Source: Mumia xiangluensis (GTDB lineage Bacteria > Actinomycetota > Actinomycetes > Propionibacteriales > Nocardioidaceae). Taken from it: 64,000 nucleotides of DNA. The notes under the pieces were generated by a model. The model worked only from the letters and a program-made list of their open reading frames with translations, did no database searches and was not told the origin of the DNA. Each line of letters starts with the position of its first letter. The stretch's first letter is position 1. The translations under genes were made by a program, and so were the position numbers. The stretch covers positions 248,001 through 312,000 of the forward strand of contig NZ_WJYO01000004.1 of NCBI RefSeq assembly GCF_010994095.1, given 5' to 3'. Positions 1 through 64,000 of the stretch are shown piece by piece.

Positions 1-1989
<1,989 letters not shown>

Positions 1990-2008
1990 TCGTCAGCCTC
2001 ACGAGAAC

Positions 2009-2039
2009 GCCCGCCCCGGGGATCCGGGGCGGGCTTTTT
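2009..2039 (+). terminator. Rho-independent terminator of groES-groEL
   Basis: Perfect 11-bp arms GCCCGCCCCGG and CCGGGGCGGGC around a GGAT loop, followed directly by five T. It lies 20 bases after the groEL stop and separates the chaperonin operon from sigD. Confidence 0.93.
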
Positions 2040-2149
2040 CGTCCCAGTTTTCACAACCGGTGGCGCACCCCTGCAGGCTCGTGTCACGGTGTTCCTGGCA
2101 CGCTGCGCCACCGAACCGCCGATCACCACGATCTACGAAGGATCCCTGG

Positions 2150-2749
2150 ATGCTTCTTCGCAACCTGTCTGCCGACACCGACCTGTCCGAGCTCGCGCTC
2201 CGCGCGATGAGGGACGAGTCTGCGATGGACACGCTGATGCGCAACGTGCGGGTCCTGTCGCACCGCTACAGCCGTGCGCGGCTGAGCGGCAACGGCGACG
2301 GCGGTCAGCTGGCGGACGACGTCGCGCAGGAGATCTGCATCGCGGTGTTCCAGGCGCTCCCGACGTATACCCACAAGGGTGTGCCGTTCCAGGCCTTCGT
2401 GTACGCGATCGCGAGCCGCAAGGTCGCTGACGCGCGCCGCAGCTCGTACCGGTCGCGGCACGTCCTCGTCGACGTCCTCCCTGACACGGGGGAGGTGACC
2501 GCGTCTGCCGAGACCGAGGTCATCGGACGGCTCGAGTCGCGCGACATGGCCGACCTGCTCGAGTCGCTCCCCGAGCGGCTCCGCGAGGTGCTGGTGCTCC
2601 GGGTGGCGATGGGGCTGACTGCTCAGGAGGCCGGTGTGATGCTCGGGATGACCGCCGGTGCCGTACGCATCGCCCAGCACCGGGCGCTCCAGCGGCTGCG
2701 AGACCTTCACCGGGCTCGCGCGGTGACGAGGGGGGAGGTGACAGCATGA
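2150..2749 (+). CDS. sigD: RNA polymerase sigma factor, SigD type
   Basis: A 199-residue ECF-type sigma factor. Region 2 is recognisable around [18 protein letters not shown] and region 4 around [20 protein letters not shown], ending in the helix-turn-helix recognition helix with [16 protein letters not shown]. The frame stays open upstream into groEL, but the start at 2150 gives the proper N-terminus and has AAGGA about 9 bases before it. The next gene overlaps by 4 bases (ATGA) and encodes an RsdA-like anti-sigma factor. The order groEL1, sigD, rsdA, guaB matches M. tuberculosis Rv3417c-Rv3411c, which makes the SigD assignment firm. Regulon members cannot be named from this sequence. Confidence 0.92.
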
Positions 2750-3795
2750 GCAGGCACGATCCCGTCGCTCACGACGACGGCCTTGTCGACGAGCTGCTCG
2801 CCGGACGCGTTCCGGACGATCCGATCTTCGCGGGCCTGGCGGCGTGGCGCACCTCGCTCGCCGAGATGGAGGCGCCTCCGCTCCCGGTTGCGGCCGTCGC
2901 CCTTGCCGAGCCTGCTGCACCGAGCTCGCTGGGCTCGTCGTGCCGGGCTGCTCGGCACGCCCGCTCCCCGAGGCGCGCGAGCCGGGTCCGTCGAGCGGCC
3001 GCGGTCACCGTCGGCGCCGCGCTCCTGCTCTCGATGGGCATCGGGCAGGCCGTCGCCGGCAGCCCGGTGGCACCGATCCGGTACGTCGTCTCCCAGGCCG
3101 TCGGCCTCGGTGACGGCATGGCGAGCCCGACGGCGTCCGACGTGCCGCGGTCCCAGGCTCCGTCGTCGACGAGCGCGACCGCCCCGAACACCGGCCGCGC
3201 CGAGGTGGGGACGCTCGAGCCCACCGACGCCGCTCAGAAGCCCCCGTCACACGGGTCGTCCGGCCCGTCCGACTCGTCCGGCGGCAAGGGGAAGGACGAC
3301 GCGTCAGAGGTCGAGCCCGCTCCCGCTCCGAAGCCCGGCAAGGACACCGACGAGCCCACGACCAAGCCGCCGCGGTCGCCTGAGAAGCAGGACGACGACC
3401 CTCCACCCGCGTCTCCGACGCCCCCGAAGCCTCCGAGGACCGAGGCGCCGGACAAGACGCCGGCGCCCTCGAAGCCCCCCGCCGAGGGCAGCAAGCCGCC
3501 GAAGGGTGGCTACGACTGGTGGGACCGCGACGACGACGATGACGACGGCCGCGGGTGGGGGCGTGACCGCGACCGCGAGCCCGACACGAAGGATCCGGGC
3601 TCTCGGGACCCCAGCACCCGGGACTCCGACGACAAGGACGCGGAAGGCAAGGGCACGGGCCGGGACAGCGGCCGGGACTCCAGGGGGCAGACTCCGGGGC
3701 CCGTCGAGGAGGAGCCCGGCGGCACGTCGACCGGCGACAGCGCCCGCGACAGCTCGTACGACTGGATCTGGAAGCTCCTGAACGCCGTCGACTGA
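2746..3795 (+). CDS. rsdA: Membrane anti-sigma-D factor (RsdA-like)
   Basis: 349 residues, translationally coupled to sigD by an ATGA overlap. The N-terminal 45 residues carry the short sigma-binding segment of RsdA ([21 protein letters not shown], an acidic patch, then LAAWR). One membrane helix spans about residues 85-106. The remaining 240 residues would be outside the cell and are very rich in Pro, Lys, Asp and Glu, with runs such as WDRDDDDDD and no recognisable fold. In mycobacteria RsdA is degraded by ClpP-family proteases to release SigD. The low-complexity outer part is typical of the family and varies greatly in length. Confidence 0.88.
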
Positions 3796-3847
3796 TGCGC
3801 GTCCTGTCTGCGGCAGGCAGGCGGGAAGCGCTGGCGCCCCTCCTGCG

Positions 3848-5426
<1,579 letters not shown>

Positions 5427-5468
5427 CGCCTTCGCCGGTCGTCGTGCCACGTCACTAGACTGCGAGGC

Positions 5469-6572
5469 ATGGACATCGAGATCGGCGCCGCCAAGCGCGG
5501 CCGCAGGGCCTACGCGTTCGACGACATCGCCATCGTGCCGAGCCGCCGGACCCGCGACCCCGAGGAAGTGTCGACGGCCTGGCAGATCGACGCCTACCGG
5601 TTCGACATCCCGGTGATCGCCGCGCCGATGGACTCGGTGATGTCCCCGGAGACCGCCATCCAGCTCGGGCGGCTCGGCGGGCTGGGCGTGATCGATCTCG
5701 AGGGTCTGTGGACGCGGTACGACGATCCGGCGTCGCTGCTCGAGGAGGTCGCCGGCCTCGAGCCCCGCGAGGCCACGATGCGGCTCCAGAAGATGTACGA
5801 CGAGCCGATCAAGGCCGAGCTGATCCACGAGCGCCTGAAGCAGATCCGCGAAGCCGGCGTCACGGTCGCGGGTGCCCTCTCGCCGCAGCGCACCAAGCAG
5901 TTCGCCCAGACGGTGGTGGAGTCGGGTGTCGATCTCTTCGTCATCCGGGGCACGACCGTCTCGGCCGAGCACGTGTCGGGTCAGACGGAGCCGCTGAACC
6001 TCAAGGAGTTCATCTACGAGCTCGACGTCCCCGTGATCGTGGGCGGATGCGCGACGCACCAGGCGGCGCTGCACCTCATGCGGACCGGCGCGGCCGGCGT
6101 GCTCGTCGGGTTCGGTGGTGGCGCTGCGCACACGACCCGCCAGGTCCTCGGTCTCGCGGTCCCGATGGCGAGCGCCGTCGCCGATGTCGCCGCGGCCCGG
6201 CGTGACTACCTCGACGAGTCGGGCGGCCGCTACGTCCACGTCATCGCCGACGGGTCGGTCGGACGCAGCGGCGATCTCGCGAAGGCCATCGCCTGCGGTG
6301 CCGACGCCGTCATGCTCGGCTCGCCGTTCGCGCGCGCCGAGGAGGCTCCCGGACGAGGGTTCCACTGGGGTGCGGAGGCATGGCACGCCGACCTGCCCCG
6401 CGGTCAGCGGATCGACCTCGGCACGGTGGGCTCGTTCGAGTCGGTCCTCTTCGGGCCGTCCACCGTCTCCGACGGCACGATGAACCTCGTCGGTGCGCTG
6501 CGTCGGGCGATGGCGACCACCGGCTACACGGAGCTCAAGGAGTTCCAGAGGGTCGCCGTCGTCGTCCAGTAG
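5469..6572 (+). CDS. guaB3: GuaB3 family IMP dehydrogenase-related protein
   Basis: 367 residues, an IMPDH-like barrel without the CBS insert, as in the GuaB3 family (Rv3410c in M. tuberculosis, also next to guaB). Phosphate-binding segments such as FGGGAAHTTR, ADGSVGRSGDLAKAIACGAD and MLGSPFAR are clear. Aligned with the IMPDH loop GSICTT, the catalytic Cys position is His221 (GAAHTT). The IMPDH mechanism through a Cys-linked intermediate is therefore not possible at this position, and the true reaction is unsettled. Synteny with guaB and guaA supports a purine role. Confidence 0.9.
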   Translation: MDIEIGAAKRGRRAYAFDDIAIVPSRRTRDPEEVSTAWQIDAYRFDIPVIAAPMDSVMSPETAIQLGRLGGLGVIDLEGLWTRYDDPASLLEEVAGLEPREATMRLQKMYDEPIKAELIHERLKQIREAGVTVAGALSPQRTKQFAQTVVESGVDLFVIRGTTVSAEHVSGQTEPLNLKEFIYELDVPVIVGGCATHQAALHLMRTGAAGVLVGFGGGAAHTTRQVLGLAVPMASAVADVAAARRDYLDESGGRYVHVIADGSVGRSGDLAKAIACGADAVMLGSPFARAEEAPGRGFHWGAEAWHADLPRGQRIDLGTVGSFESVLFGPSTVSDGTMNLVGALRRAMATTGYTELKEFQRVAVVVQ

Positions 6573-6656
6573 CGGGTCCGCCTCGCCGAGACAGGCCTTT
6601 GCTGGAGCGCAGCCTCCTCGGAGCGAGTGGCAGGTGCCCGCAGTCGGCGCTTGGAT

Positions 6657-8378
6657 ATGGACATGGGTGATGACGCCGAGGAGGCGCGCCGGGCAGCCGA
6701 GGAAGCCGAGCAGGCCGTCCGTGCGGCGCAGGAGCGCGCCGAGGAGGCGCGGCGCAAGGCTGATGCGCTGACCGCTGCCGAGCAGGCGGACCCGGCGTCC
6801 GCGCCAGCAGGCCAGCCCGAGAGCGAGCTCGCCGCCTCGATCGCGGCCGCGTACGCGTTCGAGGGATCGGCGCTCCAGATCGGGGCGCTCGTCGAGGACG
6901 GCGAGGCCCGCCCCGCTGCCCAGGTCCGCATCCCTCTCGCCATGCTCAACCGTCACGGACTCGTCGCCGGTGCGACCGGCACCGGCAAGACGAAGACCCT
7001 GCAGGTCCTCGCCGAGCAGATCGCCGCGCACGGTGTGCCGGTGTTCGCCGCCGACATCAAGGGCGACCTCTCCGGGATCGCCGTGCCCGGGTCGCCGAGC
7101 GACGCGCTCGCCGCCCGCTGCGCCAGCATCGGCCAGGAGTGGACGCCGACCGGCAGCAGGACCGAGTTCTTCAGCCTCGGCGGCGTCGGGACAGGCGTCC
7201 CGATCCGGGCGACGGTCGCCGACTTCGGGCCGACGCTGCTCGCGAAGGTGCTGGGCCTCAACGAGACGCAGGAGTCGTCGCTCGGGCTCGTGTTCCACTA
7301 CGCCCGCAAGCACGATCTCGGGCTGATCGGCATCGAGGACCTGCGCGCGGTCGTGCAGCACCTCACCAGCGCCGAGGGCAAGGCCGACCTGGCCGAGCTC
7401 GGCGGTCTCTCGAAGGCGACGGCCGGGGTGATCCTGCGCGAGCTGATCGCGTTCGCGGACGCCGGCGCGGACAGCTTCTTCGGGGAGCCGTCGATCGCCG
7501 TCTCGGACTTCCTCCGGGTCGCCGACGACGGCACGGGCATCGTGTCGCTCCTCGAGGTCCCGTCGGTCGCGGACCAGCCTGAGCTGTTCTCGACCTTCCT
7601 GATGTATCTCCTGTCGCGCCTGTTCTCCGAGCTCCCCGAGGTCGGCGACGTCGACAAGCCGAAGCTGGTCTTCTTCTTCGACGAGGCGCACCTGCTCTTC
7701 AAGGACGCGTCGGACGACTTCCTCGACACGGTGGTGCAGACGGTCCGGCTCATCCGCTCGCGGGGTGTCGGTGTCTTCTTCGTGACGCAGACCCCGAAGG
7801 ACGTGCCCGGTGACGTCCTCGCGCAGCTCGGCTCGCGGTTCCAGCACCAGCTCCGCGCGCACACGCCCGCGGACGCGAAGGCGCTCAAGGCGACGGTCTC
7901 GACCTACCCCACGTCGTCGTACGACCTGGCGGAGGTCCTCACGGCTCTGGCGACCGGCGAGGCCGTCGTGACCGTCATGAACGAGAAGGGCGCTCCGTCG
8001 CCGGTGGCCTGGACGCGGGTGCGGGCGCCACAGGGCTCCATGGACCCCATGCCGGCGGACGCGATGTCTGCGGCCGTGCAGGCCTCGCCGTTGCGGGAGA
8101 GGTACGCGACGGCGGCCGCGACCGGTGGGGGAGCGGCGAGCGTCCTCGCTCAGCGCCGGTCCGAGCAGGCGGCAGGTGACCCCGCAGGCCCGGAGGAGGA
8201 GCGTCGCGGCCAGCCGGGTGAGGTCTACCCCGAGGGCTGGGACGAGAAACCTGCGCCGAAGAGGCGTTCACGCAGCGGGTCGCGGTCGTCGCGGATGTCG
8301 CCGCTCGACCGAGCCGTCGGCGAGGCGAGCAGGACGTTCGCGCGCGAGATCACGAAGCGGATCTTCCGCAGACGCTGA
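6657..8378 (+). CDS. HerA-like ATPase, DUF853 family
   Basis: About 573 residues. An Ala/Glu/Arg-rich coiled coil (about residues 1-45) precedes a P-loop ATPase with Walker A GATGTGKTKT near residue 105 and Walker B KLVFFFDEAHLLF near residue 345. These are hallmarks of the DUF853 branch of HerA/FtsK-like motor ATPases. A basic C-terminus ([12 protein letters not shown]) may bind nucleic acid. The frame opens at GTG 6627, but ATG 6657 or 6663 fits better. Substrate and partner are unknown; no NurA-like nuclease gene is adjacent. It lies between guaB3 and an aldehyde dehydrogenase with no clear operon link. Confidence 0.85.
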   Translation: MDMGDDAEEARRAAEEAEQAVRAAQERAEEARRKADALTAAEQADPASAPAGQPESELAASIAAAYAFEGSALQIGALVEDGEARPAAQVRIPLAMLNRHGLVAGATGTGKTKTLQVLAEQIAAHGVPVFAADIKGDLSGIAVPGSPSDALAARCASIGQEWTPTGSRTEFFSLGGVGTGVPIRATVADFGPTLLAKVLGLNETQESSLGLVFHYARKHDLGLIGIEDLRAVVQHLTSAEGKADLAELGGLSKATAGVILRELIAFADAGADSFFGEPSIAVSDFLRVADDGTGIVSLLEVPSVADQPELFSTFLMYLLSRLFSELPEVGDVDKPKLVFFFDEAHLLFKDASDDFLDTVVQTVRLIRSRGVGVFFVTQTPKDVPGDVLAQLGSRFQHQLRAHTPADAKALKATVSTYPTSSYDLAEVLTALATGEAVVTVMNEKGAPSPVAWTRVRAPQGSMDPMPADAMSAAVQASPLRERYATAAATGGGAASVLAQRRSEQAAGDPAGPEEERRGQPGEVYPEGWDEKPAPKRRSRSGSRSSRMSPLDRAVGEASRTFAREITKRIFRRR

Positions 8379-8451
8379 GGGGGCGTCACGAATGCGCCAC
8401 TGATCGTGGCGTATGGGTTACCGCGAGGTAGCGGCGGTGTGACCGCCGTTC

Positions 8452-8463
8452 TAGAGTGACGGC
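8452..8463 (+). promoter_or_regulatory. -10 box placed for leaderless start of aldehyde dehydrogenase
   Basis: TAGAGT at 8452-8457 followed by 6 bases and then ATG 8464. No ribosome site lies in between, so transcription should begin at or next to the start codon. Confidence 0.6.
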
Positions 8464-10080
8464 ATGTCACCCCGCGACCCGAGCGCTTCGACACCTCCCG
8501 CGCTGCCTGCCGACCCCGAGCACGATCCGGCGGCCTCGTTCGCCGTGGACCCTGCCCTCGTCCGCGAGCTCGTCCCCGCACTGCGCGCCACCTCGGGCGA
8601 GAGCGTGACGACGTACGCGCCGTTCACGGGGCAGCCGATCGCGACGCTGCCGGTGTCCGACGTGGGTGACGTCGAGGACGCGTTCGCCGCAGCCCGTGCC
8701 GCCCAGCGCACCTGGGCCCGCACCGACCTCGGCCACCGGGCCGACCTCCTCCTCGACCTCCACGACGCCGTCCTCGACCATGCGGACGACCTCATGGACC
8801 TGGTGCAGTGGGAGTCGGGCAAGGCTCGCGCGCACGCCTTCGACGAGGTGCTGCACGTGGCGCTCACGGCGCGCTACTACGCCCGCACGCTGCACAAGCA
8901 CCTCAAGACCCGGCGCGTGCCGGGCGTCTACCCGCTGCTCACCCAGGCGCGGATCAACCGGATCCCGAAGGGCGTCGTCGGGATCATCTCCCCGTGGAAC
9001 TACCCGCTGACCCTGGCGGTCTCCGACGGCCTGCCCGCCATCGCCGCAGGCAACGCGGTCGTGCACAAGCCGGACGCCCAGACGCCGCTGTCCGCGCTGG
9101 CCGCGATCGACCTCTTCCGCGAGGTCGGGTTCCCGGCGAGCCTCTGGCAGCTGGTGAACGGTGACGGGCCGCTGATCGGCGGCGCGATCATCGACCGCGC
9201 CGACTACGTCTGCTTCACCGGCTCCACGGCCACGGGTCGCCGTGTCGCTGCGCAGGCCGCCCAGCGGCTCGTGTCCTGCTCGCTCGAGCTGGGCGGCAAG
9301 AACCCGATGCTCGTGCTCGCCGACGCCGACGTCGACCGGGCCGTCGAGGGGGCGGTCCGTGCCTGCTTCTCGTCCGCGGGGCAGCTGTGCGTCTCGATCG
9401 AGCGGCTGTTCGTGGCCGACGCGATCTACGACCGGTTCGTCTCGAAGCTCGTCAAGCGGGTCGAGCCGATGAAGCTGTCCGCGTCGCTCGCGTACGACGG
9501 TGACATGGGCTCGCTGGTCTCGCAGCGTCAGCTCGACACGGTCACCGCGCACGTCGCCGACGCCGTCGCCCACGGTGCCACCGTGCTCACGGGAGGGCGG
9601 CCGCGCCCCGACGTCGGGCCGTACTTCTTCGAGCCCACGCTCCTCGAGGGAGTCCACCCGATGATGCAGTGCTTCGCCGACGAGACTTTCGGCCCGGTCG
9701 TGTCGTTGTACCGGTTCGGGAGCGAGTCCGAGGCCATCGACCGCGCCAACGCGGGGTCGTACGGGCTGAACGCCTCGATCTTCACGCGCGACATCGCCCG
9801 CGGCCGCGAGCTGGCGCGCCAGATCAAGGCGGGCACGGTCAACATCAACGAAGGCTTCGCCGCGACCTTCGGCACGCTCGAGGCGCCGATGGGCGGGATG
9901 CGTGAGTCGGGGACCGGCCGTCGTCACGGCGCCGAGGGCATCCTTCGCTACACGGAGACGCAGTCGGTCGCCAACCAGCGTCTCCTGCCGCTGACGGCTC
10001 CCCGCTACGTCAGCGACGCCGCGTACCAGAAGTCCATCACCGCGGCGCTGAGGCTGCTGAAGAAGGCCGGCCGCGCGTAG
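8464..10080 (+). CDS. gabD2: Succinate-semialdehyde dehydrogenase (GabD2-like)
   Basis: 538 residues of the aldehyde dehydrogenase superfamily. It probably oxidises succinic semialdehyde to succinate with NAD(P). The NAD-binding motif VCFTGSTATGRRV, the general-base segment LELGGKNPM and the catalytic Cys in SSAGQLCVS are intact. The N-terminal tail of about 30 residues is Pro-rich and unstructured. The closest family by eye is actinobacterial GabD2; the exact aldehyde is inferred. The neighbouring ChoD-type oxidoreductase is on the same strand 102 bases downstream with its own promoter. Confidence 0.87.
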   Translation: MSPRDPSASTPPALPADPEHDPAASFAVDPALVRELVPALRATSGESVTTYAPFTGQPIATLPVSDVGDVEDAFAAARAAQRTWARTDLGHRADLLLDLHDAVLDHADDLMDLVQWESGKARAHAFDEVLHVALTARYYARTLHKHLKTRRVPGVYPLLTQARINRIPKGVVGIISPWNYPLTLAVSDGLPAIAAGNAVVHKPDAQTPLSALAAIDLFREVGFPASLWQLVNGDGPLIGGAIIDRADYVCFTGSTATGRRVAAQAAQRLVSCSLELGGKNPMLVLADADVDRAVEGAVRACFSSAGQLCVSIERLFVADAIYDRFVSKLVKRVEPMKLSASLAYDGDMGSLVSQRQLDTVTAHVADAVAHGATVLTGGRPRPDVGPYFFEPTLLEGVHPMMQCFADETFGPVVSLYRFGSESEAIDRANAGSYGLNASIFTRDIARGRELARQIKAGTVNINEGFAATFGTLEAPMGGMRESGTGRRHGAEGILRYTETQSVANQRLLPLTAPRYVSDAAYQKSITAALRLLKKAGRA

Positions 10081-10169
10081 CCCGCGTCCTCGGACCGCTC
10101 CCGGTCTCGATACGACATCGAAGATGACGTATTCGCTACCCGGGGGTAGCACAGACGTGACAGGGGTCA

Positions 10170-10182
10170 TACCCTGACGCTT
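10170..10182 (+). promoter_or_regulatory. -10 box for leaderless choD
   Basis: TACCCT at 10170-10175, 7 bases, then GTG 10183. There is no ribosome site in the gap. Confidence 0.6.
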
Positions 10183-11889
10183 GTGACCCACGACTTCGCC
10201 CCGACGCACTACGACGTCCTCGTGATCGGCTCCGGCTTCGGCGGGAGCGTCACGGCGCTGCGACTCACCGAGAAGGGCTACCGCGTCGGTGTCCTCGAGG
10301 CGGGGGCGCGGTTCGCCGACGAGGACTTCGCCGCGACCTCCTGGGACCTCAAGCGCTATCTCTTCGCGCCCGAGGTCGGCTGCTACGGGATCCAGCGGAT
10401 CAACGTCCTCAAGGACGTCATGATCATGTCCGGGGCCGGTGTCGGCGGTGGATCGCTCGTCTACGCCAACACGCTCTACGAGCCGCTCGAGCCGTTCTAC
10501 CGCGACCGGTCCTGGGGGCACATCACGGACTGGAAGTCCGAGCTCGCGCCGTACTACGACCAGGCGAAGCGCATGCTGGGCGTCAACACGTACCCGTTCG
10601 TGTCGCCAGCCGACGAGGTCATGCGCGAGGTGGCCGAGGACCTGGGCGTCGGTGAGACGTTCCACCCGACGCCGGTCGGGGTCTTCTTCGGAGGCCCGGG
10701 GGAGACGGTCGCCGACCCGTACTTCGGCGGCGCCGGACCCGAGCGCGCCGGGTGCACGCAGTGCGGTGAGTGCATGACCGGCTGCCGTCACAACGCCAAG
10801 AACACGCTGGTCAAGAACTACCTCTACCTCGCCGAGCAGGCCGGTGCGGCCGTGCACGAGCTCACGACCGTCACGAGCGTGAGCCCGCTGCCCGGCGGTG
10901 GGTACGCCGTCGACACCCGCAGGACCGACCGCCGCCGGCGCGTCCCCCGGCGCTTCACCGCCGACCAGGTCGTGTTCGCCGCCGGCTCGCTCGGGACGCA
11001 GAAGCTGCTCCACCGCATGCGTACGCACGGGGTGCTCCCGCGGATCTCCGACCGCCTCGGCGTCCTCACCCGCACCAACTCCGAGTCGCTGCTCGGGGCG
11101 ATCGCCGGCAACCGTGACGTCGATTACTCGCAGGGCGTCGCGATCACGTCGTCATTCCACCCCGACGAGGTCACCCACATCGAGCCCGTCCGGTACGGCA
11201 AGGGCTCCAACGCGATGTCGCTGCTGCAGACCGTGCTGACCGACGGCGACGGACCGCGGCCGCGGTGGCAGTCGTGGCTCAAGGAGCTGTGGGCGCAGAA
11301 GGGCAACGTCCGCGAGCTGTACGACCTCAAGCACTGGTCCGAGCGGGTGATCATCCTGCTCGTCATGCAGTCGGTCGACAACTCCATCACGACGTACATG
11401 AAGAAGAACCGCCTCACCGGCCGCATGCGCCTGACGTCGAAGCAGGGCAGCGGCGAGCCCAACCCGAGCTGGATCCCGAAGGCCAACGAGGCCGTCCGTC
11501 GTACGGCCGAGAAGATCGACGGCTGGCCCGGCGGCACGATCGGCGAGCCGTTCAACATCCCGCTCACCGCGCACTTCATCGGCGGCTGCGCGATCGGCGA
11601 CTCGGCGGAGTCGGGGGTCATCGACCCGTACCACCGGCTCTACGGCTACGACGGGCTGCACGTCGTCGACGGGGCTGCGATCAGCGCCAACCTGGGCGTC
11701 AACCCGTCGCTGACGATCACGGCGCAGGCGGAGCGGGCGATGGCGTTCTGGCCGAACAAGGGCGAGGAGGACGCACGTCCGGAGGTCGGCCACGCGTACG
11801 CCCGGCTGGACGCGGTCGCTCCGAAGAACCCGGTCGTCCCCGCGGATGCACCGGCGGCGCTGCGCCTGCCCATCGTCGGTGTGAGCTGA
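10183..11889 (+). CDS. choD: GMC-family oxidoreductase, ChoD-like
   Basis: 568 residues. The N-terminal FAD-binding motif is [12 protein letters not shown], with a FAD contact [16 protein letters not shown] Cys cluster follows in [18 protein letters not shown], which is a normal feature of this subfamily. The C-terminal GMC signature is [12 protein letters not shown] and [14 protein letters not shown]. Sequence and position downstream of guaB3 match M. tuberculosis ChoD (Rv3409c), annotated as cholesterol oxidase but of uncertain substrate; sterol or another secondary alcohol oxidation is likely. No other steroid catabolism gene lies in the window. Confidence 0.88.
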
Positions 11890-11931
11890 GCCGCGCGTCC
11901 ACCGACCAGCGGGGGCGGCCGTGTCGCTCGA

Positions 11932-11944
11932 TAGGATCGGGGGC
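11932..11944 (+). promoter_or_regulatory. -10 box for leaderless guaA
   Basis: TAGGAT at 11932-11937, then 7 bases, then GTG 11945. This spacing selects GTG 11945 over the upstream GTG at 11921, which would start inside the promoter. Confidence 0.6.
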
Positions 11945-13510
11945 GTGACCGAGATTCCTGACCACGACCTGGTCCTCGTCGTCGACTTCGGCGCCCAGTA
12001 CGCCCAGCTCATCGCCCGCCGCGTCCGCGAGGCGAAGGTCTACTCCGAGATCGTGCCTCACACGATGCCCGTCGAGGAGATGCTCGCCAGGAACCCGAAG
12101 GCCGTCATCCTCTCGGGCGGCCCGTCGTCGGTGTACGAGGACGGGGCACCGCGGCTCGACCCGGCCCTGTTCACGCAGGGCACGCCGGTCTTCGGCATCT
12201 GCTACGGCTTCCAGGCGATGGCGCAGGTCCTCGGCGGCACGGTCTCCAGCACCGGCCAGCGCGAGTACGGCCGGACCGACGTTGCGGTCGGTGACCACGG
12301 CGTCCTGCTCGCGGGCCTGCCCGACACCCTGCGGTCGTGGATGTCGCACGGCGACGAGGTCACAGCCGCGCCGGAGGGCTTCTCCGTCACCGCGTCCTCG
12401 CCCCGCGCCGCCGTGGCGGCGTTCGAAGACGTCGACCGCGGTCTCGCCGGTGTCCAGTGGCACCCGGAGGTGCTCCACAGCGAGCACGGCCAGAAGATCC
12501 TCGAGCGCTTCCTCGTCGAGATCGCGGGCTGCCGTCAGACCTGGACCATGGTCAACATCGTCGACGAGCAGGTCGACCGGATCCGCGAGACCGTCGGTGA
12601 CGCGCGGGTGATCTGCGCCCTGTCCGGCGGCGTCGACTCGTCGGTCGCAGCAGCGCTCGTGCAGCGGGCGATCGGCGACCAGCTGACCTGCGTCTTCGTC
12701 GACCACGGGTTGCTGCGCAAGGGCGAGCGCGACCAGGTGGTGCGCGACTACGTCGAGGCGACCGACGTCAATCTGAAGGTCGTCGACGCGCGGGAGCAGT
12801 TCCTCGGCCACCTCGCCGGGGTGACCGACCCCGAGGAGAAGCGCAAGATCATCGGTCGAGAGTTCATCCGGACGTTCGAGGCGGCCGAGCGGGAGATCCT
12901 CGAGACTCCCGGCGCCCCGGTGAAGTTCCTGGTCCAGGGCACGCTCTACCCGGACGTCGTCGAGTCCGGCGGCGGTGAGGGGGCGGCCAACATCAAGAGC
13001 CACCACAACGTCGGTGGCCTTCCCGAGGACCTCGAGTTCAGCCTCATCGAGCCGCTCCGCACCCTGTTCAAGGACGAGGTGCGGCAGGTGGGCGAGCAGC
13101 TGGGCCTGCCTGCAGCGATGGTGTGGCGCCACCCGTTCCCCGGCCCGGGTCTCGCCATCCGCATCGTCGGCGCGGTCGACGAGGAGCGCCTGTCGATCGT
13201 GCGCGAGGCCGACGCGATCGCGCGGGAGGAGCTCACCGCCGCCGGACTCGACCGTGAGGTGTGGCAGTTCCCCGTCGTGCTCCTGGCGGACGTCCGCTCG
13301 GTGGGCGTCCAGGGCGACGGGCGGACGTACGGTCACCCCGTCGTGCTGCGCCCGGTCAGCAGCGAGGACGCGATGACCGCCGACTGGAGCCGTCTCCCGT
13401 ACGAGCTGCTCGAGCGCATCTCGACCCGGATCACCAACGAGGTGAGCGAGGTCAACCGAGTCGTCGTCGACATCACCAGCAAGCCCCCGGGCACGATCGA
13501 GTGGGAGTGA
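11945..13510 (+). CDS. guaA: GMP synthase (glutamine-hydrolysing)
   Basis: 521 residues. It converts XMP to GMP with ATP and glutamine. The N-terminal class I amidotransferase has the nucleophile Cys86 in [10 protein letters not shown] and the His/Glu pair in GVQWHPEV. The ATP pyrophosphatase domain starts at about residue 215 with the PP-loop [10 protein letters not shown], and the C-terminal dimerisation domain ends KPPGTIEWE. The start was chosen from the leaderless -10 box. With guaB and guaB3 it completes the GMP branch encoded in this block. A DinB-like gene follows after only 3 bases. Confidence 0.97.
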
Positions 13511-13513
13511 CGC

Positions 13514-14032
13514 GTGGCCATCGTCCCCGACACGAAGGACTGGACCTGGACCGCGCGCGAGGCGTGCCCGGAGTGCGGGTTCGACCCGGCGGGCGTCGTC
13601 CCAGCCGAGGTCGGAGCACGCGTACGCACGAACGCCGCGCTCTGGCCCGACGTGCTCTCGCGTCGCGCCGTCGGCGTACGCCCTGACGACAGCACGTGGT
13701 CGCCTCTGGAGTACGCCTGCCACGTGCGTGACGTGCTCGCCCTCTACCGGTTCCGGCTGGGGCTGATGCTCGACGAGGACGACCCGCTCTACCCGAACTG
13801 GGACCAGGACGCCACAGCCGTGGAGTCGCGGTACGCCGAGCAGGACCCGGCGACCGTCGCCGAGGAGCTCGCCCGCGAGGCTGCCCTGACGGCTGACGCG
13901 TTCGACGGCGTGGCACCCGAGCAGTGGTCGCGCACCGGACGCCGTACCGACGGGGCCTCCTTCACGGTGGTGACCTTCGCGACGTACTTCCTCCACGACA
14001 TCGAGCACCACGCGCACGACGTCGGTGCCTGA
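13514..14032 (+). CDS. DinB-like four-helix protein
   Basis: 172 residues, starting with GTG 3 bases after the guaA stop, so probably co-translated. It begins with CPECGFDP, a possible metal-binding pair. The body has spaced His residues (LEYACHVRDVL at about residue 70 and FLHDIEHHAHD at the C-terminus) that match the three-His metal site of the DinB/YfiT superfamily. Members include thiol-dependent (mycothiol, bacillithiol) transferases and many of unknown function. The reaction is not known. Confidence 0.8.
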   Translation: MAIVPDTKDWTWTAREACPECGFDPAGVVPAEVGARVRTNAALWPDVLSRRAVGVRPDDSTWSPLEYACHVRDVLALYRFRLGLMLDEDDPLYPNWDQDATAVESRYAEQDPATVAEELAREAALTADAFDGVAPEQWSRTGRRTDGASFTVVTFATYFLHDIEHHAHDVGA

Positions 14033-14044
14033 CGTCGCTGGCGC

Positions 14045-15292
14045 TCACGGTCCCAGCGCCTCGAGCTGCCCCTTCAGGTAGCGCCGCTGGGCGTCGTCGC
14101 CGGCGATCGCGATCGCGCACTGGTACGCGGCCGCAGCCTCCGCCGTACGCCCGAGGTCGGCGAGCAGGCGTGCGCGGACCGCGGGGAGGTAGGCGTACTC
14201 GCGCAGGCTCGGCGCGCCGGCCACCGCGTCGAGCGCCTCGAGCGCCGCGCCCGGACCCTCGACGTACGACACGGCCACCGCGCGGTTGAGCCTGACCACC
14301 GGGGTCGGCCAGACCTCGACCAGCCGGTCGTACAGGCGGAGCAGTGCCGGCCAGTCCGTCGTCTCGACGCTGACCGCCTCGGCGTGCACGCCGGCGATGG
14401 TGGCCTGCAGCGCGTACCGGCCGGCCCGCCCGTCTCTCGCCACGGCCCTCTCGACCGCCCGTGCCGTCGCTGCGCGCCCGCCGGCGATCAGGCGTACGTC
14501 CCAGGAGCCGCGGTCCTGACCGTCGAGGAGGACGATGTCGGCGGCACGCCGGGCCTCGGTCCGTGCCTGGGTGAACAGGACGAGTCCGAGCAGCCCGAGG
14601 ACTTCCGGCTCGTCGGGGAAGATCTCGGCGAGGCTCGTCGCGAGTGCACGCGAGGACTCCTCCAAGGAGTCGGTCTCGGGATCACGGGGGCGCTCGTGCG
14701 CTGCGGTCGCGACCAGGTGCACGACCTCGAGCACGGTGTCGAGGCGCGCGGGCAGGTCGTCGGCGGTCGGGACGGCGTACCGGATCCCCGCGGCGGTGAT
14801 CTTGTGCTTCGCCCGCGTGATGCGGGCGGCAGCCGTCGCGGGCTTGAGGAGCAGCAGGCCCGCAGCCGTCGGCGTCGGGAGCCCGCACACGACGCGGAGC
14901 GTGAGCAGCACCCGGTCCTGCTCGGCGAGCGCGGGATGGCAGCACGTGAAGACCAGTCGGAGCAGGTCGTCGTTCCAGTGCGCCGCCGCCTCGTCGACGT
15001 TGCGCGACTCCTCGCGCTGGACGAGGTCGGGCATCCGGTCGCGCAGCGAGCCCGCGCGGCGGTGCAGGTCGAGGGCGTGGTTGCGCGCCGTGCGGACGAG
15101 CCAGCCCACGCCGCTCTCGGGCACGCCGTCGCGCTGCCACGCCACGAGCGACCGCTCGAACGCGTGCTGGGCGCAGTCCTGGGCCGTGTCGAGGTCGCCC
15201 GCGGTGCGGACGGTCGCCGCGACCACGCGACCCCAGTGGTCGCGGTGCAGGGACGCGACGACGTCCGCGACGACGTCCGCGACGTCGGTCAT
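14045..15292 (-). CDS. ECF sigma factor, ECF42 group with C-terminal TPR-like extension
   Basis: 415 residues. The N-terminal half is an ECF sigma: region 2 DTAQDCAQHAFERSLVAW, region 4 around LLTLRVVCGLPTPTAAGLLL. The C-terminal half (about 190-415) is helical (LRLYDRLVEVWPTPVVRLNRAVA, AYLPAVRARLLADLGRTAEA) as in the ECF42 group (DUF6596). ECF42 genes sit beside a DGPF/YCII gene instead of an anti-sigma factor. Here the DGPF gene ends 10 bases upstream on the same strand, so the two form an operon. The extension is thought to be needed for activity. The N-terminus contains a small repeat (VADVVADVVA) from a duplicated 12-mer. Confidence 0.9.
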   Translation of the reverse strand: MTDVADVVADVVASLHRDHWGRVVAATVRTAGDLDTAQDCAQHAFERSLVAWQRDGVPESGVGWLVRTARNHALDLHRRAGSLRDRMPDLVQREESRNVDEAAAHWNDDLLRLVFTCCHPALAEQDRVLLTLRVVCGLPTPTAAGLLLLKPATAAARITRAKHKITAAGIRYAVPTADDLPARLDTVLEVVHLVATAAHERPRDPETDSLEESSRALATSLAEIFPDEPEVLGLLGLVLFTQARTEARRAADIVLLDGQDRGSWDVRLIAGGRAATARAVERAVARDGRAGRYALQATIAGVHAEAVSVETTDWPALLRLYDRLVEVWPTPVVRLNRAVAVSYVEGPGAALEALDAVAGAPSLREYAYLPAVRARLLADLGRTAEAAAAYQCAIAIAGDDAQRRYLKGQLEALGP

Positions 15293-15302
15293 CGAGCCTC
15301 GA

Positions 15303-15647
15303 TCACACGGCCATGATGGGCCGCACCTCGACCACGGCGGACGGTGCCTCCTTGGCGAGCGCGAGCGCCGCGTCCAGCCCGTCGCACTCGATGACGTAGT
15401 AGCCGCCGAAGGCCTCCTTGGACTCGACGAACGGCCCGTCGGTCACGACCGGGTCCGGTCCGGTCCGGACCGTCGTGGCCGTCGTCGTCGGCTGGAGAGC
15501 CTCGCCGCCGTGATCGATCGCTCCCGCGGCCACGATGGCCTTGCTGAACCGCTCGTGCGCGGCCATCATCGCGCCCCACTCCGCCGGGGTCGCGTCGACC
15601 CAGGTGGACTCGTCGTCGAAGAGGATGAAGAGGTAGCGCTCAGACAT
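15303..15647 (-). CDS. YCII/DGPF-domain protein, partner of ECF42
   Basis: 114 residues with the family motif TDGPFVESKEAFGGYYVIE in the middle. The fold is a dimeric alpha/beta-barrel. DGPF proteins are the standard neighbours and probable targets of ECF42 sigma factors; their biochemical role is not established. A strong ribosome site GAAGGAGG precedes the start. It is transcribed before the sigma gene, so any ECF42 autoregulation would act through its promoter. Confidence 0.88.
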   Translation of the reverse strand: MSERYLFILFDDESTWVDATPAEWGAMMAAHERFSKAIVAAGAIDHGGEALQPTTTATTVRTGPDPVVTDGPFVESKEAFGGYYVIECDGLDAALALAKEAPSAVVEVRPIMAV

Positions 15648-15694
15648 GGTGGGCCTCCTTCGCCGGGGCCCCGCCGATCGGTGCCCTCACTCAG

Positions 15695-15723
15695 GTAACG
15701 AACAGCATGCGTCGAGATCGACA
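15695..15723 (-). promoter_or_regulatory. Candidate ECF42-dependent promoter
   Basis: Read on the minus strand, TGTCGA (15723-15718) is followed after 17 bases by CGTTAC (15700-15695), about 50 bases before the DGPF start. As I recall, ECF42 promoters in Streptomyces carry TGTCGA at -35 and a CGA/TC-type -10. The -35 is exact; the -10 match is partial. Confidence 0.45.
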
Positions 15724-15730
15724 GCCGGCG

Positions 15731-16678
15731 CTACGCGACGTCGAGGAGCAGCTGCCACTGTGCCGCGACGCTCGCCGGACGGTAGCCGAGCGTGGTGTTG
15801 ATCGCGAGCATGTGCGCGTTCTCCTGAGCGTTCCACGTGTGGATGCGACGCGCCTGCGGGCGTACGGTCGCGAGCGTGCCCATCAGCGCTGTCTTGACGA
15901 GCATCCCCAGCCGGTGCCCGCGGTGCTCGTCCAGCACGAGGGTGTCGGCCTGGATGACCGACTCCGGGCGTGAGTCGGCGAACTCCTCGACCGAGTAGGC
16001 GGCCAGCGTCCCCGTCGGGCGGTGCTCGACCACTCCGACGACGGCGACCCGCCCGCTGGCGCGGCGCCGAGCGGTGGCCGCGCGCAGACGGGCGACGTCC
16101 CACGCGTCCTCGGCGTGCGCCATCCCACCCGCCGGCGGCGCGGTGGTCATGCGGGTCATCAGGGCGGCGTACTGCTCCTCCCACTCCGCGGGAACCTCGT
16201 CGACCCACACGTGCGTGCGGTAGTCGGGGCCGGCCGCGAGCGCCGCCTCCGACTCGAGGCGGGCGAGGTGGTCCGGGTCGACCGGGAGATCGATCGTCAG
16301 CTGTCGCTCGACCTGCTCGAGCACCAGCCCGTGCGCGAGCGCGAAGCGGGTGGACGCATCGACGGGGACGGTGCCCACGCCCGTCGAGGGCTGCAGCTCG
16401 TCCGCGTCCGGCCACGGGCCACGCGGGTGGGAGGTGTCGGCCTGGACGACGTGGCGCCCGGCCGCACGGACCTCGCTCGCGACTCGCTCGGCGAGTGCGG
16501 TCCCGATCCCTCGGCCACGCCAGCGGGGGTCGACCCCGACGTCGACGATCACCACATCGGTGTCACCGACCTGCGGTAGGCGTACGGAGGCGTGCCCGAC
16601 CACGGACTCGGGGGTCTGGGAGTCGTCGGCCACGGCGACCCACCGGTCGAGCGGCCGGTAGACCCTGTCGGCCATCAT
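15731..16678 (-). CDS. GNAT-family acetyltransferase, downstream part of an amber-interrupted gene
   Basis: This open part encodes 315 residues with two GNAT-like halves. The first has the acetyl-CoA loop VGVDPRWRGRGIGTALAERV at about residues 45-64. The second has a degenerate version near DEHRGHRLGMLVKTALMG. The same frame continues upstream through one TAG codon (16729-16727) into a 34-codon segment starting at 16831. The intact protein would have been about 366 residues. Translation from ATG 16678 or 16675 would lose the first helices and no clear ribosome site is seen. It is either a recent pseudogene, a truncated but working enzyme, or a sequencing error. Substrate unknown. Confidence 0.75.
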   Translation of the reverse strand: MMADRVYRPLDRWVAVADDSQTPESVVGHASVRLPQVGDTDVVIVDVGVDPRWRGRGIGTALAERVASEVRAAGRHVVQADTSHPRGPWPDADELQPSTGVGTVPVDASTRFALAHGLVLEQVERQLTIDLPVDPDHLARLESEAALAAGPDYRTHVWVDEVPAEWEEQYAALMTRMTTAPPAGGMAHAEDAWDVARLRAATARRRASGRVAVVGVVEHRPTGTLAAYSVEEFADSRPESVIQADTLVLDEHRGHRLGMLVKTALMGTLATVRPQARRIHTWNAQENAHMLAINTTLGYRPASVAAQWQLLLDVA

Positions 16679-16726
16679 CTCGGCCGACAGTGCCAGGTCG
16701 GGGACGAGGTCGTCGTGACCACGGAT

Positions 16727-16831
16727 CTAGCGATCGATCGCCTCGCGCACCCGGACGACCCCGCGCAGCGCCCAGTCCTCCGGCGAGGACAGCGAGGTCG
16801 GCAGCGGCACGGGCGCGAGGGAGACGGACAT
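16727..16831 (-). pseudogene. N-terminal fragment of the GNAT gene, ending in an in-frame TAG
   Basis: ATG 16831 opens 34 codons (MSVSLAPVPLPTSLSSPEDW and so on, to VREAIDR) that end in TAG at 16729-16727. The reading frame is identical to the GNAT gene below. The bases between the stop and ATG 16678 continue it as IRGHDDLVPDLALSAE. The N-terminal text resembles the start of other actinobacterial tandem-GNAT proteins, so this is the true beginning of the gene. Confidence 0.72.
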
Positions 16832-16886
16832 GGTCGCGAGTCTTGTCGCCGCGAGAGGTCGGGTCAAACCGGTTCTGCGCGCTGGG

Positions 16887-18194
16887 TCACTCGACGTCGC
16901 GGCGGCGCTGGTACGTGTCGGGGATCCCGTCGTGGTCGGCGTCCACCGCGTCCGCCTCGGCCACGCTGCGGTAGTGCCGGTTGCGTGTCGTGAGCAGGAT
17001 CGCTGCCAGGACCGCCGCGAGCAGCGACCCCTCGAGCACGCCGATCTTGACGTAGTCGTCGCGTTCCGACCCGAGACCGTACGCGAGGTCTCCGATGAGC
17101 AGCGAGACGGTGAAGCCGATGCCGCCCAGCATCCCGACACCGACGACGTCGACCCACGCGAGGTCGGGGTCGAGACGGGCGTGGGTGAACTTCGCGGTGA
17201 GCCAGGTCGCGCCGAAGATCCCGACGGTCTTGCCGACGACGAGGCCCAGCAGGATGCCGTAGGTGATCGTCGACCGGTTGGCATCGACGAGGCCGCTGAT
17301 GCCGCCGACGTCGACACCGGCGGCGAAGAAGGCGAAGACCGGGACGGCGATCCCGGCGGAGATGGGGCGCCAGACGTGCTCGAAGTGCTCGGCGAGACCC
17401 GGACCGGCCTCGGGGCCACCGGCCGCGGCGCTGCGCACCACCGGGACGGTGAAGCCCAGCACGACGCCGGCGACCGTGGCGTGGACGCCCGACGCGTGCA
17501 CCAGCGTCCATGCCGCGAACGCGAGCGGGAGGAGGAGCCAGGCCGCGCGGACCCGCCGCTGGACGAAGAACGCGAACAGCGCGATGGGGACGACCGCCGC
17601 GGCGAGGTAGGCGATGTCGAGGTCGTCGGTGTAGAAGATGGCGATCACGACGATCGCGAGCAGGTCGTCCACGATCGCGAGCGTCAGCAGGAACGTCCGC
17701 AGGGCCGTCGGGAGGAAGGACCCCAGGACCGCGAGGACGGCGAGCGCGAACGCGATGTCGGTCGCGGTGGGGATCGCCCAGCCGCGGAGGGCGCCGTCGC
17801 CCGTGCGGGCGTTCACCGCGACGAAGATCAGCGCCGGCACCACCATGCCGCCGACCGCGGCGATGATCGGGATCGCAGCCCGGCGGGGATCGCGGAGGTC
17901 TCCGGCGACCAGCTCTCGCTTGAGCTCGAGGCCCGCGACGAAGAAGAAGATGGCGAGCAGGCCGTCGGCGGCCCACGTGCCGAGGGTGAGGTGGAGGTGG
18001 AGCGACTCCGGCCCGACCTCGTAGTCGCGGAGGGAGACGTACGCGTCGCCGGCGGGCGAGTTCGCCAGCACCATCGCGAGGAGCGCGGCGCCGATCAGCA
18101 GGAAGCCACCGACGGTCTCCTTGCGCAGGAGCGCCGCGATGCGTGAGGTCTCGGTCCACGATCCCCGCCCGAGGACGGTGTCGTCGTGCTGCAC
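16887..18194 (-). CDS. nhaA: Na+/H+ antiporter NhaA
   Basis: 435 residues with about 12 membrane helices. It exchanges internal Na+ for external H+. The ion-binding aspartate pair is in LAIVDDLLAIVV, and the TM4 segment AIPTATDIAFALAVLAVLG is intact. Start GTG 18194 has AGGAG 6 bases upstream; the frame stays open much further upstream, but that part overlaps the ABC gene on the other strand. The extreme C-terminus carries DADHDGIPDTYQ, a thrombospondin-type-3-like calcium motif, which is unusual for NhaA. Confidence 0.95.
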   Translation of the reverse strand: MQHDDTVLGRGSWTETSRIAALLRKETVGGFLLIGAALLAMVLANSPAGDAYVSLRDYEVGPESLHLHLTLGTWAADGLLAIFFFVAGLELKRELVAGDLRDPRRAAIPIIAAVGGMVVPALIFVAVNARTGDGALRGWAIPTATDIAFALAVLAVLGSFLPTALRTFLLTLAIVDDLLAIVVIAIFYTDDLDIAYLAAAVVPIALFAFFVQRRVRAAWLLLPLAFAAWTLVHASGVHATVAGVVLGFTVPVVRSAAAGGPEAGPGLAEHFEHVWRPISAGIAVPVFAFFAAGVDVGGISGLVDANRSTITYGILLGLVVGKTVGIFGATWLTAKFTHARLDPDLAWVDVVGVGMLGGIGFTVSLLIGDLAYGLGSERDDYVKIGVLEGSLLAAVLAAILLTTRNRHYRSVAEADAVDADHDGIPDTYQRRRDVE

Positions 18195-18352
18195 GATGGG
18201 CTCCTGAGGGATCGCCGGAAATGACGCCGACCAGACTTCCCGGCACACCGGGAGCCATCCTACCGATCGACCGGCGAGGCGCTCAGAGAGACGGGCGTCA
18301 CAGAACCGTCCGGACGGGCGATATTCGGTCGCTCGGCGTCTGGGTGCGTCCT

Positions 18353-18365
18353 TACTCTGGAGGAC
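18353..18365 (+). promoter_or_regulatory. -10 box for leaderless ABC exporter operon
   Basis: TACTCT at 18353-18358, then GGAGGAC, then GTG 18366. The GGAGG is too close to the start to be a good ribosome site, so leaderless initiation is the better reading. Confidence 0.55.
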
Positions 18366-20090
18366 GTGAAGAACCTCCCGCTCGCCGATCCAGGCACACC
18401 AGACATTCGCTCGGCGACGCGATTCATGACGTGGATCTTTCGCGTCCAGGGATGGACCCTGATCGGTGCGATCGCCTTCGGCATCGTGTGGATGGTGGCT
18501 CAGGCGACGATCCCCGCGGTGATCGGTGCGGCGATCGACGCGGTCGTCGACGACGGCTTCGGCACCTCGCTGCTCCTGTGGACCGGAGTGCTCCTCGTCA
18601 TCGGTGGGGTCCAGGCGACCGCCGGCATCATGCGCCACCGCCTCGCCGTCCAGACCTGGCTGGATGCTGCCTACCGGACGGTGCAGCTGGTGAGCACGCA
18701 CGCCGGTCGGCTCGGCTCGGAGCTGAACCGCCGCGTCGCCCACGGTGAGGTCGTCTCGGTCGGGGCGACGGACATCGCGAACCTCGGCAACGCCGTCGAC
18801 GTGATGGGGCGGTTCGTGGGGTCGATCGTGGCCTACCTCGTCGTCGCCGCGATCCTGCTCGAGGCGTCCCCGACGCTCGGTCTGGTGGTGCTGATCGGTG
18901 TGCCGCTGCTGATGCTCGCGACCGGGCCGCTGCTGCGCCACCTCAACCGGCGCAACCAGCACGCCCGGGCGCTGCAGGGTGAGCTCAACACCCTCGCGAG
19001 CGACATCGTGGCCGGGCTGCGGGTCCTGCGCGGCATCGGTGGCGAGGCGATGTTCGACCGCCGCTACCGTGCTGCGTCGCAGGACGTCAAGCGCGCGGGT
19101 GTGCAGGTCGCGCGCGTCCAGTCGTACCTCGACGCCTTCCAGGTCCTGCTGCCCGGAGCCTTCGTGGTCCTGGTGGTCTGGCTGGGCGCGCGCTTCGCCG
19201 CCTCGGGTCAGATCACGCCCGGCGACCTGATCGCGTTCTACGGCTACGCCACCTTCCTGATGCTCCCGCTGCGCACCTTCACCGAGGCCGCCAACAAGCT
19301 CATCCGGGGCCACGTGTCTGCGCGGCACATCACGCGGATCCTGGGGATCGTCCCGAGCGTGACCGATCCCGTCGCTCCGGTGAGCCCGCCCGACGGCGAT
19401 CTCGTCGACGCCCCCACGGGCACCGTGGTGCGCCAGGGTCTGCTGACCGCGCTGGTCAGTGACGACCCCCGTGACGTCGTGGCGCTCGCCGACCGCCTCG
19501 GCGGATACCCGGCGCCCGGCGGCGACGTCGACGCGGTGACGTACGGCGGTGTGCCCCTCGGGGCGGTCGCGCGCGACGAGCTCCGCCGCCGCATCGTCGT
19601 CAACGACACCGGATCCGCGCTGTTCAGCGGGCGCCTGCGCGACGCCCTCGACGTCCGGCACGCGACCACCGATGCCGAGATCGAGCGCGCCGTCGCGAGC
19701 GCCTCGGCGGGCGACGTCCTCGAGACCCTGACCGACGGACTCGACGCCGAGCTCGCCGAGCGGGGACGTTCCCTGTCCGGCGGGCAGCGGCAGCGCGTCG
19801 TCCTCGCGAGGGCGCTGCTCACGGAGGCCGACGTGCTCGTGCTCGTCGAGCCGACGTCCGCAGTCGACTCGCACACCGAGGCGAGGATCGCCGGGCGGCT
19901 GCGCACGCACCGCGCTGGCCGGACCACCATCGTGACCTCCAGCAGCCCGCTGGTGCTGGACGTCGCCGACGAGGTCGTGTTCCTGTCCGGCGGGCGCGTC
20001 GCCGCACGAGGCAAGCACCACCACCTGATGACCACCGACAGCCGCTACCGGCAGGTCCTGACCCGAGAGGAGGCCGAGGACGTTGCGTGA
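18366..20090 (+). CDS. ABC exporter half-transporter with degenerate nucleotide-binding domain
   Basis: 574 residues: six membrane helices (about 1-320) fused to an ABC ATPase domain. The ATPase domain has no Walker A motif; the expected place (about residues 350-375) reads GTVVRQGLLTALVSDD. Walker B is VLVLVEPTSAVD, where Val494 replaces the Mg-binding Asp. The signature LSGGQRQR (from residue 470) is perfect. It therefore cannot hydrolyse ATP itself but can supply the signature face to its partner. The downstream gene overlaps by 8 bases and has the opposite pattern, so the two form a heterodimer. Cargo unknown. Confidence 0.9.
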   Translation: MKNLPLADPGTPDIRSATRFMTWIFRVQGWTLIGAIAFGIVWMVAQATIPAVIGAAIDAVVDDGFGTSLLLWTGVLLVIGGVQATAGIMRHRLAVQTWLDAAYRTVQLVSTHAGRLGSELNRRVAHGEVVSVGATDIANLGNAVDVMGRFVGSIVAYLVVAAILLEASPTLGLVVLIGVPLLMLATGPLLRHLNRRNQHARALQGELNTLASDIVAGLRVLRGIGGEAMFDRRYRAASQDVKRAGVQVARVQSYLDAFQVLLPGAFVVLVVWLGARFAASGQITPGDLIAFYGYATFLMLPLRTFTEAANKLIRGHVSARHITRILGIVPSVTDPVAPVSPPDGDLVDAPTGTVVRQGLLTALVSDDPRDVVALADRLGGYPAPGGDVDAVTYGGVPLGAVARDELRRRIVVNDTGSALFSGRLRDALDVRHATTDAEIERAVASASAGDVLETLTDGLDAELAERGRSLSGGQRQRVVLARALLTEADVLVLVEPTSAVDSHTEARIAGRLRTHRAGRTTIVTSSSPLVLDVADEVVFLSGGRVAARGKHHHLMTTDSRYRQVLTREEAEDVA

Positions 20091-21828
20091 CGCACTCCCG
20101 ATCGCAGGCACCGGCCTGCTCCGGTCGTACCTGCGCCAGGTCGCCCGCGACCATCGCCGAGCCCTGGTCGGCATCGTCGTCCTGCACGGCGCCGCAGCTG
20201 CCGCGGGGCTCGTCGTCCCGTGGCTCGTCGGCGACCTCGTCGCTGCGGCGACCGGTGGTGGCGAGAACGCCACCATCGACCGGCTCGCCGCCGTCATCGC
20301 GGCCTGCCTGATCGCGCAGACGATCCTCACCCGCTACGCCCGCCTCCGCTCGGCCGTCTTCGGCGAGGTCGTCCTGGCGCGGCTGCGGGAGGACTTCGTC
20401 GACGAGGCGCTGACCCTCCCGATCGGTGTGGTGGAGAGCGCCGGGACCGGTGACCTCCTCACGCGGACGTCGCGCGACGTCGACACGCTCGGCTGGTCCG
20501 TCCGCTTCGCGGTCCCCGAGACCGTCGTCGCGCTGGTGACGGCCGTGTGCACCATCGTCGCTGCCCTGCTCGTCGGAGGCTGGGTGGCGGTGCCGCTCGT
20601 GCTCGGTGTGCCGGTGCTGTGGCTGGCGACCCGCTGGTACCTCAAGCGCGCACGCGACGGCTACATCCGCGAGCACGCCTCGTACTCGCAGATCAACGCG
20701 ACCCTCGCGGAGACCGTCGAGGGAGCGCGCACGGTCGAGGCGCTCGGCCTCGGGGACCAGCGCCGCGAGCGCATCGACGCCGACATCGCGGAGTCGTACG
20801 CCGCCGAGTCGTACACCCGCCGCTTGCGGACCGTCTTCTTCCCGGCCGTCGAGATCGGATACCTCATCCCCGTCGCCGGCACGCTGCTGTTCGGTGGCTG
20901 GCTGATGGCGGAGGGGTCGATCACGCTCGCCGAGCTGACGGCCGCCGTGCTGTACGTGCGCTTCCTCATCGACCCCGTCGACCGGCTCCTCAACTGGATG
21001 GACACCCTCCAGGTCGGCGCCACGTCGCTCGCGCGGCTCCTCGGCGTCGCGGAGGTGCCCGACGACCGGGTCGCGAGCGGCCGGACTCCTGCAGGCGAGG
21101 AGATCGAGCTGGACGCCGTGCGCTTCTCCTACGTCGAGGGGCGCGAGGTGCTGCACGGCGTGGACCTCGAGCTGACCGCAGGGGAGCGCCTCGCGGTCGT
21201 CGGGCCGTCGGGTGCGGGCAAGTCGACGATCGGTCGACTGATCGCCGGCATCCAGGGGCCGACCCGGGGTGCCGTCACCCTGGGCGGTGTCGGGGTCACC
21301 GAGCTGGAGCTCGACGACCTTCGCCGCCGCGTCGCGCTGCTCACCCAGGAGCACCACGTGTTCGTCGGCACCGTCCGTGACAACCTCCAGCTGGCGCTGG
21401 AGTCACCCGGTGGCACCGACGACGACCGGCTCTGGGCCGCGCTCGACGCCGTGGACGCGCGCGAGTGGGTCGGGCATCTGCCGCACGGTCTCGACACGAT
21501 GGTCGGGTCCGGCGGGCACCGGCTGACCGACGCCCAGGCACAGCACCTCGCCCTCGCGCGGGTCGTGCTGACCGACCCGCACACGCTGGTGCTCGACGAG
21601 GCGACGTCGCTGATCGACCCGCGCGCGGCACGCGCCCTCGAGCGCTCGCTCAGCGCGGTGCTCGAAGGCCGCACCGTGGTCGCGATCGCGCACCGCCTCT
21701 ACACCGCGCACGACGCCGACCGCGTCGCCGTGGTCGAGGACGGCGAGATCAGCGAGCTCGGCAGCCATGACGAGCTGGTGGCGCGCGGTGGGTCGTACGC
21801 CGCCTTGTGGAAGTCCTGGCAGAGCTGA
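20083..21828 (+). CDS. ABC exporter half-transporter, ATP-hydrolysing subunit
   Basis: 581 residues, TTG start with AGGAGG about 9 bases upstream and an 8-base overlap with the previous gene. The membrane domain covers about residues 1-310. The ATPase domain has intact Walker A (GPSGAGKST, about residue 375), Walker B with catalytic Glu (TLVLDEATS) and the H-loop (IAHRL). Its signature is degenerate (LTDAQ from residue 481 instead of LSGGQ). Paired with the upstream subunit, only one complete ATP site can form. This is an extreme form of the asymmetric heterodimeric exporters; the substrate is not evident. Confidence 0.9.
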   Translation: MRDALPIAGTGLLRSYLRQVARDHRRALVGIVVLHGAAAAAGLVVPWLVGDLVAAATGGGENATIDRLAAVIAACLIAQTILTRYARLRSAVFGEVVLARLREDFVDEALTLPIGVVESAGTGDLLTRTSRDVDTLGWSVRFAVPETVVALVTAVCTIVAALLVGGWVAVPLVLGVPVLWLATRWYLKRARDGYIREHASYSQINATLAETVEGARTVEALGLGDQRRERIDADIAESYAAESYTRRLRTVFFPAVEIGYLIPVAGTLLFGGWLMAEGSITLAELTAAVLYVRFLIDPVDRLLNWMDTLQVGATSLARLLGVAEVPDDRVASGRTPAGEEIELDAVRFSYVEGREVLHGVDLELTAGERLAVVGPSGAGKSTIGRLIAGIQGPTRGAVTLGGVGVTELELDDLRRRVALLTQEHHVFVGTVRDNLQLALESPGGTDDDRLWAALDAVDAREWVGHLPHGLDTMVGSGGHRLTDAQAQHLALARVVLTDPHTLVLDEATSLIDPRAARALERSLSAVLEGRTVVAIAHRLYTAHDADRVAVVEDGEISELGSHDELVARGGSYAALWKSWQS

Positions 21829-21863
21829 CCGGACCTGTCGGTGGCACGGTGCATCGTGGAGGC

Positions 21864-22250
21864 ATGGATGCGACCGAGGTTGTCAGCCGGCTGGAGGCAC
21901 GCATGGAGGCGCGCGACTGGGAGGGCGTGGCCGCGCTCGTCGCTCCCGACGCGGTGATCGAGTGGCCGCGCACCGGCGAGCGGTTCAGCGGCGCGTCCTT
22001 CGTCGCGATGAACCGTGACTACCCGGAGGGCTGGTCGATCCGGGTGCGCGAGGTCGTCGGGAGCGGCGAGCGCGTCGCGTCCGACGTCGAGGTGACCCAG
22101 GAGGGGGTCGACGGCGTGTTCGTCGCCACAGGGTTCTGGACGGTGCGCGACGGGCGGGTGGTCGCCGCCCGCGAATACTGGTCGGGACCCGACCTCGACG
22201 ACGCCCCGGCTTGGCGCACGCCGTACCAGCTCGGAGACGGCGGGCCCTAG
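21864..22250 (+). CDS. SnoaL/NTF2-like small protein
   Basis: 128 residues. Motifs such as RLEARMEARDWEGVAALVAP at the start, and TGFWTVRDGRVVAAREYW near the end, are typical of the cone-shaped NTF2/SnoaL fold. These proteins act as small isomerases, hydrolases or ligand-binding domains, so no reaction can be assigned. The start at 21864 is preferred to the open frame from 21807, which runs into the ABC gene. Confidence 0.78.
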   Translation: MDATEVVSRLEARMEARDWEGVAALVAPDAVIEWPRTGERFSGASFVAMNRDYPEGWSIRVREVVGSGERVASDVEVTQEGVDGVFVATGFWTVRDGRVVAAREYWSGPDLDDAPAWRTPYQLGDGGP

Positions 22251-22277
22251 GCTGGCGGGGACGACCACGAGGAGGGC
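22248..22277 (+). promoter_or_regulatory. Promoter -10 and ribosome site of the Lrp-type gene
   Basis: TAGGCT at 22248-22253 is a good -10. GAGGAGGG at 22270-22277 is a strong ribosome site before ATG 22285. Unlike many neighbours, this gene has a short leader. Confidence 0.5.
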
Positions 22278-22284
22278 TGCCCCG

Positions 22285-22725
22285 ATGGATGCTGTCGACC
22301 GCGAGATCATCGGGCACCTGATGCGCGACGGGCGCGCCACGTACGCCGAGATCGGAGCGGGCGTCGGGCTGTCGGCACCCGCGGTCAAGCGGCGGGTCGA
22401 CCAGATGCGGCTGCGCGGGCAGATCACGGGCTTCACCGCACTGACCGATCCGGCGGCGCTCGGCTGGAGCACCGAGGCCTACGTCGAGATCTACTACGAC
22501 GGCAACGTGTCGGCCGCCGAGCTCAAGCGCAGCCTGGAGGCGATCCCGCAGATCGTCGGCGCATGGACGGTCGCCGGCAATGCCGACGCGATCGTCCACG
22601 TGATGGCGACGAGCATGACCGAGATCGAGCAGGTCGTCGAGCGGATGCGCGAGCACGCGAAGGTCGAGCGCACCCGGAGCGCGATCGTCATGTCGCGCCT
22701 CTTCGAGCGGCCCCGCTCGCGCTGA
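22285..22725 (+). CDS. Lrp/AsnC-family transcriptional regulator
   Basis: 146 residues. The N-terminal helix-turn-helix (DREIIGHLMRDGRATYAEIG, then VGLSAPAVKRRVDQM) is followed by an effector-binding RAM domain (about 65-140) with TEAYVEIYYDG and IPQIVGAWTVAGNADAIVHV. Lrp-family proteins sense amino acids or related ligands as octamers. No obvious target gene is adjacent. A hairpin terminator overlaps the stop codon and faces the convergent PspC gene. Confidence 0.92.
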   Translation: MDAVDREIIGHLMRDGRATYAEIGAGVGLSAPAVKRRVDQMRLRGQITGFTALTDPAALGWSTEAYVEIYYDGNVSAAELKRSLEAIPQIVGAWTVAGNADAIVHVMATSMTEIEQVVERMREHAKVERTRSAIVMSRLFERPRSR

Positions 22726-22737
22726 CGGGGCCGCTCG
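22704..22737. terminator. Bidirectional hairpin terminator between Lrp gene and PspC operon
   Basis: 11-bp arms CGAGCGGCCCC and GGGGCCGCTCG around a 12-base loop. The left arm lies inside the last Lrp codons. Convergent genes end on both sides. There is no strong T-run. Confidence 0.6.
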
Positions 22738-22744
22738 TCACGCC

Positions 22745-22939
22745 TCAGACGTCGGCGGGCATGAGGAGCCAGGCGACGAGGTACACGAGGATCATCGAGC
22801 CGAAACCGAGCACGGTGAGCACCACGACGGCCAGGCGTACGAGGTTCGGATCGACGCCGGTGTAGCGGGCGACCCCTCCGCAGACACCCCCGACCCACTT
22901 GTCGCCTGTCGTGCGGGTGAGCTTCTTCGTACCGGTCAT
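22745..22939 (-). CDS. Small PspC-domain membrane protein
   Basis: 64 residues that are almost entirely one PspC domain: DKWVGGVCGGVARYTGVDPN followed by a hydrophobic hairpin (LVRLAVVVLTVLGFGSMILV) and AWLLMP. PspC domains sit in the membrane and signal envelope stress. The start overlaps the stop of the upstream membrane gene by 4 bases, so this is the last gene of a three-gene operon (24695 to 22745). Confidence 0.9.
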   Translation of the reverse strand: MTGTKKLTRTTGDKWVGGVCGGVARYTGVDPNLVRLAVVVLTVLGFGSMILVYLVAWLLMPADV

Positions 22940-23325
22940 CGTCGGTCCTCTCGGTCGTCGGAGGGCCGGGTGAGGTCCTCCAGGGTGAGTGTGTCCGTCG
23001 GGGCGTCGACAGGCTCGGGCGCGGGTTCGGCCTCCGGGCCGGTCTCGTGCTCGGCCTCGGCGGCCGCCTCCGTGTCTGCGGGCGGGCGATCCTCGCCGAG
23101 GTCGGCCACCGCCGTACGCTGCTCGCGCTGCCGGCGACCGGCCTGCCGGGCCGCGATCAGCGTCGCCACGAGACCGACCGTGCCGAGAAGCACGAGCAGC
23201 AGCGGTGCGGCGATCGCGAGGGAGACGGGCTCCCACCCGGCGTACCACATGCCCCACAGGACTCCGGCGACGAGCACGAAGGCGAGAGCGACCAGGGTCA
23301 GGGCGTCGAGCGGATGGCGCTTCAT
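22936..23325 (-). CDS. Two-helix membrane protein in PspC operon
   Basis: 129 residues: two membrane helices (about 8-28 and 35-58), a short basic stretch (ARQAGRRQREQR), then an acidic, Glu/Pro/Ala-rich cytoplasmic tail. No enzyme motif. It overlaps the genes on both sides by 4 bases, so it is strictly co-translated with the LiaF-like gene and the small PspC gene. It probably helps in the same envelope-stress response; function otherwise unknown. Confidence 0.82.
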   Translation of the reverse strand: MKRHPLDALTLVALAFVLVAGVLWGMWYAGWEPVSLAIAAPLLLVLLGTVGLVATLIAARQAGRRQREQRTAVADLGEDRPPADTEAAAEAEHETGPEAEPAPEPVDAPTDTLTLEDLTRPSDDREDRR

Positions 23326-24695
23326 GAGCGGATCACCTCCACGGCACCGACGGTGACGCCGATGTCGAGTGTCAGGTCAGGGCGGTCGGTGTGCTCGCCG
23401 ACCTCGAGAGAGGTCTGGAAGCCCCCGCGTTCGTAGCCGAGGGCGTTGATGGAGCCGGCGCCGACCTCGGCCTCGATGTCGATGTCCACCGTCGTGGGGA
23501 CGTACACGCGTACGGTGCCGACGCCGGCCTCGAGGTCGAGGCGCCGTCCGTCCAGGGCAGCGGGGTCGGAGATCTCGCGCAGGTCGACGATGACCTCACC
23601 GAACCCGACGTCGTAGTCGTCGCGCAGGTCCGCAGCGCTGCTCGGCGTGACCTCGATGCGGCCGGCGTCCCAGTGCGGGACGGCGGTGGTGGCCGCGAGG
23701 ACACCGACGGCGACGATCGCCGGCAGGATCAGCGGACGGGCGTTGCCGAACACCGTCCCGACCAGCAGACCGAGCGCGAGGGTGCCGGTCGCCACCGCGA
23801 CGTACACAGAGGGCTCGTCACCGCCGATGCCGGTGACCAGGGCGATGCCGGTGGCGATCAGCGCGAGGGAGAGCGTGATCACGGTGAGCGCGCCGCGGTC
23901 GTGTCGAGGGTTCGGCCGCTTCGGCGGCCTGGGCGGCGGCGGCACGACCGGCGGTCGGACCGGCGGTCCCGGCGGGACCTGCCCGTACGTCGGCGGCACC
24001 ACCGGTGCGGTGGGCGCGGCCGGCCCCGGGCCGTACCCGTACGACCCCTGCGCGGTCGGTGCGAAGGGGACGGCCGGCGGCGGTGCGGTCGTCGTTCCCG
24101 GACGGGTCGGCGCCCACGGCGGCGGAGGGGAGGACGTGGCATAGGTGCTCGGCGCGTAAGCACCGGGCGACGGCGGGCCGTACGGCGGGGGCGGACCTGC
24201 CGGTCGGGTGCGACGCCGCTCCTGGTACTCGCGGTAGGCGACCCAGGCGATCACGGCAGCGGCGATGATCCACACCGGTCCGAGCGGCCAGCCCCAGCCC
24301 CACGTCCACGTGATGGCGACGAGCGCGGCGGCACCGAGTCCGACCAGACGGATCTGCGGCTCGTTCTCACCGAGCCCGAGCCAGCGCTTCAGGAAGCTCT
24401 CGCCCGTCTCCTCGTCGGGAAGCAGGATCCATGCGGCGGCGTACGCGAGGACGCCGCCGAAGCCGACGAGCGTCAGCACGCCGAAGATGATGCGGGGGAT
24501 GACGGGGTCGATGCCGAGGTAGCGGCCGATGCCGGCGCACACACCGGCGACCATGCGCCCGTCCTCGGTCCGTCGGATGTCGGTCAGCGCTCCGGCGTGC
24601 GGAGTGCGCCGGTCGTCCTGCGGTCGCGTGCCAGGCCCCGCGTCGGGCTCCGGCGGCGGGGTGCCCGCGCCGAGAGGTGTGGTCGAGTCGTCCAT
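23322..24695 (-). CDS. PspC-LiaF-like multi-pass membrane protein
   Basis: 457 residues. An N-terminal PspC domain (RTEDGRMVAGVCAGIGRYLG at about residue 40) is followed by membrane helices, a Pro/Gly/Tyr-rich cytoplasmic linker, further helices near residues 270-340, and a C-terminal beta-rich domain (GEVIVDLREISDP, GVGTVRVYVPTTVDIDIEAE) of the LiaF/DUF2154 type. In Firmicutes LiaF inhibits the LiaS kinase; here the divergent gene encodes a PspC-fused kinase. The start 24695 is preceded on the minus strand by CAGGAT and 6 bases, a possible leaderless start. Confidence 0.87.
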   Translation of the reverse strand: MDDSTTPLGAGTPPPEPDAGPGTRPQDDRRTPHAGALTDIRRTEDGRMVAGVCAGIGRYLGIDPVIPRIIFGVLTLVGFGGVLAYAAAWILLPDEETGESFLKRWLGLGENEPQIRLVGLGAAALVAITWTWGWGWPLGPVWIIAAAVIAWVAYREYQERRRTRPAGPPPPYGPPSPGAYAPSTYATSSPPPPWAPTRPGTTTAPPPAVPFAPTAQGSYGYGPGPAAPTAPVVPPTYGQVPPGPPVRPPVVPPPPRPPKRPNPRHDRGALTVITLSLALIATGIALVTGIGGDEPSVYVAVATGTLALGLLVGTVFGNARPLILPAIVAVGVLAATTAVPHWDAGRIEVTPSSAADLRDDYDVGFGEVIVDLREISDPAALDGRRLDLEAGVGTVRVYVPTTVDIDIEAEVGAGSINALGYERGGFQTSLEVGEHTDRPDLTLDIGVTVGAVEVIRS

Positions 24696-24836
24696 GCGTC
24701 CATCCTGCGTCGCGTCCGGCACTCGCAGTATGGGTGAGACCCCTGATTCGTGCCGGTCCCGTGGCACGGGGCCCCGGGGTCGCTCAGGGTCGATCCGGGT
24801 GGTCCGGCAGGGGTCGAGCGTGTGACGATCGGAAAC
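24696..24836. promoter_or_regulatory. Divergent promoter region of the PspC envelope-stress cluster
   Basis: The 141 bases separate the LiaF-like operon (minus) from the kinase operon (plus). Each start codon has a -10-like hexamer at leaderless spacing: CAGGAT plus 6 bases for 24695 and GACGAT plus 7 bases for 24837. No clear inverted repeat for the response regulator was found by eye. Confidence 0.45.
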
Positions 24837-26126
24837 GTGACGACGACTGCGATGCCGCCGAGGCGCCTCTACCGCTCGCCGAGCCCGCGCGTGCTCGGCG
24901 GCGTGGCCCAGGGGCTCGCCGACCACCTCGGCGTCCCCGTCCTGTGGGTTCGTCTCGCGTTCGTGGTGAGCACGTTGTTCCAGCTCGCCGGGGTCCTCGC
25001 CTACGTGGCGTTCTGGGTGTTCGTGCCGCTGGGCAGCGCGGCGGAGTCCCCGGGCCTCGCGAGTGCGACCCGGCGCGGACTGCGCCGCGGCTCGGACGAG
25101 GACGCCGGCCCGCAGTCGAACCGGAGCACGCTGCAGACCGCTGCGCTCGTCGTCCTCGGCGTGGGCGTCGTCTGGATCGTCGTCGGGAGCGACACCGTCT
25201 CCACGCTCGTCTTCCCGGCGGTCCTCGCGATCGCCGGGTTCGCGTTGATCTGGCGCCAGGCCGACGACCGGTCGCTGGAGCGCTGGGTCCGCGTGACGTC
25301 GGGCTGGCAGGCCGCACTCCGGATCGCGGCCGGGACCCTGCTCGTGCTCATCGCGTACGCCGTGTTCGTCGCCCAGCTCGGCGGCGGCCTGCAGTCAGCG
25401 GCCCAGCTGCTCGCGGCGCTGGTCGTCGCCGTTGCGGGCGCGCTCCTCCTCCTCGGCCCGTGGGTGGTCCGACTGGTGAGCGACCTGGCCGCCGAGCGGC
25501 GGGAGCGGGTGCGTTCCCAGGAGCGGGCCGACGTCGCCGCCCACCTCCACGACTCCGTGCTCCAGACCCTGGCGCTGCTGCAGAAGAACGCGCACGACCC
25601 GGCTACCGTCGCGACCCTGGCACGGCGTCAGGAGCGCGAGCTGCGGGACTGGCTGTACGGCGACCGGACCCCGGACGACGCCACGCTGCGATCCGGGCTT
25701 GCAGCCGACGCGGCCGAGATCGAGACGACGTACCGGGTGCCCATCGAGGTGGTCGGCGTCGGCGACACCGACCCGGATCCCGACGTCGACGCGCTCCGCG
25801 CCGCAGCGCGCGAGGCGATGACGAACGCCGCGAAGCACTCCGGCGCGGACCGTATCGACGTCTACGTCGAGGTCGCCGGAGCTGCGGCCGAGGTGTTCGT
25901 GCGCGACCGGGGCGTGGGGTTCGACCCCGAGCAGGTGCCCGAGGACCGGCTCGGCATCCGGCGCTCCCTCGTGGAGAGGATGAAGCGCCACCGCGGGACC
26001 GTCGACGTACGCTCGGCACCGGGGGAGGGCACCGAGGTGCGCCTCGTCCTCCCGCTCGTGCGCGAGCCGTCGTCCGACGGCGGACGCGACACCGCGCCCC
26101 AGGGCGCCGAAGGAGGAGACGCGTGA
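24837..26126 (+). CDS. PspC-domain sensor histidine kinase (NarL-family type)
   Basis: 429 residues. An N-terminal PspC domain (PSPRVLGGVAQGLADHLGVP) and further helices form the membrane sensor. The kinase has the HisKA_3 box HLHDSVLQTL with the probable phospho-His at 238, the N-box REAMTNAAKHSG and the G-box DRGVGFDP. GTG 24837 fits leaderless spacing; an alternative GTG lies at 24822. The response regulator gene overlaps by 4 bases. The sensor domain is shared with the divergent LiaF-like protein, so both probably sense the same membrane perturbation. Confidence 0.92.
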   Translation: MTTTAMPPRRLYRSPSPRVLGGVAQGLADHLGVPVLWVRLAFVVSTLFQLAGVLAYVAFWVFVPLGSAAESPGLASATRRGLRRGSDEDAGPQSNRSTLQTAALVVLGVGVVWIVVGSDTVSTLVFPAVLAIAGFALIWRQADDRSLERWVRVTSGWQAALRIAAGTLLVLIAYAVFVAQLGGGLQSAAQLLAALVVAVAGALLLLGPWVVRLVSDLAAERRERVRSQERADVAAHLHDSVLQTLALLQKNAHDPATVATLARRQERELRDWLYGDRTPDDATLRSGLAADAAEIETTYRVPIEVVGVGDTDPDPDVDALRAAAREAMTNAAKHSGADRIDVYVEVAGAAAEVFVRDRGVGFDPEQVPEDRLGIRRSLVERMKRHRGTVDVRSAPGEGTEVRLVLPLVREPSSDGGRDTAPQGAEGGDA

Positions 26127-26791
26127 GCACGCCGACGAACGCTGCCAGCCCACGAGACCTCGCGGTCGTGCTGGTCGACGACCACGCGATGTTCCGGACG
26201 GGCGTCCGCGCCGAGCTGGGCAGCACCGTACGCATCGTGGCCGAGGCCGGCGACGTCGACGAGGCGATCCGGGCCGTGGAGGCGTACCGGCCCGATGTCG
26301 TGCTCCTCGACGTGCACCTTCCCGGCGGCGGTGGCGCCGAGGTGCTGCGCAGGGTCGCGACCCGCTATCCGGACACCAAGTTCCTCGCGCTGTCGGTGAG
26401 CGACGCCGCCGAGGACGTGATCGGCGTGATCCGTGCCGGCGCCCGCGGCTACGTCACGAAGAACATCACCGGCGACGAGCTGGTCGACGCGATCCGGCGG
26501 GTCGCCGGAGGCGACGCCGTGTTCTCGCCACGGCTGGCGGGGTTCGTGCTCGACGCGTTCGCGGGGACGATCGAGGTCGCGCAGGTCGACTCCGACCTCG
26601 ACCGGCTGACAGAGCGTGAACGCGAGGTGATGCGCCTGATCGCCCGCGGCTATGCCTACAAGGAGGTCGCGAAGGCGCTCTTCATCTCGGTGAAGACCGT
26701 CGAGACCCACGTCTCCTCGGTGCTGCGCAAGCTCCAGCTGTCGAGCCGCCACGAGCTCACACGCTGGGCCAGCGACCGCCGCCTGATCTGA
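26123..26791 (+). CDS. LuxR-type response regulator
   Basis: 222 residues, GTGA overlap with the kinase and a strong ribosome site AAGGAGGAG. The receiver domain has the phospho-acceptor Asp63 in VVLLDVHLP and the Lys in YVTKNITG. The C-terminal LuxR helix-turn-helix is LTEREREVMRLIARGYAYKE, then VAKALFISVKTVETHVSSVL. It completes the two-component system and most likely controls the divergent PspC-LiaF operon. Confidence 0.95.
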   Translation: MSTPTNAASPRDLAVVLVDDHAMFRTGVRAELGSTVRIVAEAGDVDEAIRAVEAYRPDVVLLDVHLPGGGGAEVLRRVATRYPDTKFLALSVSDAAEDVIGVIRAGARGYVTKNITGDELVDAIRRVAGGDAVFSPRLAGFVLDAFAGTIEVAQVDSDLDRLTEREREVMRLIARGYAYKEVAKALFISVKTVETHVSSVLRKLQLSSRHELTRWASDRRLI

Positions 26792-26827
26792 GCGGCGGCT
26801 GTCACCGCTGCGCGGTAGACAGGACGC

Positions 26828-28177
26828 ATGAGCTGTCAGTTCGTGCCCCCGTACCTGCTGGAGCGCGTCGCCGATGCCGGCGACGACCCTTACCTGACCG
26901 ATCGCCGCGGTCACACCCGTGCCCTCGACGCCCAGCTGCGGGAGCGCCGGGCCACGGCGCCCTCGGCCCTGCCTCAGCCGACCGACGCCGACGGCACCAA
27001 GACGATCTACAGCGCCGGCGGCGGCACGAGCCTGCCCGGCGAGAAGGCCCGGGGCGACGCCGACCCGCCGACGGGCGACGTCGCCGTCGACGAGGCGTAC
27101 GACAGCACGGGGGTGGTGCACGAGCTGTTCCACACGGTCTTCGGGCGCAGCGGAATCGACGGGGCGGGGAGCCCGGTCACGGTCACCGTGCACTACGGCC
27201 AGGAGTACGACAACGCGTTCTGGGACGGCGAGCAGCTCGTCTTCGGTGACGGTGACGGTGACGTGTTCGAGCGCTTCACCAAGCCGCCGGACGTCAACTT
27301 CCACGAGTTCACCCACGGGGTCACGCAGTTCACCGCCAACCTCCGCTACTCGGGGGAGTCCGGTGCGCTCAACGAGTCGATGTCGGACTGCTTCGCCGCG
27401 ATGGCGCTCCAGCGGATGCTCGACCAGACCGCCGAGGAGGCCGAGTGGCTGATCGGTGAGGGGCTCTTCGCACCGCGGATCAACGCGGTCGCGCTCCGCT
27501 CGATGCGTGAGCCGGGCACCGCCTACGACGATCCGGTGCTCGGCAAGGACCCGCAGGTGGGCACGATGGACGACTTCGTCGTGACGACCGCCGACAACGG
27601 CGGGGTGCACATCAACTCCGGCATCCCCAACCGGGCGTTCGTGCTGGCCGCGCTGAGGATCGGCGGCTACAGCTGGGAGCGCACGGGCCAGATCTGGTAC
27701 GCCGCGCTGACCGGCGGCGCCGTCGGGCCGGCCACCGACTTCGCGGGGTTCGCGGCGGCGACCGTGGCTGCAGCGACGACGTTGTACGGCGCGGAGGAGG
27801 CCGAGGCGGTGCGTGACGCGTGGACCGAGGTCGGTGTGACGCCGGTGAGGGGTGCGCCCGGCGGCGGTGTGGCTCCGAGCGTGTCGGGCCGTGTCGTGGT
27901 GTCTCGCTCGGGTGGGTTCGCCGGGATCAGTCGCGAGGCGGCGGTCGATCTCGACGAGGGGCCGCTCGGCGCGGAGGTCGCCGCGCTGCTCGCGCGGACG
28001 GACTTCGTCGGGCTCCAGGCCCCTGACGAGGTTCCCGGCGGCGATCGCTTCACCTACACCTTCTCCTACGAGGGCGCGGAGATCACGATCGCCGAGAGTG
28101 CGTTGACGCCCGAGCTGGAGCAGGTCGCGTCGCTGGTCCTCGGACGAGCGCAAGAGGGATTGTCGGATACCCCCTAG
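26828..28177 (+). CDS. M4 metalloprotease (protealysin-like) fused to emfourin-like inhibitor domain
   Basis: 449 residues, no signal peptide. It starts with a short protealysin-type propeptide (CQFVPPYLLERVAD). The M4 catalytic domain has HEFTH at 159-163, the third zinc ligand Glu183 in LNESMSD and the catalytic His261 in GGVHINSG. A linker near 341-353 leads to about 90 residues (RVVVSRSGGFAGISREAAVD, then DRFTYTFSYEGAEITIAE) resembling emfourin, the protein inhibitor usually encoded by a separate neighbouring gene. The fusion suggests built-in inhibition. TAGACA 6 bases before the ATG may be a leaderless -10. Confidence 0.86.
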   Translation: MSCQFVPPYLLERVADAGDDPYLTDRRGHTRALDAQLRERRATAPSALPQPTDADGTKTIYSAGGGTSLPGEKARGDADPPTGDVAVDEAYDSTGVVHELFHTVFGRSGIDGAGSPVTVTVHYGQEYDNAFWDGEQLVFGDGDGDVFERFTKPPDVNFHEFTHGVTQFTANLRYSGESGALNESMSDCFAAMALQRMLDQTAEEAEWLIGEGLFAPRINAVALRSMREPGTAYDDPVLGKDPQVGTMDDFVVTTADNGGVHINSGIPNRAFVLAALRIGGYSWERTGQIWYAALTGGAVGPATDFAGFAAATVAAATTLYGAEEAEAVRDAWTEVGVTPVRGAPGGGVAPSVSGRVVVSRSGGFAGISREAAVDLDEGPLGAEVAALLARTDFVGLQAPDEVPGGDRFTYTFSYEGAEITIAESALTPELEQVASLVLGRAQEGLSDTP

Positions 28178-28188
28178 GGGTATATGGT
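28167..28188 (+). promoter_or_regulatory. CsoR-type copper operator overlapping the copB promoter
   Basis: Perfect inverted repeat ATACCCC-CTA-GGGGTAT at 28167-28183. It matches the known form of CsoR copper-sensor operators (ATACCC and GGGTAT arms). A -10 box TATGGT (28183-28188) shares its first base with the right arm and stands 7 bases before ATG 28196. A bound repressor would block RNA polymerase. No csoR gene is in the window. Confidence 0.8.
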
Positions 28189-28195
28189 CGGCGGT

Positions 28196-30298
28196 ATGAG
28201 CACGCACGAGCACACTCACGCCACGCACGAGAATCACGCCGCGCACGGGCACGGGCACGGCGAGTCCGCCGAGTCCCATCAGGGGCACGAGTCCCACGCG
28301 GGACACGGTGACGGCGGTCACGGCGGCGGCCACGCGGGACACGGCGACCACGTCGGCCAGTTCCGCCGGCTGTTCTGGGTGATGCTCGCACTCGCGGTGC
28401 CTGTGGTCGGGTTCTCGGGGATGTTCGCGGCACTCCTCGGCTACGACCTGCCCGACGCCGGATGGGTCGAGTGGGTCTCGCCCGTGCTCGGCACCGTGAT
28501 GTACGCCTGGGGCGGGCGGCCGTTCCTGACCGGCGCCGTCAGCGAGATCAGGTCGCGACAGCCCGGGATGATGCTCCTCATCGCTCTCGCGATCACGGTG
28601 GCCTTCGTGTCGTCGTGGGGCGCGAGCCTCGGCGTCCTCCACCACCAGCTCGACTTCTGGTGGGAGCTGGCGCTGCTGATCGTGATCATGCTGCTCGGTC
28701 ACTGGATCGAGATGCGCTCGCTCGCGCAGACCACGTCGGCGCTCGACTCGCTCGCGGCGCTCCTGCCGGACGAGGCCGAGCGCGTGGAGGGAGACCAGAT
28801 CGTCACGGTCGCTCCCACGGAGCTGCGCGTGGGCGACGTCGTCGTCGTACGCCCGGGCGGCAGCATCCCCGCCGACGGGCACGTGGTCGACGGTGCCGCC
28901 GACATGGACGAGTCGATGGTGACGGGCGAGTCCCGGACGGTCCGCCGTACGAGCGGTGATCCTGTCGTCGCCGGGACGGTGGCGACGGACTCCGGCCTGC
29001 GGGTCGCGATCACTGCGGTGGGTGACGACACCGCCCTTGCCGGCATCCAGCGGCTGGTGGCACAGGCCCAAGCGTCGTCGTCGCGCGCCCAGCGCCTCGC
29101 AGACACCGCGGCCGGCTGGCTGTTCTGGTTCGCGCTCGGCGCCGCCGCGATCACCGCTGTGGTGTGGACCGTGATCGGGCAGCCCGACGAGGCAGTCGTC
29201 CGGACCATCACGGTGCTGGTGATCGCGTGCCCCCACGCGCTGGGGCTCGCCATCCCGCTGGTCGTCTCGATCGCGACGGAGCGCGCTGCACGCGGCGGAG
29301 TGCTGGTGAAGGACCGCCTCGCGCTCGAGAGCATGCGCACCGTCGACACCGTCCTGTTCGACAAGACCGGGACGCTGACCAAGGGTGAGCCGACCGTCGT
29401 CGCTGTCGCGCCGGCCACCGGTCACGTCGAGGACGACGTCCTCGCCCTGGCGGCGGCGGCCGAGACCGACAGCGAGCACCCGCTCGCGAAGGCGATCGTG
29501 ACGGCGGCGCGGCAGCGCGGCCTGGCAGTCGTCGCCGCGCACGACTTCACCTCGTCCCCTGCTGTCGGGGTGACCGCCACGGTCGACGCTCGACGGGTGC
29601 AGGTGGGCGGGCCCGCGCTGCTCGAGCAGGAGCACGCCTCCGAGCTCGCGATCGCCGAGTCGTGGCGGGCGAGGGGCGCGATCATCCTGCACGTGCTGGT
29701 CGACGGCACGGTCGTCGGTGCGCTCGAGCTCGCAGACGAGGTCCGCGAGGAGTCGCGTCAGGCGATCGACGCGCTGCACCGGCGCGGCGTGCGCGTCGTG
29801 ATGATCACCGGGGACGCGGAGGCCGTGGCTCACGCCGTGGCCGACGAGCTCGGCATCGACCGTGTCTACGCGGGGGTCCGGCCGGAGGACAAGTCCGCGA
29901 AGGTCGCCGAGCTGCAGCACGAGGGACGCAAGGTCGCGATGGTCGGCGACGGTGTCAACGACGCGCCCGCGCTGGCGCAGGCCGACGTCGGCATCGCGAT
30001 CGGTGCCGGCACCGACGTCGCGATCGCATCGGCAGGGGTGATCCTCGCGAGCTCGGACCCGCGGTCGGTCGTGTCGGTCATCGAGCTGTCGCGGGCGTCG
30101 TACCGCAAGATGAAGCAGAACCTGTGGTGGGCGGCCGGCTACAACCTGATCTCGGTCCCGTTGGCCGCGGGTGTGCTGGCGCCGGTCGGGTTCGTGCTGC
30201 CGATGTCGGTGGGGGCGATCCTGATGTCCGCATCGACCGTCGTGGTCGCGCTCAACGCCCAGCTGCTGCGTCGGCTGGACCTGCGGCCGGAGGCCTGA
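28196..30298 (+). CDS. copB: Copper-exporting P1B-type ATPase, CopB class
   Basis: 700 residues. The N-terminus is a His-rich tail with 16 His in the first 52 residues and no CxxC domain. The ion-path motif is CPH (345-347) instead of CPC, the mark of P1B-3 (CopB) ATPases. The phosphorylated Asp389 is in DKTGTLT; the actuator TGES and hinge GDGVNDAPAL are intact. It moves copper out of the cytosol. The open frame starts 12 bases earlier (28184), but that ATG lies inside the -10 box, so 28196 is preferred. The CsoR-type operator supports copper induction. Confidence 0.93.
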   Translation: MSTHEHTHATHENHAAHGHGHGESAESHQGHESHAGHGDGGHGGGHAGHGDHVGQFRRLFWVMLALAVPVVGFSGMFAALLGYDLPDAGWVEWVSPVLGTVMYAWGGRPFLTGAVSEIRSRQPGMMLLIALAITVAFVSSWGASLGVLHHQLDFWWELALLIVIMLLGHWIEMRSLAQTTSALDSLAALLPDEAERVEGDQIVTVAPTELRVGDVVVVRPGGSIPADGHVVDGAADMDESMVTGESRTVRRTSGDPVVAGTVATDSGLRVAITAVGDDTALAGIQRLVAQAQASSSRAQRLADTAAGWLFWFALGAAAITAVVWTVIGQPDEAVVRTITVLVIACPHALGLAIPLVVSIATERAARGGVLVKDRLALESMRTVDTVLFDKTGTLTKGEPTVVAVAPATGHVEDDVLALAAAAETDSEHPLAKAIVTAARQRGLAVVAAHDFTSSPAVGVTATVDARRVQVGGPALLEQEHASELAIAESWRARGAIILHVLVDGTVVGALELADEVREESRQAIDALHRRGVRVVMITGDAEAVAHAVADELGIDRVYAGVRPEDKSAKVAELQHEGRKVAMVGDGVNDAPALAQADVGIAIGAGTDVAIASAGVILASSDPRSVVSVIELSRASYRKMKQNLWWAAGYNLISVPLAAGVLAPVGFVLPMSVGAILMSASTVVVALNAQLLRRLDLRPEA

Positions 30299-30305
30299 GT
30301 GCGTC

Positions 30306-30360
30306 GGTGCGTGAGTGGTCACGGCGATCGCAGCCGTGACCACTCACGCACCAACGGGTG
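30306..30360. repeat. Extragenic palindrome, family A copy 1
   Basis: Perfect 20-bp arms (GGTGCGTGAGTGGTCACGGC at 30306-30325 and its complement at 30333-30352) around a 7-base loop, followed by AACGGGTG. It sits between the convergent copB and desaturase genes. A second copy at 38148 keeps the flanks and changes three stem pairs in a compensated way. It may act as a bidirectional terminator or a REP-like element. Confidence 0.85.
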
Positions 30361-30372
30361 CCTCAGCGTGCG

Positions 30373-31656
30373 TCAGGCGTTCGCCATCGCCTCGCGGGCG
30401 GCCTTCTCGGCCTCGCGCTTCTCGCGGCGCAGTGCCTTCGACTCCGGCGAGTTGCCGACCTTGTACGGGTCGGACGGCTTCCTGCCGAGCACCGCGAGCT
30501 GACGGACGACGCTGCCGATCTGCTTCGAGAGGCGGCCGGTGTTGTACGTCAGGCCGTACTTCTCGACGAGCAGGTGCACGTCCTCCGCGACCTCGGGGTA
30601 GCGGCGGGCCGGGATGTCGGGGAACAGGTGGTGCTCGACCTGGTACGAGAGGTTGCCGGTCATCACGTGGAACGGGCGGGAGCCGGTGATGTTCGCGGAG
30701 CCGAGCAGCTGGCGGAGGTACCACTGGCCACGGGTCTCGTTCTGCGCCTCGTCCTCGGTGAACGTCTCGACCTCGGCGGGGAAGTGGCCGCAGAAGATGA
30801 TGATGAACGTCCAGATGTTGCGGATGATGTTGGCGGCCACGTTGCCGCCGAGCACGGCCAGCGGCACCCACCACGCGGTGAAGGGGATCAGCGGGATCGC
30901 GAGCACCGGGAACGCGACGTAGTCCTTGACGACCTGACGGCGCACCTTCTGCCAGGCGCGCTTCTTGCGGGCCTTGAACTCGGACTTGCTCATGCGGCCG
31001 CCGAGGTACTCGTCGAGCTCGATGCCGTGGTACATCACGCCCCACTCGAAGAACAGCATGAGCAGGAACGCCAGCGGCAGGTTGACCCGGTGGCTCGGGT
31101 ACCACGGCTGGGCCTCGTCGATCCGGAACATGTTGTAGCCGATGTCGCGGTCCATGCCGTGGATGTTCGTGTAGGTGTGGTGGATGTAGTTGTGGCCGTG
31201 CTTCCAGTCCTGAGCCGGCGCCACGTTGTCCCACTCGTACTTCTTGCCGTCGACGACGGGGTCGTTCATCCAGTCGTACTGGCCGTGCATCACGTTGTGG
31301 CCGATCTCCATGTTCTCGAGGATCTTGGCCACCGCGAGGCAGACGATGCCGGCGATGAAGACGGGCAGGAAGAACGGGAAGAAGATGCCGACGCGTCCCA
31401 GCACGTCGAAGACGCGCTGGACCTTGATGACGCGGCGGATGTAGTCGGCGTCGGTCTGGCCGAGGTCGTCGAGGACGCGCTGGCGTACGGCGTCGAGCTC
31501 GTTGCCGAAGTCCTCGAGCTGCTCGTACGTCATCAGGTCGAGGCCGATGGTCGCGCGCTTGGTGGTGTCCTCGCCGACGAGCGGCGCCGGCGCTGCGTTG
31601 TGGTTGCTGGCGCTCAGCGGCTCGATCGGGGCGTTCCGCTTGCGGAGGTGGGACAT
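30373..31656 (-). CDS. desA3: Acyl-CoA/fatty-acid desaturase (DesA3-like)
   Basis: 427 residues, a membrane di-iron desaturase. Three His boxes are visible: HNVMH (near residue 135), HGHNYIHHTY and QVEHHLFP. Two hydrophobic hairpins lie between them. It introduces a cis double bond into acyl-CoA with electrons from a reductase. The upstream gene, ending 10 bases earlier, encodes that reductase; the same order occurs in M. tuberculosis (Rv3230c-desA3), where the product is oleoyl-CoA. AGAGGAA precedes ATG 31656, which is preferred to the longer open frame at 31701. The C-terminus is Lys/Glu/Ala rich. Confidence 0.92.
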   Translation of the reverse strand: MSHLRKRNAPIEPLSASNHNAAPAPLVGEDTTKRATIGLDLMTYEQLEDFGNELDAVRQRVLDDLGQTDADYIRRVIKVQRVFDVLGRVGIFFPFFLPVFIAGIVCLAVAKILENMEIGHNVMHGQYDWMNDPVVDGKKYEWDNVAPAQDWKHGHNYIHHTYTNIHGMDRDIGYNMFRIDEAQPWYPSHRVNLPLAFLLMLFFEWGVMYHGIELDEYLGGRMSKSEFKARKKRAWQKVRRQVVKDYVAFPVLAIPLIPFTAWWVPLAVLGGNVAANIIRNIWTFIIIFCGHFPAEVETFTEDEAQNETRGQWYLRQLLGSANITGSRPFHVMTGNLSYQVEHHLFPDIPARRYPEVAEDVHLLVEKYGLTYNTGRLSKQIGSVVRQLAVLGRKPSDPYKVGNSPESKALRREKREAEKAAREAMANA

Positions 31657-31666
31657 GGCGTTCCTC

Positions 31667-32758
31667 TCAGAGGGCGACGTTGACGTCGCCGACGGGGACA
31701 TGGACGCAGATCTTGACGGTCTCGTCGGTGCTGGCGGAGACCTCGCCGGTGATGACGTGGCGCACGGCGCCGTGGTTCTTCTTGAGGGCGCACGTGTTGC
31801 AGACGCCCATGCGGCAGCCGAACTCGGGCGTGAGCCCGGCGGCCTCCGCCTGCTCGAGGATCGTCGCGCCGGAGTTGGCGGCGTCGATGCCGCTGTCGTC
31901 GAACGTGAGGGTCCCGGTGGCGTCCTCGGCGTCGAGGTCGACGGTCGGGACCTTGAAGTACTCGGTGTGCAGCTGCTCTGCTGCGCCGAGCTCGTCGTAC
32001 GTGTCGCGCACGGAGGCGATGAGTCCGGCGGGACCGCAGACGTACGAGAGGGTGCTGGTCGGGTCGACCTCGAGGTGCTTGAGGTGGACGAGGTCGAAGC
32101 GGCCGGCCAGCTCGGCGTCTGCCTCGGGCTCGCGGGTGTAGACGCGGACGATGCGGACGAACTCGTACGACGCCGCGAGTGCGTCGAGCTCCTCGGAGAA
32201 CATCTCGTCCTCGCGGCTGCGGGCGTAGTGCAGGAAGGTGACGCGGCCGGTGTGGCCGGACTCGCTCAGCGTGCGCAGCATCGACATGACCGGCGTGATG
32301 CCGCTGCCGCCGGAGAGCAGGAGCAGGTCGTCCGGGACGACGTCGGGAAGCACGAAGTCGCCGTCGGCCTGCGAGAGGTGGATCAGCGTCCGGGGAGAGA
32401 GCTCGTGGTGGAGGTACTGGGAGACGTAGCCGTCGGGGTGTGCCTTCACCGAGACGCTGAAGGTCCCGTCCTTGCGGCGCGCGGAGCTCGACACCGAGAA
32501 CACGCGGACGCGACGCTTGCCGTCGACCTCCACGCCGAACTCGACGTGCTGGCCGGGCTTGAAGCCGCGCCAGGCGCCGTTGGGTCGGAGAACGACCGTG
32601 CTCGCGACACCCGTCTCGTGGACGACCTCGACGACCCTGGCCCGCACGTGCTTGACGGCGAGCATGGGGTGGATCTGGTCGAGGTAGTGGTCGATGGTGT
32701 GCGGCGAGGTCAGAGCGGCGATCGGTCGCGAGGCGAGTGCCTTGCGGACGATACCCAT
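31667..32758 (-). CDS. Ferredoxin-NADP-type reductase with C-terminal 2Fe-2S domain, desaturase partner
   Basis: 363 residues, Rv3230c-like. FAD-binding (RVFSVSSS) and NAD(P)-binding (LLLLSGGSGITPVMSMLR) domains are followed by a plant-type 2Fe-2S domain with CRMGVCNTC and the distal Cys in VKICVHVP. It passes electrons from NADPH to the desaturase in the membrane. It is the first gene of the operon. CGGAGG lies 4-5 bases before the ATG. A palindromic operator overlaps its promoter. Confidence 0.93.
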   Translation of the reverse strand: MGIVRKALASRPIAALTSPHTIDHYLDQIHPMLAVKHVRARVVEVVHETGVASTVVLRPNGAWRGFKPGQHVEFGVEVDGKRRVRVFSVSSSARRKDGTFSVSVKAHPDGYVSQYLHHELSPRTLIHLSQADGDFVLPDVVPDDLLLLSGGSGITPVMSMLRTLSESGHTGRVTFLHYARSREDEMFSEELDALAASYEFVRIVRVYTREPEADAELAGRFDLVHLKHLEVDPTSTLSYVCGPAGLIASVRDTYDELGAAEQLHTEYFKVPTVDLDAEDATGTLTFDDSGIDAANSGATILEQAEAAGLTPEFGCRMGVCNTCALKKNHGAVRHVITGEVSASTDETVKICVHVPVGDVNVAL

Positions 32759-32797
32759 GGGGCCTCCGAGGGATTCAGTGAACGTCCGTGCACCGCC

Positions 32798-32827
32798 TAA
32801 CCTACGCAACCGTAGGTTATGTCGCAA
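32798..32827 (-). promoter_or_regulatory. Desaturase operon promoter with embedded palindromic operator
   Basis: On the minus strand TTGCGA (32827-32822) and TAGGTT (32804-32799) are separated by 17 bases. A perfect palindrome with arms TAACCTACG and CGTAGGTTA and a CAAC centre covers 32798-32819, across spacer and -10. This layout fits a TetR-type repressor that senses fatty acids; the regulator is not in the window. Confidence 0.75.
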
Positions 32828-32838
32828 GTTGGCGGCGC

Positions 32839-32854
32839 TGTGACGCAGGTCACG
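32839..32854. promoter_or_regulatory. CRP/GlxR-like site upstream of GNAT gene
   Basis: TGTGA-N6-TCACG, one base from the CRP-family consensus TGTGA-N6-TCACA. It lies 23 bases before GTG 32877 and just upstream of the desaturase promoter on the other strand, so it could act on either gene. Confidence 0.5.
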
Positions 32855-32876
32855 TGGCGCTGCCAGACTCGGAACC

Positions 32877-33452
32877 GTGAGGGTCCTCCTGACGACCGAA
32901 CGCGTCCGCCTGCGGCAGTTCACCGCCGACGACGCCGACCTCCTGTACGCCCTCGACAACGACCCAGCCGTGATGCGCTACATCAACGGCGGCGCGGCGG
33001 TGCCGCGGGAGGAGATCGTCGACGAGGTGATCCCGGCGTTCCTGGGCTGGTACGCCCGCCACGCTGCGTACGGGTTCTGGGCTGCCGAGGAGCGCGGCAG
33101 CGGCCGGTTCCTGGGGTGGTTCCACTACCGGCCTGAGGAGCACGACGACCCGCGGGACCCCGAGCTGGGCTACCGGCTGCACACCGCCGCCTGGGGCCAC
33201 GGATACGCGACCGAGGTGTCGCAGGCGCTCGTCGACCACGGCTTCACGTCCTGTGACGTCGTCCGCGTGCACGCCTCCACGATGGTCGTTAACGTCGGGT
33301 CGTGGCGGGTGATGGAGAACGTCGGGATGCGGCGCGTCCGGATCTTCCACGCCGACTGGCCGGTGCGGATCGACGGCGACGAGCACGGAGACGTCGAGTA
33401 CGCGATCACACGGGGCGAGTGGGAGGCGCGACAGTCGTCTCGCGAACCGTGA
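32877..33452 (+). CDS. GNAT-family acetyltransferase (RimJ/RimL type)
   Basis: 191 residues with LTTERVRLRQFTADDADLLY at the N-terminus and the acetyl-CoA loop region LHTAAWGHGYATEVSQALVD at about residues 101-120, typical of RimJ/RimL-like N-acetyltransferases. The loop is degenerate (AAWGHGYA in place of RGxGxG), as is common here. GTG 32877 has CAGACT and 7 bases upstream, consistent with leaderless expression. Substrate unknown. Confidence 0.85.
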   Translation: MRVLLTTERVRLRQFTADDADLLYALDNDPAVMRYINGGAAVPREEIVDEVIPAFLGWYARHAAYGFWAAEERGSGRFLGWFHYRPEEHDDPRDPELGYRLHTAAWGHGYATEVSQALVDHGFTSCDVVRVHASTMVVNVGSWRVMENVGMRRVRIFHADWPVRIDGDEHGDVEYAITRGEWEARQSSREP

Positions 33453-33467
33453 ACCACGATCCGGCAC

Positions 33468-33480
33468 TACGCTGAAAACC
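33468..33480 (+). promoter_or_regulatory. -10 box for leaderless zwf
   Basis: TACGCT at 33468-33473, 7 bases (GAAAACC), then ATG 33481. Confidence 0.65.
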
Positions 33481-34908
33481 ATGGAGTCGAAGCCGTACGT
33501 GTTCGTGCTCTTCGGTGCGACAGGAGACCTCGCTCGGCGCAAGCTTCTGCCCGGTCTCCTGCACCTCTGGCAGGCGGGGCTCCTCCCGAGCGCCCGCATC
33601 GTCGGCACGTCCCTGGACGAGATGGACCTGGACAAGTTCCGTACGCTCGCCCGCGACGCGATCGCCGAGTTCAGCACCCCGGCGCCCAGCGACGAGGACT
33701 GGGCGGGGTTCGCGGACCTGCTGCGATGGGCACCCGGCGACGGCGGCCCTGAAGGCCTGGCGTCGAGCGTCCACCGTGCGGAGTCCGAGGTGGGCGGCGA
33801 GCCCCAGATCCTGCACTACCTGAGCGTGCCGCCGAAGGCTGCTCTCGCGGTCGTGCACGAGATCGAGGAGGCCGGTCTGGCCGCGCGGTCGCGCATCGTG
33901 ATGGAGAAGCCCTTCGGCACGGACCTCGCCTCCGCGCGCCGGCTCAACGCCGCGCTGCACGAGGTCTTCCGCGAGGACCAGATCTTCCGGATCGACCACT
34001 TCCTCGGCAAGGAGGCGGCCCAGAACATCCTCGCGCTGCGGTTCGCTAACGGTCTCTTCGAGCCGATCTGGAACCGCAACCACATCGAGCACGTCCAGAT
34101 CGACGTGCCGGAGACCCTCGGCCTCGGCGGCCGCATCGGGTTCTACGAGCAGACCGGCGCCTACCGCGACATGGTCGTCACCCACCTGTTCCAGGTGCTG
34201 GGGTTCGTCGCGATGGAGCCGCCGACGGCGCTGGCGCCGTACGCGATCACCGAGGAGAAGACGAAGGTCTTCCGCTCGATGCTGCCGATCGAGCCGAGCG
34301 ACGTGGTCCGCGGCCAGTACACCGGCTATCGCGAGGAGCCCGACGTCGCGGACGACTCCGACACCGAGACGTTCGTGGCGCTGCGCTGCTTCGTCGACAA
34401 CTGGCGGTGGGCGGGCGTCCCGTTCTACCTGCGGACCGGCAAACAGCTGGCCGAGGGGGCGCGCATCATCTCGATCGCGTTCCGCGAGCCGCCCAAGAGC
34501 ATGTTCCCCGAGGGTTCGGGCGTCGGAGCGCAGGGCCCGGACCACCTGACGTTCGACCTCGCCGACCACGCGCGCCTGTCGCTGTCGTTCTACGGCAAGC
34601 GCCCGGGGCACGGCATGCGCATGGACAAGTTCTCGATGCAGTTCGCGTTCAACGAGACGAACGACTACGCGGCGCTCGAGGCGTACGAACGCCTGATCTA
34701 CGACGCGATGCGGGGCGACCACACGCTGTTCACGACGGCGGAGGGCATCGAGCAGCTCTGGAGCATCTCGCAGCAGCTGCTCGACCACCCGCCACCGGTG
34801 CGGGTCTATCCGGTGGGGTCGTGGGGACCGAACGCGATCCACCAGCTGATCGCCCCGCATGCGTGGCGGCTGCCCTTCGAGCGGCCCTGGCGCGAGAAGA
34901 AGGAGTAG
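33481..34908 (+). CDS. zwf: Glucose-6-phosphate 1-dehydrogenase
   Basis: 475 residues. It oxidises glucose-6-phosphate to 6-phosphogluconolactone, making NADPH or reduced F420-independent equivalents for the pentose phosphate pathway. NADP-binding motif FGATGDLARRKL at the N-terminus; the catalytic segment RIDHFLGKE at about residues 171-179; conserved MEKPFG. No opcA, pgl or other pentose phosphate gene is nearby, so this copy stands alone and may be a second zwf. Start ATG 33481 is supported by the -10 spacing. Confidence 0.94.
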   Translation: MESKPYVFVLFGATGDLARRKLLPGLLHLWQAGLLPSARIVGTSLDEMDLDKFRTLARDAIAEFSTPAPSDEDWAGFADLLRWAPGDGGPEGLASSVHRAESEVGGEPQILHYLSVPPKAALAVVHEIEEAGLAARSRIVMEKPFGTDLASARRLNAALHEVFREDQIFRIDHFLGKEAAQNILALRFANGLFEPIWNRNHIEHVQIDVPETLGLGGRIGFYEQTGAYRDMVVTHLFQVLGFVAMEPPTALAPYAITEEKTKVFRSMLPIEPSDVVRGQYTGYREEPDVADDSDTETFVALRCFVDNWRWAGVPFYLRTGKQLAEGARIISIAFREPPKSMFPEGSGVGAQGPDHLTFDLADHARLSLSFYGKRPGHGMRMDKFSMQFAFNETNDYAALEAYERLIYDAMRGDHTLFTTAEGIEQLWSISQQLLDHPPPVRVYPVGSWGPNAIHQLIAPHAWRLPFERPWREKKE

Positions 34909-34946
34909 TCCGGGCCGTCGCACCGCCAGGTGTCAGGATGGGAGTC

Positions 34947-37900
34947 GTGCAGGTTCACCTCCTCGGCCCGGTCGAGGTCGTCGTCGGTGGGGAGACGGTC
35001 GATCTCGGCGGCCCCCGCAGCCGAGCCCTCGTCGCCCGGCTCGCCCTCGCCGCCCCGCACGCGGTCGCCGTCGACACGCTCGTCGACGACCTGTGGGGAG
35101 CGGACCCGCCGCGCAACGCCCACAACGCCCTGCAGTCCGTCGTCTCCCGTACCCGCAGCCGGCTCCCGGACGGGGTGCTCACCTCGAGCGGTGGCGGCTA
35201 CCGCCTCGTCGTGGCCGCGGACGATGTCGACGCCCACCGGTTCACGAGGCTCGCGGGCGAGGGGCGCAGACGCGAGGCGCTCGGGGTGTGGAGCGGCGCC
35301 GCGCTCGACGGGCTCGACGACGCCCCGTTCGTGGTCCCGGCGACCGCCGCGCTCGAGGAGCGCAGGATCGCCGTCCTCGAGGACAGCCTCGAGGACGAGG
35401 TCTCCAGCGGACGGTACGACCCCGCCGGCGTCGTCGCCGAGCTGACCGGGCTCGTCGATGCCCACCCCTACCGCGAACGCCTGTGGGCGGCGCTCATGCG
35501 GGTGCTCGCCGCGACCGGCCGCACAGCGGACGCCCTCGCGGCGTACGAGCGGATGCGCGTCCGTCTCGCCGACGACCTCGGCCTCGACCCGTCGCCGATG
35601 ACCCAGGCCGTCCAGCAGGAGATCCTCAGCGGCGAGGTCGCCGCGAGCGCGCCGCGAGAGGCGCCGCCCTCCCGCACCAACCTGCGGACGGCGCTCACGA
35701 GCTTCGTCGGTCGCGAGCAGGCCGTCGCGGAGCTGAGCGCGCTGGTGACGTCGCACCGGCTCGTCACGCTGGTCGGGCCGGGCGGCGCGGGCAAGACCAG
35801 GCTCGCGGCCGAGACCGCGGCGCGGGTCGCGGCGTCGTACCCGGACGGTGTCTGGATGATCGAGCTCGCCGCCGTCACCGACCCGGCGGACATCCTCGAC
35901 GCCGTCGTCGGAGCGCTCGACCTCCGCGAGGTCGTGGTGCTCGACCGGGCCGCCGAGCGGAGGGTGGACGACCGGACTCGGCTGGTGGAGGCGCTCACCG
36001 GCCGACAGGTGCTCCTCGTCGCCGACAATTGCGAGCACCTGGTCGCGGACGTGGCCGCGGTGACGGAGGACCTCCTGCAGGCGTTGCCGGAGCTCCGCGT
36101 CGTCGCGACCAGCCGCGAGCCGCTGGACCTCCTCGGCGAGGTCGTGCTGCCGGTCGCCCCGCTCGACGTGCCGATGGACGGGACGACCCCTCGGGAGGCC
36201 CTCCAGCACAGCGCGGTGGACCTGTTCGTGCAGCGGGCGCGGGCCGCGGCCCCCGCCTTCGTGCTCGACGACGCGACCCTTCCTGCCGTGCTCGAGATCT
36301 GTCGCCGCCTCGACGGCCAGCCGCTCGCCCTGGAGCTGGCCGCCGCGCGCCTCCGGACGCTGACCGCGTCCCAGGTCGCCGCGCGGCTCGGTGACCGGTT
36401 CCGGCTGCTCACCGGCGGCAGCCGTACGGCGTTGCCGCGGCACCGCACGCTGCGTGCCGTCGTCGAGTGGAGCTGGGACCTCCTCGACGAGGCCGAGCGT
36501 GTGCTCGCGGAGCGCGTCGCGGTGTTCCCTGCGGGCATCTCCGTCCCAGCGGCCGCCGCGATCGTCGGGATCGACGAGGCGGGTGCGCTCGACCTCCTCA
36601 CCGCGCTGGCCGACAAGTCCCTGCTCGCGCCGATCGCCGACAACCTCGGGGAGCCGCGGTTCCGGATGCTGGAGACGCTGCGCGAGTACGGCACCGACCG
36701 GCTCGTGGAGCGGGGAGAGGCCGACGCCGTGCGCCGTGCGCACCTCGCGTACTTCCGCCGTCTCGCCCACGACCTCGAGCCCCGGCTCCGGCGGCGCGAG
36801 CAGATCGAGGCGCTCGCCGTCCTCGACGACGAGCGTGGCAACCTCCTGGCGGCGGTGTCGTACGCGATCGACAGTCGCGACGGGGACTCGGCGGCGTGGA
36901 TCGCTTCCGACCTGGCGTGGTACTTCTCGCTGCGCGGCCAGCACGACGAGATCGCCGACCTCTCCGCCCGCGTCCTCGCGATGGACGTCCCGCTGCCGCC
37001 GACGCCCGAGCTGGTGTGCGTCGCCATGCGCTTCGTCGCCCAGATCGACGACCCCCGCTCCCGAGCCGGACGGGGTGCGCTGATCGAGCGGATCGCCGCG
37101 CTCCGCGAGGATCCCGACCTCGATCGGGAGGCGCCCACCGTCACGCTGATCCTGGTGGCGACCGACCTGTTCTCGACCTTCGGGGACGACACAGGGCGGG
37201 TCGACGTCAGCGAGATCGACATGTCGGCGGCGTTGGAGCACCGCGATCCGTGGGTGCGGTCGGCCGCACGGTTCGTCCGGCTCGCCTGGCAGGACAACGC
37301 CGGCGCGGCGACGAGAGGGGACGAGGACGACCTCGCTCACGCGCTCGAGGGGTTCCGCGAGGTCGGCGACCGGTGGGGACAGGCGATGGGCGAGTCGACG
37401 CTCGCCTCGGCGTACGAGCGCGCGGGGAAGCTCGACGTCGCCCGAGACCACCTGCAGTCGGCCGTCGAGCTCCTGGACGAGCTCGGTGCCGACCGCGACG
37501 CCGGGCAGCTGCGAGCGCGCCTCGTGTGGCTCGCCGTGGGTGACCAGGCGCGGACCGGCGGCGACGTCGCGACGCTGCGCCGTGACCTCGCGGTCGTCGC
37601 CGAGGAGGCGCGGAGTCTCGGGCACCGCGACACCGAGGCGTACGCGCAGGTGGCCGAGATCGACCTCGAACGCTGGGTGGGCGACAGGGAGACGGCCTGG
37701 CGTCTGGCGACCCGGCTGGTCACCGAGCTCGAGAGCGACGGATCCGCCTTCCGCGCCCCTCAGTTCCGCGCGATCGCGCTGAGCGCGTCCGCCGTCGCGA
37801 CCCTCCCGTACGACGCCGCGGCCGCCCGCGCGTACCTGGCGCGCGCCGCCGCCGAGGCCAGGCGAGCCCGCGACATGCCGATCGCGGCTCTGGTGGCCAC

Positions 37901-38129
37901 GACGTTCGCGGTGCTCGCTGCGCACGACGGAGACGCGGAGCTCGCCGCCCGGCGCCTGGGCGCTGCCCGGCAGATCCGCGGTGCCGACGACCTCGGCAAC
38001 TGCGACACGGTGACGCTCACGGACACGCTGGGCGAGTCGCTCGGGCGAGCACGGTTCGACGCGCTCGTCGCCGAGGGGGCCGCGCTGTCACGCGAGGACG
38101 CCTTGGCGCTCGCCCTGCCGGAGTCGTGA
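34947..38129 (+). CDS. Large SARP/BTAD regulator with NB-ARC ATPase and TPR-like repeats
   Basis: 1,060 residues. An OmpR-type winged helix (about 1-90) and a BTAD domain (about 95-235, with PYRERLWAALMRVLAATGRT) are the SARP core. A STAND/NB-ARC ATPase follows with Walker A VGPGGAGKTRLAA and the kinase-2 segment RQVLLVADNCEHL. The rest is helical and TPR-like. This AfsR/GutR-like design senses a ligand through the repeats. The start is GTG 34947 because CAGGAT stands 7 bases before it; ATG 34938 is an alternative. The target is unknown; the GntR-ABC operon lies beyond a palindrome on the opposite strand. Confidence 0.88.
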   Translation: MQVHLLGPVEVVVGGETVDLGGPRSRALVARLALAAPHAVAVDTLVDDLWGADPPRNAHNALQSVVSRTRSRLPDGVLTSSGGGYRLVVAADDVDAHRFTRLAGEGRRREALGVWSGAALDGLDDAPFVVPATAALEERRIAVLEDSLEDEVSSGRYDPAGVVAELTGLVDAHPYRERLWAALMRVLAATGRTADALAAYERMRVRLADDLGLDPSPMTQAVQQEILSGEVAASAPREAPPSRTNLRTALTSFVGREQAVAELSALVTSHRLVTLVGPGGAGKTRLAAETAARVAASYPDGVWMIELAAVTDPADILDAVVGALDLREVVVLDRAAERRVDDRTRLVEALTGRQVLLVADNCEHLVADVAAVTEDLLQALPELRVVATSREPLDLLGEVVLPVAPLDVPMDGTTPREALQHSAVDLFVQRARAAAPAFVLDDATLPAVLEICRRLDGQPLALELAAARLRTLTASQVAARLGDRFRLLTGGSRTALPRHRTLRAVVEWSWDLLDEAERVLAERVAVFPAGISVPAAAAIVGIDEAGALDLLTALADKSLLAPIADNLGEPRFRMLETLREYGTDRLVERGEADAVRRAHLAYFRRLAHDLEPRLRRREQIEALAVLDDERGNLLAAVSYAIDSRDGDSAAWIASDLAWYFSLRGQHDEIADLSARVLAMDVPLPPTPELVCVAMRFVAQIDDPRSRAGRGALIERIAALREDPDLDREAPTVTLILVATDLFSTFGDDTGRVDVSEIDMSAALEHRDPWVRSAARFVRLAWQDNAGAATRGDEDDLAHALEGFREVGDRWGQAMGESTLASAYERAGKLDVARDHLQSAVELLDELGADRDAGQLRARLVWLAVGDQARTGGDVATLRRDLAVVAEEARSLGHRDTEAYAQVAEIDLERWVGDRETAWRLATRLVTELESDGSAFRAPQFRAIALSASAVATLPYDAAAARAYLARAAAEARRARDMPIAALVATTFAVLAAHDGDAELAARRLGAARQIRGADDLGNCDTVTLTDTLGESLGRARFDALVAEGAALSREDALALALPES

Positions 38130-38147
38130 GCCGCAGCCACCTCCGTC

Positions 38148-38202
38148 GGTGCGCCCGTGGTCACTGTGGTGGTTCCGGTGACCACGGGCGCACCAACGGG
38201 TG
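38148..38202. repeat. Extragenic palindrome, family A copy 2
   Basis: 17-bp perfect arms GGTGCGCCCGTGGTCAC (38148-38164) and its complement (38178-38194) around a 13-base loop, then AACGGGTG. Compared with copy 1 at 30306, the stem changes TGA/TCA to CCC/GGG while the flanking bases stay the same. It again lies between convergent genes. Confidence 0.85.
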
Positions 38203-38219
38203 GCGCCGCCTGGGGCGCG

Positions 38220-39023
38220 TCAGGCCTTGCGGCGGTACGCGCGTACCGCGAGCGGGGCGAAGACCGCGGTGATCGCCCCGGCCATCCCGAGAGTGATCAG
38301 GATGTCCCCGCTCTCCGCGCCGCCCGTGAAGAGCCCTCGGACGGCGTCGGTGAGGTGCGTGACCGGGTTGATGTTGACCCAGGCCTGCAGCCAGCCCGGC
38401 ATCGTCTCCGGGTCGACGAACATGCTCGACCCGAAGGTCAGCGGGAAGAGCGCGATGAAGCCGATGCCCTGCACCGAGCCGGACTCGCGCAGCACCATGC
38501 CGAGGAAGACCGCGATCCAGCACAGCGCCCACGCCACGAGCAGCACGAGTGCGCAGCCCGCGAGCACCGACCACACGTTGGTGGTAGCGCGGTAGCCGAT
38601 CACGTACCCGAAGCCGAGCGTCACCGCGATCGACGTCGCGTACCGGACGCCCTCGGCCGCGACCGCGCCGACGAGCGGGGCCGATCGTGGGATGGGCAGC
38701 GACCGGAACCGGTCGAAGACACCCTCCTTGATGTCGGTGTTGAGGTTCACGCCGATCGCGATCGTGCTGAACAGCACCGTCTGCGCCATCAGGCCGGGCA
38801 GCACGAACTGGAGGTAGTCGTGGGTCGACCCGGCGATCGCGCCTCCGAAGAGGTAGACGAAGACGACGATGAAGATGATCGGCTGGAGGGTGACGTCGAA
38901 GAACTGCTCCGGCGTACGGCGCATCTTCTTCAGGGCGCGCCCGGCCAGCGCCGCGCTGTGGCGGACGAGCGGGAACGGCGCTGGCGTGGTCGTACGGTCG
39001 GGGACGAGTGTGGCGGCGCTCAT
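38220..39023 (-). CDS. ABC-2 type transport permease (DrrB-like)
   Basis: 267 residues with about six membrane helices (for example LQPIIFIVVFVYLFGGAIAG and GIGFIALFPLTFGSSMFV). The segment NTDIKEGVFDRFRSLPI is the conserved amphipathic piece of DrrB/ABC-2 permeases. It overlaps the ATPase gene by 4 bases. Together they form a drug or lipid exporter of the daunorubicin-resistance type. Substrate unknown. Confidence 0.92.
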   Translation of the reverse strand: MSAATLVPDRTTTPAPFPLVRHSAALAGRALKKMRRTPEQFFDVTLQPIIFIVVFVYLFGGAIAGSTHDYLQFVLPGLMAQTVLFSTIAIGVNLNTDIKEGVFDRFRSLPIPRSAPLVGAVAAEGVRYATSIAVTLGFGYVIGYRATTNVWSVLAGCALVLLVAWALCWIAVFLGMVLRESGSVQGIGFIALFPLTFGSSMFVDPETMPGWLQAWVNINPVTHLTDAVRGLFTGGAESGDILITLGMAGAITAVFAPLAVRAYRRKA

Positions 39024-40003
39024 CGGACCAGCTCCTTCTTCGTGTCGGTGGGGGAGGCGGCGGTGTCCCTGGACGTCGGCGTCCCGGTGAGAGCGAAGAA
39101 CACCTCGTCCAGGTCGGGGAGGGCGAGCGAGAGCTCGGCGACCGCGATGCCGCGGGCGTCGAGGTCGCGTACGACGGTGGTGAGCACGCGGTCGTCCTCC
39201 ACCGGCACCGCGACCGTGCCCTTCGCGGGCTCGTCGGTCGGCCGCCCGGCGATGCCGGTCAGCAGCGCGGCGACGTCGCCGAGGTCGCGCGGGTCGACGG
39301 GACGGACCTGGAGCGTCCGCCCGCCGACGAGGGCCTTGAGCTCGTGCGGGGTGCCCTCGGCGATCACACGACCGTGGTCGATGACCGAGATCCGGTCGGC
39401 GAGGGCGTCGGCCTCCTCGAGGTACTGGGTGGTGAGCAGGACACTCGTCCCTGCCTGGGTCAGGCCACGCACCACGTTCCACATGTCGTCGCGCTTGCTC
39501 GGGTCGAGGCCGGTCGTCGGCTCGTCGAGGAAGATCACCTGCGGGCGTCCGACGAGGCTCGCCGCGAGGTCGAGGCGGCGACGCATGCCGCCGGAGTAGG
39601 TGCCGGCGCGGCGGTCGGCGGCATCGGTCAGGCCGAACTGGTCGAGGAGCTCGACGGCGCGAGCGGCGGCGTCGCGGCGGGGGAGGTCGAGGAGGCGACC
39701 GACGAGGACGAGGTTCTCTCGTCCGGTCAGCGCCTCGTCCACCGACGCGTACTGGCCCGTGAGGCCGATCGCGCGCCGGACCTCGCTCGGCTGGCGCGCC
39801 ACGTCGTACCCGGCGACGGTCGCGTGGCCGGAGTCGGCGCGCAGCAGGGTCGCGAGCACGCGGACGGCGGTGGTCTTGCCGGCTCCGTTCGGCCCGAGGA
39901 CGCCGAGCACGGTGCCCTCGGGCACGGCGAGGTCGACGCCTGCCAGAGCCTGGGTGTCTCCGAAGCGCTTGGTGAGCCCTTCGGCGTAGATCGCATCGTT
40001 CAT
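39020..40003 (-). CDS. ABC-2 transporter ATPase (DrrA-like)
   Basis: 327 residues. Walker A GPNGAGKTT, signature YSGGMRRRLD, Walker B VIFLDEPTTGLD and H-loop LLTTQYLEEAD (Gln-Tyr in place of His) are visible. The C-terminal 90 residues are the DrrA-type extension that contacts the permease. It is preceded by a GntR regulator gene on the same strand and a set of direct repeats in the gap. Confidence 0.94.
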   Translation of the reverse strand: MNDAIYAEGLTKRFGDTQALAGVDLAVPEGTVLGVLGPNGAGKTTAVRVLATLLRADSGHATVAGYDVARQPSEVRRAIGLTGQYASVDEALTGRENLVLVGRLLDLPRRDAAARAVELLDQFGLTDAADRRAGTYSGGMRRRLDLAASLVGRPQVIFLDEPTTGLDPSKRDDMWNVVRGLTQAGTSVLLTTQYLEEADALADRISVIDHGRVIAEGTPHELKALVGGRTLQVRPVDPRDLGDVAALLTGIAGRPTDEPAKGTVAVPVEDDRVLTTVVRDLDARGIAVAELSLALPDLDEVFFALTGTPTSRDTAASPTDTKKELVR

Positions 40004-40035
40004 GCCTCTACGGTGCGGGGGCGCGCTGTCGCAGC

Positions 40036-40100
40036 GCTGTCAGCGCGCTGACAGCCGGGACGGCGGGCTGACAGCCGGGACCGGCGCCGCTGACAGCCGG
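40036..40100. promoter_or_regulatory. Direct repeats and palindrome upstream of ABC exporter operon
   Basis: GCTGACAGCCGG occurs three times (40047, 40067, 40089; period 20 and 22), about two helical turns apart. The first copy also forms a perfect palindrome with arms GCTGTCAGC and GCTGACAGC at 40036-40055. The array fills the 97-base gap between the GntR gene and the ABC operon and is the obvious candidate operator for that GntR protein. Confidence 0.6.
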
Positions 40101-40460
40101 TTAAGGCCAGCGGTCCTCGACCATCCTGATCGCCTCCGTGCGAGCGATCCCGAGCCGGCGCTGCTCCGCGACGTACGTGTCCGCGGCGCCCGCCGCGGCG
40201 GCGGCGATGTCGTCGGGCAGCGCCCGCGAGCGGATGAACGTGCCACGGCGGCCGAGCGCCTCGAGGACACCCTCGGCCTCGAGGGCGCGATAGGCCTTCG
40301 CGACGGTGTTGACGGCGATGTTCAGGTCCTCGGCCAGTGCTCGCACCGTCGGGATGCGAGAACCTGGGCCGAGCGTTCCGTCGGCCGCCTGCGACGCGAT
40401 CTGCCGGCGCAGCTGCTCGTACGGCGGCTCGCTCGCGTCGTGGTCGATGACGATGCGCAA
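40101..40460 (-). CDS. GntR-family regulator, YtrA type
   Basis: 119 residues: a winged helix (PPYEQLRRQIASQAADGTLG, then RIPTVRALAEDLNIAVNTVA) with only a short helical C-terminus, as in the YtrA subfamily that controls ABC exporters. It starts with TTG 40460, AGGAGG 8 bases upstream; no better start exists. Placed directly before the DrrAB-like operon on the same strand, it is very probably its repressor. Confidence 0.9.
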   Translation of the reverse strand: MRIVIDHDASEPPYEQLRRQIASQAADGTLGPGSRIPTVRALAEDLNIAVNTVAKAYRALEAEGVLEALGRRGTFIRSRALPDDIAAAAAGAADTYVAEQRRLGIARTEAIRMVEDRWP

Positions 40461-40581
40461 AGTGGGCGCCTCCTAGGTCGTCGAGGGAGCTCGTGCCCCC
40501 TATTTCAGGGTATGTCGTCGTTCATGACGGTGTGCCGCATTGCATCGGTACGTCGTGGTCGGGGATGTCCTTGGGCACCCG

Positions 40582-40595
40582 TAGGCTGGACCACG
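40582..40595 (+). promoter_or_regulatory. -10 box for leaderless pcrA
   Basis: TAGGCT at 40582-40587, 8 bases, then ATG 40596. There is no ribosome site. Confidence 0.55.
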
Positions 40596-43010
40596 ATGAG
40601 CCTCCCGTTTCCCGTGCCCGCAGACCGGATGCCCGGTGGCGTGCGCCCAGCCGACGCCCGCACGTCGCCCGCGCTCCCAGACAGCGGTGGAGGCGGACAC
40701 GACCGCCCGAGCGACGAGGAGATCCAGGCACGCCGAGAGGCCCAGGCGGAGCGCCTCCTCGAAGGGCTCAACGAGCCGCAGCGTGCTGCCGTCACGCACA
40801 CGGGTGGGCCGCTGCTGGTCGTCGCCGGCGCAGGCTCAGGCAAGACGCGGGTGCTGACCCGCCGCATCGCGTGGATGATCTCCCAGCACCGTGTCCACCC
40901 GGGCTCGATCCTGGCGATCACCTTCACCAACAAGGCCGCGGCCGAGATGAGGGACCGCGTCGCCGACCTCGTCGGCCCCCGTGCCCGACTGATGTGGGTC
41001 TCGACCTTCCACTCGGCGTGCGTCCGCATCCTCCGCAAGGAGGCTCAGCGCTTCGGCTACACGTCGACGTTCACGATCTACGACGCCGCCGACTCCAAGC
41101 GGCTGATGACACAGGTCTGCCGCGACCTGGAGCTTGACCCCAAGCGGTTCCCGCCGCGCGGGGTGCTCAACTGGGTGTCCAACCAGAAGAACGAGCTCGT
41201 CGACCACGAGGCCGCGGCGACGCAGGCGCACAACGACACCGAGCGTGCGTACGCGAACGCCTACTCGACGTACCAGGAGCGCTTGCGCGCCTCGAACGCG
41301 ATGGACTTCGACGACCTGATCATGGGCACCGTCCACCTCTTCCAGGCGTTCCCCGACGTGGCCGACGTGTATCGCCGGCGGTTCCGCCACGTGCTCGTCG
41401 ACGAGTACCAGGACACCAACCACGCCCAGTACGTCCTCATCCGCGAGCTGTGCACCGAGCCTGACTCGGACCTGCTCGTGGTCGGCGACTCGGACCAGTC
41501 GATCTACGCGTTCCGCGGGGCCAACATCCGCAACATCCTGGAGTTCGAGGCCGACTTCCCGACGGCGACCACGATCCTCCTCGAGCAGAACTACCGATCG
41601 ACCCAGTCGATCCTCGATGCCGCCAACGCCGTGATCTCCCGCAACGCCGGCCGCAAGAAGAAGAACCTCTGGTCGGCGCAGGGCACCGGCGAGCCGATCG
41701 TCGGCTACGTGGCCGACGACGAGCACTCGGAAGCCCAGTACGTCGCCGACGAGGTGGACCGCCTCGGTGACGAGGGTCTCGCGAAACCGTCCGACGTCGC
41801 CGTCTTCTACCGCACCAACGCGCAGTCGCGTGTCTTCGAAGAGGTGTTCATCCGGGTCGGCCTCCCGTACCGCGTCGTGGGCGGCGTCCGGTTCTACGAG
41901 CGCAAGGAGATCAAGGACGCCATCGCGTACCTCCGCGTGCTCGTCAACCCCGCAGACGCGGTCTCCCTCCGGCGGATCCTCAACACCCCCAAGCGTGGCA
42001 TCGGCGAGCGCGCCGAGGCTGTCGTCGGCGCGTACGCAGACCGGCTCCGTATCACGTTCTGGGAGGCCTTGCAGCGCGCCGAGGAGGCCCCCGGCATCGC
42101 GACACGCTCGCTGAAGCAGATCGCCGGTTTCGTCGAGACGATCACCGGGCTCCAGGAGATGGCGGCGACAGGCGAGCCGGTGGACGTCGTCATCGAGGCG
42201 ACGCTGGCGCGGTCCGGTTATCTCGACGAGCTCGAGAACAGCACCGACCCGCAGGACGAGGCACGCGTCGAGAACCTCGCCGAGCTGGTCGCCGTCGCCC
42301 GCGAGTTCGTCTCCGACGCCGCGACGCTCGCCGAGCCGACCGACGTCGATGCCGACATCGATGACGACGTGGTGCTCGAGCCGGGGTCGGTGGCTGCGTT
42401 CCTCGAGCGCGTGTCGCTCGTCGCCGACGCTGACTCCATCCCGGACTCCGGCGACGGCATGGTGACCCTGATGACGCTGCACACGGCCAAGGGGCTCGAG
42501 TTCCCGGTCGTGTTCCTCACGGGCCTCGAGGAGTCGGTGTTCCCGCACATGCGCTCGCTGGGCGACCCCAAGGAGCTCGAGGAGGAGCGCCGCATCGCCT
42601 ACGTCGGGCTGACCCGGGCCGAGCAGCGGCTCTACGTCACCCGTGCGCTGGTGCGTTCCGCCTGGGGTGCACCGTCGCACAACCCGGCGTCACGCTTTCT
42701 CGACGAGATCCCCGAGGAGCTCGTCGACTGGAAGCGCACCCAGGCCGACACCGCCACGTGGTCCGGCGGTTACCTCCCCCGCCGCACCTCCGCCGCGCCG
42801 CTGCGGGCGGCATCCGCCGACCGTGCGAGCAAGGCCGGGCGCGACGTGCCGAGCCTCTCCCCGGGCGACCGTGTCACGCACGACGCGTTCGGGCTGGGCA
42901 CGGTGGTGGCGCTCGAAGGCGTCGGTGACCGCGCGGTGGCGTCTGTCGACTTCGGCTCCGAGGGCGTCAAGCGTCTGCTGCTCCGTTACGCACCCGTCGA
43001 GAAGATCTGA
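40596..43010 (+). CDS. pcrA: ATP-dependent DNA helicase PcrA/UvrD1
   Basis: 804 residues of helicase superfamily 1A. It unwinds DNA 3'-to-5' in nucleotide excision repair and clears proteins from DNA. Walker A VVAGAGSGKTRVLTRRI, motif II VDEYQDTNHAQY, motif III GDSDQSIYAFRGA, and motif V/VI segments MTLHTAKGLEFPVVF and RRIAYVGLTRAEQRLY are intact. The C-terminus has the Tudor-like domain (VTHDAFGLGTVVALEG) that binds RNA polymerase in PcrA. An N-terminal extension of about 45 residues is disordered. It precedes M23-sucCD as in M. tuberculosis (uvrD1). Confidence 0.96.
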   Translation: MSLPFPVPADRMPGGVRPADARTSPALPDSGGGGHDRPSDEEIQARREAQAERLLEGLNEPQRAAVTHTGGPLLVVAGAGSGKTRVLTRRIAWMISQHRVHPGSILAITFTNKAAAEMRDRVADLVGPRARLMWVSTFHSACVRILRKEAQRFGYTSTFTIYDAADSKRLMTQVCRDLELDPKRFPPRGVLNWVSNQKNELVDHEAAATQAHNDTERAYANAYSTYQERLRASNAMDFDDLIMGTVHLFQAFPDVADVYRRRFRHVLVDEYQDTNHAQYVLIRELCTEPDSDLLVVGDSDQSIYAFRGANIRNILEFEADFPTATTILLEQNYRSTQSILDAANAVISRNAGRKKKNLWSAQGTGEPIVGYVADDEHSEAQYVADEVDRLGDEGLAKPSDVAVFYRTNAQSRVFEEVFIRVGLPYRVVGGVRFYERKEIKDAIAYLRVLVNPADAVSLRRILNTPKRGIGERAEAVVGAYADRLRITFWEALQRAEEAPGIATRSLKQIAGFVETITGLQEMAATGEPVDVVIEATLARSGYLDELENSTDPQDEARVENLAELVAVAREFVSDAATLAEPTDVDADIDDDVVLEPGSVAAFLERVSLVADADSIPDSGDGMVTLMTLHTAKGLEFPVVFLTGLEESVFPHMRSLGDPKELEEERRIAYVGLTRAEQRLYVTRALVRSAWGAPSHNPASRFLDEIPEELVDWKRTQADTATWSGGYLPRRTSAAPLRAASADRASKAGRDVPSLSPGDRVTHDAFGLGTVVALEGVGDRAVASVDFGSEGVKRLLLRYAPVEKI

Positions 43011-43039
43011 CCGGGTCACCGGGGGGCAAACCCAGGGGA

Positions 43040-43061
43040 CGACGGCCCCGGAAGGCCGTCG
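43040..43061. terminator. Hairpin terminator between pcrA and M23 peptidase
   Basis: 8-bp arms CGACGGCC and GGCCGTCG around CCGGAA, between convergent genes. Confidence 0.5.
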
Positions 43062-43062
43062 G

Positions 43063-44259
43063 TCAGGGGTTGACGAAGTGCTCGCGCAGCGCGACGAGCG
43101 GGTCGATCGGGGTGTCGGGGGTCGGCCGGACCTCGAGGTGGAGGTGGGGACCAGTCACGTTGCCGGTCGATCCGACGTAGCCGACGAGGTCACCCGGCTC
43201 CACGGCGTCACCGACGCTGACGGTGACCGACGACTGGTGGCAGTACCACAGCTGCGTCCCGTCCTCGAGGGTGAGCACGGTCTTGTTGCCGTACGCGCCG
43301 TCGTAGCCGGTGCTCGTGATGGTGCCGCGGGCGATCGCGACCAAGCGCGTGCCGGAGGGGGCCGCGAAGTCGAGGCCGGTGTGCACCGTCGACCACAACG
43401 AGCTCGACTGCCCGAAGCGTGCCGTCAGACGGTAGCCGGTGAGCGGGATGACCCACTGGCGCTTCTTGATCTCCTTCGAGCGCGCCTCGGTCTTGTTGGC
43501 GAGCTGCGCGAGCGACGACGACATCTGCGCCGCCTGCTGCTCGGCCTGCTTGTCGAGGAGGGCGCGGTCGAAGTCGCGGGTCACGTCGACGTTGCTGGGG
43601 TCGTAGCGCGACTCGGCGGTGCCGGCAGCGGCATCCGCGGCGACGGGCACGAAGTCGGCCGTCTCCATCACCGGCGGCTTCGCCGACGACATCGCGACGG
43701 CGCCGACCCCGGCGAGGACGAGCGCTGCGGCTCCGACGACGGCGGGGGTCGGCAGTCCGGGGAACCGGCGCGTCTTGGTGCGGGCGCTGCGCGAGCCGGG
43801 CGGCGTCGCGCGGCGCGGGGCCCGCAGCTCGCCCGAGCGGCGCTCGGTCACGGTGGTGTGGTCGGAGACTGCGTCGATCGTGGCCGTGGCATCGGCGGGG
43901 ATCGGGGGGAGCTCTGCGGCGCGACGGCCACGGTAAGGCTCGGCGGGGGTGCTCTGGCGGGCTGCGCTCCTGGGAGCGGTGCTCTCGCGGCTGGTGGACG
44001 TCGTGCGTCCGGGGTGCTCAGGTCGGGCGTGGTGCGAGGTGGCGGCGGAGCTGGCTCTCGTGTCCGCCTGCGGGTCGGCGGTCAGCGGGGGGCTGACCTC
44101 GGTATGTGAGGAGAAGGTTGCTGTCTCGTCGGCGGGGGAGGCCGGTCGGCCTGCGACCCTGCGGCCGGTGGTGCTGGTGGCGTCGGCGGCTTCCGTCACC
44201 CGCGAGCTGCCCTTCTTGGGCTTCTCGGCGCGGCGCTTGGGCGCGGGGCGCGACGTCAT
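43063..44259 (-). CDS. Membrane-anchored M23 (LytM-type) peptidoglycan endopeptidase
   Basis: 398 residues. A long basic, Ser/Thr/Pro/Ala-rich cytoplasmic segment (1-165), one membrane helix (about 171-190), a coiled coil (about 228-266), then an M23 domain outside the cell. Zinc ligands are present: His293 and Asp297 in HTGLD and His374 in HLHLEV. It is therefore probably an active Gly-Gly or DD-type cell-wall hydrolase. The same position (after uvrD1, before sucC, opposite strand) is held by Rv0950c in M. tuberculosis. A perfect CRP-like site lies 176 bases upstream. Confidence 0.92.
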   Translation of the reverse strand: MTSRPAPKRRAEKPKKGSSRVTEAADATSTTGRRVAGRPASPADETATFSSHTEVSPPLTADPQADTRASSAATSHHARPEHPGRTTSTSRESTAPRSAARQSTPAEPYRGRRAAELPPIPADATATIDAVSDHTTVTERRSGELRAPRRATPPGSRSARTKTRRFPGLPTPAVVGAAALVLAGVGAVAMSSAKPPVMETADFVPVAADAAAGTAESRYDPSNVDVTRDFDRALLDKQAEQQAAQMSSSLAQLANKTEARSKEIKKRQWVIPLTGYRLTARFGQSSSLWSTVHTGLDFAAPSGTRLVAIARGTITSTGYDGAYGNKTVLTLEDGTQLWYCHQSSVTVSVGDAVEPGDLVGYVGSTGNVTGPHLHLEVRPTPDTPIDPLVALREHFVNP

Positions 44260-44434
44260 GCAGTGACCTCCAGTAGTGGACTAGCGGTTGTCGACCCTAG
44301 CGGAAGCGCCCCCGTTACCGAAGGGAGACAACTGGTCCAGGGTCCAGCATGTTGGACGGTTGGTCAAGGTCCCGTGGTGAGGCCCCCGTGGTTCCAGGCG
44401 TGTCGGCTGTTTCCGATCCACTCACGGGTCCGCG

Positions 44435-44450
44435 TGTGAGTCGGGTCACA
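44435..44450. promoter_or_regulatory. Perfect CRP/GlxR consensus site upstream of M23 peptidase
   Basis: TGTGA-N6-TCACA with exact consensus half-sites. It overlaps the last codons of the alpha/beta hydrolase gene and lies at the start of the 186-base gap (44260-44445) before the M23 start. The rest of the gap has a ribosome site (GGAGGT) near the M23 start and nothing else that is clear. Confidence 0.65.
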
Positions 44451-45351
44451 GACCGGACGGTGCAGTCACGGCCGCCCGTACGGCGGCGACGACCTCCTCG
44501 GGGCGCAGCCACGGAAGCCAGTGCCCGGCGTCGACCTCACGCCGGACCAGGTTCGGGACGTGCTCCTCCAGCCCCTCGTACAGCGACGGCGAGAGAAAGT
44601 CGTCCCGGAGGGCGACGACCAGGGTGACGGGGACGTGCGTCCTCTCCGGCAGCGGTGCGGAGGCCGACCGGAAGGCGTTCGCGCGGTACAGGTTGATCCC
44701 GTGGGCGGCGTCGCGGGCGAGGGAGTCCGACCAGTGGCCGTCCTCCAGGCCCTGCGACCGCGTGAGCGCACGCCGTACGACGCCGGTCGCCCGCCGGACG
44801 ACCAGCTCGGGAAGGTGAGGGACCTGGAAGGCCAGGATGTACCAGGACTTCGACAGCTGGCCGGCCAGCCGACGCCAGCGGCGCTCACGGGCACTGCGGC
44901 GCAGGTAGGCGCCGTACAGGCGCAGGTCGGGTCCGCTGATCGACACGAACGAGGCGATGCGCCCACGGAGCCGCGGGTCGTCGGCCGACGCGAAGACGGC
45001 CGACCACAGCTGGACCGAGCCCCAGTCGTGCCCGACGAGATGGACGGCGCCGCCGTCGGGGCGTACGGCGTCGAGCACGGCGACCAGGTCGTCGACGAGG
45101 CGCTCGACCCGGTACGCCGAGCGTCCCTCGGGCGCAGTCGACCGACCGGCGCCGCGGACGTCGTACGTGACCACGTCGAGATCCTGGAGCTGCGGCACGA
45201 CGCGGTCCCACACCCGGTGGTTGTCCGGATAGCCGTGGACGAGGACGACCGTGGGGCCCGACGGGGTGCCGGACCGGTTCACCGAGAGGGTCGCGCCGCG
45301 GGAAGGCACACTGAGGGCGGAGACACTGGCGGCTGCGCTGTCGTCGACCAT
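44446..45351 (-). CDS. Alpha/beta-fold hydrolase, epoxide-hydrolase-like
   Basis: 301 residues. The oxyanion loop VHGYPDN (HGxP), the nucleophile elbow GHDWGS with Asp as nucleophile, and the C-terminal catalytic His in [10 protein letters not shown] are intact. An Asp nucleophile with HGxP points to epoxide hydrolase or haloalkane dehalogenase. A cap domain lies between about residues 140 and 220. Substrate unknown. It sits between sucC (divergent) and the M23 gene and is not part of the conserved mycobacterial order. Confidence 0.87.
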
Positions 45352-45363
45352 GCGCGGATGGTA
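45352..45363 (-). promoter_or_regulatory. -10 box for leaderless alpha/beta hydrolase
   Basis: On the minus strand TACCAT (45363-45358), 6 bases, then ATG at 45351. Confidence 0.6.
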
Positions 45364-45383
45364 GCCCGCCCACCCCGTGGCCT

Positions 45384-45409
45384 TGTGACCAGGATCACGG
45401 GACTACAGT
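45384..45409 (+). promoter_or_regulatory. sucC promoter with CRP/GlxR-like site
   Basis: TGTGA-N6-TCACG at 45384-45399, followed by a -10-like TACAGT at 45404-45409. The site covers the -35 position. The message would have a leader of about 40 bases with the ribosome site AAAGGA at 45441-45446. Confidence 0.55.
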
Positions 45410-45456
45410 CCAAAAGGTTGTACGGCAGCGTACCTGTACTAAAGGACGGCATCACC

Positions 45457-46620
45457 GTGGATCTCATGGAGTACCAAGCGAAGGAGCTCTTCGCCAAGCA
45501 CGGGGTTCCCGTGACGCTCGGCGTCGTGGCGAACACCCCCGAAGAGGCGCAGCAGGGCGCCGAAGACCTGGGTGGCGCAGTCGTCGTCAAGGCCCAGGTC
45601 AAGGCCGGTGGCCGTGGCAAGGCGGGCGGCGTCAAGTTCGCGCCGACTCCCGGCGAGGCACGCGACCGCGCTGAGGACATCCTCGGCATGGAGATCAAGG
45701 GACTCACGGTCAACCGTGTCCTGATCGCCCCCGCAGCCAGCATCGAGGACGAGTACTACTTCTCCTTCCTGCTCGACCGCGCGAACCGCCAGTACCTGTG
45801 CATCGCATCGGTCGAGGGTGGCGTCGAGATCGAGGAGGTCGCCAAGACCAACCCCGATGCCGTCAAGCAGATCCCGATCGACCCGGGCACCGGGGTCGAC
45901 GAGGCGAAGGCCCGCGCCATCGCGACCGAGGCCGCCTTCCCGGAGCCGGTCTTCGAGCAGGCCGTCACCATGATCCAGGCGCTGTGGAAGGTCTTCGTCG
46001 AAGAGGACGCCACGCTCGTCGAGGTCAACCCGCTCGCCCGTCTCGCGGGCGACAAGCTCGAGGCGCTCGACGGCAAGGTCTCGCTCGACGAGAACGCCGA
46101 GTTCCGTCACACCGAGCACGAGGAGTTCGTCGACAAGAGCGCGGAGAACCCGCTCGAGGCGAAGGCCAAGCAGCTCAACCTCAACTACGTCAAGCTCGAG
46201 GGCCAGGTCGGCATCATCGGCAACGGCGCGGGTCTGGTCATGTCGACGCTCGACGTCGTCGCGTACGCCGGTGAGGCGCACGGCGGTGTCAAGCCCGCCA
46301 ACTTCCTCGACATCGGCGGCGGCGCGAACGCCCAGGTGATGGCGAACGGCCTCGACGTGATCCTCGGCGATCCCGACGTCAAGGCCGTCTTCGTCAACGT
46401 CTTCGGTGGCATCACCGCCTGTGACGAGGTCGCCAACGGCATCGTCGGCGCACTGGACCTGCTGGGCGACACGGCGACCAAGCCGCTGGTCGTGCGTCTC
46501 GACGGCAACAACGTCGAGGTGGGTCGACAGATCCTCAACGAGCGCAACCACCCGCTGGTCACCCTCGTCGACACCATGGACGGCGCGGCCGACAAAGCCG
46601 CCGAGCTGGCGAACGCCTGA
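45457..46620 (+). CDS. sucC: Succinyl-CoA ligase, ADP/GDP-forming, beta subunit
   Basis: 387 residues. With SucD it converts succinyl-CoA to succinate in the TCA cycle with formation of ATP or GTP. The ATP-grasp domain contains [19 protein letters not shown] (near residues 45-63), and the C-terminal CoA-ligase fold includes [23 protein letters not shown] 45457 gives the family N-terminus [12 protein letters not shown], with AAAGGA about 10 bases upstream; ATG 45466 would cut three residues. It is 14 bases from sucD. Confidence 0.97.
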
Positions 46621-46634
46621 GAGGGGACGAGGAC

Positions 46635-47528
46635 ATGTCCATCTACCTGAACAAGGACTCCAAGATCATCGTCCAGGGCATCACCGGCGGGATGGGTGCC
46701 AAGCACACCGCCCTGATGCTCGACGCGGGATCCAACATCGTCGGCGGTGTCAACGCCCGCAAGGCCGGCACCACCGTGACGCACACCAAGGCCGGCGCTG
46801 AGGTCGAGCTGCCGGTCTACGGCACCGTCGCCGAGGCGATGGCCGAGACCGGCGCCGACGTGTCCGTCGTCTTCGTGCCGCCGGCCTTCACCAAGGATGC
46901 CTGCGTCGAGGCGATCGACGCGGGCATCGGCTTGCTCGTCGTCATCACCGAGGGCGTCCCGGTCCAGGACACGGCCGAGGTCTGGTCGTACCTGCAGGGC
47001 AAGCAGACCCGGATGATCGGCCCGAACTGCCCCGGCATCATCACGCCGGAGGAGTCGCTGGCCGGCATCACGCCGCACACGATCGCGGGCAAGGGGCCGA
47101 TCGGCCTCGTGTCGAAGTCGGGCACGCTGACCTACCAGATGATGTACGAGCTGTCGGACTACGGCTTCTCGACCGCCATCGGCATCGGCGGCGACCCGAT
47201 CGTCGGCACCACGCACATCGATGCGCTCGAGGCCTTCGAGAACGACCCGGAGACCAAGGCGATCGTGATGATCGGCGAGATCGGTGGCGACGCCGAGGAG
47301 CGGGCCGCGGCCTACATCAAGGAGCACGTGACGAAGCCGGTCGTCGGCTACGTCGCAGGCTTCACGGCGCCCGAGGGCAAGACGATGGGCCACGCCGGCG
47401 CGATCGTCTCCGGCTCGTCGGGCACGGCCGAGGCCAAGAAGGAGGCCCTCGAGGCCGCCGGGGTCAAGGTCGGCAAGACGCCGTCCGAGACCGCGGAGCT
47501 CATGCGCGAGATCCTCAAGGCGCTCTGA
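46635..47528 (+). CDS. sucD: Succinyl-CoA ligase alpha subunit
   Basis: 297 residues. The CoA-binding domain ([19 protein letters not shown]) and the phospho-His in [12 protein letters not shown] are present, with GPNCPG in between. It forms the alpha2beta2 enzyme with SucC. The ribosome site is GAGGGGACGAGGAC. The last codons and stop are duplicated exactly in the next 15 bases, a harmless tandem copy outside the gene. Confidence 0.97.
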
Positions 47529-47543
47529 CTCAAGGCGCTCTGA
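47514..47543 (+). repeat. 15-bp tandem duplication across the sucD stop codon
   Basis: CTCAAGGCGCTCTGA occurs twice in a row (47514-47528 and 47529-47543), each copy ending in TGA. The second copy is the same frame and works as a spare stop. Confidence 0.95.
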
Positions 47544-47558
47544 GCGGAACCTTGTACG

Positions 47559-47591
47559 AGGCGCCCCGACCGTTCATCGGTCGGGGCGCCT
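47559..47591. terminator. Hairpin terminator of sucCD
   Basis: 14-bp perfect arms AGGCGCCCCGACCG and CGGTCGGGGCGCCT with a TTCAT loop, followed by TCGCG. It lies between convergent genes and can serve both. Confidence 0.85.
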
Positions 47592-47610
47592 TCGCGTAGG
47601 GGCGGGTGAG

Positions 47611-49473
47611 TCAGCGCCAGTAGGCGAGGCGCTGACCGGAGCGGTCGGCGACCCGCAGGAACTGCGTCGCGGTCAGGTCAGCACGCTTGTTGCCCGACTG
47701 CCGGACCTCGGTGACGATGGCGCCGCGCCGGATGAGCGCGAGGCGATAGCTGACCGACGACTTCGGGCCCGTCTCGAACGTCATGCGCCACGTCCTGCCG
47801 GCGTAGCCCGAGCCGCGCACGGGCTTGCCGTCAGCGACGTTCGCCGCCTGGTTGCGGTCCTCGCACTTGCGGATCCGCTTCTGGACGCGCTGGACGAACG
47901 CCTGGGCCTGCTGGGGGCTGCGGAAGGTCGCGATCGACTGGCCGATCCCGAACTGCTTCGGGATCGCCTTGTCGTTGGGGACGACGTAGATCCGTCCGCG
48001 TGCCTTGGACACGCCGCGCGTGAGGAAGTTGGCCTGGTCGCACATCGTCGCGGCGGGGTTGTCGCTCGGGGCCTTCGGCTTCGTCCCGGCCCAGGGCTTG
48101 GTCTGCGAGCCGACCGGCGGGAGGTCGACGGCCGCGAGGAAGCCGGGATCGGTGGAGGTGCGGGGGAGCGGTGCTCCGACGACCTCGGCCGTCGTCGTGC
48201 ACGGGCCGCCGGACGATGCGCAGGCCAGCCGCATGGCATCGACGAGGGCTGCGCCCACGGCTGCGGTCGCCGGGCCGCGGGTGCCGTCGGTCTGGTGCAC
48301 CAGCATCGTGCTGACGACGCCGGTCTGCATCATCCCGATCGTGATCGTCCGCACCGGCGCCGAGAGGTCGTTGAGGCGGATGATCGTGACCGGCGACGCA
48401 GCGCCCTTGATCGTCGCGGTGTCCGAGGTCATCTGGATCCCGGGGACGGCACAGTCGGCGTACCACTGCAGCCGCCGCTTCTGAGCCGCCTTCGCGCCGT
48501 CGGCGTCGCGGGCGACCTCGATGACGTGGACGGCCTGCTCCGGCTGGCCGTACACCTCGAAGTCGCGGACGTAGGTCTTGCGGGGATTGTTGGTCGCGAA
48601 CCGGCGCGGTGCGCACGTGGTCAGCGGCTCCCCAGCGGCCGCCGGGTCCGACGCGGCGGCGGCCGCGACCGGATCCTCGTCGTCGCCCGCCTCGTCCGCG
48701 GTGGTGGTGAGCGTCGTCCAGTCGCGGTTCGGGCTGAGCCGGCCGATCTCGGTCGCGTTGAGCAGCGACCGTGTGGTGACGGCGTCGCCCGGGCGTGCAG
48801 CCTCGACGGGGGTCTCGCCCACCCGGTTGCGCTCGGGAGCAGCCGCCTGGCTCATGGGTGCGGTCGGCGCGACGACGAGCCCGGCACCGACCACGGCAGC
48901 GCTGGCGGCCGCGACCGCCATGACGGTGTGCCTGCGGCGGCGCCCGCGGGCCTTGCCGCGGATCCGGGCGGGCGTCGGGAGGGGGATGCGCTCCGAGATC
49001 TCGGAGAGCCCGAGCAGACGGCTCTCGATCTGGCCGATGCTCTGCCCGAGCGCCTGCTCGAGCTCGGTGACCGCGTGCTGCGTCTCAGCGACGGCCTCGG
49101 CGTCGGTCATCGCGAGATCGCGTGCGGCGGACGAGATGTCGAGCTCGCCGAGCGTCTGGAGGATGATCAGGCGGCGGGTGCGGCTGTTGAGGTTCTGGAG
49201 GGCCTCGATCAGGCCGAGGTCGCTGTCGTCCTCGTGCCGGCGACGCCACGGGCGCGTCCCTCGCGACAGCCGGGCGTGACGGAACGCCTCGCCGCGGACG
49301 AACCCCAGCGGATCACGCGAACGGTGCTTGGCCCAGCCCTGCCACGCCTTCCCGTAGGCCTCGGCGACGGCCTCCTCGGTGACCGTGCGGTCGCCGCTCT
49401 CGGCGTACGTGAGGTGGGTGACGTATCGGCTGGTGGAGTCGTAGAAGGTGTCGAACTCTTCCACCTTCGGCAT
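47611..49473 (-). CDS. Membrane-anchored sigma-factor-like protein with large extracellular domain
   Basis: 620 residues. The first 145 resemble a SigE-family ECF sigma factor: region 2 TVTEEAVAEAYGKAWQGWAK and region 4 LIEALQNLNSRTRRLIILQT, then GELDISSAARDLAMTDAEAV. A basic stretch (RGKARGRRRRH) leads into one membrane helix (about residues 180-205). The remaining 400 residues are outside the cell and look like two related PknH-C-like domains with Cys pairs. It could be a tethered sigma factor released by proteolysis, or a non-functional sigma relative used as a scaffold. It replaces Rv0953c/0954 in the conserved sucCD-perM order. Confidence 0.78.
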   Translation of the reverse strand: MPKVEEFDTFYDSTSRYVTHLTYAESGDRTVTEEAVAEAYGKAWQGWAKHRSRDPLGFVRGEAFRHARLSRGTRPWRRRHEDDSDLGLIEALQNLNSRTRRLIILQTLGELDISSAARDLAMTDAEAVAETQHAVTELEQALGQSIGQIESRLLGLSEISERIPLPTPARIRGKARGRRRRHTVMAVAAASAAVVGAGLVVAPTAPMSQAAAPERNRVGETPVEAARPGDAVTTRSLLNATEIGRLSPNRDWTTLTTTADEAGDDEDPVAAAAASDPAAAGEPLTTCAPRRFATNNPRKTYVRDFEVYGQPEQAVHVIEVARDADGAKAAQKRRLQWYADCAVPGIQMTSDTATIKGAASPVTIIRLNDLSAPVRTITIGMMQTGVVSTMLVHQTDGTRGPATAAVGAALVDAMRLACASSGGPCTTTAEVVGAPLPRTSTDPGFLAAVDLPPVGSQTKPWAGTKPKAPSDNPAATMCDQANFLTRGVSKARGRIYVVPNDKAIPKQFGIGQSIATFRSPQQAQAFVQRVQKRIRKCEDRNQAANVADGKPVRGSGYAGRTWRMTFETGPKSSVSYRLALIRRGAIVTEVRQSGNKRADLTATQFLRVADRSGQRLAYWR

Positions 49474-49581
49474 GACTCGGTTCTCCCTCGGTCCGGGGTG
49501 CGGCGACTGACTGTGACCCGGACGACCCCCCGGTCGGGCACTCGGCGTGCCTCCGTCCAGGGGACCCAGGCTACAGGGACC

Positions 49582-50850
49582 ATGGTCGAGATGACCGAGA
49601 CTCTCGCCCCGAATCCCGTCGGCGCCCGCGGCACGAGCGACGGCGGCACCAGGCCCGGATGGTACGCCGGCGCGGCGGGTGCCGTCCTGGCCGCCGCGAT
49701 CGGCCTCCTCGTCTGCGGCGGGCTGGCGGTCGTCGTCTGGATGTCGGCCGGCAGCGGGTCCGCCGCAGGCGCGCTCCGTGCGGGCGCGATCGCGTGGCTG
49801 ACGGCCCACGGCAGCGGTGTCGTGGTGTCCGGCGCGGTCCTCAACGCCATCCCGCTGGGACTGTTCGCGCTGGTCACCGTGCTGCTTCACGGGTCGGTCG
49901 CACGCGTCGCCACCGGCTTCGGTGTCGCGCCGACGGTCCGGCAGGCCGTGTCGGCGGGCGCTGCCACGGCCGTCCTGTACGCCGGGGTGCTCGCCGTCGT
50001 CGCCTGGTGGTCGGCCCTGGGGGCGGTGCACGTCGAGACATGGCGGGCCGCCGTCGCGGGTCTCGTGGTCGGTGGCCTCTTCGGATTCACCGGCGGTGCC
50101 CACGGATCGGGGCTCGCGCAACGCCAGTACGACGCACTTCCGCCGCTGGGCCGCTCGGCGCTGCGGGGCGCCCGGGTGGGGGCGGTCGCGCTCGTCGGGG
50201 CCGCAGCGCTCCTCGTCGTGGGCGGGATCGTCGCGAGGATCGATACGGCCGGGGCGATGTGGGACTCGCTTCGACCCGACGCCCTCGGAGGGCTCGGCCT
50301 CTTCCTCGTCTGTCTCGTCGTCCTCCCCAACCTGGTCCTGTGGAACGTCGCCGCGCTGCTCGGCCCGGGGTACGCCCTCGGCGCGGGCACCTCGGTCACC
50401 CTGACCGCGAGCAGCCTCGGCGCCGTACCCGCCCTGCCGGTGCTCGCCGCACTCCCGCCGACCGGCCCGCGACCGGCGTGGCTGGTGGCGCTGTCGGCGC
50501 TCCCGCTGCTGTGCGGTGCGATCGCCGGCTACCGCGCCGTCTCGCCGCGGCGGTCCTCGACCGTGCTCGCGCACGACCTGCGGACCGCGGTCGTCGGCGG
50601 GGGAGGCGCAGGCGCGATCGCAGGATCGTTGCTCGCTGCGGCCATGCTGCTGTCCGGCGGGTCCGTCGGACCAGGCCGGCTGGGACATTCCGGCCCCGAT
50701 CTCGCGGTCGCCGCCCCCCTCGCGATCGTCGTCCTGGCCGTAGGCGGGGCGGTCGGGGGAGCAGCGGCGCACTATCGTGGTCGTCGTGGAGCAGACGACG
50801 ACGCAACCGCACCGGCCGCTGATCCGCCGGACTCCACCCCCGACGACTGA
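49582..50850 (+). CDS. perM: PerM-like (DUF6350) cell-division membrane protein
   Basis: 422 residues with about ten membrane helices and few charged residues. Position and character match PerM (Rv0955), a membrane protein needed for cell division and persistence in M. tuberculosis, encoded just before purN. ATG 49582 is the first start; ATG 49591 (GACCAT and 7 bases upstream) is an alternative leaderless start. The last 65 bases overlap purN, whose promoter lies inside this gene. Confidence 0.85.
   Translation: MVEMTETLAPNPVGARGTSDGGTRPGWYAGAAGAVLAAAIGLLVCGGLAVVVWMSAGSGSAAGALRAGAIAWLTAHGSGVVVSGAVLNAIPLGLFALVTVLLHGSVARVATGFGVAPTVRQAVSAGAATAVLYAGVLAVVAWWSALGAVHVETWRAAVAGLVVGGLFGFTGGAHGSGLAQRQYDALPPLGRSALRGARVGAVALVGAAALLVVGGIVARIDTAGAMWDSLRPDALGGLGLFLVCLVVLPNLVLWNVAALLGPGYALGAGTSVTLTASSLGAVPALPVLAALPPTGPRPAWLVALSALPLLCGAIAGYRAVSPRRSSTVLAHDLRTAVVGGGGAGAIAGSLLAAAMLLSGGSVGPGRLGHSGPDLAVAAPLAIVVLAVGGAVGGAAAHYRGRRGADDDATAPAADPPDSTPDD
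50773..50785 (+). promoter_or_regulatory. -10 box for leaderless purN inside perM
   Basis: TATCGT at 50773-50778, 7 bases, then GTG 50786. This selects GTG 50786 over GTG 50777. Confidence 0.55.
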
Positions 50851-51457
50851 CCGCCCCGCGCGGCTGGTCGTCCTCGTCTCCGGGTCAGGCAGCAACCTCC
50901 AGGCCCTCATCGACGCGTGCGCCGATCCGGCGTACGGCGCGGAGGTCGTGGCGGTCGGAGCGGACCGCGACGGCATCGAGGGTCTCGCCCGCGGCGAGCG
51001 GGCGGGCGCAGCCACGTTCGTGCACCGCGTCCGCGACTTCGACGAGCGGGCGGACTGGGACGCCGCCCTGACGGCGAGCGTGGCGTCGTACGAGCCCGAC
51101 CTGGTGGTCTCCGCCGGGTTCCTCAAGCTGGTCGGCGCCGACTTCCTGGCGGCGTTCGCCGACCGCTACGTCAACACGCACAACTCGCTCCTGCCGAGCT
51201 TCGTCGGCATCCACGGGCCGCGCGACGCCCTCGCGTACGGCGTCAAGCTGGCTGGGGCGACCCTCTTCTTCGTCGACGACGGCGTGGACACGGGCCCGAT
51301 CATCGCCCAGGTCGCCGTCCCCGTCCTGGACGACGACACCGAGGACACGCTCCTCGAACGCATCAAGGAAGCAGAGCGTCGCCAGCTGGTCGACGCGCTC
51401 GGATCGATGGTCCGCCGCGGCTGGACCATCGACGGAAGAAAGGTCACCATCGGATGA
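50786..51457 (+). CDS. purN: Phosphoribosylglycinamide formyltransferase
   Basis: 223 residues. It formylates GAR with 10-formyl-THF in purine synthesis. The start of the catalytic domain is [20 protein letters not shown]. The active-site triad is in [10 protein letters not shown] (Asn, His) and [10 protein letters not shown] (Asp). A disordered N-terminal tail of about 28 residues overlaps perM. It overlaps purH by 4 bases. FolD and PurU nearby act on the same formyl-THF pool. Confidence 0.96.
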
Positions 51458-53028
51458 GCGAGGCCACCGTGGGCGAAGACAGGCGCCCCATCAAGCGCGC
51501 CCTGATCTCGGTGTACGACAAGTCGGGGCTGGAGGGGCTCGCGAACGCGCTGCACGCCGAGGGCGTGGCGATCGTCTCCACCGGGTCCACCGCCGACCGC
51601 ATCGCGGACGCTGGCGTCCCGGTGACGAAGGTCGAGGAGCTGACCGGGTTCCCGGAGACCCTCGACGGGCGGGTCAAGACGCTGCACCCGCGGGTGCACG
51701 CCGGGATCCTCGCCGACATGAGGCTCGACAGCCACGTCGAGCAGCTCACCGAGCTCGAGATCGAGCCGTTCGACCTGGTCGTCGTGAACCTCTACCCGTT
51801 CCGGCAGACCGTCGCCTCCGGGGCGTCGCCGGACGAGGTCGTCGAGCAGATCGACATCGGTGGACCGTCGATGGTTCGCGCGGCCGCCAAGAACCACCCG
51901 TCGGTGGCCGTCGTGGTCGACCCGCGCCGGTACGACACGCTGCTCACCGCCGTACGCGCCGGCGGCTTCACCCTCGAGGAGCGCAAGCGCCTCGCAGCGG
52001 AGGCGTTCACGCACACGGCGTCGTACGACATCGCCGTCGCGTCGTGGTTCCAGAGCATCTACGCACCGCAGACGCAGCAGCAGTTCCCGGCGTGGATCGG
52101 CGGCGACTGGGGGCTGTCCTCGGTCCTGCGCTACGGCGAGAACCCGCACCAGGCGGCCGCGCTCTACCACGGCGACCGGGCGGGCATCGCCAACGCGACG
52201 CAGCTGCACGGCAAGGAGATGTCCTACAACAACTACGTCGACGCCGACGCGGCCCGGCGTGCCGCGAACGACTTCGACGAGCCCGCGGTCGCGATCATCA
52301 AGCACGCGAACCCGTGCGGCATCGCGGTCGGCGACGACATCGTCGAGGCGTACGCGAAGGCGCACGCGACCGACCCGCTGTCCGCGTACGGCGGCGTGAT
52401 CGCGGCGAACCGTCCCGTCACCGTCGAGATGGCGGAGAAGGTCGCCGAGGTGTTCACGGAGGTCATCGTGGCGCCGGAGTTCGAGCCGCGCGCGGTCGAG
52501 GTGCTGACCCGCAAGAAGAACATCCGCATCCTGGTCGCGCCGCTCGACGAGCACCCGCAGGGCATCGAGCTGCGGCTGATCTCCGGCGGCGCGCTGATGC
52601 AGTCGCGCGACCACGTCGACGCGCCGGGCGACGACCCGGCGACGTGGACGCTGGCCGCAGGCGAGGCTGCCGACGAGGCGACGCTGGCGGACCTCGCGTT
52701 CGCGTGGAAGGCCTGCCGCACCGTCAAGTCGAACGCGATCCTGCTCGCGAAGGACCGCGCGGCAGTCGGCGTCGGCATGGGACAGGTGAACCGCGTCGAC
52801 TCCTGCAAGCTCGCGGTCGAGCGCGCCGGGGCGGAGCGGGCGACCGGTGCCGTGGCGGCGTCGGACGCGTTCTTCCCCTTCGCCGACGGGCTGCAGGTGC
52901 TGATCGACGGCGGCGTGAAGGCCGTCGTACAGCCTGGTGGTTCGGTGCGCGACGACGAGGTGGTCGCAGCCGCGAACGCCGCCGGCATCACGATGTACGT
53001 CACGGGCTCGCGCCACTTCTTCCACTGA
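51454..53028 (+). CDS. purH: Bifunctional AICAR transformylase / IMP cyclohydrolase
   Basis: 524 residues. It carries out the last two steps to IMP, which GuaB at 3909 then uses. The N-terminal cyclohydrolase starts [20 protein letters not shown]; the C-terminal transformylase has [11 protein letters not shown] and ends with [20 protein letters not shown]. The ATGA overlap with purN indicates coupling. A 24-bp palindrome (family B copy 1) begins 10 bases after the stop. Confidence 0.97.
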
Positions 53029-53037
53029 GAGTCCTTC

Positions 53038-53095
53038 CGACGTACGTCTCGACATTTCCGTAGCCGGCGCGACGGGAATGTCGAGACGTACGTCG
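53038..53095. repeat. Extragenic palindrome, family B copy 1
   Basis: 24-bp arms (53038-53061 and 53072-53095) with one T-G wobble and a 10-base loop. The outer stem CGACGTACGTCTCGACAT is shared with copy 2 at 54048. It lies between purH and the DUF559 nuclease gene. Confidence 0.88.
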
Positions 53096-53159
53096 CAGCG
53101 CGCGGTTATCCACACGGCGCAGGTGCGGTCTCGGCGCGGGATCGACCAGCATCGGCGCC

Positions 53160-54041
53160 ATGCTCGAACGACAGCGCGGCGTCTTGACGACGGCACAGGC
53201 GAACGCGCTGTTCGGTGAGGGCCGGGTCCGGGCCCAGGTCGCCGCCGAGCGATGGCAACGACCGTTCCGAGGTGTCGTCGTCACGCACAACGGTCCCCTC
53301 TCGCCGGACCAGCTCGTCTGGGCGCGGCTGCTCGCGTGCGCGCCGGGCTCGGTGCTCGGTGGCCTCAGCGCCGCCTCGTACGACGGGTTGCGCGGGTTCG
53401 CCGTCGAGGAGACGCACGTCGTCCTTCCGGACGCCGCGCGTCGCCCGGCGATCGAGGGGGTCGTCCCGCACTGGAGCGTCTACCTCGACGAGCGCGACGT
53501 GCACCCGGCGCGGCACCCGCCCCGTACGAGGATCGCGCGCAGCCTGGTCGACGCGGCGAGCTGGTCCGAGCGCGAAAGGCGGGCCAGAGCGATCATCCTG
53601 GCGGGAGCGCAGCAAGGACTCGTCCGGACACCGCACCTGCGTGATGCCCTGAGTCGCCGCGGCAGCTGCCGCCATCGCGCGCTGATCGTCGAGTCGTACC
53701 TCGATGCCGCGGGCGGGATCCAGTCGTTGCCCGAACGCGACTTCGAGACCATCCGCCGCGCCCTGCACCTTCCTGTCCCGACCCGGCAGCGTCCGGTCCG
53801 ACGCGGCGACGGGCGCTACTACCTCGACGTCGCCTGGGACGAGTACGACCTCGCGGTCGAGGTCCACGGGATCCCGCACATGCGCGTCATCCAGTGGGAC
53901 GCGGACCTGATGCGGGCGAACGAGATCGTGATCGGCGGGCCGAAGCTGCTGATCTTCAGCTCGTACGCGATCCGGCGCCAGCGCGCCGCGGTCTCCGACC
54001 AGCTCGCACGGCTGTTCGCGAATGCGGGGTGGCGCGGGTGA
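53160..54041 (+). CDS. DUF559-type endonuclease with AbiEi-like N-terminus
   Basis: 293 residues. The N-terminal winged-helix region (RGVLTTAQANALFGEGRVRA, then WQRPFRGVVVT) resembles the AbiEi antitoxin family. The C-terminal 110 residues match DUF559/Vsr-like PD-(D/E)XK nucleases: Glu192 or Glu195 in LPERDFE, Asp223 in YYLDVAWDE, Glu234 in LAVEVHG and His240. The site is complete, so it may cut DNA. Many paralogues exist in actinobacteria with no known role. Two related long palindromes flank it. CAGCAT and 7 bases precede the ATG. No toxin gene is adjacent. Confidence 0.82.
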   Translation: MLERQRGVLTTAQANALFGEGRVRAQVAAERWQRPFRGVVVTHNGPLSPDQLVWARLLACAPGSVLGGLSAASYDGLRGFAVEETHVVLPDAARRPAIEGVVPHWSVYLDERDVHPARHPPRTRIARSLVDAASWSERERRARAIILAGAQQGLVRTPHLRDALSRRGSCRHRALIVESYLDAAGGIQSLPERDFETIRRALHLPVPTRQRPVRRGDGRYYLDVAWDEYDLAVEVHGIPHMRVIQWDADLMRANEIVIGGPKLLIFSSYAIRRQRAAVSDQLARLFANAGWRG

Positions 54042-54047
54042 ACCACC

Positions 54048-54103
54048 GACGTACGTCTCGACATCTCCGTCGCGTCGGCAGCGGAGATGTCGAGACGTGC
54101 GTC
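54048..54103. repeat. Extragenic palindrome, family B copy 2
   Basis: 22-bp arms (54048-54069 and 54082-54103) with one T-G wobble and a 12-base loop. The inner stem differs from copy 1 by a compensated pair (T-A to C-G) and a wobble repaired to T-A. It begins 7 bases after the nuclease gene and touches the stop codon of the convergent ybaK-like gene. Confidence 0.88.
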
Positions 54104-54641
54104 AGAGGGCGATGGCCGCGACCTCGGCACCGGGGAGCGCGGCGAGGAGCGGACCGGGGACGACGAGCTTGGAGCGGCGCACGCCCGACCCGATCAGCGC
54201 CCACTCGAGCGCGGCCGCCCGCTCGTCGACGAGGATCGGCCACGGTTCCGGTGCGCCGACGGGCGTGATGCCGCCGTACTCCATGGCCGTCGTCTCCGTC
54301 GCCCAGTCCATCGGCGCGAACGACAGCTTGCGGACGTCCAGGCGACGGCGTACGGCGCCGTTCACGTCGGCGCGGGTGTCCGCTCGGACCACGCACGCGG
54401 CCGCCCGCTCCTCGCCTGCCCGCTTGCCGAGGACCACGACGCAGTTGGCCGACGCCTCGAGCGGCACCGCGTACGCCTGCGAGAACGCCGCCGTGTCGGC
54501 GAGCCCGGGATCGATCTCGCACACCCAGGCGGACTCCGCGGTCGCACCCGGCGCGGACAGGGCTGCGGCGACGGGGGCTGCGAGGAGGTCCAGACGGTCG
54601 AGGGCGGGAACGAGATCGAGGGTTCCGAGGCGAGGGGTCAC
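54102..54641 (-). CDS. YbaK/EbsC-family aminoacyl-tRNA deacylase-like protein
   Basis: 179 residues. [20 protein letters not shown] followed by VGAP is the conserved core of the YbaK/ProX trans-editing family, which removes mischarged amino acids from tRNA. The Lys expected in the catalytic position lies in [15 protein letters not shown]. The GTG start has AAGACT and 6 bases upstream, facing a near-identical arrangement for folD on the other strand. Confidence 0.85.
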
Positions 54642-54671
54642 CCGCGAAGTCTTGCATGGGAGACTTCTCGG
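54642..54671. promoter_or_regulatory. Symmetrical divergent leaderless promoters (ybaK-like / folD)
   Basis: The 30-base gap is nearly palindromic: AAGACT plus 6 bases to GTG on the minus strand and GAGACT plus 6 bases to GTG 54672 on the plus strand. Both are NANNNT boxes at leaderless spacing. Two polymerases could not sit here at once, so the genes may compete. Confidence 0.5.
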
Positions 54672-55532
54672 GTGAGCGCTCAGATTCTCGACGGCAAGGC
54701 CGCTTCCGCTGCGATCAAGGCCGACCTCGCCACGCGGGTCGCGACCCTCGCGGAGCACGGGGTACGCCCCGGGCTGGGGACGCTGCTCGTGGGCGACGAC
54801 CCCGGCAGCCAGATCTACGTCGCCGGCAAGCACCGCGACTGCGCGCAGGTCGGCATCGAGTCGATCCGCGTCGACCTGCCGGCCACCGCGACCCAGGACG
54901 AGATCCTCAAGGCCGTCGACACGCTCAACGCGGATCCCGCCTGCACCGGATACATCGTGCAGCTCCCGCTCCCGAAGGGCATCGACGAGAACGCCGTCAT
55001 CGGTCGCATCGACCCGAACAAGGACGCCGACGGCCTGCAGCCGACCAACCTCGGGTGGCTCGTCCTCAACGAGCCCGCGCCGCTGCCGTGCACGCCGCGC
55101 GGCATCGTCGAGCTCCTCCGCTGGGGCGGGGTCGAGATCGCCGGGGCCCAGGTCGTCGTGGTCGGCCGCGGCGTCACCGTCGGGCGGCCGCTCGGTCTGC
55201 TGCTCACCCGCCGCAGCGAGAACGCGACCGTCACGCTCTGCCACACCGGCACCCGCGACCTGGCCGCCGAGGTGCAGCGCGCGGACATCGTGGTGGCCGC
55301 CGCCGGTGTCCCGTCGATCATCACGGCTGACATGGTCAAGCCGGGCGCGGCGGTCCTCGACGTCGGGGTGAGCCGCGACGCCGAGGGCAAGATCGCCGGT
55401 GACGTCGACCTCGGTGTCGCCGAGGTCGCCGGATGGATCTCCCCGAACCCGGGCGGCGTCGGGCCCATGACGCGGGCGATGCTCCTCCAGAACGTCGTCG
55501 AGGCCGCCGAGCGCGCAGCCGGGCTGGCATGA
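54672..55532 (+). CDS. folD: Bifunctional methylene-THF dehydrogenase / methenyl-THF cyclohydrolase
   Basis: 286 residues. It interconverts 5,10-methylene-THF and 10-formyl-THF with NADP, feeding PurN and PurH. The catalytic Lys is in [11 protein letters not shown], with [10 protein letters not shown] and the NADP-binding loop [34 protein letters not shown] closes the protein. GTG 54672 is set by the promoter spacing. The next gene overlaps by 4 bases, as in M. tuberculosis Rv3356c-Rv3355c. Confidence 0.96.
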
Positions 55533-55801
55533 CCCGACCCGACGGCGTCTCGGGGACACGGGCGTACGTCGCGCTGGTCGTGGCGCTGTGCGTCGGGCTG
55601 ATGCTCGTGGCGCTGGGAGCGTGGCGCCAGGGCATCCTCGTGCTCGGCAGCTCCTTCGTCGGCGGTGCGGTGGTCCGCGCCGCACTCCCGGAGCCGCGAG
55701 CCGGGCTGCTGCGGGTGCGCGGTCGTACCTTCGACGTCGCGTGGATGCTCGCCGTCGGGGCGGGCCTGGTGGCGCTCGCCTTCGTGGTGCCCGAGGGCTA
55801 G
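55529..55801 (+). CDS. DUF3017 small membrane protein
   Basis: 90 residues with three hydrophobic segments ([56 protein letters not shown]). It corresponds to the DUF3017 protein downstream of folD in many actinobacteria (Rv3355c). Function unknown. The ATGA overlap with folD means co-translation. Its stop region is partly duplicated 22 bases further. Confidence 0.85.
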
Positions 55802-55823
55802 CTCCCCGTTGCCTGAGGGCTAG
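55793..55823 (+). repeat. Imperfect 22-bp tandem copy across the DUF3017 stop
   Basis: GAGGGCTAG occurs at 55793-55801 and again at 55815-55823, each followed by similar bases (CTCCCCGT and ACCCCCGT). The first copy contains the stop codon TAG. Confidence 0.75.
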
Positions 55824-55875
55824 ACCCCCGTACGCCCCCACTGCGCGCCGCACGGCAGCGGTGATCCGGCGGCGC

Positions 55876-55887
55876 TACGCTCCGAGC
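55876..55887 (+). promoter_or_regulatory. -10 box for leaderless holin-like gene
   Basis: TACGCT at 55876-55881, 6 bases, then ATG 55888. The same hexamer is used before zwf. Confidence 0.6.
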
Positions 55888-56280
55888 ATGATTCGGCTGC
55901 TCCTCAACCTCCTGATCTCCCTGGTCGCGTGCGCCATCGGCATCGTCGTCGCCGGATGGCTGCTCGACGACATGACGGTGTCCACGGGTGGCTTCGTCAC
56001 CGCGGTCGTCGTCTTCGCGATCGCGCAGATGATCCTGTCGCCCTTCATCCTCAAGGTCGCCGCGACGAACGCGCAGGCCTTCGTCGGCGGTGTCGGCATC
56101 GTGTCGACGCTGGTGGCGCTCTTCATCGCGACGCTCGTCGGTGACGGCATCTCGATCGACGGCGTCTCCACCTGGATCCTCGCCGCGCTGATCGTCTGGC
56201 TCGTGACCGCGGTCGCGTCGCTGCTCGTGCCGTTCATCCTCATCAAGATGGGCGTGAAGGCGCTGCAGAACCAGAAGTAA
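55888..56280 (+). CDS. Phage-holin-family 4-TM membrane protein (PF04020 type)
   Basis: 130 residues with four membrane helices, including [20 protein letters not shown] and [20 protein letters not shown]. It belongs to the small membrane family called mycobacterial 4-TM phage holin, which is chromosomal in most actinobacteria and is not evidence of a prophage. Function unknown. It ends before a large hairpin shared with the convergent mdh gene. Confidence 0.83.
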
Positions 56281-56317
56281 CCGGGCGCCGGAGCGCGAGC
56301 AGAGGCGCCGACAGACG

Positions 56318-56356
56318 ACGACGCCCTGCCCCGGGGGTTCCGGGACAGGGCGTCGT
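56318..56356 (-). terminator. Hairpin terminator of mdh
   Basis: 17-bp arms (56318-56334 and 56340-56356) with a 5-base loop. The single mismatch is C/A when read on the plus strand but G-U on the minus strand, so the stem fits mdh transcripts better than those of the holin-like gene. Confidence 0.75.
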
Positions 56357-56373
56357 GCTGTCTGCTGCTGGGC

Positions 56374-57414
<1,041 letters not shown>

Positions 57415-57479
57415 CTAGCAAGTGCAGATCGCAGCGATCGCGCCGGGTTACCGGGCGATACCGGCCGTACGAGGGTACG

Positions 57480-58232
57480 TCAGGCCGTGGTGTCGCCGGT
57501 GACGTCGATGTCGGTGCGGTCGACGCCGGTGATGAACACGAACGAGGCTCCGGCGATGGCGGCACCTATCAACGGTGCCAGCAGGAAGACCCAGACCTGT
57601 GCGAGAGCGTCCGTTCCTGCGAACCACGCGACAGCGAGCGATCGCGCCGGGTTCACCGACGTGTTGCTGACCGGGATCGAGATGAGGTGGATCAGGGTCA
57701 GCATGAGACCGATCGCGAGAGGTGCGAAGCCGACCGGAGCGCGCTTGGAGGTCACGCCGAGGATGACGTAGAGGAACATCGCGGTCATCACGACCTCGCA
57801 CAGGAACACCGACCAGAGCACGTAACCGCCCGGTGAGCGGTCGTCGTAGCCGTTCGTGGCGAAGCCGCTGTCGACGGCGTTGAAGCTGTCGATGCCGTTG
57901 GCGATGCCGAGGAGCACCACGGCGCCGAGGGTGCCTCCGACGATTTGGGCGATCCAGTAGGGCCCGACGTCCTTCCACGGGAAGCGCTTGGCGATCGCGA
58001 GGCCGAAGGTGACGGCTGGGTTGAAATGCGCGCCGGAGATGTGGCCGACGGCGTACGCGCCGGTGAGGACGGTGAGTCCGAAGGCGAAGGCGACACCGAG
58101 GTGCCCGACGCCCAGGTTGCCCACGTCGGTCACGAACACGGCGGCGAGCACTGCCGTGCCACAGCCTCCGAGCACCAGCCAGAACGAGCCGAGCAGCTCG
58201 GCTCCGAGTCGAGAGCGGAGTTCGGGCACCAT
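57480..58232 (-). CDS. aqpZ: Aquaporin Z-like water channel
   Basis: 250 residues with six membrane helices and both NPA loops ([12 protein letters not shown] and [12 protein letters not shown]). Selectivity-filter residues fit water rather than glycerol: Phe in GVAFAFGLT, His in LIHLISIPV and the conserved Arg after the second NPA. An acidic tail ([13 protein letters not shown]) ends the protein. ATG 58232 is preceded by AAGGGGGAA. The open frame from 58313 is not used. Confidence 0.92.
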
Positions 58233-58372
58233 CGTTCCCCCTTTTGATGGCCGTCCCCCTGACAGCCCTCGTCTCGCATTGTGCGTGACTTGTCGCACGG
58301 CCGCGAGCGACACGCCGCCGTGGGGTGAGCGAGTTCACGGTCACGGACCCTGAATTGTTCTTTCCTGCAACA

Positions 58373-58385
58373 TATTATGGAGGAG
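58373..58385 (+). promoter_or_regulatory. AT-rich promoter and leaderless start of MFS exporter
   Basis: TATTAT at 58373-58378, GGAGGAG, then GTG 58386. The 35 bases around it are unusually AT-rich for this window (TGAATTGTTCTTTCCTGCAA), a possible sign of strong or regulated expression. Confidence 0.55.
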
Positions 58386-59636
58386 GTGACCTCCTCCGTT
58401 CTCTCGCCTCGCCGTCCCCGCCCGCCGCGCATTCTCCGCGAGCGCACCGGCGGGACCCCGCGCAACCTCACGCTCGCGCTGATCGCGCTGGCTCTGGGCG
58501 GATTCGCGATCGGGACCACCGAGTACGTCACGATGGGTCTGCTGCCCGAGATCGCCGCGGGGATCGGGGTCTCGATCCCGAGCGCAGGGCACGTCATCTC
58601 GGCGTACGCGGTCGGCGTCGTCGTCGGCGCCCCCCTGATCGTCTCGCTGACCGCCAGGCTGCCGAAGCACGCCCTCGCGATCGGGCTGGTCGCGGCACTC
58701 GCCCTGGGCAACATGCTGACCGCCGTCGCCCCGACGTACGAGACGCTGCTCGGCGCCCGGTTCCTGGCCGGCCTCCCGCACGGCGCGTACTTCGGCGTCG
58801 CGTCCCTGATCGCGGCCTCGATGGTCTCGCCGCAGCGCAGAGGTCGCGCGGTCGCCTCGGTGATGCTCGGGCTCGCGGCTGCCAACCTCGTCGGTGTGCC
58901 CGCGAGCACCTTCCTCGGACAGCAGCTCGGATGGCGCTCGGCGTACTGGGTCGTCGTGGGGCTCGCCGTGGTCACTATGGGGTTCATCGGTGCCTTCGTC
59001 CCGCAGCAGCAGCGCGACACGTCGGCGACCGTACGCCGTGAGCTGCGCGCGCTGCGCCAGCCGCAGGTCCTCCTCACCGCCGGTGTCGGCGCGATCGGGT
59101 TCGGCGGGCTCTTCGCCGTCTACAGCTACATCGCGCCCATCACGACCGACGTGAGCAACCTGAGCGCCTCGTTCGTGCCGTGGGTGCTGCTGGTGTACGG
59201 AATCGGCTCGATCCTCGGTACGGCGCTCGGGGGGCGGCTCGCCGACCACTCGCTCTTCGCGTGGCTCTGCACCATGCTCGTCGCGATGGCCGCGCTCCTC
59301 GCGCTGTTCGCCGTCACGGCGCAGCACGGTGCCCTGCTCCTGATCGGCGTGCTCCTGCTCTCGACCGCGGCGTCGGCGCTCGGCCTTCTCCTGCAGATGC
59401 GTCTGATGCACGTCGCCGGCAGCGCCAAGATGCTCGGGGCGGCGCTCAACCACTCCGCACTCAACGCGGCCAACGCGCTGGGTGCATGGCTCGGCGGTCT
59501 CGTGATCGCCGCAGGATTCGGCTACATCGCGACAGCGTGGGTCGGCGTGGGCCTGTCGTTCGCCGGGCTCGCCATCCTCGTCGCCTCGGCGTGGCTCTAC
59601 CGCGGGGAACGCCTCGCGCTGTCCTTGTCGCACTGA
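58386..59636 (+). CDS. MFS transporter, drug-efflux (DHA1) type
   Basis: 416 residues with 12 membrane helices. The loop 2-3 and loop 4 regions (YVTMGLLPEIAAGIGVSIPS and GARFLAGLPHGAYFGVASLI) are those of the AraJ/YdhP/NepI branch of DHA1 exporters, which expel drugs, arabinose-like sugars or purine compounds. GTG 58386 is chosen from the leaderless -10; ATG 58377 would lie inside the -10 box. Substrate unknown. Downstream lies an array of palindromes. Confidence 0.88.
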   Translation: MTSSVLSPRRPRPPRILRERTGGTPRNLTLALIALALGGFAIGTTEYVTMGLLPEIAAGIGVSIPSAGHVISAYAVGVVVGAPLIVSLTARLPKHALAIGLVAALALGNMLTAVAPTYETLLGARFLAGLPHGAYFGVASLIAASMVSPQRRGRAVASVMLGLAAANLVGVPASTFLGQQLGWRSAYWVVVGLAVVTMGFIGAFVPQQQRDTSATVRRELRALRQPQVLLTAGVGAIGFGGLFAVYSYIAPITTDVSNLSASFVPWVLLVYGIGSILGTALGGRLADHSLFAWLCTMLVAMAALLALFAVTAQHGALLLIGVLLLSTAASALGLLLQMRLMHVAGSAKMLGAALNHSALNAANALGAWLGGLVIAAGFGYIATAWVGVGLSFAGLAILVASAWLYRGERLALSLSH

Positions 59637-59660
59637 CCGCTGCGCGCCGCCGCGCCGCGC

Positions 59661-59700
59661 CGAGCTGCCGCGCGCCGCACCGAGCTGCCGCGCGCCGCAC
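59661..59700 (+). repeat. 20-bp perfect tandem repeat, two copies
   Basis: CGAGCTGCCGCGCGCCGCAC at 59661-59680 is repeated at 59681-59700. A partial copy seems to precede it. Part of the 215-base gap between convergent MFS and cysA genes. Confidence 0.95.
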
Positions 59701-59706
59701 CTCCCT

Positions 59707-59797
59707 CCGGCATTTGCGGTGGGAGCACCGCAAATGCCGGGACCGCACCGCATATTTGCGGTGCAGCCCCGGCGGTTGAGGTGCGGGCACCGCAAAC
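59707..59797. repeat. Palindrome array, family C (TTTGCGGTG core)
   Basis: Perfect 15-bp hairpin CCGGCATTTGCGGTG with GGAG loop (59707-59740), a second hairpin with arms GCACCGCA and TGCGGTGC (59745-59764), and a half copy CACCGCAAAC (59788-59797). The core TTTGCGGTG or its complement appears four times. Confidence 0.88.
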
Positions 59798-59851
59798 GGG
59801 AAGGCGTGCCCGGGCACGCGGGCGCGGCCGCGTGCCTGGGCGCGGGGACGG

Positions 59852-60832
59852 TCAGGCCAGTACGGCTGCCGGAGCGGCTGAGCCGTTGACGGGCGACGAC
59901 TCGCGCAGCCACACGCCGATGCCCTCGCCCAGCCCGCGGTGGAGGGCCTCCGTCCGGGTGAGCTGGACCAGGATCGGCTCACCGCCGGCGACCGGCGTGA
60001 CCTCCAGACGCACCTCGTACCCGATTCGGGTCCACCGCGTGACCGTCCCCGGTACGGCGTCCGGGACGGGTGCGGTGGTGACCTCGATGTCGTGCGGCCG
60101 GACCAGCCGGCCTCCCAGCGTGGTCACCGGGCCGAGGAACGAGAGGACGAAGTCGGACGCCGGCTGGTCGTACAGCTCGTCCGGCGTGCCGATCTGCTCG
60201 ATCCTGCCCTGGTTGATGACGACGATCTGGTCGGCGACCTCGAGAGCCTCCTCCTGGTCGTGCGTCACGAACACGGTGGTGACGTGGACGTCGTCGTGCA
60301 GGCGACGCAGCCAGTCGCGCAGCTCCTTGCGGACCTTCGCGTCGAGTGCGCCGAACGGCTCGTCCAGCAGCAGCACGCTCGGCTCGATCGCGAGGGCGCG
60401 TGCCAGCGCCATGCGCTGCCGCTGACCGCCGGACAGCTGAGCGGGATAGCGGTCGGCGAACTGCTCGAGGTGCACGAGCCGCAGCATCTCGCGGACGCGC
60501 TCCTCGACCTGCTTCTTGGACTGCTTGCGGATCTCCAGCCCGAACGCGACGTTGCGCGCCACGGTCATGTGCTTGAACGCGGCGTAGTGCTGGAACACGA
60601 ATCCCACGTTGCGCTTGCGCGCCGGGAGACGGGTCGCGTCGGTGCCTTCGATCTCGACGGTGCCGGAGTCGGCGTTCTCGAGTCCGGCGATGATGCGCAG
60701 CAGCGTCGACTTGCCGCCGCCGCTGGGCCCGAGCAGGGCGGTGAGCTGCCCGGTCGGGACCGACAGGTTGATGTCTTCGAGGGCCACGAAGTCGCCGAAG
60801 CGACGGCTGACCCCTGCGATCTCGATGCTCAT
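59852..60832 (-). CDS. cysA: Sulfate/thiosulfate ABC transporter ATPase
   Basis: 326 residues. Walker [16 protein letters not shown], signature [14 protein letters not shown], Walker [13 protein letters not shown] and H-loop [11 protein letters not shown] are complete. A C-terminal TOBE-like domain (about 235-320) follows. It energises sulfate uptake. Last gene of the operon; it overlaps the preceding permease by 4 bases. Confidence 0.95.
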
Positions 60833-61698
60833 GCTGGGTCCTTCTGGGTGGGTACGGAGGTGGTGGCGGCGGTGACCCCGGCGGTGCTGGCGGACTCCTC
60901 GTGGCCCGGGCGCAGCAGCGTCACGACGATCAGCGCGAGGACGGCGGCGGCAGCGAGGACGAACGACGAGGCGTACGCGGCGGTCTGCTCGAAGTTCTGG
61001 TACTTCTCCTCGACGACGAGCGTGGCCGTCTGGGTCTGGCCGACGATGTTGCCCGACACGATCTTGACCGCGCCGAACTCGCCCAGCGACCGGGCGAGGC
61101 TCAGGACGACGCCGTAGACGAGCGCCCAGCGGATCGCGGGGATCGTGATGCGGCGGAACGTCTGCCAGGCGTTGGCGCCGAGGCTGCGGGCAGCCTGCTC
61201 CTGCTCGGTGCCGATCTCGGTGAGGACCGGCACGATCTCGCGGATCACCAGCGGGAGCGACACGAACGCCGTGGCCATGATGATGCCCGGTGTCGCGTAG
61301 ATGACCTGGATGCCGGAGTCCTCGAGCGCGGGGCCGAACCAGCCGTTCGTCCCCCCGTACGCGAGGAGCAGTGCCAGGCCGACGACCACGGGCGACACCG
61401 ACAGCGGCAGGTCGATGAACGCCGACAGGGCACGGCGACCCGGGAACGTGTACCGGACCAGCAGGATCGAGATCAGGATGCCGAAGACGGTGTTGATGAC
61501 CACCGCCCACACGGCCACGATCAGCGTGAGCTGGAACGCGTACGCGGTCGTCTCCTCGGTGAGCGCGTCGATGAAGGTCCCGATGCCCTCGGAGAACGCG
61601 TTCTTGGCGACGAGCGAGACGGGCCACACGATCAGGAGGCCGAGGTAGACGAGGACGATCGTGCGCAGCGAGTAGCGGACGAGGCGGTTGCCGTTCAT
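60829..61698 (-). CDS. cysW: Sulfate ABC transporter permease CysW
   Basis: 289 residues with six membrane helices. The EAA loop ([20 protein letters not shown]) that docks on the ATPase is intact. 4-base overlaps on both sides. The Ala/Thr/Ser-rich C-terminus has no known role. Confidence 0.95.
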
Positions 61699-62540
61699 CG
61701 TCGGGCCACCCTTCTCGAGATGACGTCGAGCGCCACGATGGCGAACAGGGCTACGAGGAGAAGCAGCGACGCGACGGAGGCGGCGGCCGCCATGTTGCCG
61801 TTCTCGATGTAGGTGAGGATGCGGACCGACGTGACCTCGGTGCGCATCGGCAGGTTGCCCGAAAGCAGGACGAGCGAGCCGTACTCGCTGATCGCTCGCG
61901 CGAACGAGAGCGCCGCCCCGGCGGTGATCGCCGGTGCGAGCGCAGGGATCAGGATGCGGCGGAACGTCGTGAAGCGGCTGGCGCCCAGGGACTGGGCCGC
62001 CTGCTCGGTCTCGGGGTCGAGCTCGAGCAGCACGGGCTGGACCGTGCGGACCACGAACGGCGTCGTCACGAACAGCAGCGCGAGGTAGACCGCGATGCGG
62101 GTGTTGGCGACGTCGACGCCGATCGGGCTGTTTGGGCCGTACAGAGCGAGCAGGACGAGGCCGGCGACGATCGTCGGCAGCGCGAACGGGATGTCGATGA
62201 TGACTTCCAGGACGCGCTTGCCCCAGAAGCGGTCACGGACCAGCACCCAGGCGATCATGGTGCCGAAGACGACGTTCGTGAGGGTGACGAGGACGGCCTC
62301 GCCGACGGTGAGCTTGATCGCGGCCCACGTCTGCGGCTGGCGGATCGTCTCCCAGAACGTCGCCCAGCCTCCCTCGGTCGTCGTGATGACCACCGCTGAC
62401 AGGGGCAGCAGCACGAGGATGCTGAACCAGATCAGCGCGATCCCCAACCCCACCCCGGCGGCGGGGGTGAGGGCGGTCGCCGCGCGGGCGCGGCGCCGGG
62501 GACCCCGGCGCCGCACCTGCGTGAGGGTCGGAGACGTCAC
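61695..62540 (-). CDS. cysT: Sulfate ABC transporter permease CysT
   Basis: 281 residues with six membrane helices and an EAA loop ([20 protein letters not shown]). Start is GTG 62540, overlapping the stop of the binding-protein gene by 4 bases. The N-terminus is very Arg-rich ([12 protein letters not shown]), which keeps it in the cytosol. Confidence 0.95.
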
Positions 62541-63565
62541 GACTTGCCCGTCTCCTGCTGGATCTTCGTGACGATGCCGTTGTTCTCGTCGAAGAACTTC
62601 GTGTTGATGGCCGACCAACCACCGAGGTCACCGTCGATGGTGAAGAGGCTCGTCGGCGTCGGGAACGGGTCCTCCGGGTCGTTCGCACCCTCGACGGTGC
62701 CGACCTCGACGCTGTCGCTGATCGGGCGGAAGCCCTTGGAGACGTACTGCTCCTGACCCTCGTCGCTGAGGACGAACTCGAGGAACTTCTCGGCCTTGGG
62801 GTCGGCGTCCTTGAGGACGGCGCCCGGGTTCTCGATGAGGAGGGTCTCGTCCGGGACGACGTAGTCGAACTTCTCACCCTGCTGGCGGGCGAGGATCGCC
62901 TCGTTCTCGTACGAGATGAGGACGTCGCCGGTGCCGGCCTGGAAGGCTGCAGTGGCGTCGCGACCCGAGCCCGGGAGTGCGGCGACGTGCTCGAAGAACT
63001 TCGTCAGGTACTGGGTGCCGGCGGCGTCGCCACCCTCGGCGGCTGCCTGCTGCCACCCGGCGAGGATGTTCCAGCGGGCGGCGCCGGACGAGCCCGGGTT
63101 GGGCGTGACGATCGAGACGTCGTCCTTGACGAGGTCGTCCCAGGTCTGGATGTTCTTCGGGTTGCCCTCGCGGACGACGAACACCACGACGGAGTCGGTG
63201 ACGATGCCCTTGTGCTCGCCGTCGTCCCAGGTGTCCTCGACGAGACCGGCCTCGACCAGTCGCGTCACGTCGGGGGTGATCGAGAAGTGCACGTAGTCGG
63301 CGGCGAGACCACCGGCGACCGCGCGGCTCTGGTCGCCGGAGGCTCCGTACGACTCCTTCCAGACGACGCCCTTGCCGTCGTCGGTCTTCGCGAACTCCTT
63401 CTGGGCGGCGTTGTTGCCAGCCTTCGGGACCGCGAAGCCGACCAGCGACAGCGTCGTGCTGTCCGCGCTGTCGGCGTCGGCGCCGCCGCAGGCTGACAGC
63501 CCCAGCGCGGCGGCGAGCGCGACGGTTGCAGCCTGGAGGCGGGTGGCCTTCTTTCGAGTGGACAT
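62537..63565 (-). CDS. sbp: Sulfate-binding lipoprotein
   Basis: 342 residues. A lipoprotein signal peptide ends in the lipobox LSAC at about residue 26. The mature protein is a periplasmic-type sulfate-binding protein of the SubI/CysP family (YGASGDQSRAVAGGLAADYV, TPNPGSSGAARWN). It captures sulfate for CysTWA. The ribosome site is AAAGGGAAG. First gene of the operon. Confidence 0.95.
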   Translation of the reverse strand: MSTRKKATRLQAATVALAAALGLSACGGADADSADSTTLSLVGFAVPKAGNNAAQKEFAKTDDGKGVVWKESYGASGDQSRAVAGGLAADYVHFSITPDVTRLVEAGLVEDTWDDGEHKGIVTDSVVVFVVREGNPKNIQTWDDLVKDDVSIVTPNPGSSGAARWNILAGWQQAAAEGGDAAGTQYLTKFFEHVAALPGSGRDATAAFQAGTGDVLISYENEAILARQQGEKFDYVVPDETLLIENPGAVLKDADPKAEKFLEFVLSDEGQEQYVSKGFRPISDSVEVGTVEGANDPEDPFPTPTSLFTIDGDLGGWSAINTKFFDENNGIVTKIQQETGKS

Positions 63566-63600
63566 GACTTCCCTTTCGCAGTGTGATCCAGCGCGGTGCG

Positions 63601-63660
63601 CTGAGTGCGCTCAAACTAGTGAGTTACTAATCCCGAGTAGATTACTCGACTATAGCGACA
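63601..63660 (-). promoter_or_regulatory. AT-rich control region of the sulfate operon
   Basis: An AT-rich 60-base stretch with a palindrome CGAGTA-GAT-TACTCG at 63634-63648 and related half-sites (GAGTTACTAATC) next to it. It probably binds a sulfur regulator that controls sulfate uptake; which one cannot be said. Exact -35 and -10 boxes are unclear. Confidence 0.5.
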
Positions 63661-63717
63661 AGGGAACGCCGTTTTGGGATTTCTCACGATGTGAGCGGGC
63701 GGCCGTCCCAGGCGTCG

Positions 63718-64000
63718 CTAGGCGAAAACGACCGTACGGCTGCCGTTGAGGAGGACGCGCTGCTCGGCGTGCAGCCCGACGGCGCGCGAAAGGACGCGGG
63801 TCTCGACGTCGCGGCCGGCCTGGACCAGCGCCGCCGGGTCCTGGTGGTGCCCCACGCGGGTCACGTCCTGGTCCACGATCGGGCCCTCGTCGAGGTCGGC
63901 CGTGACGTAGTGCGCGGTCGCCCCGATCAGCTTCACGCCGCGGGCGTACGCCTGGTGGTACGGCTTCGCCCCCTTGAAGCTCGGCAGGAAGCTGTGGTGG
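63718..64000 (-). CDS. purU: Formyltetrahydrofolate deformylase, C-terminal part (window edge)
   Basis: The last 94 codons, read towards lower coordinates; the 5' part lies beyond the window. [20 protein letters not shown] and [20 protein letters not shown] followed by IVDQDV identify PurU, which releases formate from 10-formyl-THF for formate-dependent purine synthesis. It resembles PurN (same formyl-transferase fold) but is distinct. It shares the formyl-folate pool with FolD, PurN and PurH in this window. Confidence 0.95.

Follow-up and report, generated by a model that had tools for sequence, protein, structure and literature searches.

Introduction

In REP/RAYT systems ('REPtrons'), the closest described systems, a gene is flanked by its cognate palindromes, and these are also dispersed between genes (PMC2817692, PMC8266576 and PMC3733652, in the sections cited). 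The RAYT enzyme (TnpA-REP) is thought to perform, by HUH chemistry, a task comparable to the one proposed here, and REPs follow the phylogeny of the enzyme (cited sections of PMC2817692 and PMC8266576). CGTC-tagged REPs are described mainly from alpha-Proteobacteria, carry an unpaired CGTC at one end and, in the part of PMC3733652 cited, have no known dedicated enzyme. AbiEi proteins bind inverted repeats, according to the cited part of PMC7319586. We found no link of DUF559 or AbiEi-nuclease genes to palindromes in the open-licence PMC literature, and the main text of a 2025 REP survey with actinobacterial genomes (PMC12306157) contains none of the terms RAYT, endonuclease and DUF.

We analysed a 64,000-nucleotide stretch of Mumia xiangluensis (the window), in which a nuclease gene stands between two palindromes. 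The features concerned are as follows.

53038..53095, no strand: upstream palindrome (CTCGACAT type), 9 bp past the purH stop and 64 bp before the nuclease start codon
53160..54041, + strand: gene for a 293-aa protein; residues 1-184, predicted AbiEi fold; residues 186-292, predicted Vsr/I-Bth0305I-like (DUF559, PD-(D/E)XK) nuclease domain
54048..54103, no strand: downstream palindrome (CTCGACAT type), 6 bp past the nuclease stop, with a 2-bp overlap with the end of the convergent ybaK-like ORF
G000:C4:347831-348703 (genome of the window): paralogue, 73% identical to the window protein

As in REP/RAYT systems, the enzyme gene is flanked by a cognate palindrome (the window gene and 77/93 genes of the host's bacterial family), multi-copy palindromes are dispersed outside genes (up to 40 strict copies in one genome, and 6 of the window's type in its own genome), tandem doublets occur (four in genome G057), and the palindrome type follows enzyme phylogeny. 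Unlike in those systems, the enzyme is predicted to be an AbiEi fold joined to a Vsr-like nuclease, not an HUH tyrosine transposase of the IS200/IS605 kind, and the left-flank consensus of the three types examined shows no conserved GTAG tag, nor is there one beside the window palindromes. The system of the window gene was found in actinobacteria. It shares dispersed REP-like palindromes with the CGTC-tagged REPs, but the CGTC ends are base-paired in the window pair. The predicted AbiEi fold is that of type IV toxin-antitoxin AbiE (S. agalactiae AbiEi, 6y8q), whereas the window gene carries a nuclease domain and has no AbiEii toxin gene beside it. Compared with Vsr (1cw0) and I-Bth0305I (3r3p), the nuclease is fused to an AbiEi module and stands between genes and palindromes. 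Compared with a homing endonuclease gene, the window gene lies between two intact palindromes, and an empty site in a relative (G003) carries no such palindrome.

The nuclease gene and its protein

ORF 53160-54041 is open and is the sole gene between the two hairpins. The neighbours are purH and ybaK, as the earlier note had named them: purH precedes the gene on the same strand, and the YbaK-like tRNA_edit gene follows it in convergent orientation. E192, Q210, D223, E234, G237, H240 and R252 are invariant across 71 homologues. The PADLOC AbiEi profile matched the window protein at 8.6e-13 over residues 3-171, and a structure model predicted both an AbiEi fold and a Vsr/I-Bth0305I catalytic-domain fold. 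The domain assignment rests on this match and this model, Pfam DUF559 being below its cut-off (12.5 vs 20.6 bits). Together with the open frame and the seven invariant residues, they bear out the nuclease core and N-terminal domain read earlier from the sequence.

No transposase was found among the five Pfam families matched by the 71 homologues, and no AbiEii nucleotidyltransferase toxin gene adjoins the window gene, whose immediate neighbours are purH and tRNA_edit. Named relatives were found only in Aeromicrobium and Intrasporangium. A plasmid- or phage-borne gene was rejected, as no plasmid record matched the window gene and the one match among phage records was to the nuclease part alone. 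The paralogue likewise lies between two hairpins, with a sequence of their own, and this prompted a family-wide survey.

The two hairpins of the window

An inverted-repeat search of the window gave 27-nt arms for both hairpins, 93% complementary upstream (53038-53064/53069-53095) and 89% downstream (54043-54069/54082-54108). These two top the list of 37 inverted repeats in the window, in which a third 27-nt pair is just 74% complementary; by the stem score of this analysis they take ranks 1 and 3, with the hairpin at 30302-30356 at rank 2. When folded as single-stranded DNA (+ strand), they reached z = -6.8 and -6.1, with 0/200 shuffles equal, and a 63-bp alignment of one hairpin with the other in reverse complement gave a match of 86%. 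The related hairpins around the gene are thus real. They had been said to differ by a compensated inner base pair, and this pair was found (T-A upstream, C-G downstream, by reading of the sequence); each stem also has one wobble pair, so the compensated pair is not the sole difference.

The core CGTCTCGACAT...ATGTCGAGACG (11-bp arms) has 2 sites in the 4.62-Mb genome, which are the two gene flanks, and its reversed-pattern control has 0. The shorter core CTCGACAT...ATGTCGAG occurs 6 times in this genome, each time 38 bp long; two of these are the gene flanks, leaving four solo copies. No terminator with a T run was found around the nuclease gene. A known RNA family was rejected, with 0 Rfam matches in the window.

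Elsewhere in the window, the hairpins at 30302-30356 and 38143-38199 (24- and 22-bp arms), 7.8 kb apart, both carry CGTTGGTGCG and GTGGTCAC motifs and are possibly a second dispersed palindrome family.

Matched flanks in the host's bacterial family

A profile built from 11 proteins found homologues in 50/61 genomes of the host's family. The sample was 94 near full-length loci, of which 93 were counted and one was dropped for want of two usable flanks. We aligned the upstream and downstream stretches (about 220 bp) of the same gene and took a local score of at least 34 as a match. The results showed matching palindromes on both sides of 77/93 homologues, compared with 33/2944 mismatched flank pairs from different genomes and 4/92 outer-flank pairs of the same loci at the same threshold; the remaining 16/93 genes had no matched pair by it. 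The matched segments were palindromic, with a median self-reverse-complement score of 44 (20 inside genes) and a score of at least 36 in 51/77 of them (8/77 inside genes).

Similar hairpins on both sides were also seen at two frame-broken genes and one partial gene (L256, L265 and L260). The frame-broken homologues L256 (G036) and L265 (G022) still stand between matched hairpins, which indicates that the pairs outlive the gene for some time.

Gene-specific palindrome types

The comparison of palindrome types left out the 16 loci below the flank-match threshold. A type was shared by 0/2120 pairs of proteins below 40% identity, by 1.8% of 333 pairs at 40-50%, 6.6% of 411 at 50-60%, 13.8% of 58 at 60-80% and 3/4 above 80%. 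The Mantel rank correlation between protein and palindrome type was small (0.18), and 0/500 permutations were as high. Two homologues in one genome had a common palindrome in 2% of 50 pairs. As judged from these alignments, the palindrome varies from gene to gene and is common mainly to similar proteins. Sharing mainly among similar proteins, and rarely within a genome, suggests that types turn over fast, each gene keeping two matching copies.

The winged-helix segment failed to account for the sharing of types (partial correlation 0.06). The middle protein segment gave a higher value, 0.21, which is just a lead because the shared-type pairs come from few clades.

A scan blind to gene identity and the wider class

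To look for matched flanks without regard to gene identity, we took the window and 26 further stretches of the genus, 559 kb in all, and scanned 171 ORFs of 200-430 aa in them. The results showed that 6/171 ORFs reached 34 and five exceeded 60. The five strongest were the window gene and its paralogue, both known to be there beforehand, and three genes not known beforehand. These three belong to another DUF559 subfamily (Pfam DUF559 3.6e-6 to 2e-7), and the one compared with the window protein was 24% identical to it. The sixth ORF, with a score of 35, was phosphorylase-like by reading. In 400 kb of a distant genome, none of 120 ORFs reached 40, and the six at 34-36 are background. Strongly matched flanks were thus found in five of 291 scanned ORFs, every one a nuclease of the window gene's kind.

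Homologues occur class-wide in 108/148 genomes, 13 of these 108 from the host's own family, with up to 18 per genome. In a first class sample, 12/20 loci had matched flanks (at least 34), 11/19 outside the host's family, against 0/380 mismatched pairs. In a second, from which two of 20 stretches were left out (one ended at a contig end and one had no upstream flank), 13/18 further loci had them at the same cut, against 7/306. For the many-copy family f18 the cut was 40, at which the first two samples give 11/19 and 12/18; 17/20 own pairs of f18 reached it, but so did 46/380 mismatched pairs, and at a score of 60 the values were 16/20 and 23/380. The f18 control is weaker because many palindromes have a common outer arm, CATGATCAT, and differ inside. 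By these alignments, other families of the class show matched flanks too, less cleanly.

Many of the palindromes at loci L337-L356 combine the constant outer arm CATGATCAT with a gene-specific inner arm, which suggests, from sequence, a common and a specific recognition part. Separately, a 61-bp palindrome, GTTGATCATGGAGAAGGTCGGC...GCCGACCTTCTCCATGATCAAC, occurs 4 times within 400 kb of G169, a many-copy genome of another bacterial family (L319:18478, L329:11115, L331:2632 and L334:1010); no matching gene stood beside it among the genes fetched from G169.

Dispersed copies and their placement

Strict copies of the type GTCATACG...CGTATGAC were found in 17/61 family genomes, 1 to 40 in each and 175 when summed, and its reversed-pattern controls gave 0 in all 61. 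Genomes with a called GTCATACG-type gene had strict copies in 9/9 cases, compared with 8/52 others (p=1.4e-6); at a threshold of three copies the values were 7/9 and 6/52 (p=1.2e-4), all these counts taking in the gene's own flanks. G010, which is among the nine, has its own flank only, with a different geometry. Among the eight non-called genomes, G051 (40 copies) contains a partial gene whose flanks match. In G018, which has 0 strict GTCATACG copies, two genes carry related GTCATA palindromes.

Inner stem pairs of 53 GTCATACG elements showed compensation (0.69 paired vs 0.46; highest of 200 controls, 0.52). The 15 CTCGACAT elements, the window's type, lay within the controls, and the 14 ACCCGACGT elements barely exceeded the highest control.

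Placement was surveyed with a crude ORF caller for 82 elements, which belong to three types and include the gene flanks. The results showed 39 between convergent ORFs, 29 in tandem gaps, 4 in divergent gaps, 8 inside ORFs and 2 unknown, so that 72/82 lie between ORFs; the 71 background gaps of the same loci were 9 convergent, 37 tandem and 25 divergent. Solo copies lie mostly between convergent or tandem genes.

This placement bears on the suggestion that the hairpins are ordinary bidirectional terminators resembling each other by chance; the earlier note had named simple terminators of similar sequence. With 39/82 elements between convergent genes, they could terminate or stabilise transcripts. 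However, simple terminators leave the gene-specific matching unexplained (77/93 vs 33/2944), and the palindrome type tracks the protein, the palindrome families are strict with zero controls, no T-run terminator was found around the gene, and strong matching was confined, among the scanned ORFs, to this nuclease kind. We regard this explanation as very improbable.

The main rival is a coevolving regulator, in which the palindromes are binding sites of an AbiEi-type protein that represses its own gene and acts at scattered sites, with the nuclease serving defence or repair and coevolution proceeding without mobility. AbiEi-type proteins autoregulate through inverted repeats in their own promoters (PMC7319586, in the part cited), the window protein has a predicted AbiEi fold, and a regulator would be expected to coevolve with its operators, as type and protein do here. 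The placement and number of the copies speak against this rival: each pair has one palindrome downstream of the gene, the divergent (promoter) gaps are avoided (4/82 elements vs 25/71 background gaps, with the crude ORF caller), and up to 40 copies, with presence/absence differences in close species, are unlike an operator set. We therefore consider it unlikely, though less so than the terminators.

As a separate observation, two identical 40-bp GTCATACG palindromes lie 1.46 kb apart at L259:1654-3157 (G012 C38) around an ORF that is dehydrogenase-like by reading of its translation, with no nuclease gene.

Comparison of sites within the genus

For the genus genomes G000 (the window's) to G005, the CTCGACAT counts were 6, 9, 0, 0, 1 and 0, and the ACCCGACGT counts 1, 0, 3, 3, 9 and 0. 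These counts agree with the gene types in part only: no gene of the type was seen in G001 for its nine CTCGACAT copies, nor in G003 for its 3 ACCCGACGT copies.

In the purH region, G003 and G004 share 90% identity. For G004 elements, nine solo sites could be paired with G003; four elements were common and five only in G004, one of these five facing a clean, shorter gap in G003. Elements only in G003 had no orthologous G004 place in the stretches fetched, and several G004 elements were also unpaired. No target-site duplication was seen. The gaps orthologous to G004 GTCATACG elements at L208:9240-9351 (G003) and L227:18195-18307 (G002) hold a CGGTGA..GGTCCCACC..GTGGGACCAC..CTCACCG type; from such alignments, it seems that a gap used by one palindrome family can be used again by another.

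The purH-ybaK gene is present in G000, G002 and G004, with its downstream palindrome missing in G004. G005 has neither this gene nor the ybaK-like one, and in G001 a different gene follows purH. The empty site that the earlier note proposed to seek in relatives was found once, in G003, which keeps both neighbours and has no solo palindrome of these types there. The tree pairs G000 with G002 and G003 with G004, so separate gains are no likelier than loss of the gene in G003 and G005.

These sites concern a homing-like cassette, in which the nuclease would cut solo palindromes, and the gene, with a palindrome on each side, would be copied into these. Against this, the empty G003 site has no solo palindrome of these types, its sister G004 has the gene, which makes loss in G003 as likely or likelier, and the gene stands between intact palindromes and interrupts none. 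Two homologues of one genome hardly ever have a common palindrome, and self-copying of the gene inside a genome is thus not observed. We hold this explanation to be improbable, more so than the regulator. A freely copying transposon was rejected on the same 2% of 50 pairs.

At orthologous sites, 14 gene pairs had both genes matched, and in 13/14 the mean within-gene similarity exceeded the cross-species upstream-downstream mean; these are averages over pairs that share genes and are non-independent, and 6/20 pairs in which one gene had no matched pair were left out. The sister species G000 and G002 differ in type on either side of the purH gene and also at two remote solo sites, C4:358821, 57 kb away, and C6:20134, on another contig. 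All four sites are GGACTCGACATTCC-like in G000 and GGACCCGACGTTCC-like in G002, each the type of the species' own gene. At C4:358821, the ACCCGACGT type is present in G003 and G004 too, a degenerate form in G005 and none in G001.

Discussion

Comparison between genomes has shown matched pairs, gene-specific types, dispersion and, in the largest type, compensatory arm changes, as well as orthologous sites that differ in the presence of an element and several sites that differ together in type. On this sequence evidence, we think it fairly probable that the gene and its two palindromes are a member of a widespread REP/RAYT-like family with a nuclease replacing the HUH transposase. The protein, encoded on the chromosome, would combine a DNA-binding part of AbiEi type with a nuclease of Vsr/homing-endonuclease type. 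It would recognise its own palindrome and keep a cognate pair around its own gene, along with copies of that type dispersed between other genes, mostly at gene ends. The AbiEi part would bind the palindrome, the nuclease would nick or cut it, perhaps extruded as a hairpin, and repair from another copy would spread and homogenise the palindromes. Since an inverted-repeat-binding AbiEi module is apparently fused to a Vsr-like nuclease, palindrome recognition and cleavage would be the simplest reading by analogy.

Against this explanation stand palindromes without a matching gene, the two genes of G018 in a genome with 0 strict copies, the call of G010 through its own flank only, the 16/93 genes without a matched pair, the failure to see a target-site duplication, the low partial correlation of the winged-helix segment with type sharing, the mere four solo copies of the window's type, the weaker f18 control, the small Mantel correlation and the lack of clear compensation in the window's type.

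The link between nuclease and palindrome that the earlier note proposed is supported by the matching flanks of 77/93 genes, by types common mainly to similar proteins, by dispersed copies and by the empty purH-ybaK site of one relative, all at the level of sequence. Its comparison with REP/RAYT or a domesticated mobile cassette stands for the flanks and the dispersion, but not for a freely copying cassette. Neither palindrome copies spread evenly over gene ends without a link to DUF559 genes nor a gene always present in hairpin-less relatives was what we found.

More tentatively, and with less confidence than in family membership itself, this may be a second, independently evolved REP solution: a homing-endonuclease-like AbiEi-nuclease fusion would spread and rewrite its own palindromes, and a shifted specificity would convert dispersed copies via cutting and recombinational repair. 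Conversion of dispersed copies to a new type is suggested by the coordinated four-site difference between the sister species.

In the cited parts of the papers, no enzyme class other than RAYT is linked to REP elements, and the CGTC class is described as having no enzyme of its own (PMC3733652). If this reading is true, a non-HUH enzyme that has palindromes of its own would be a second REP enzyme class and would give a role to DUF559-type nucleases. Its homologues in 108/148 class genomes would offer, for direct tests, a large set of enzymes matched to sites of differing specificity. These comparisons suggest that a family of bacterial repeats is maintained by an enzyme of an unexpected kind, a probable DNA-cutting one.
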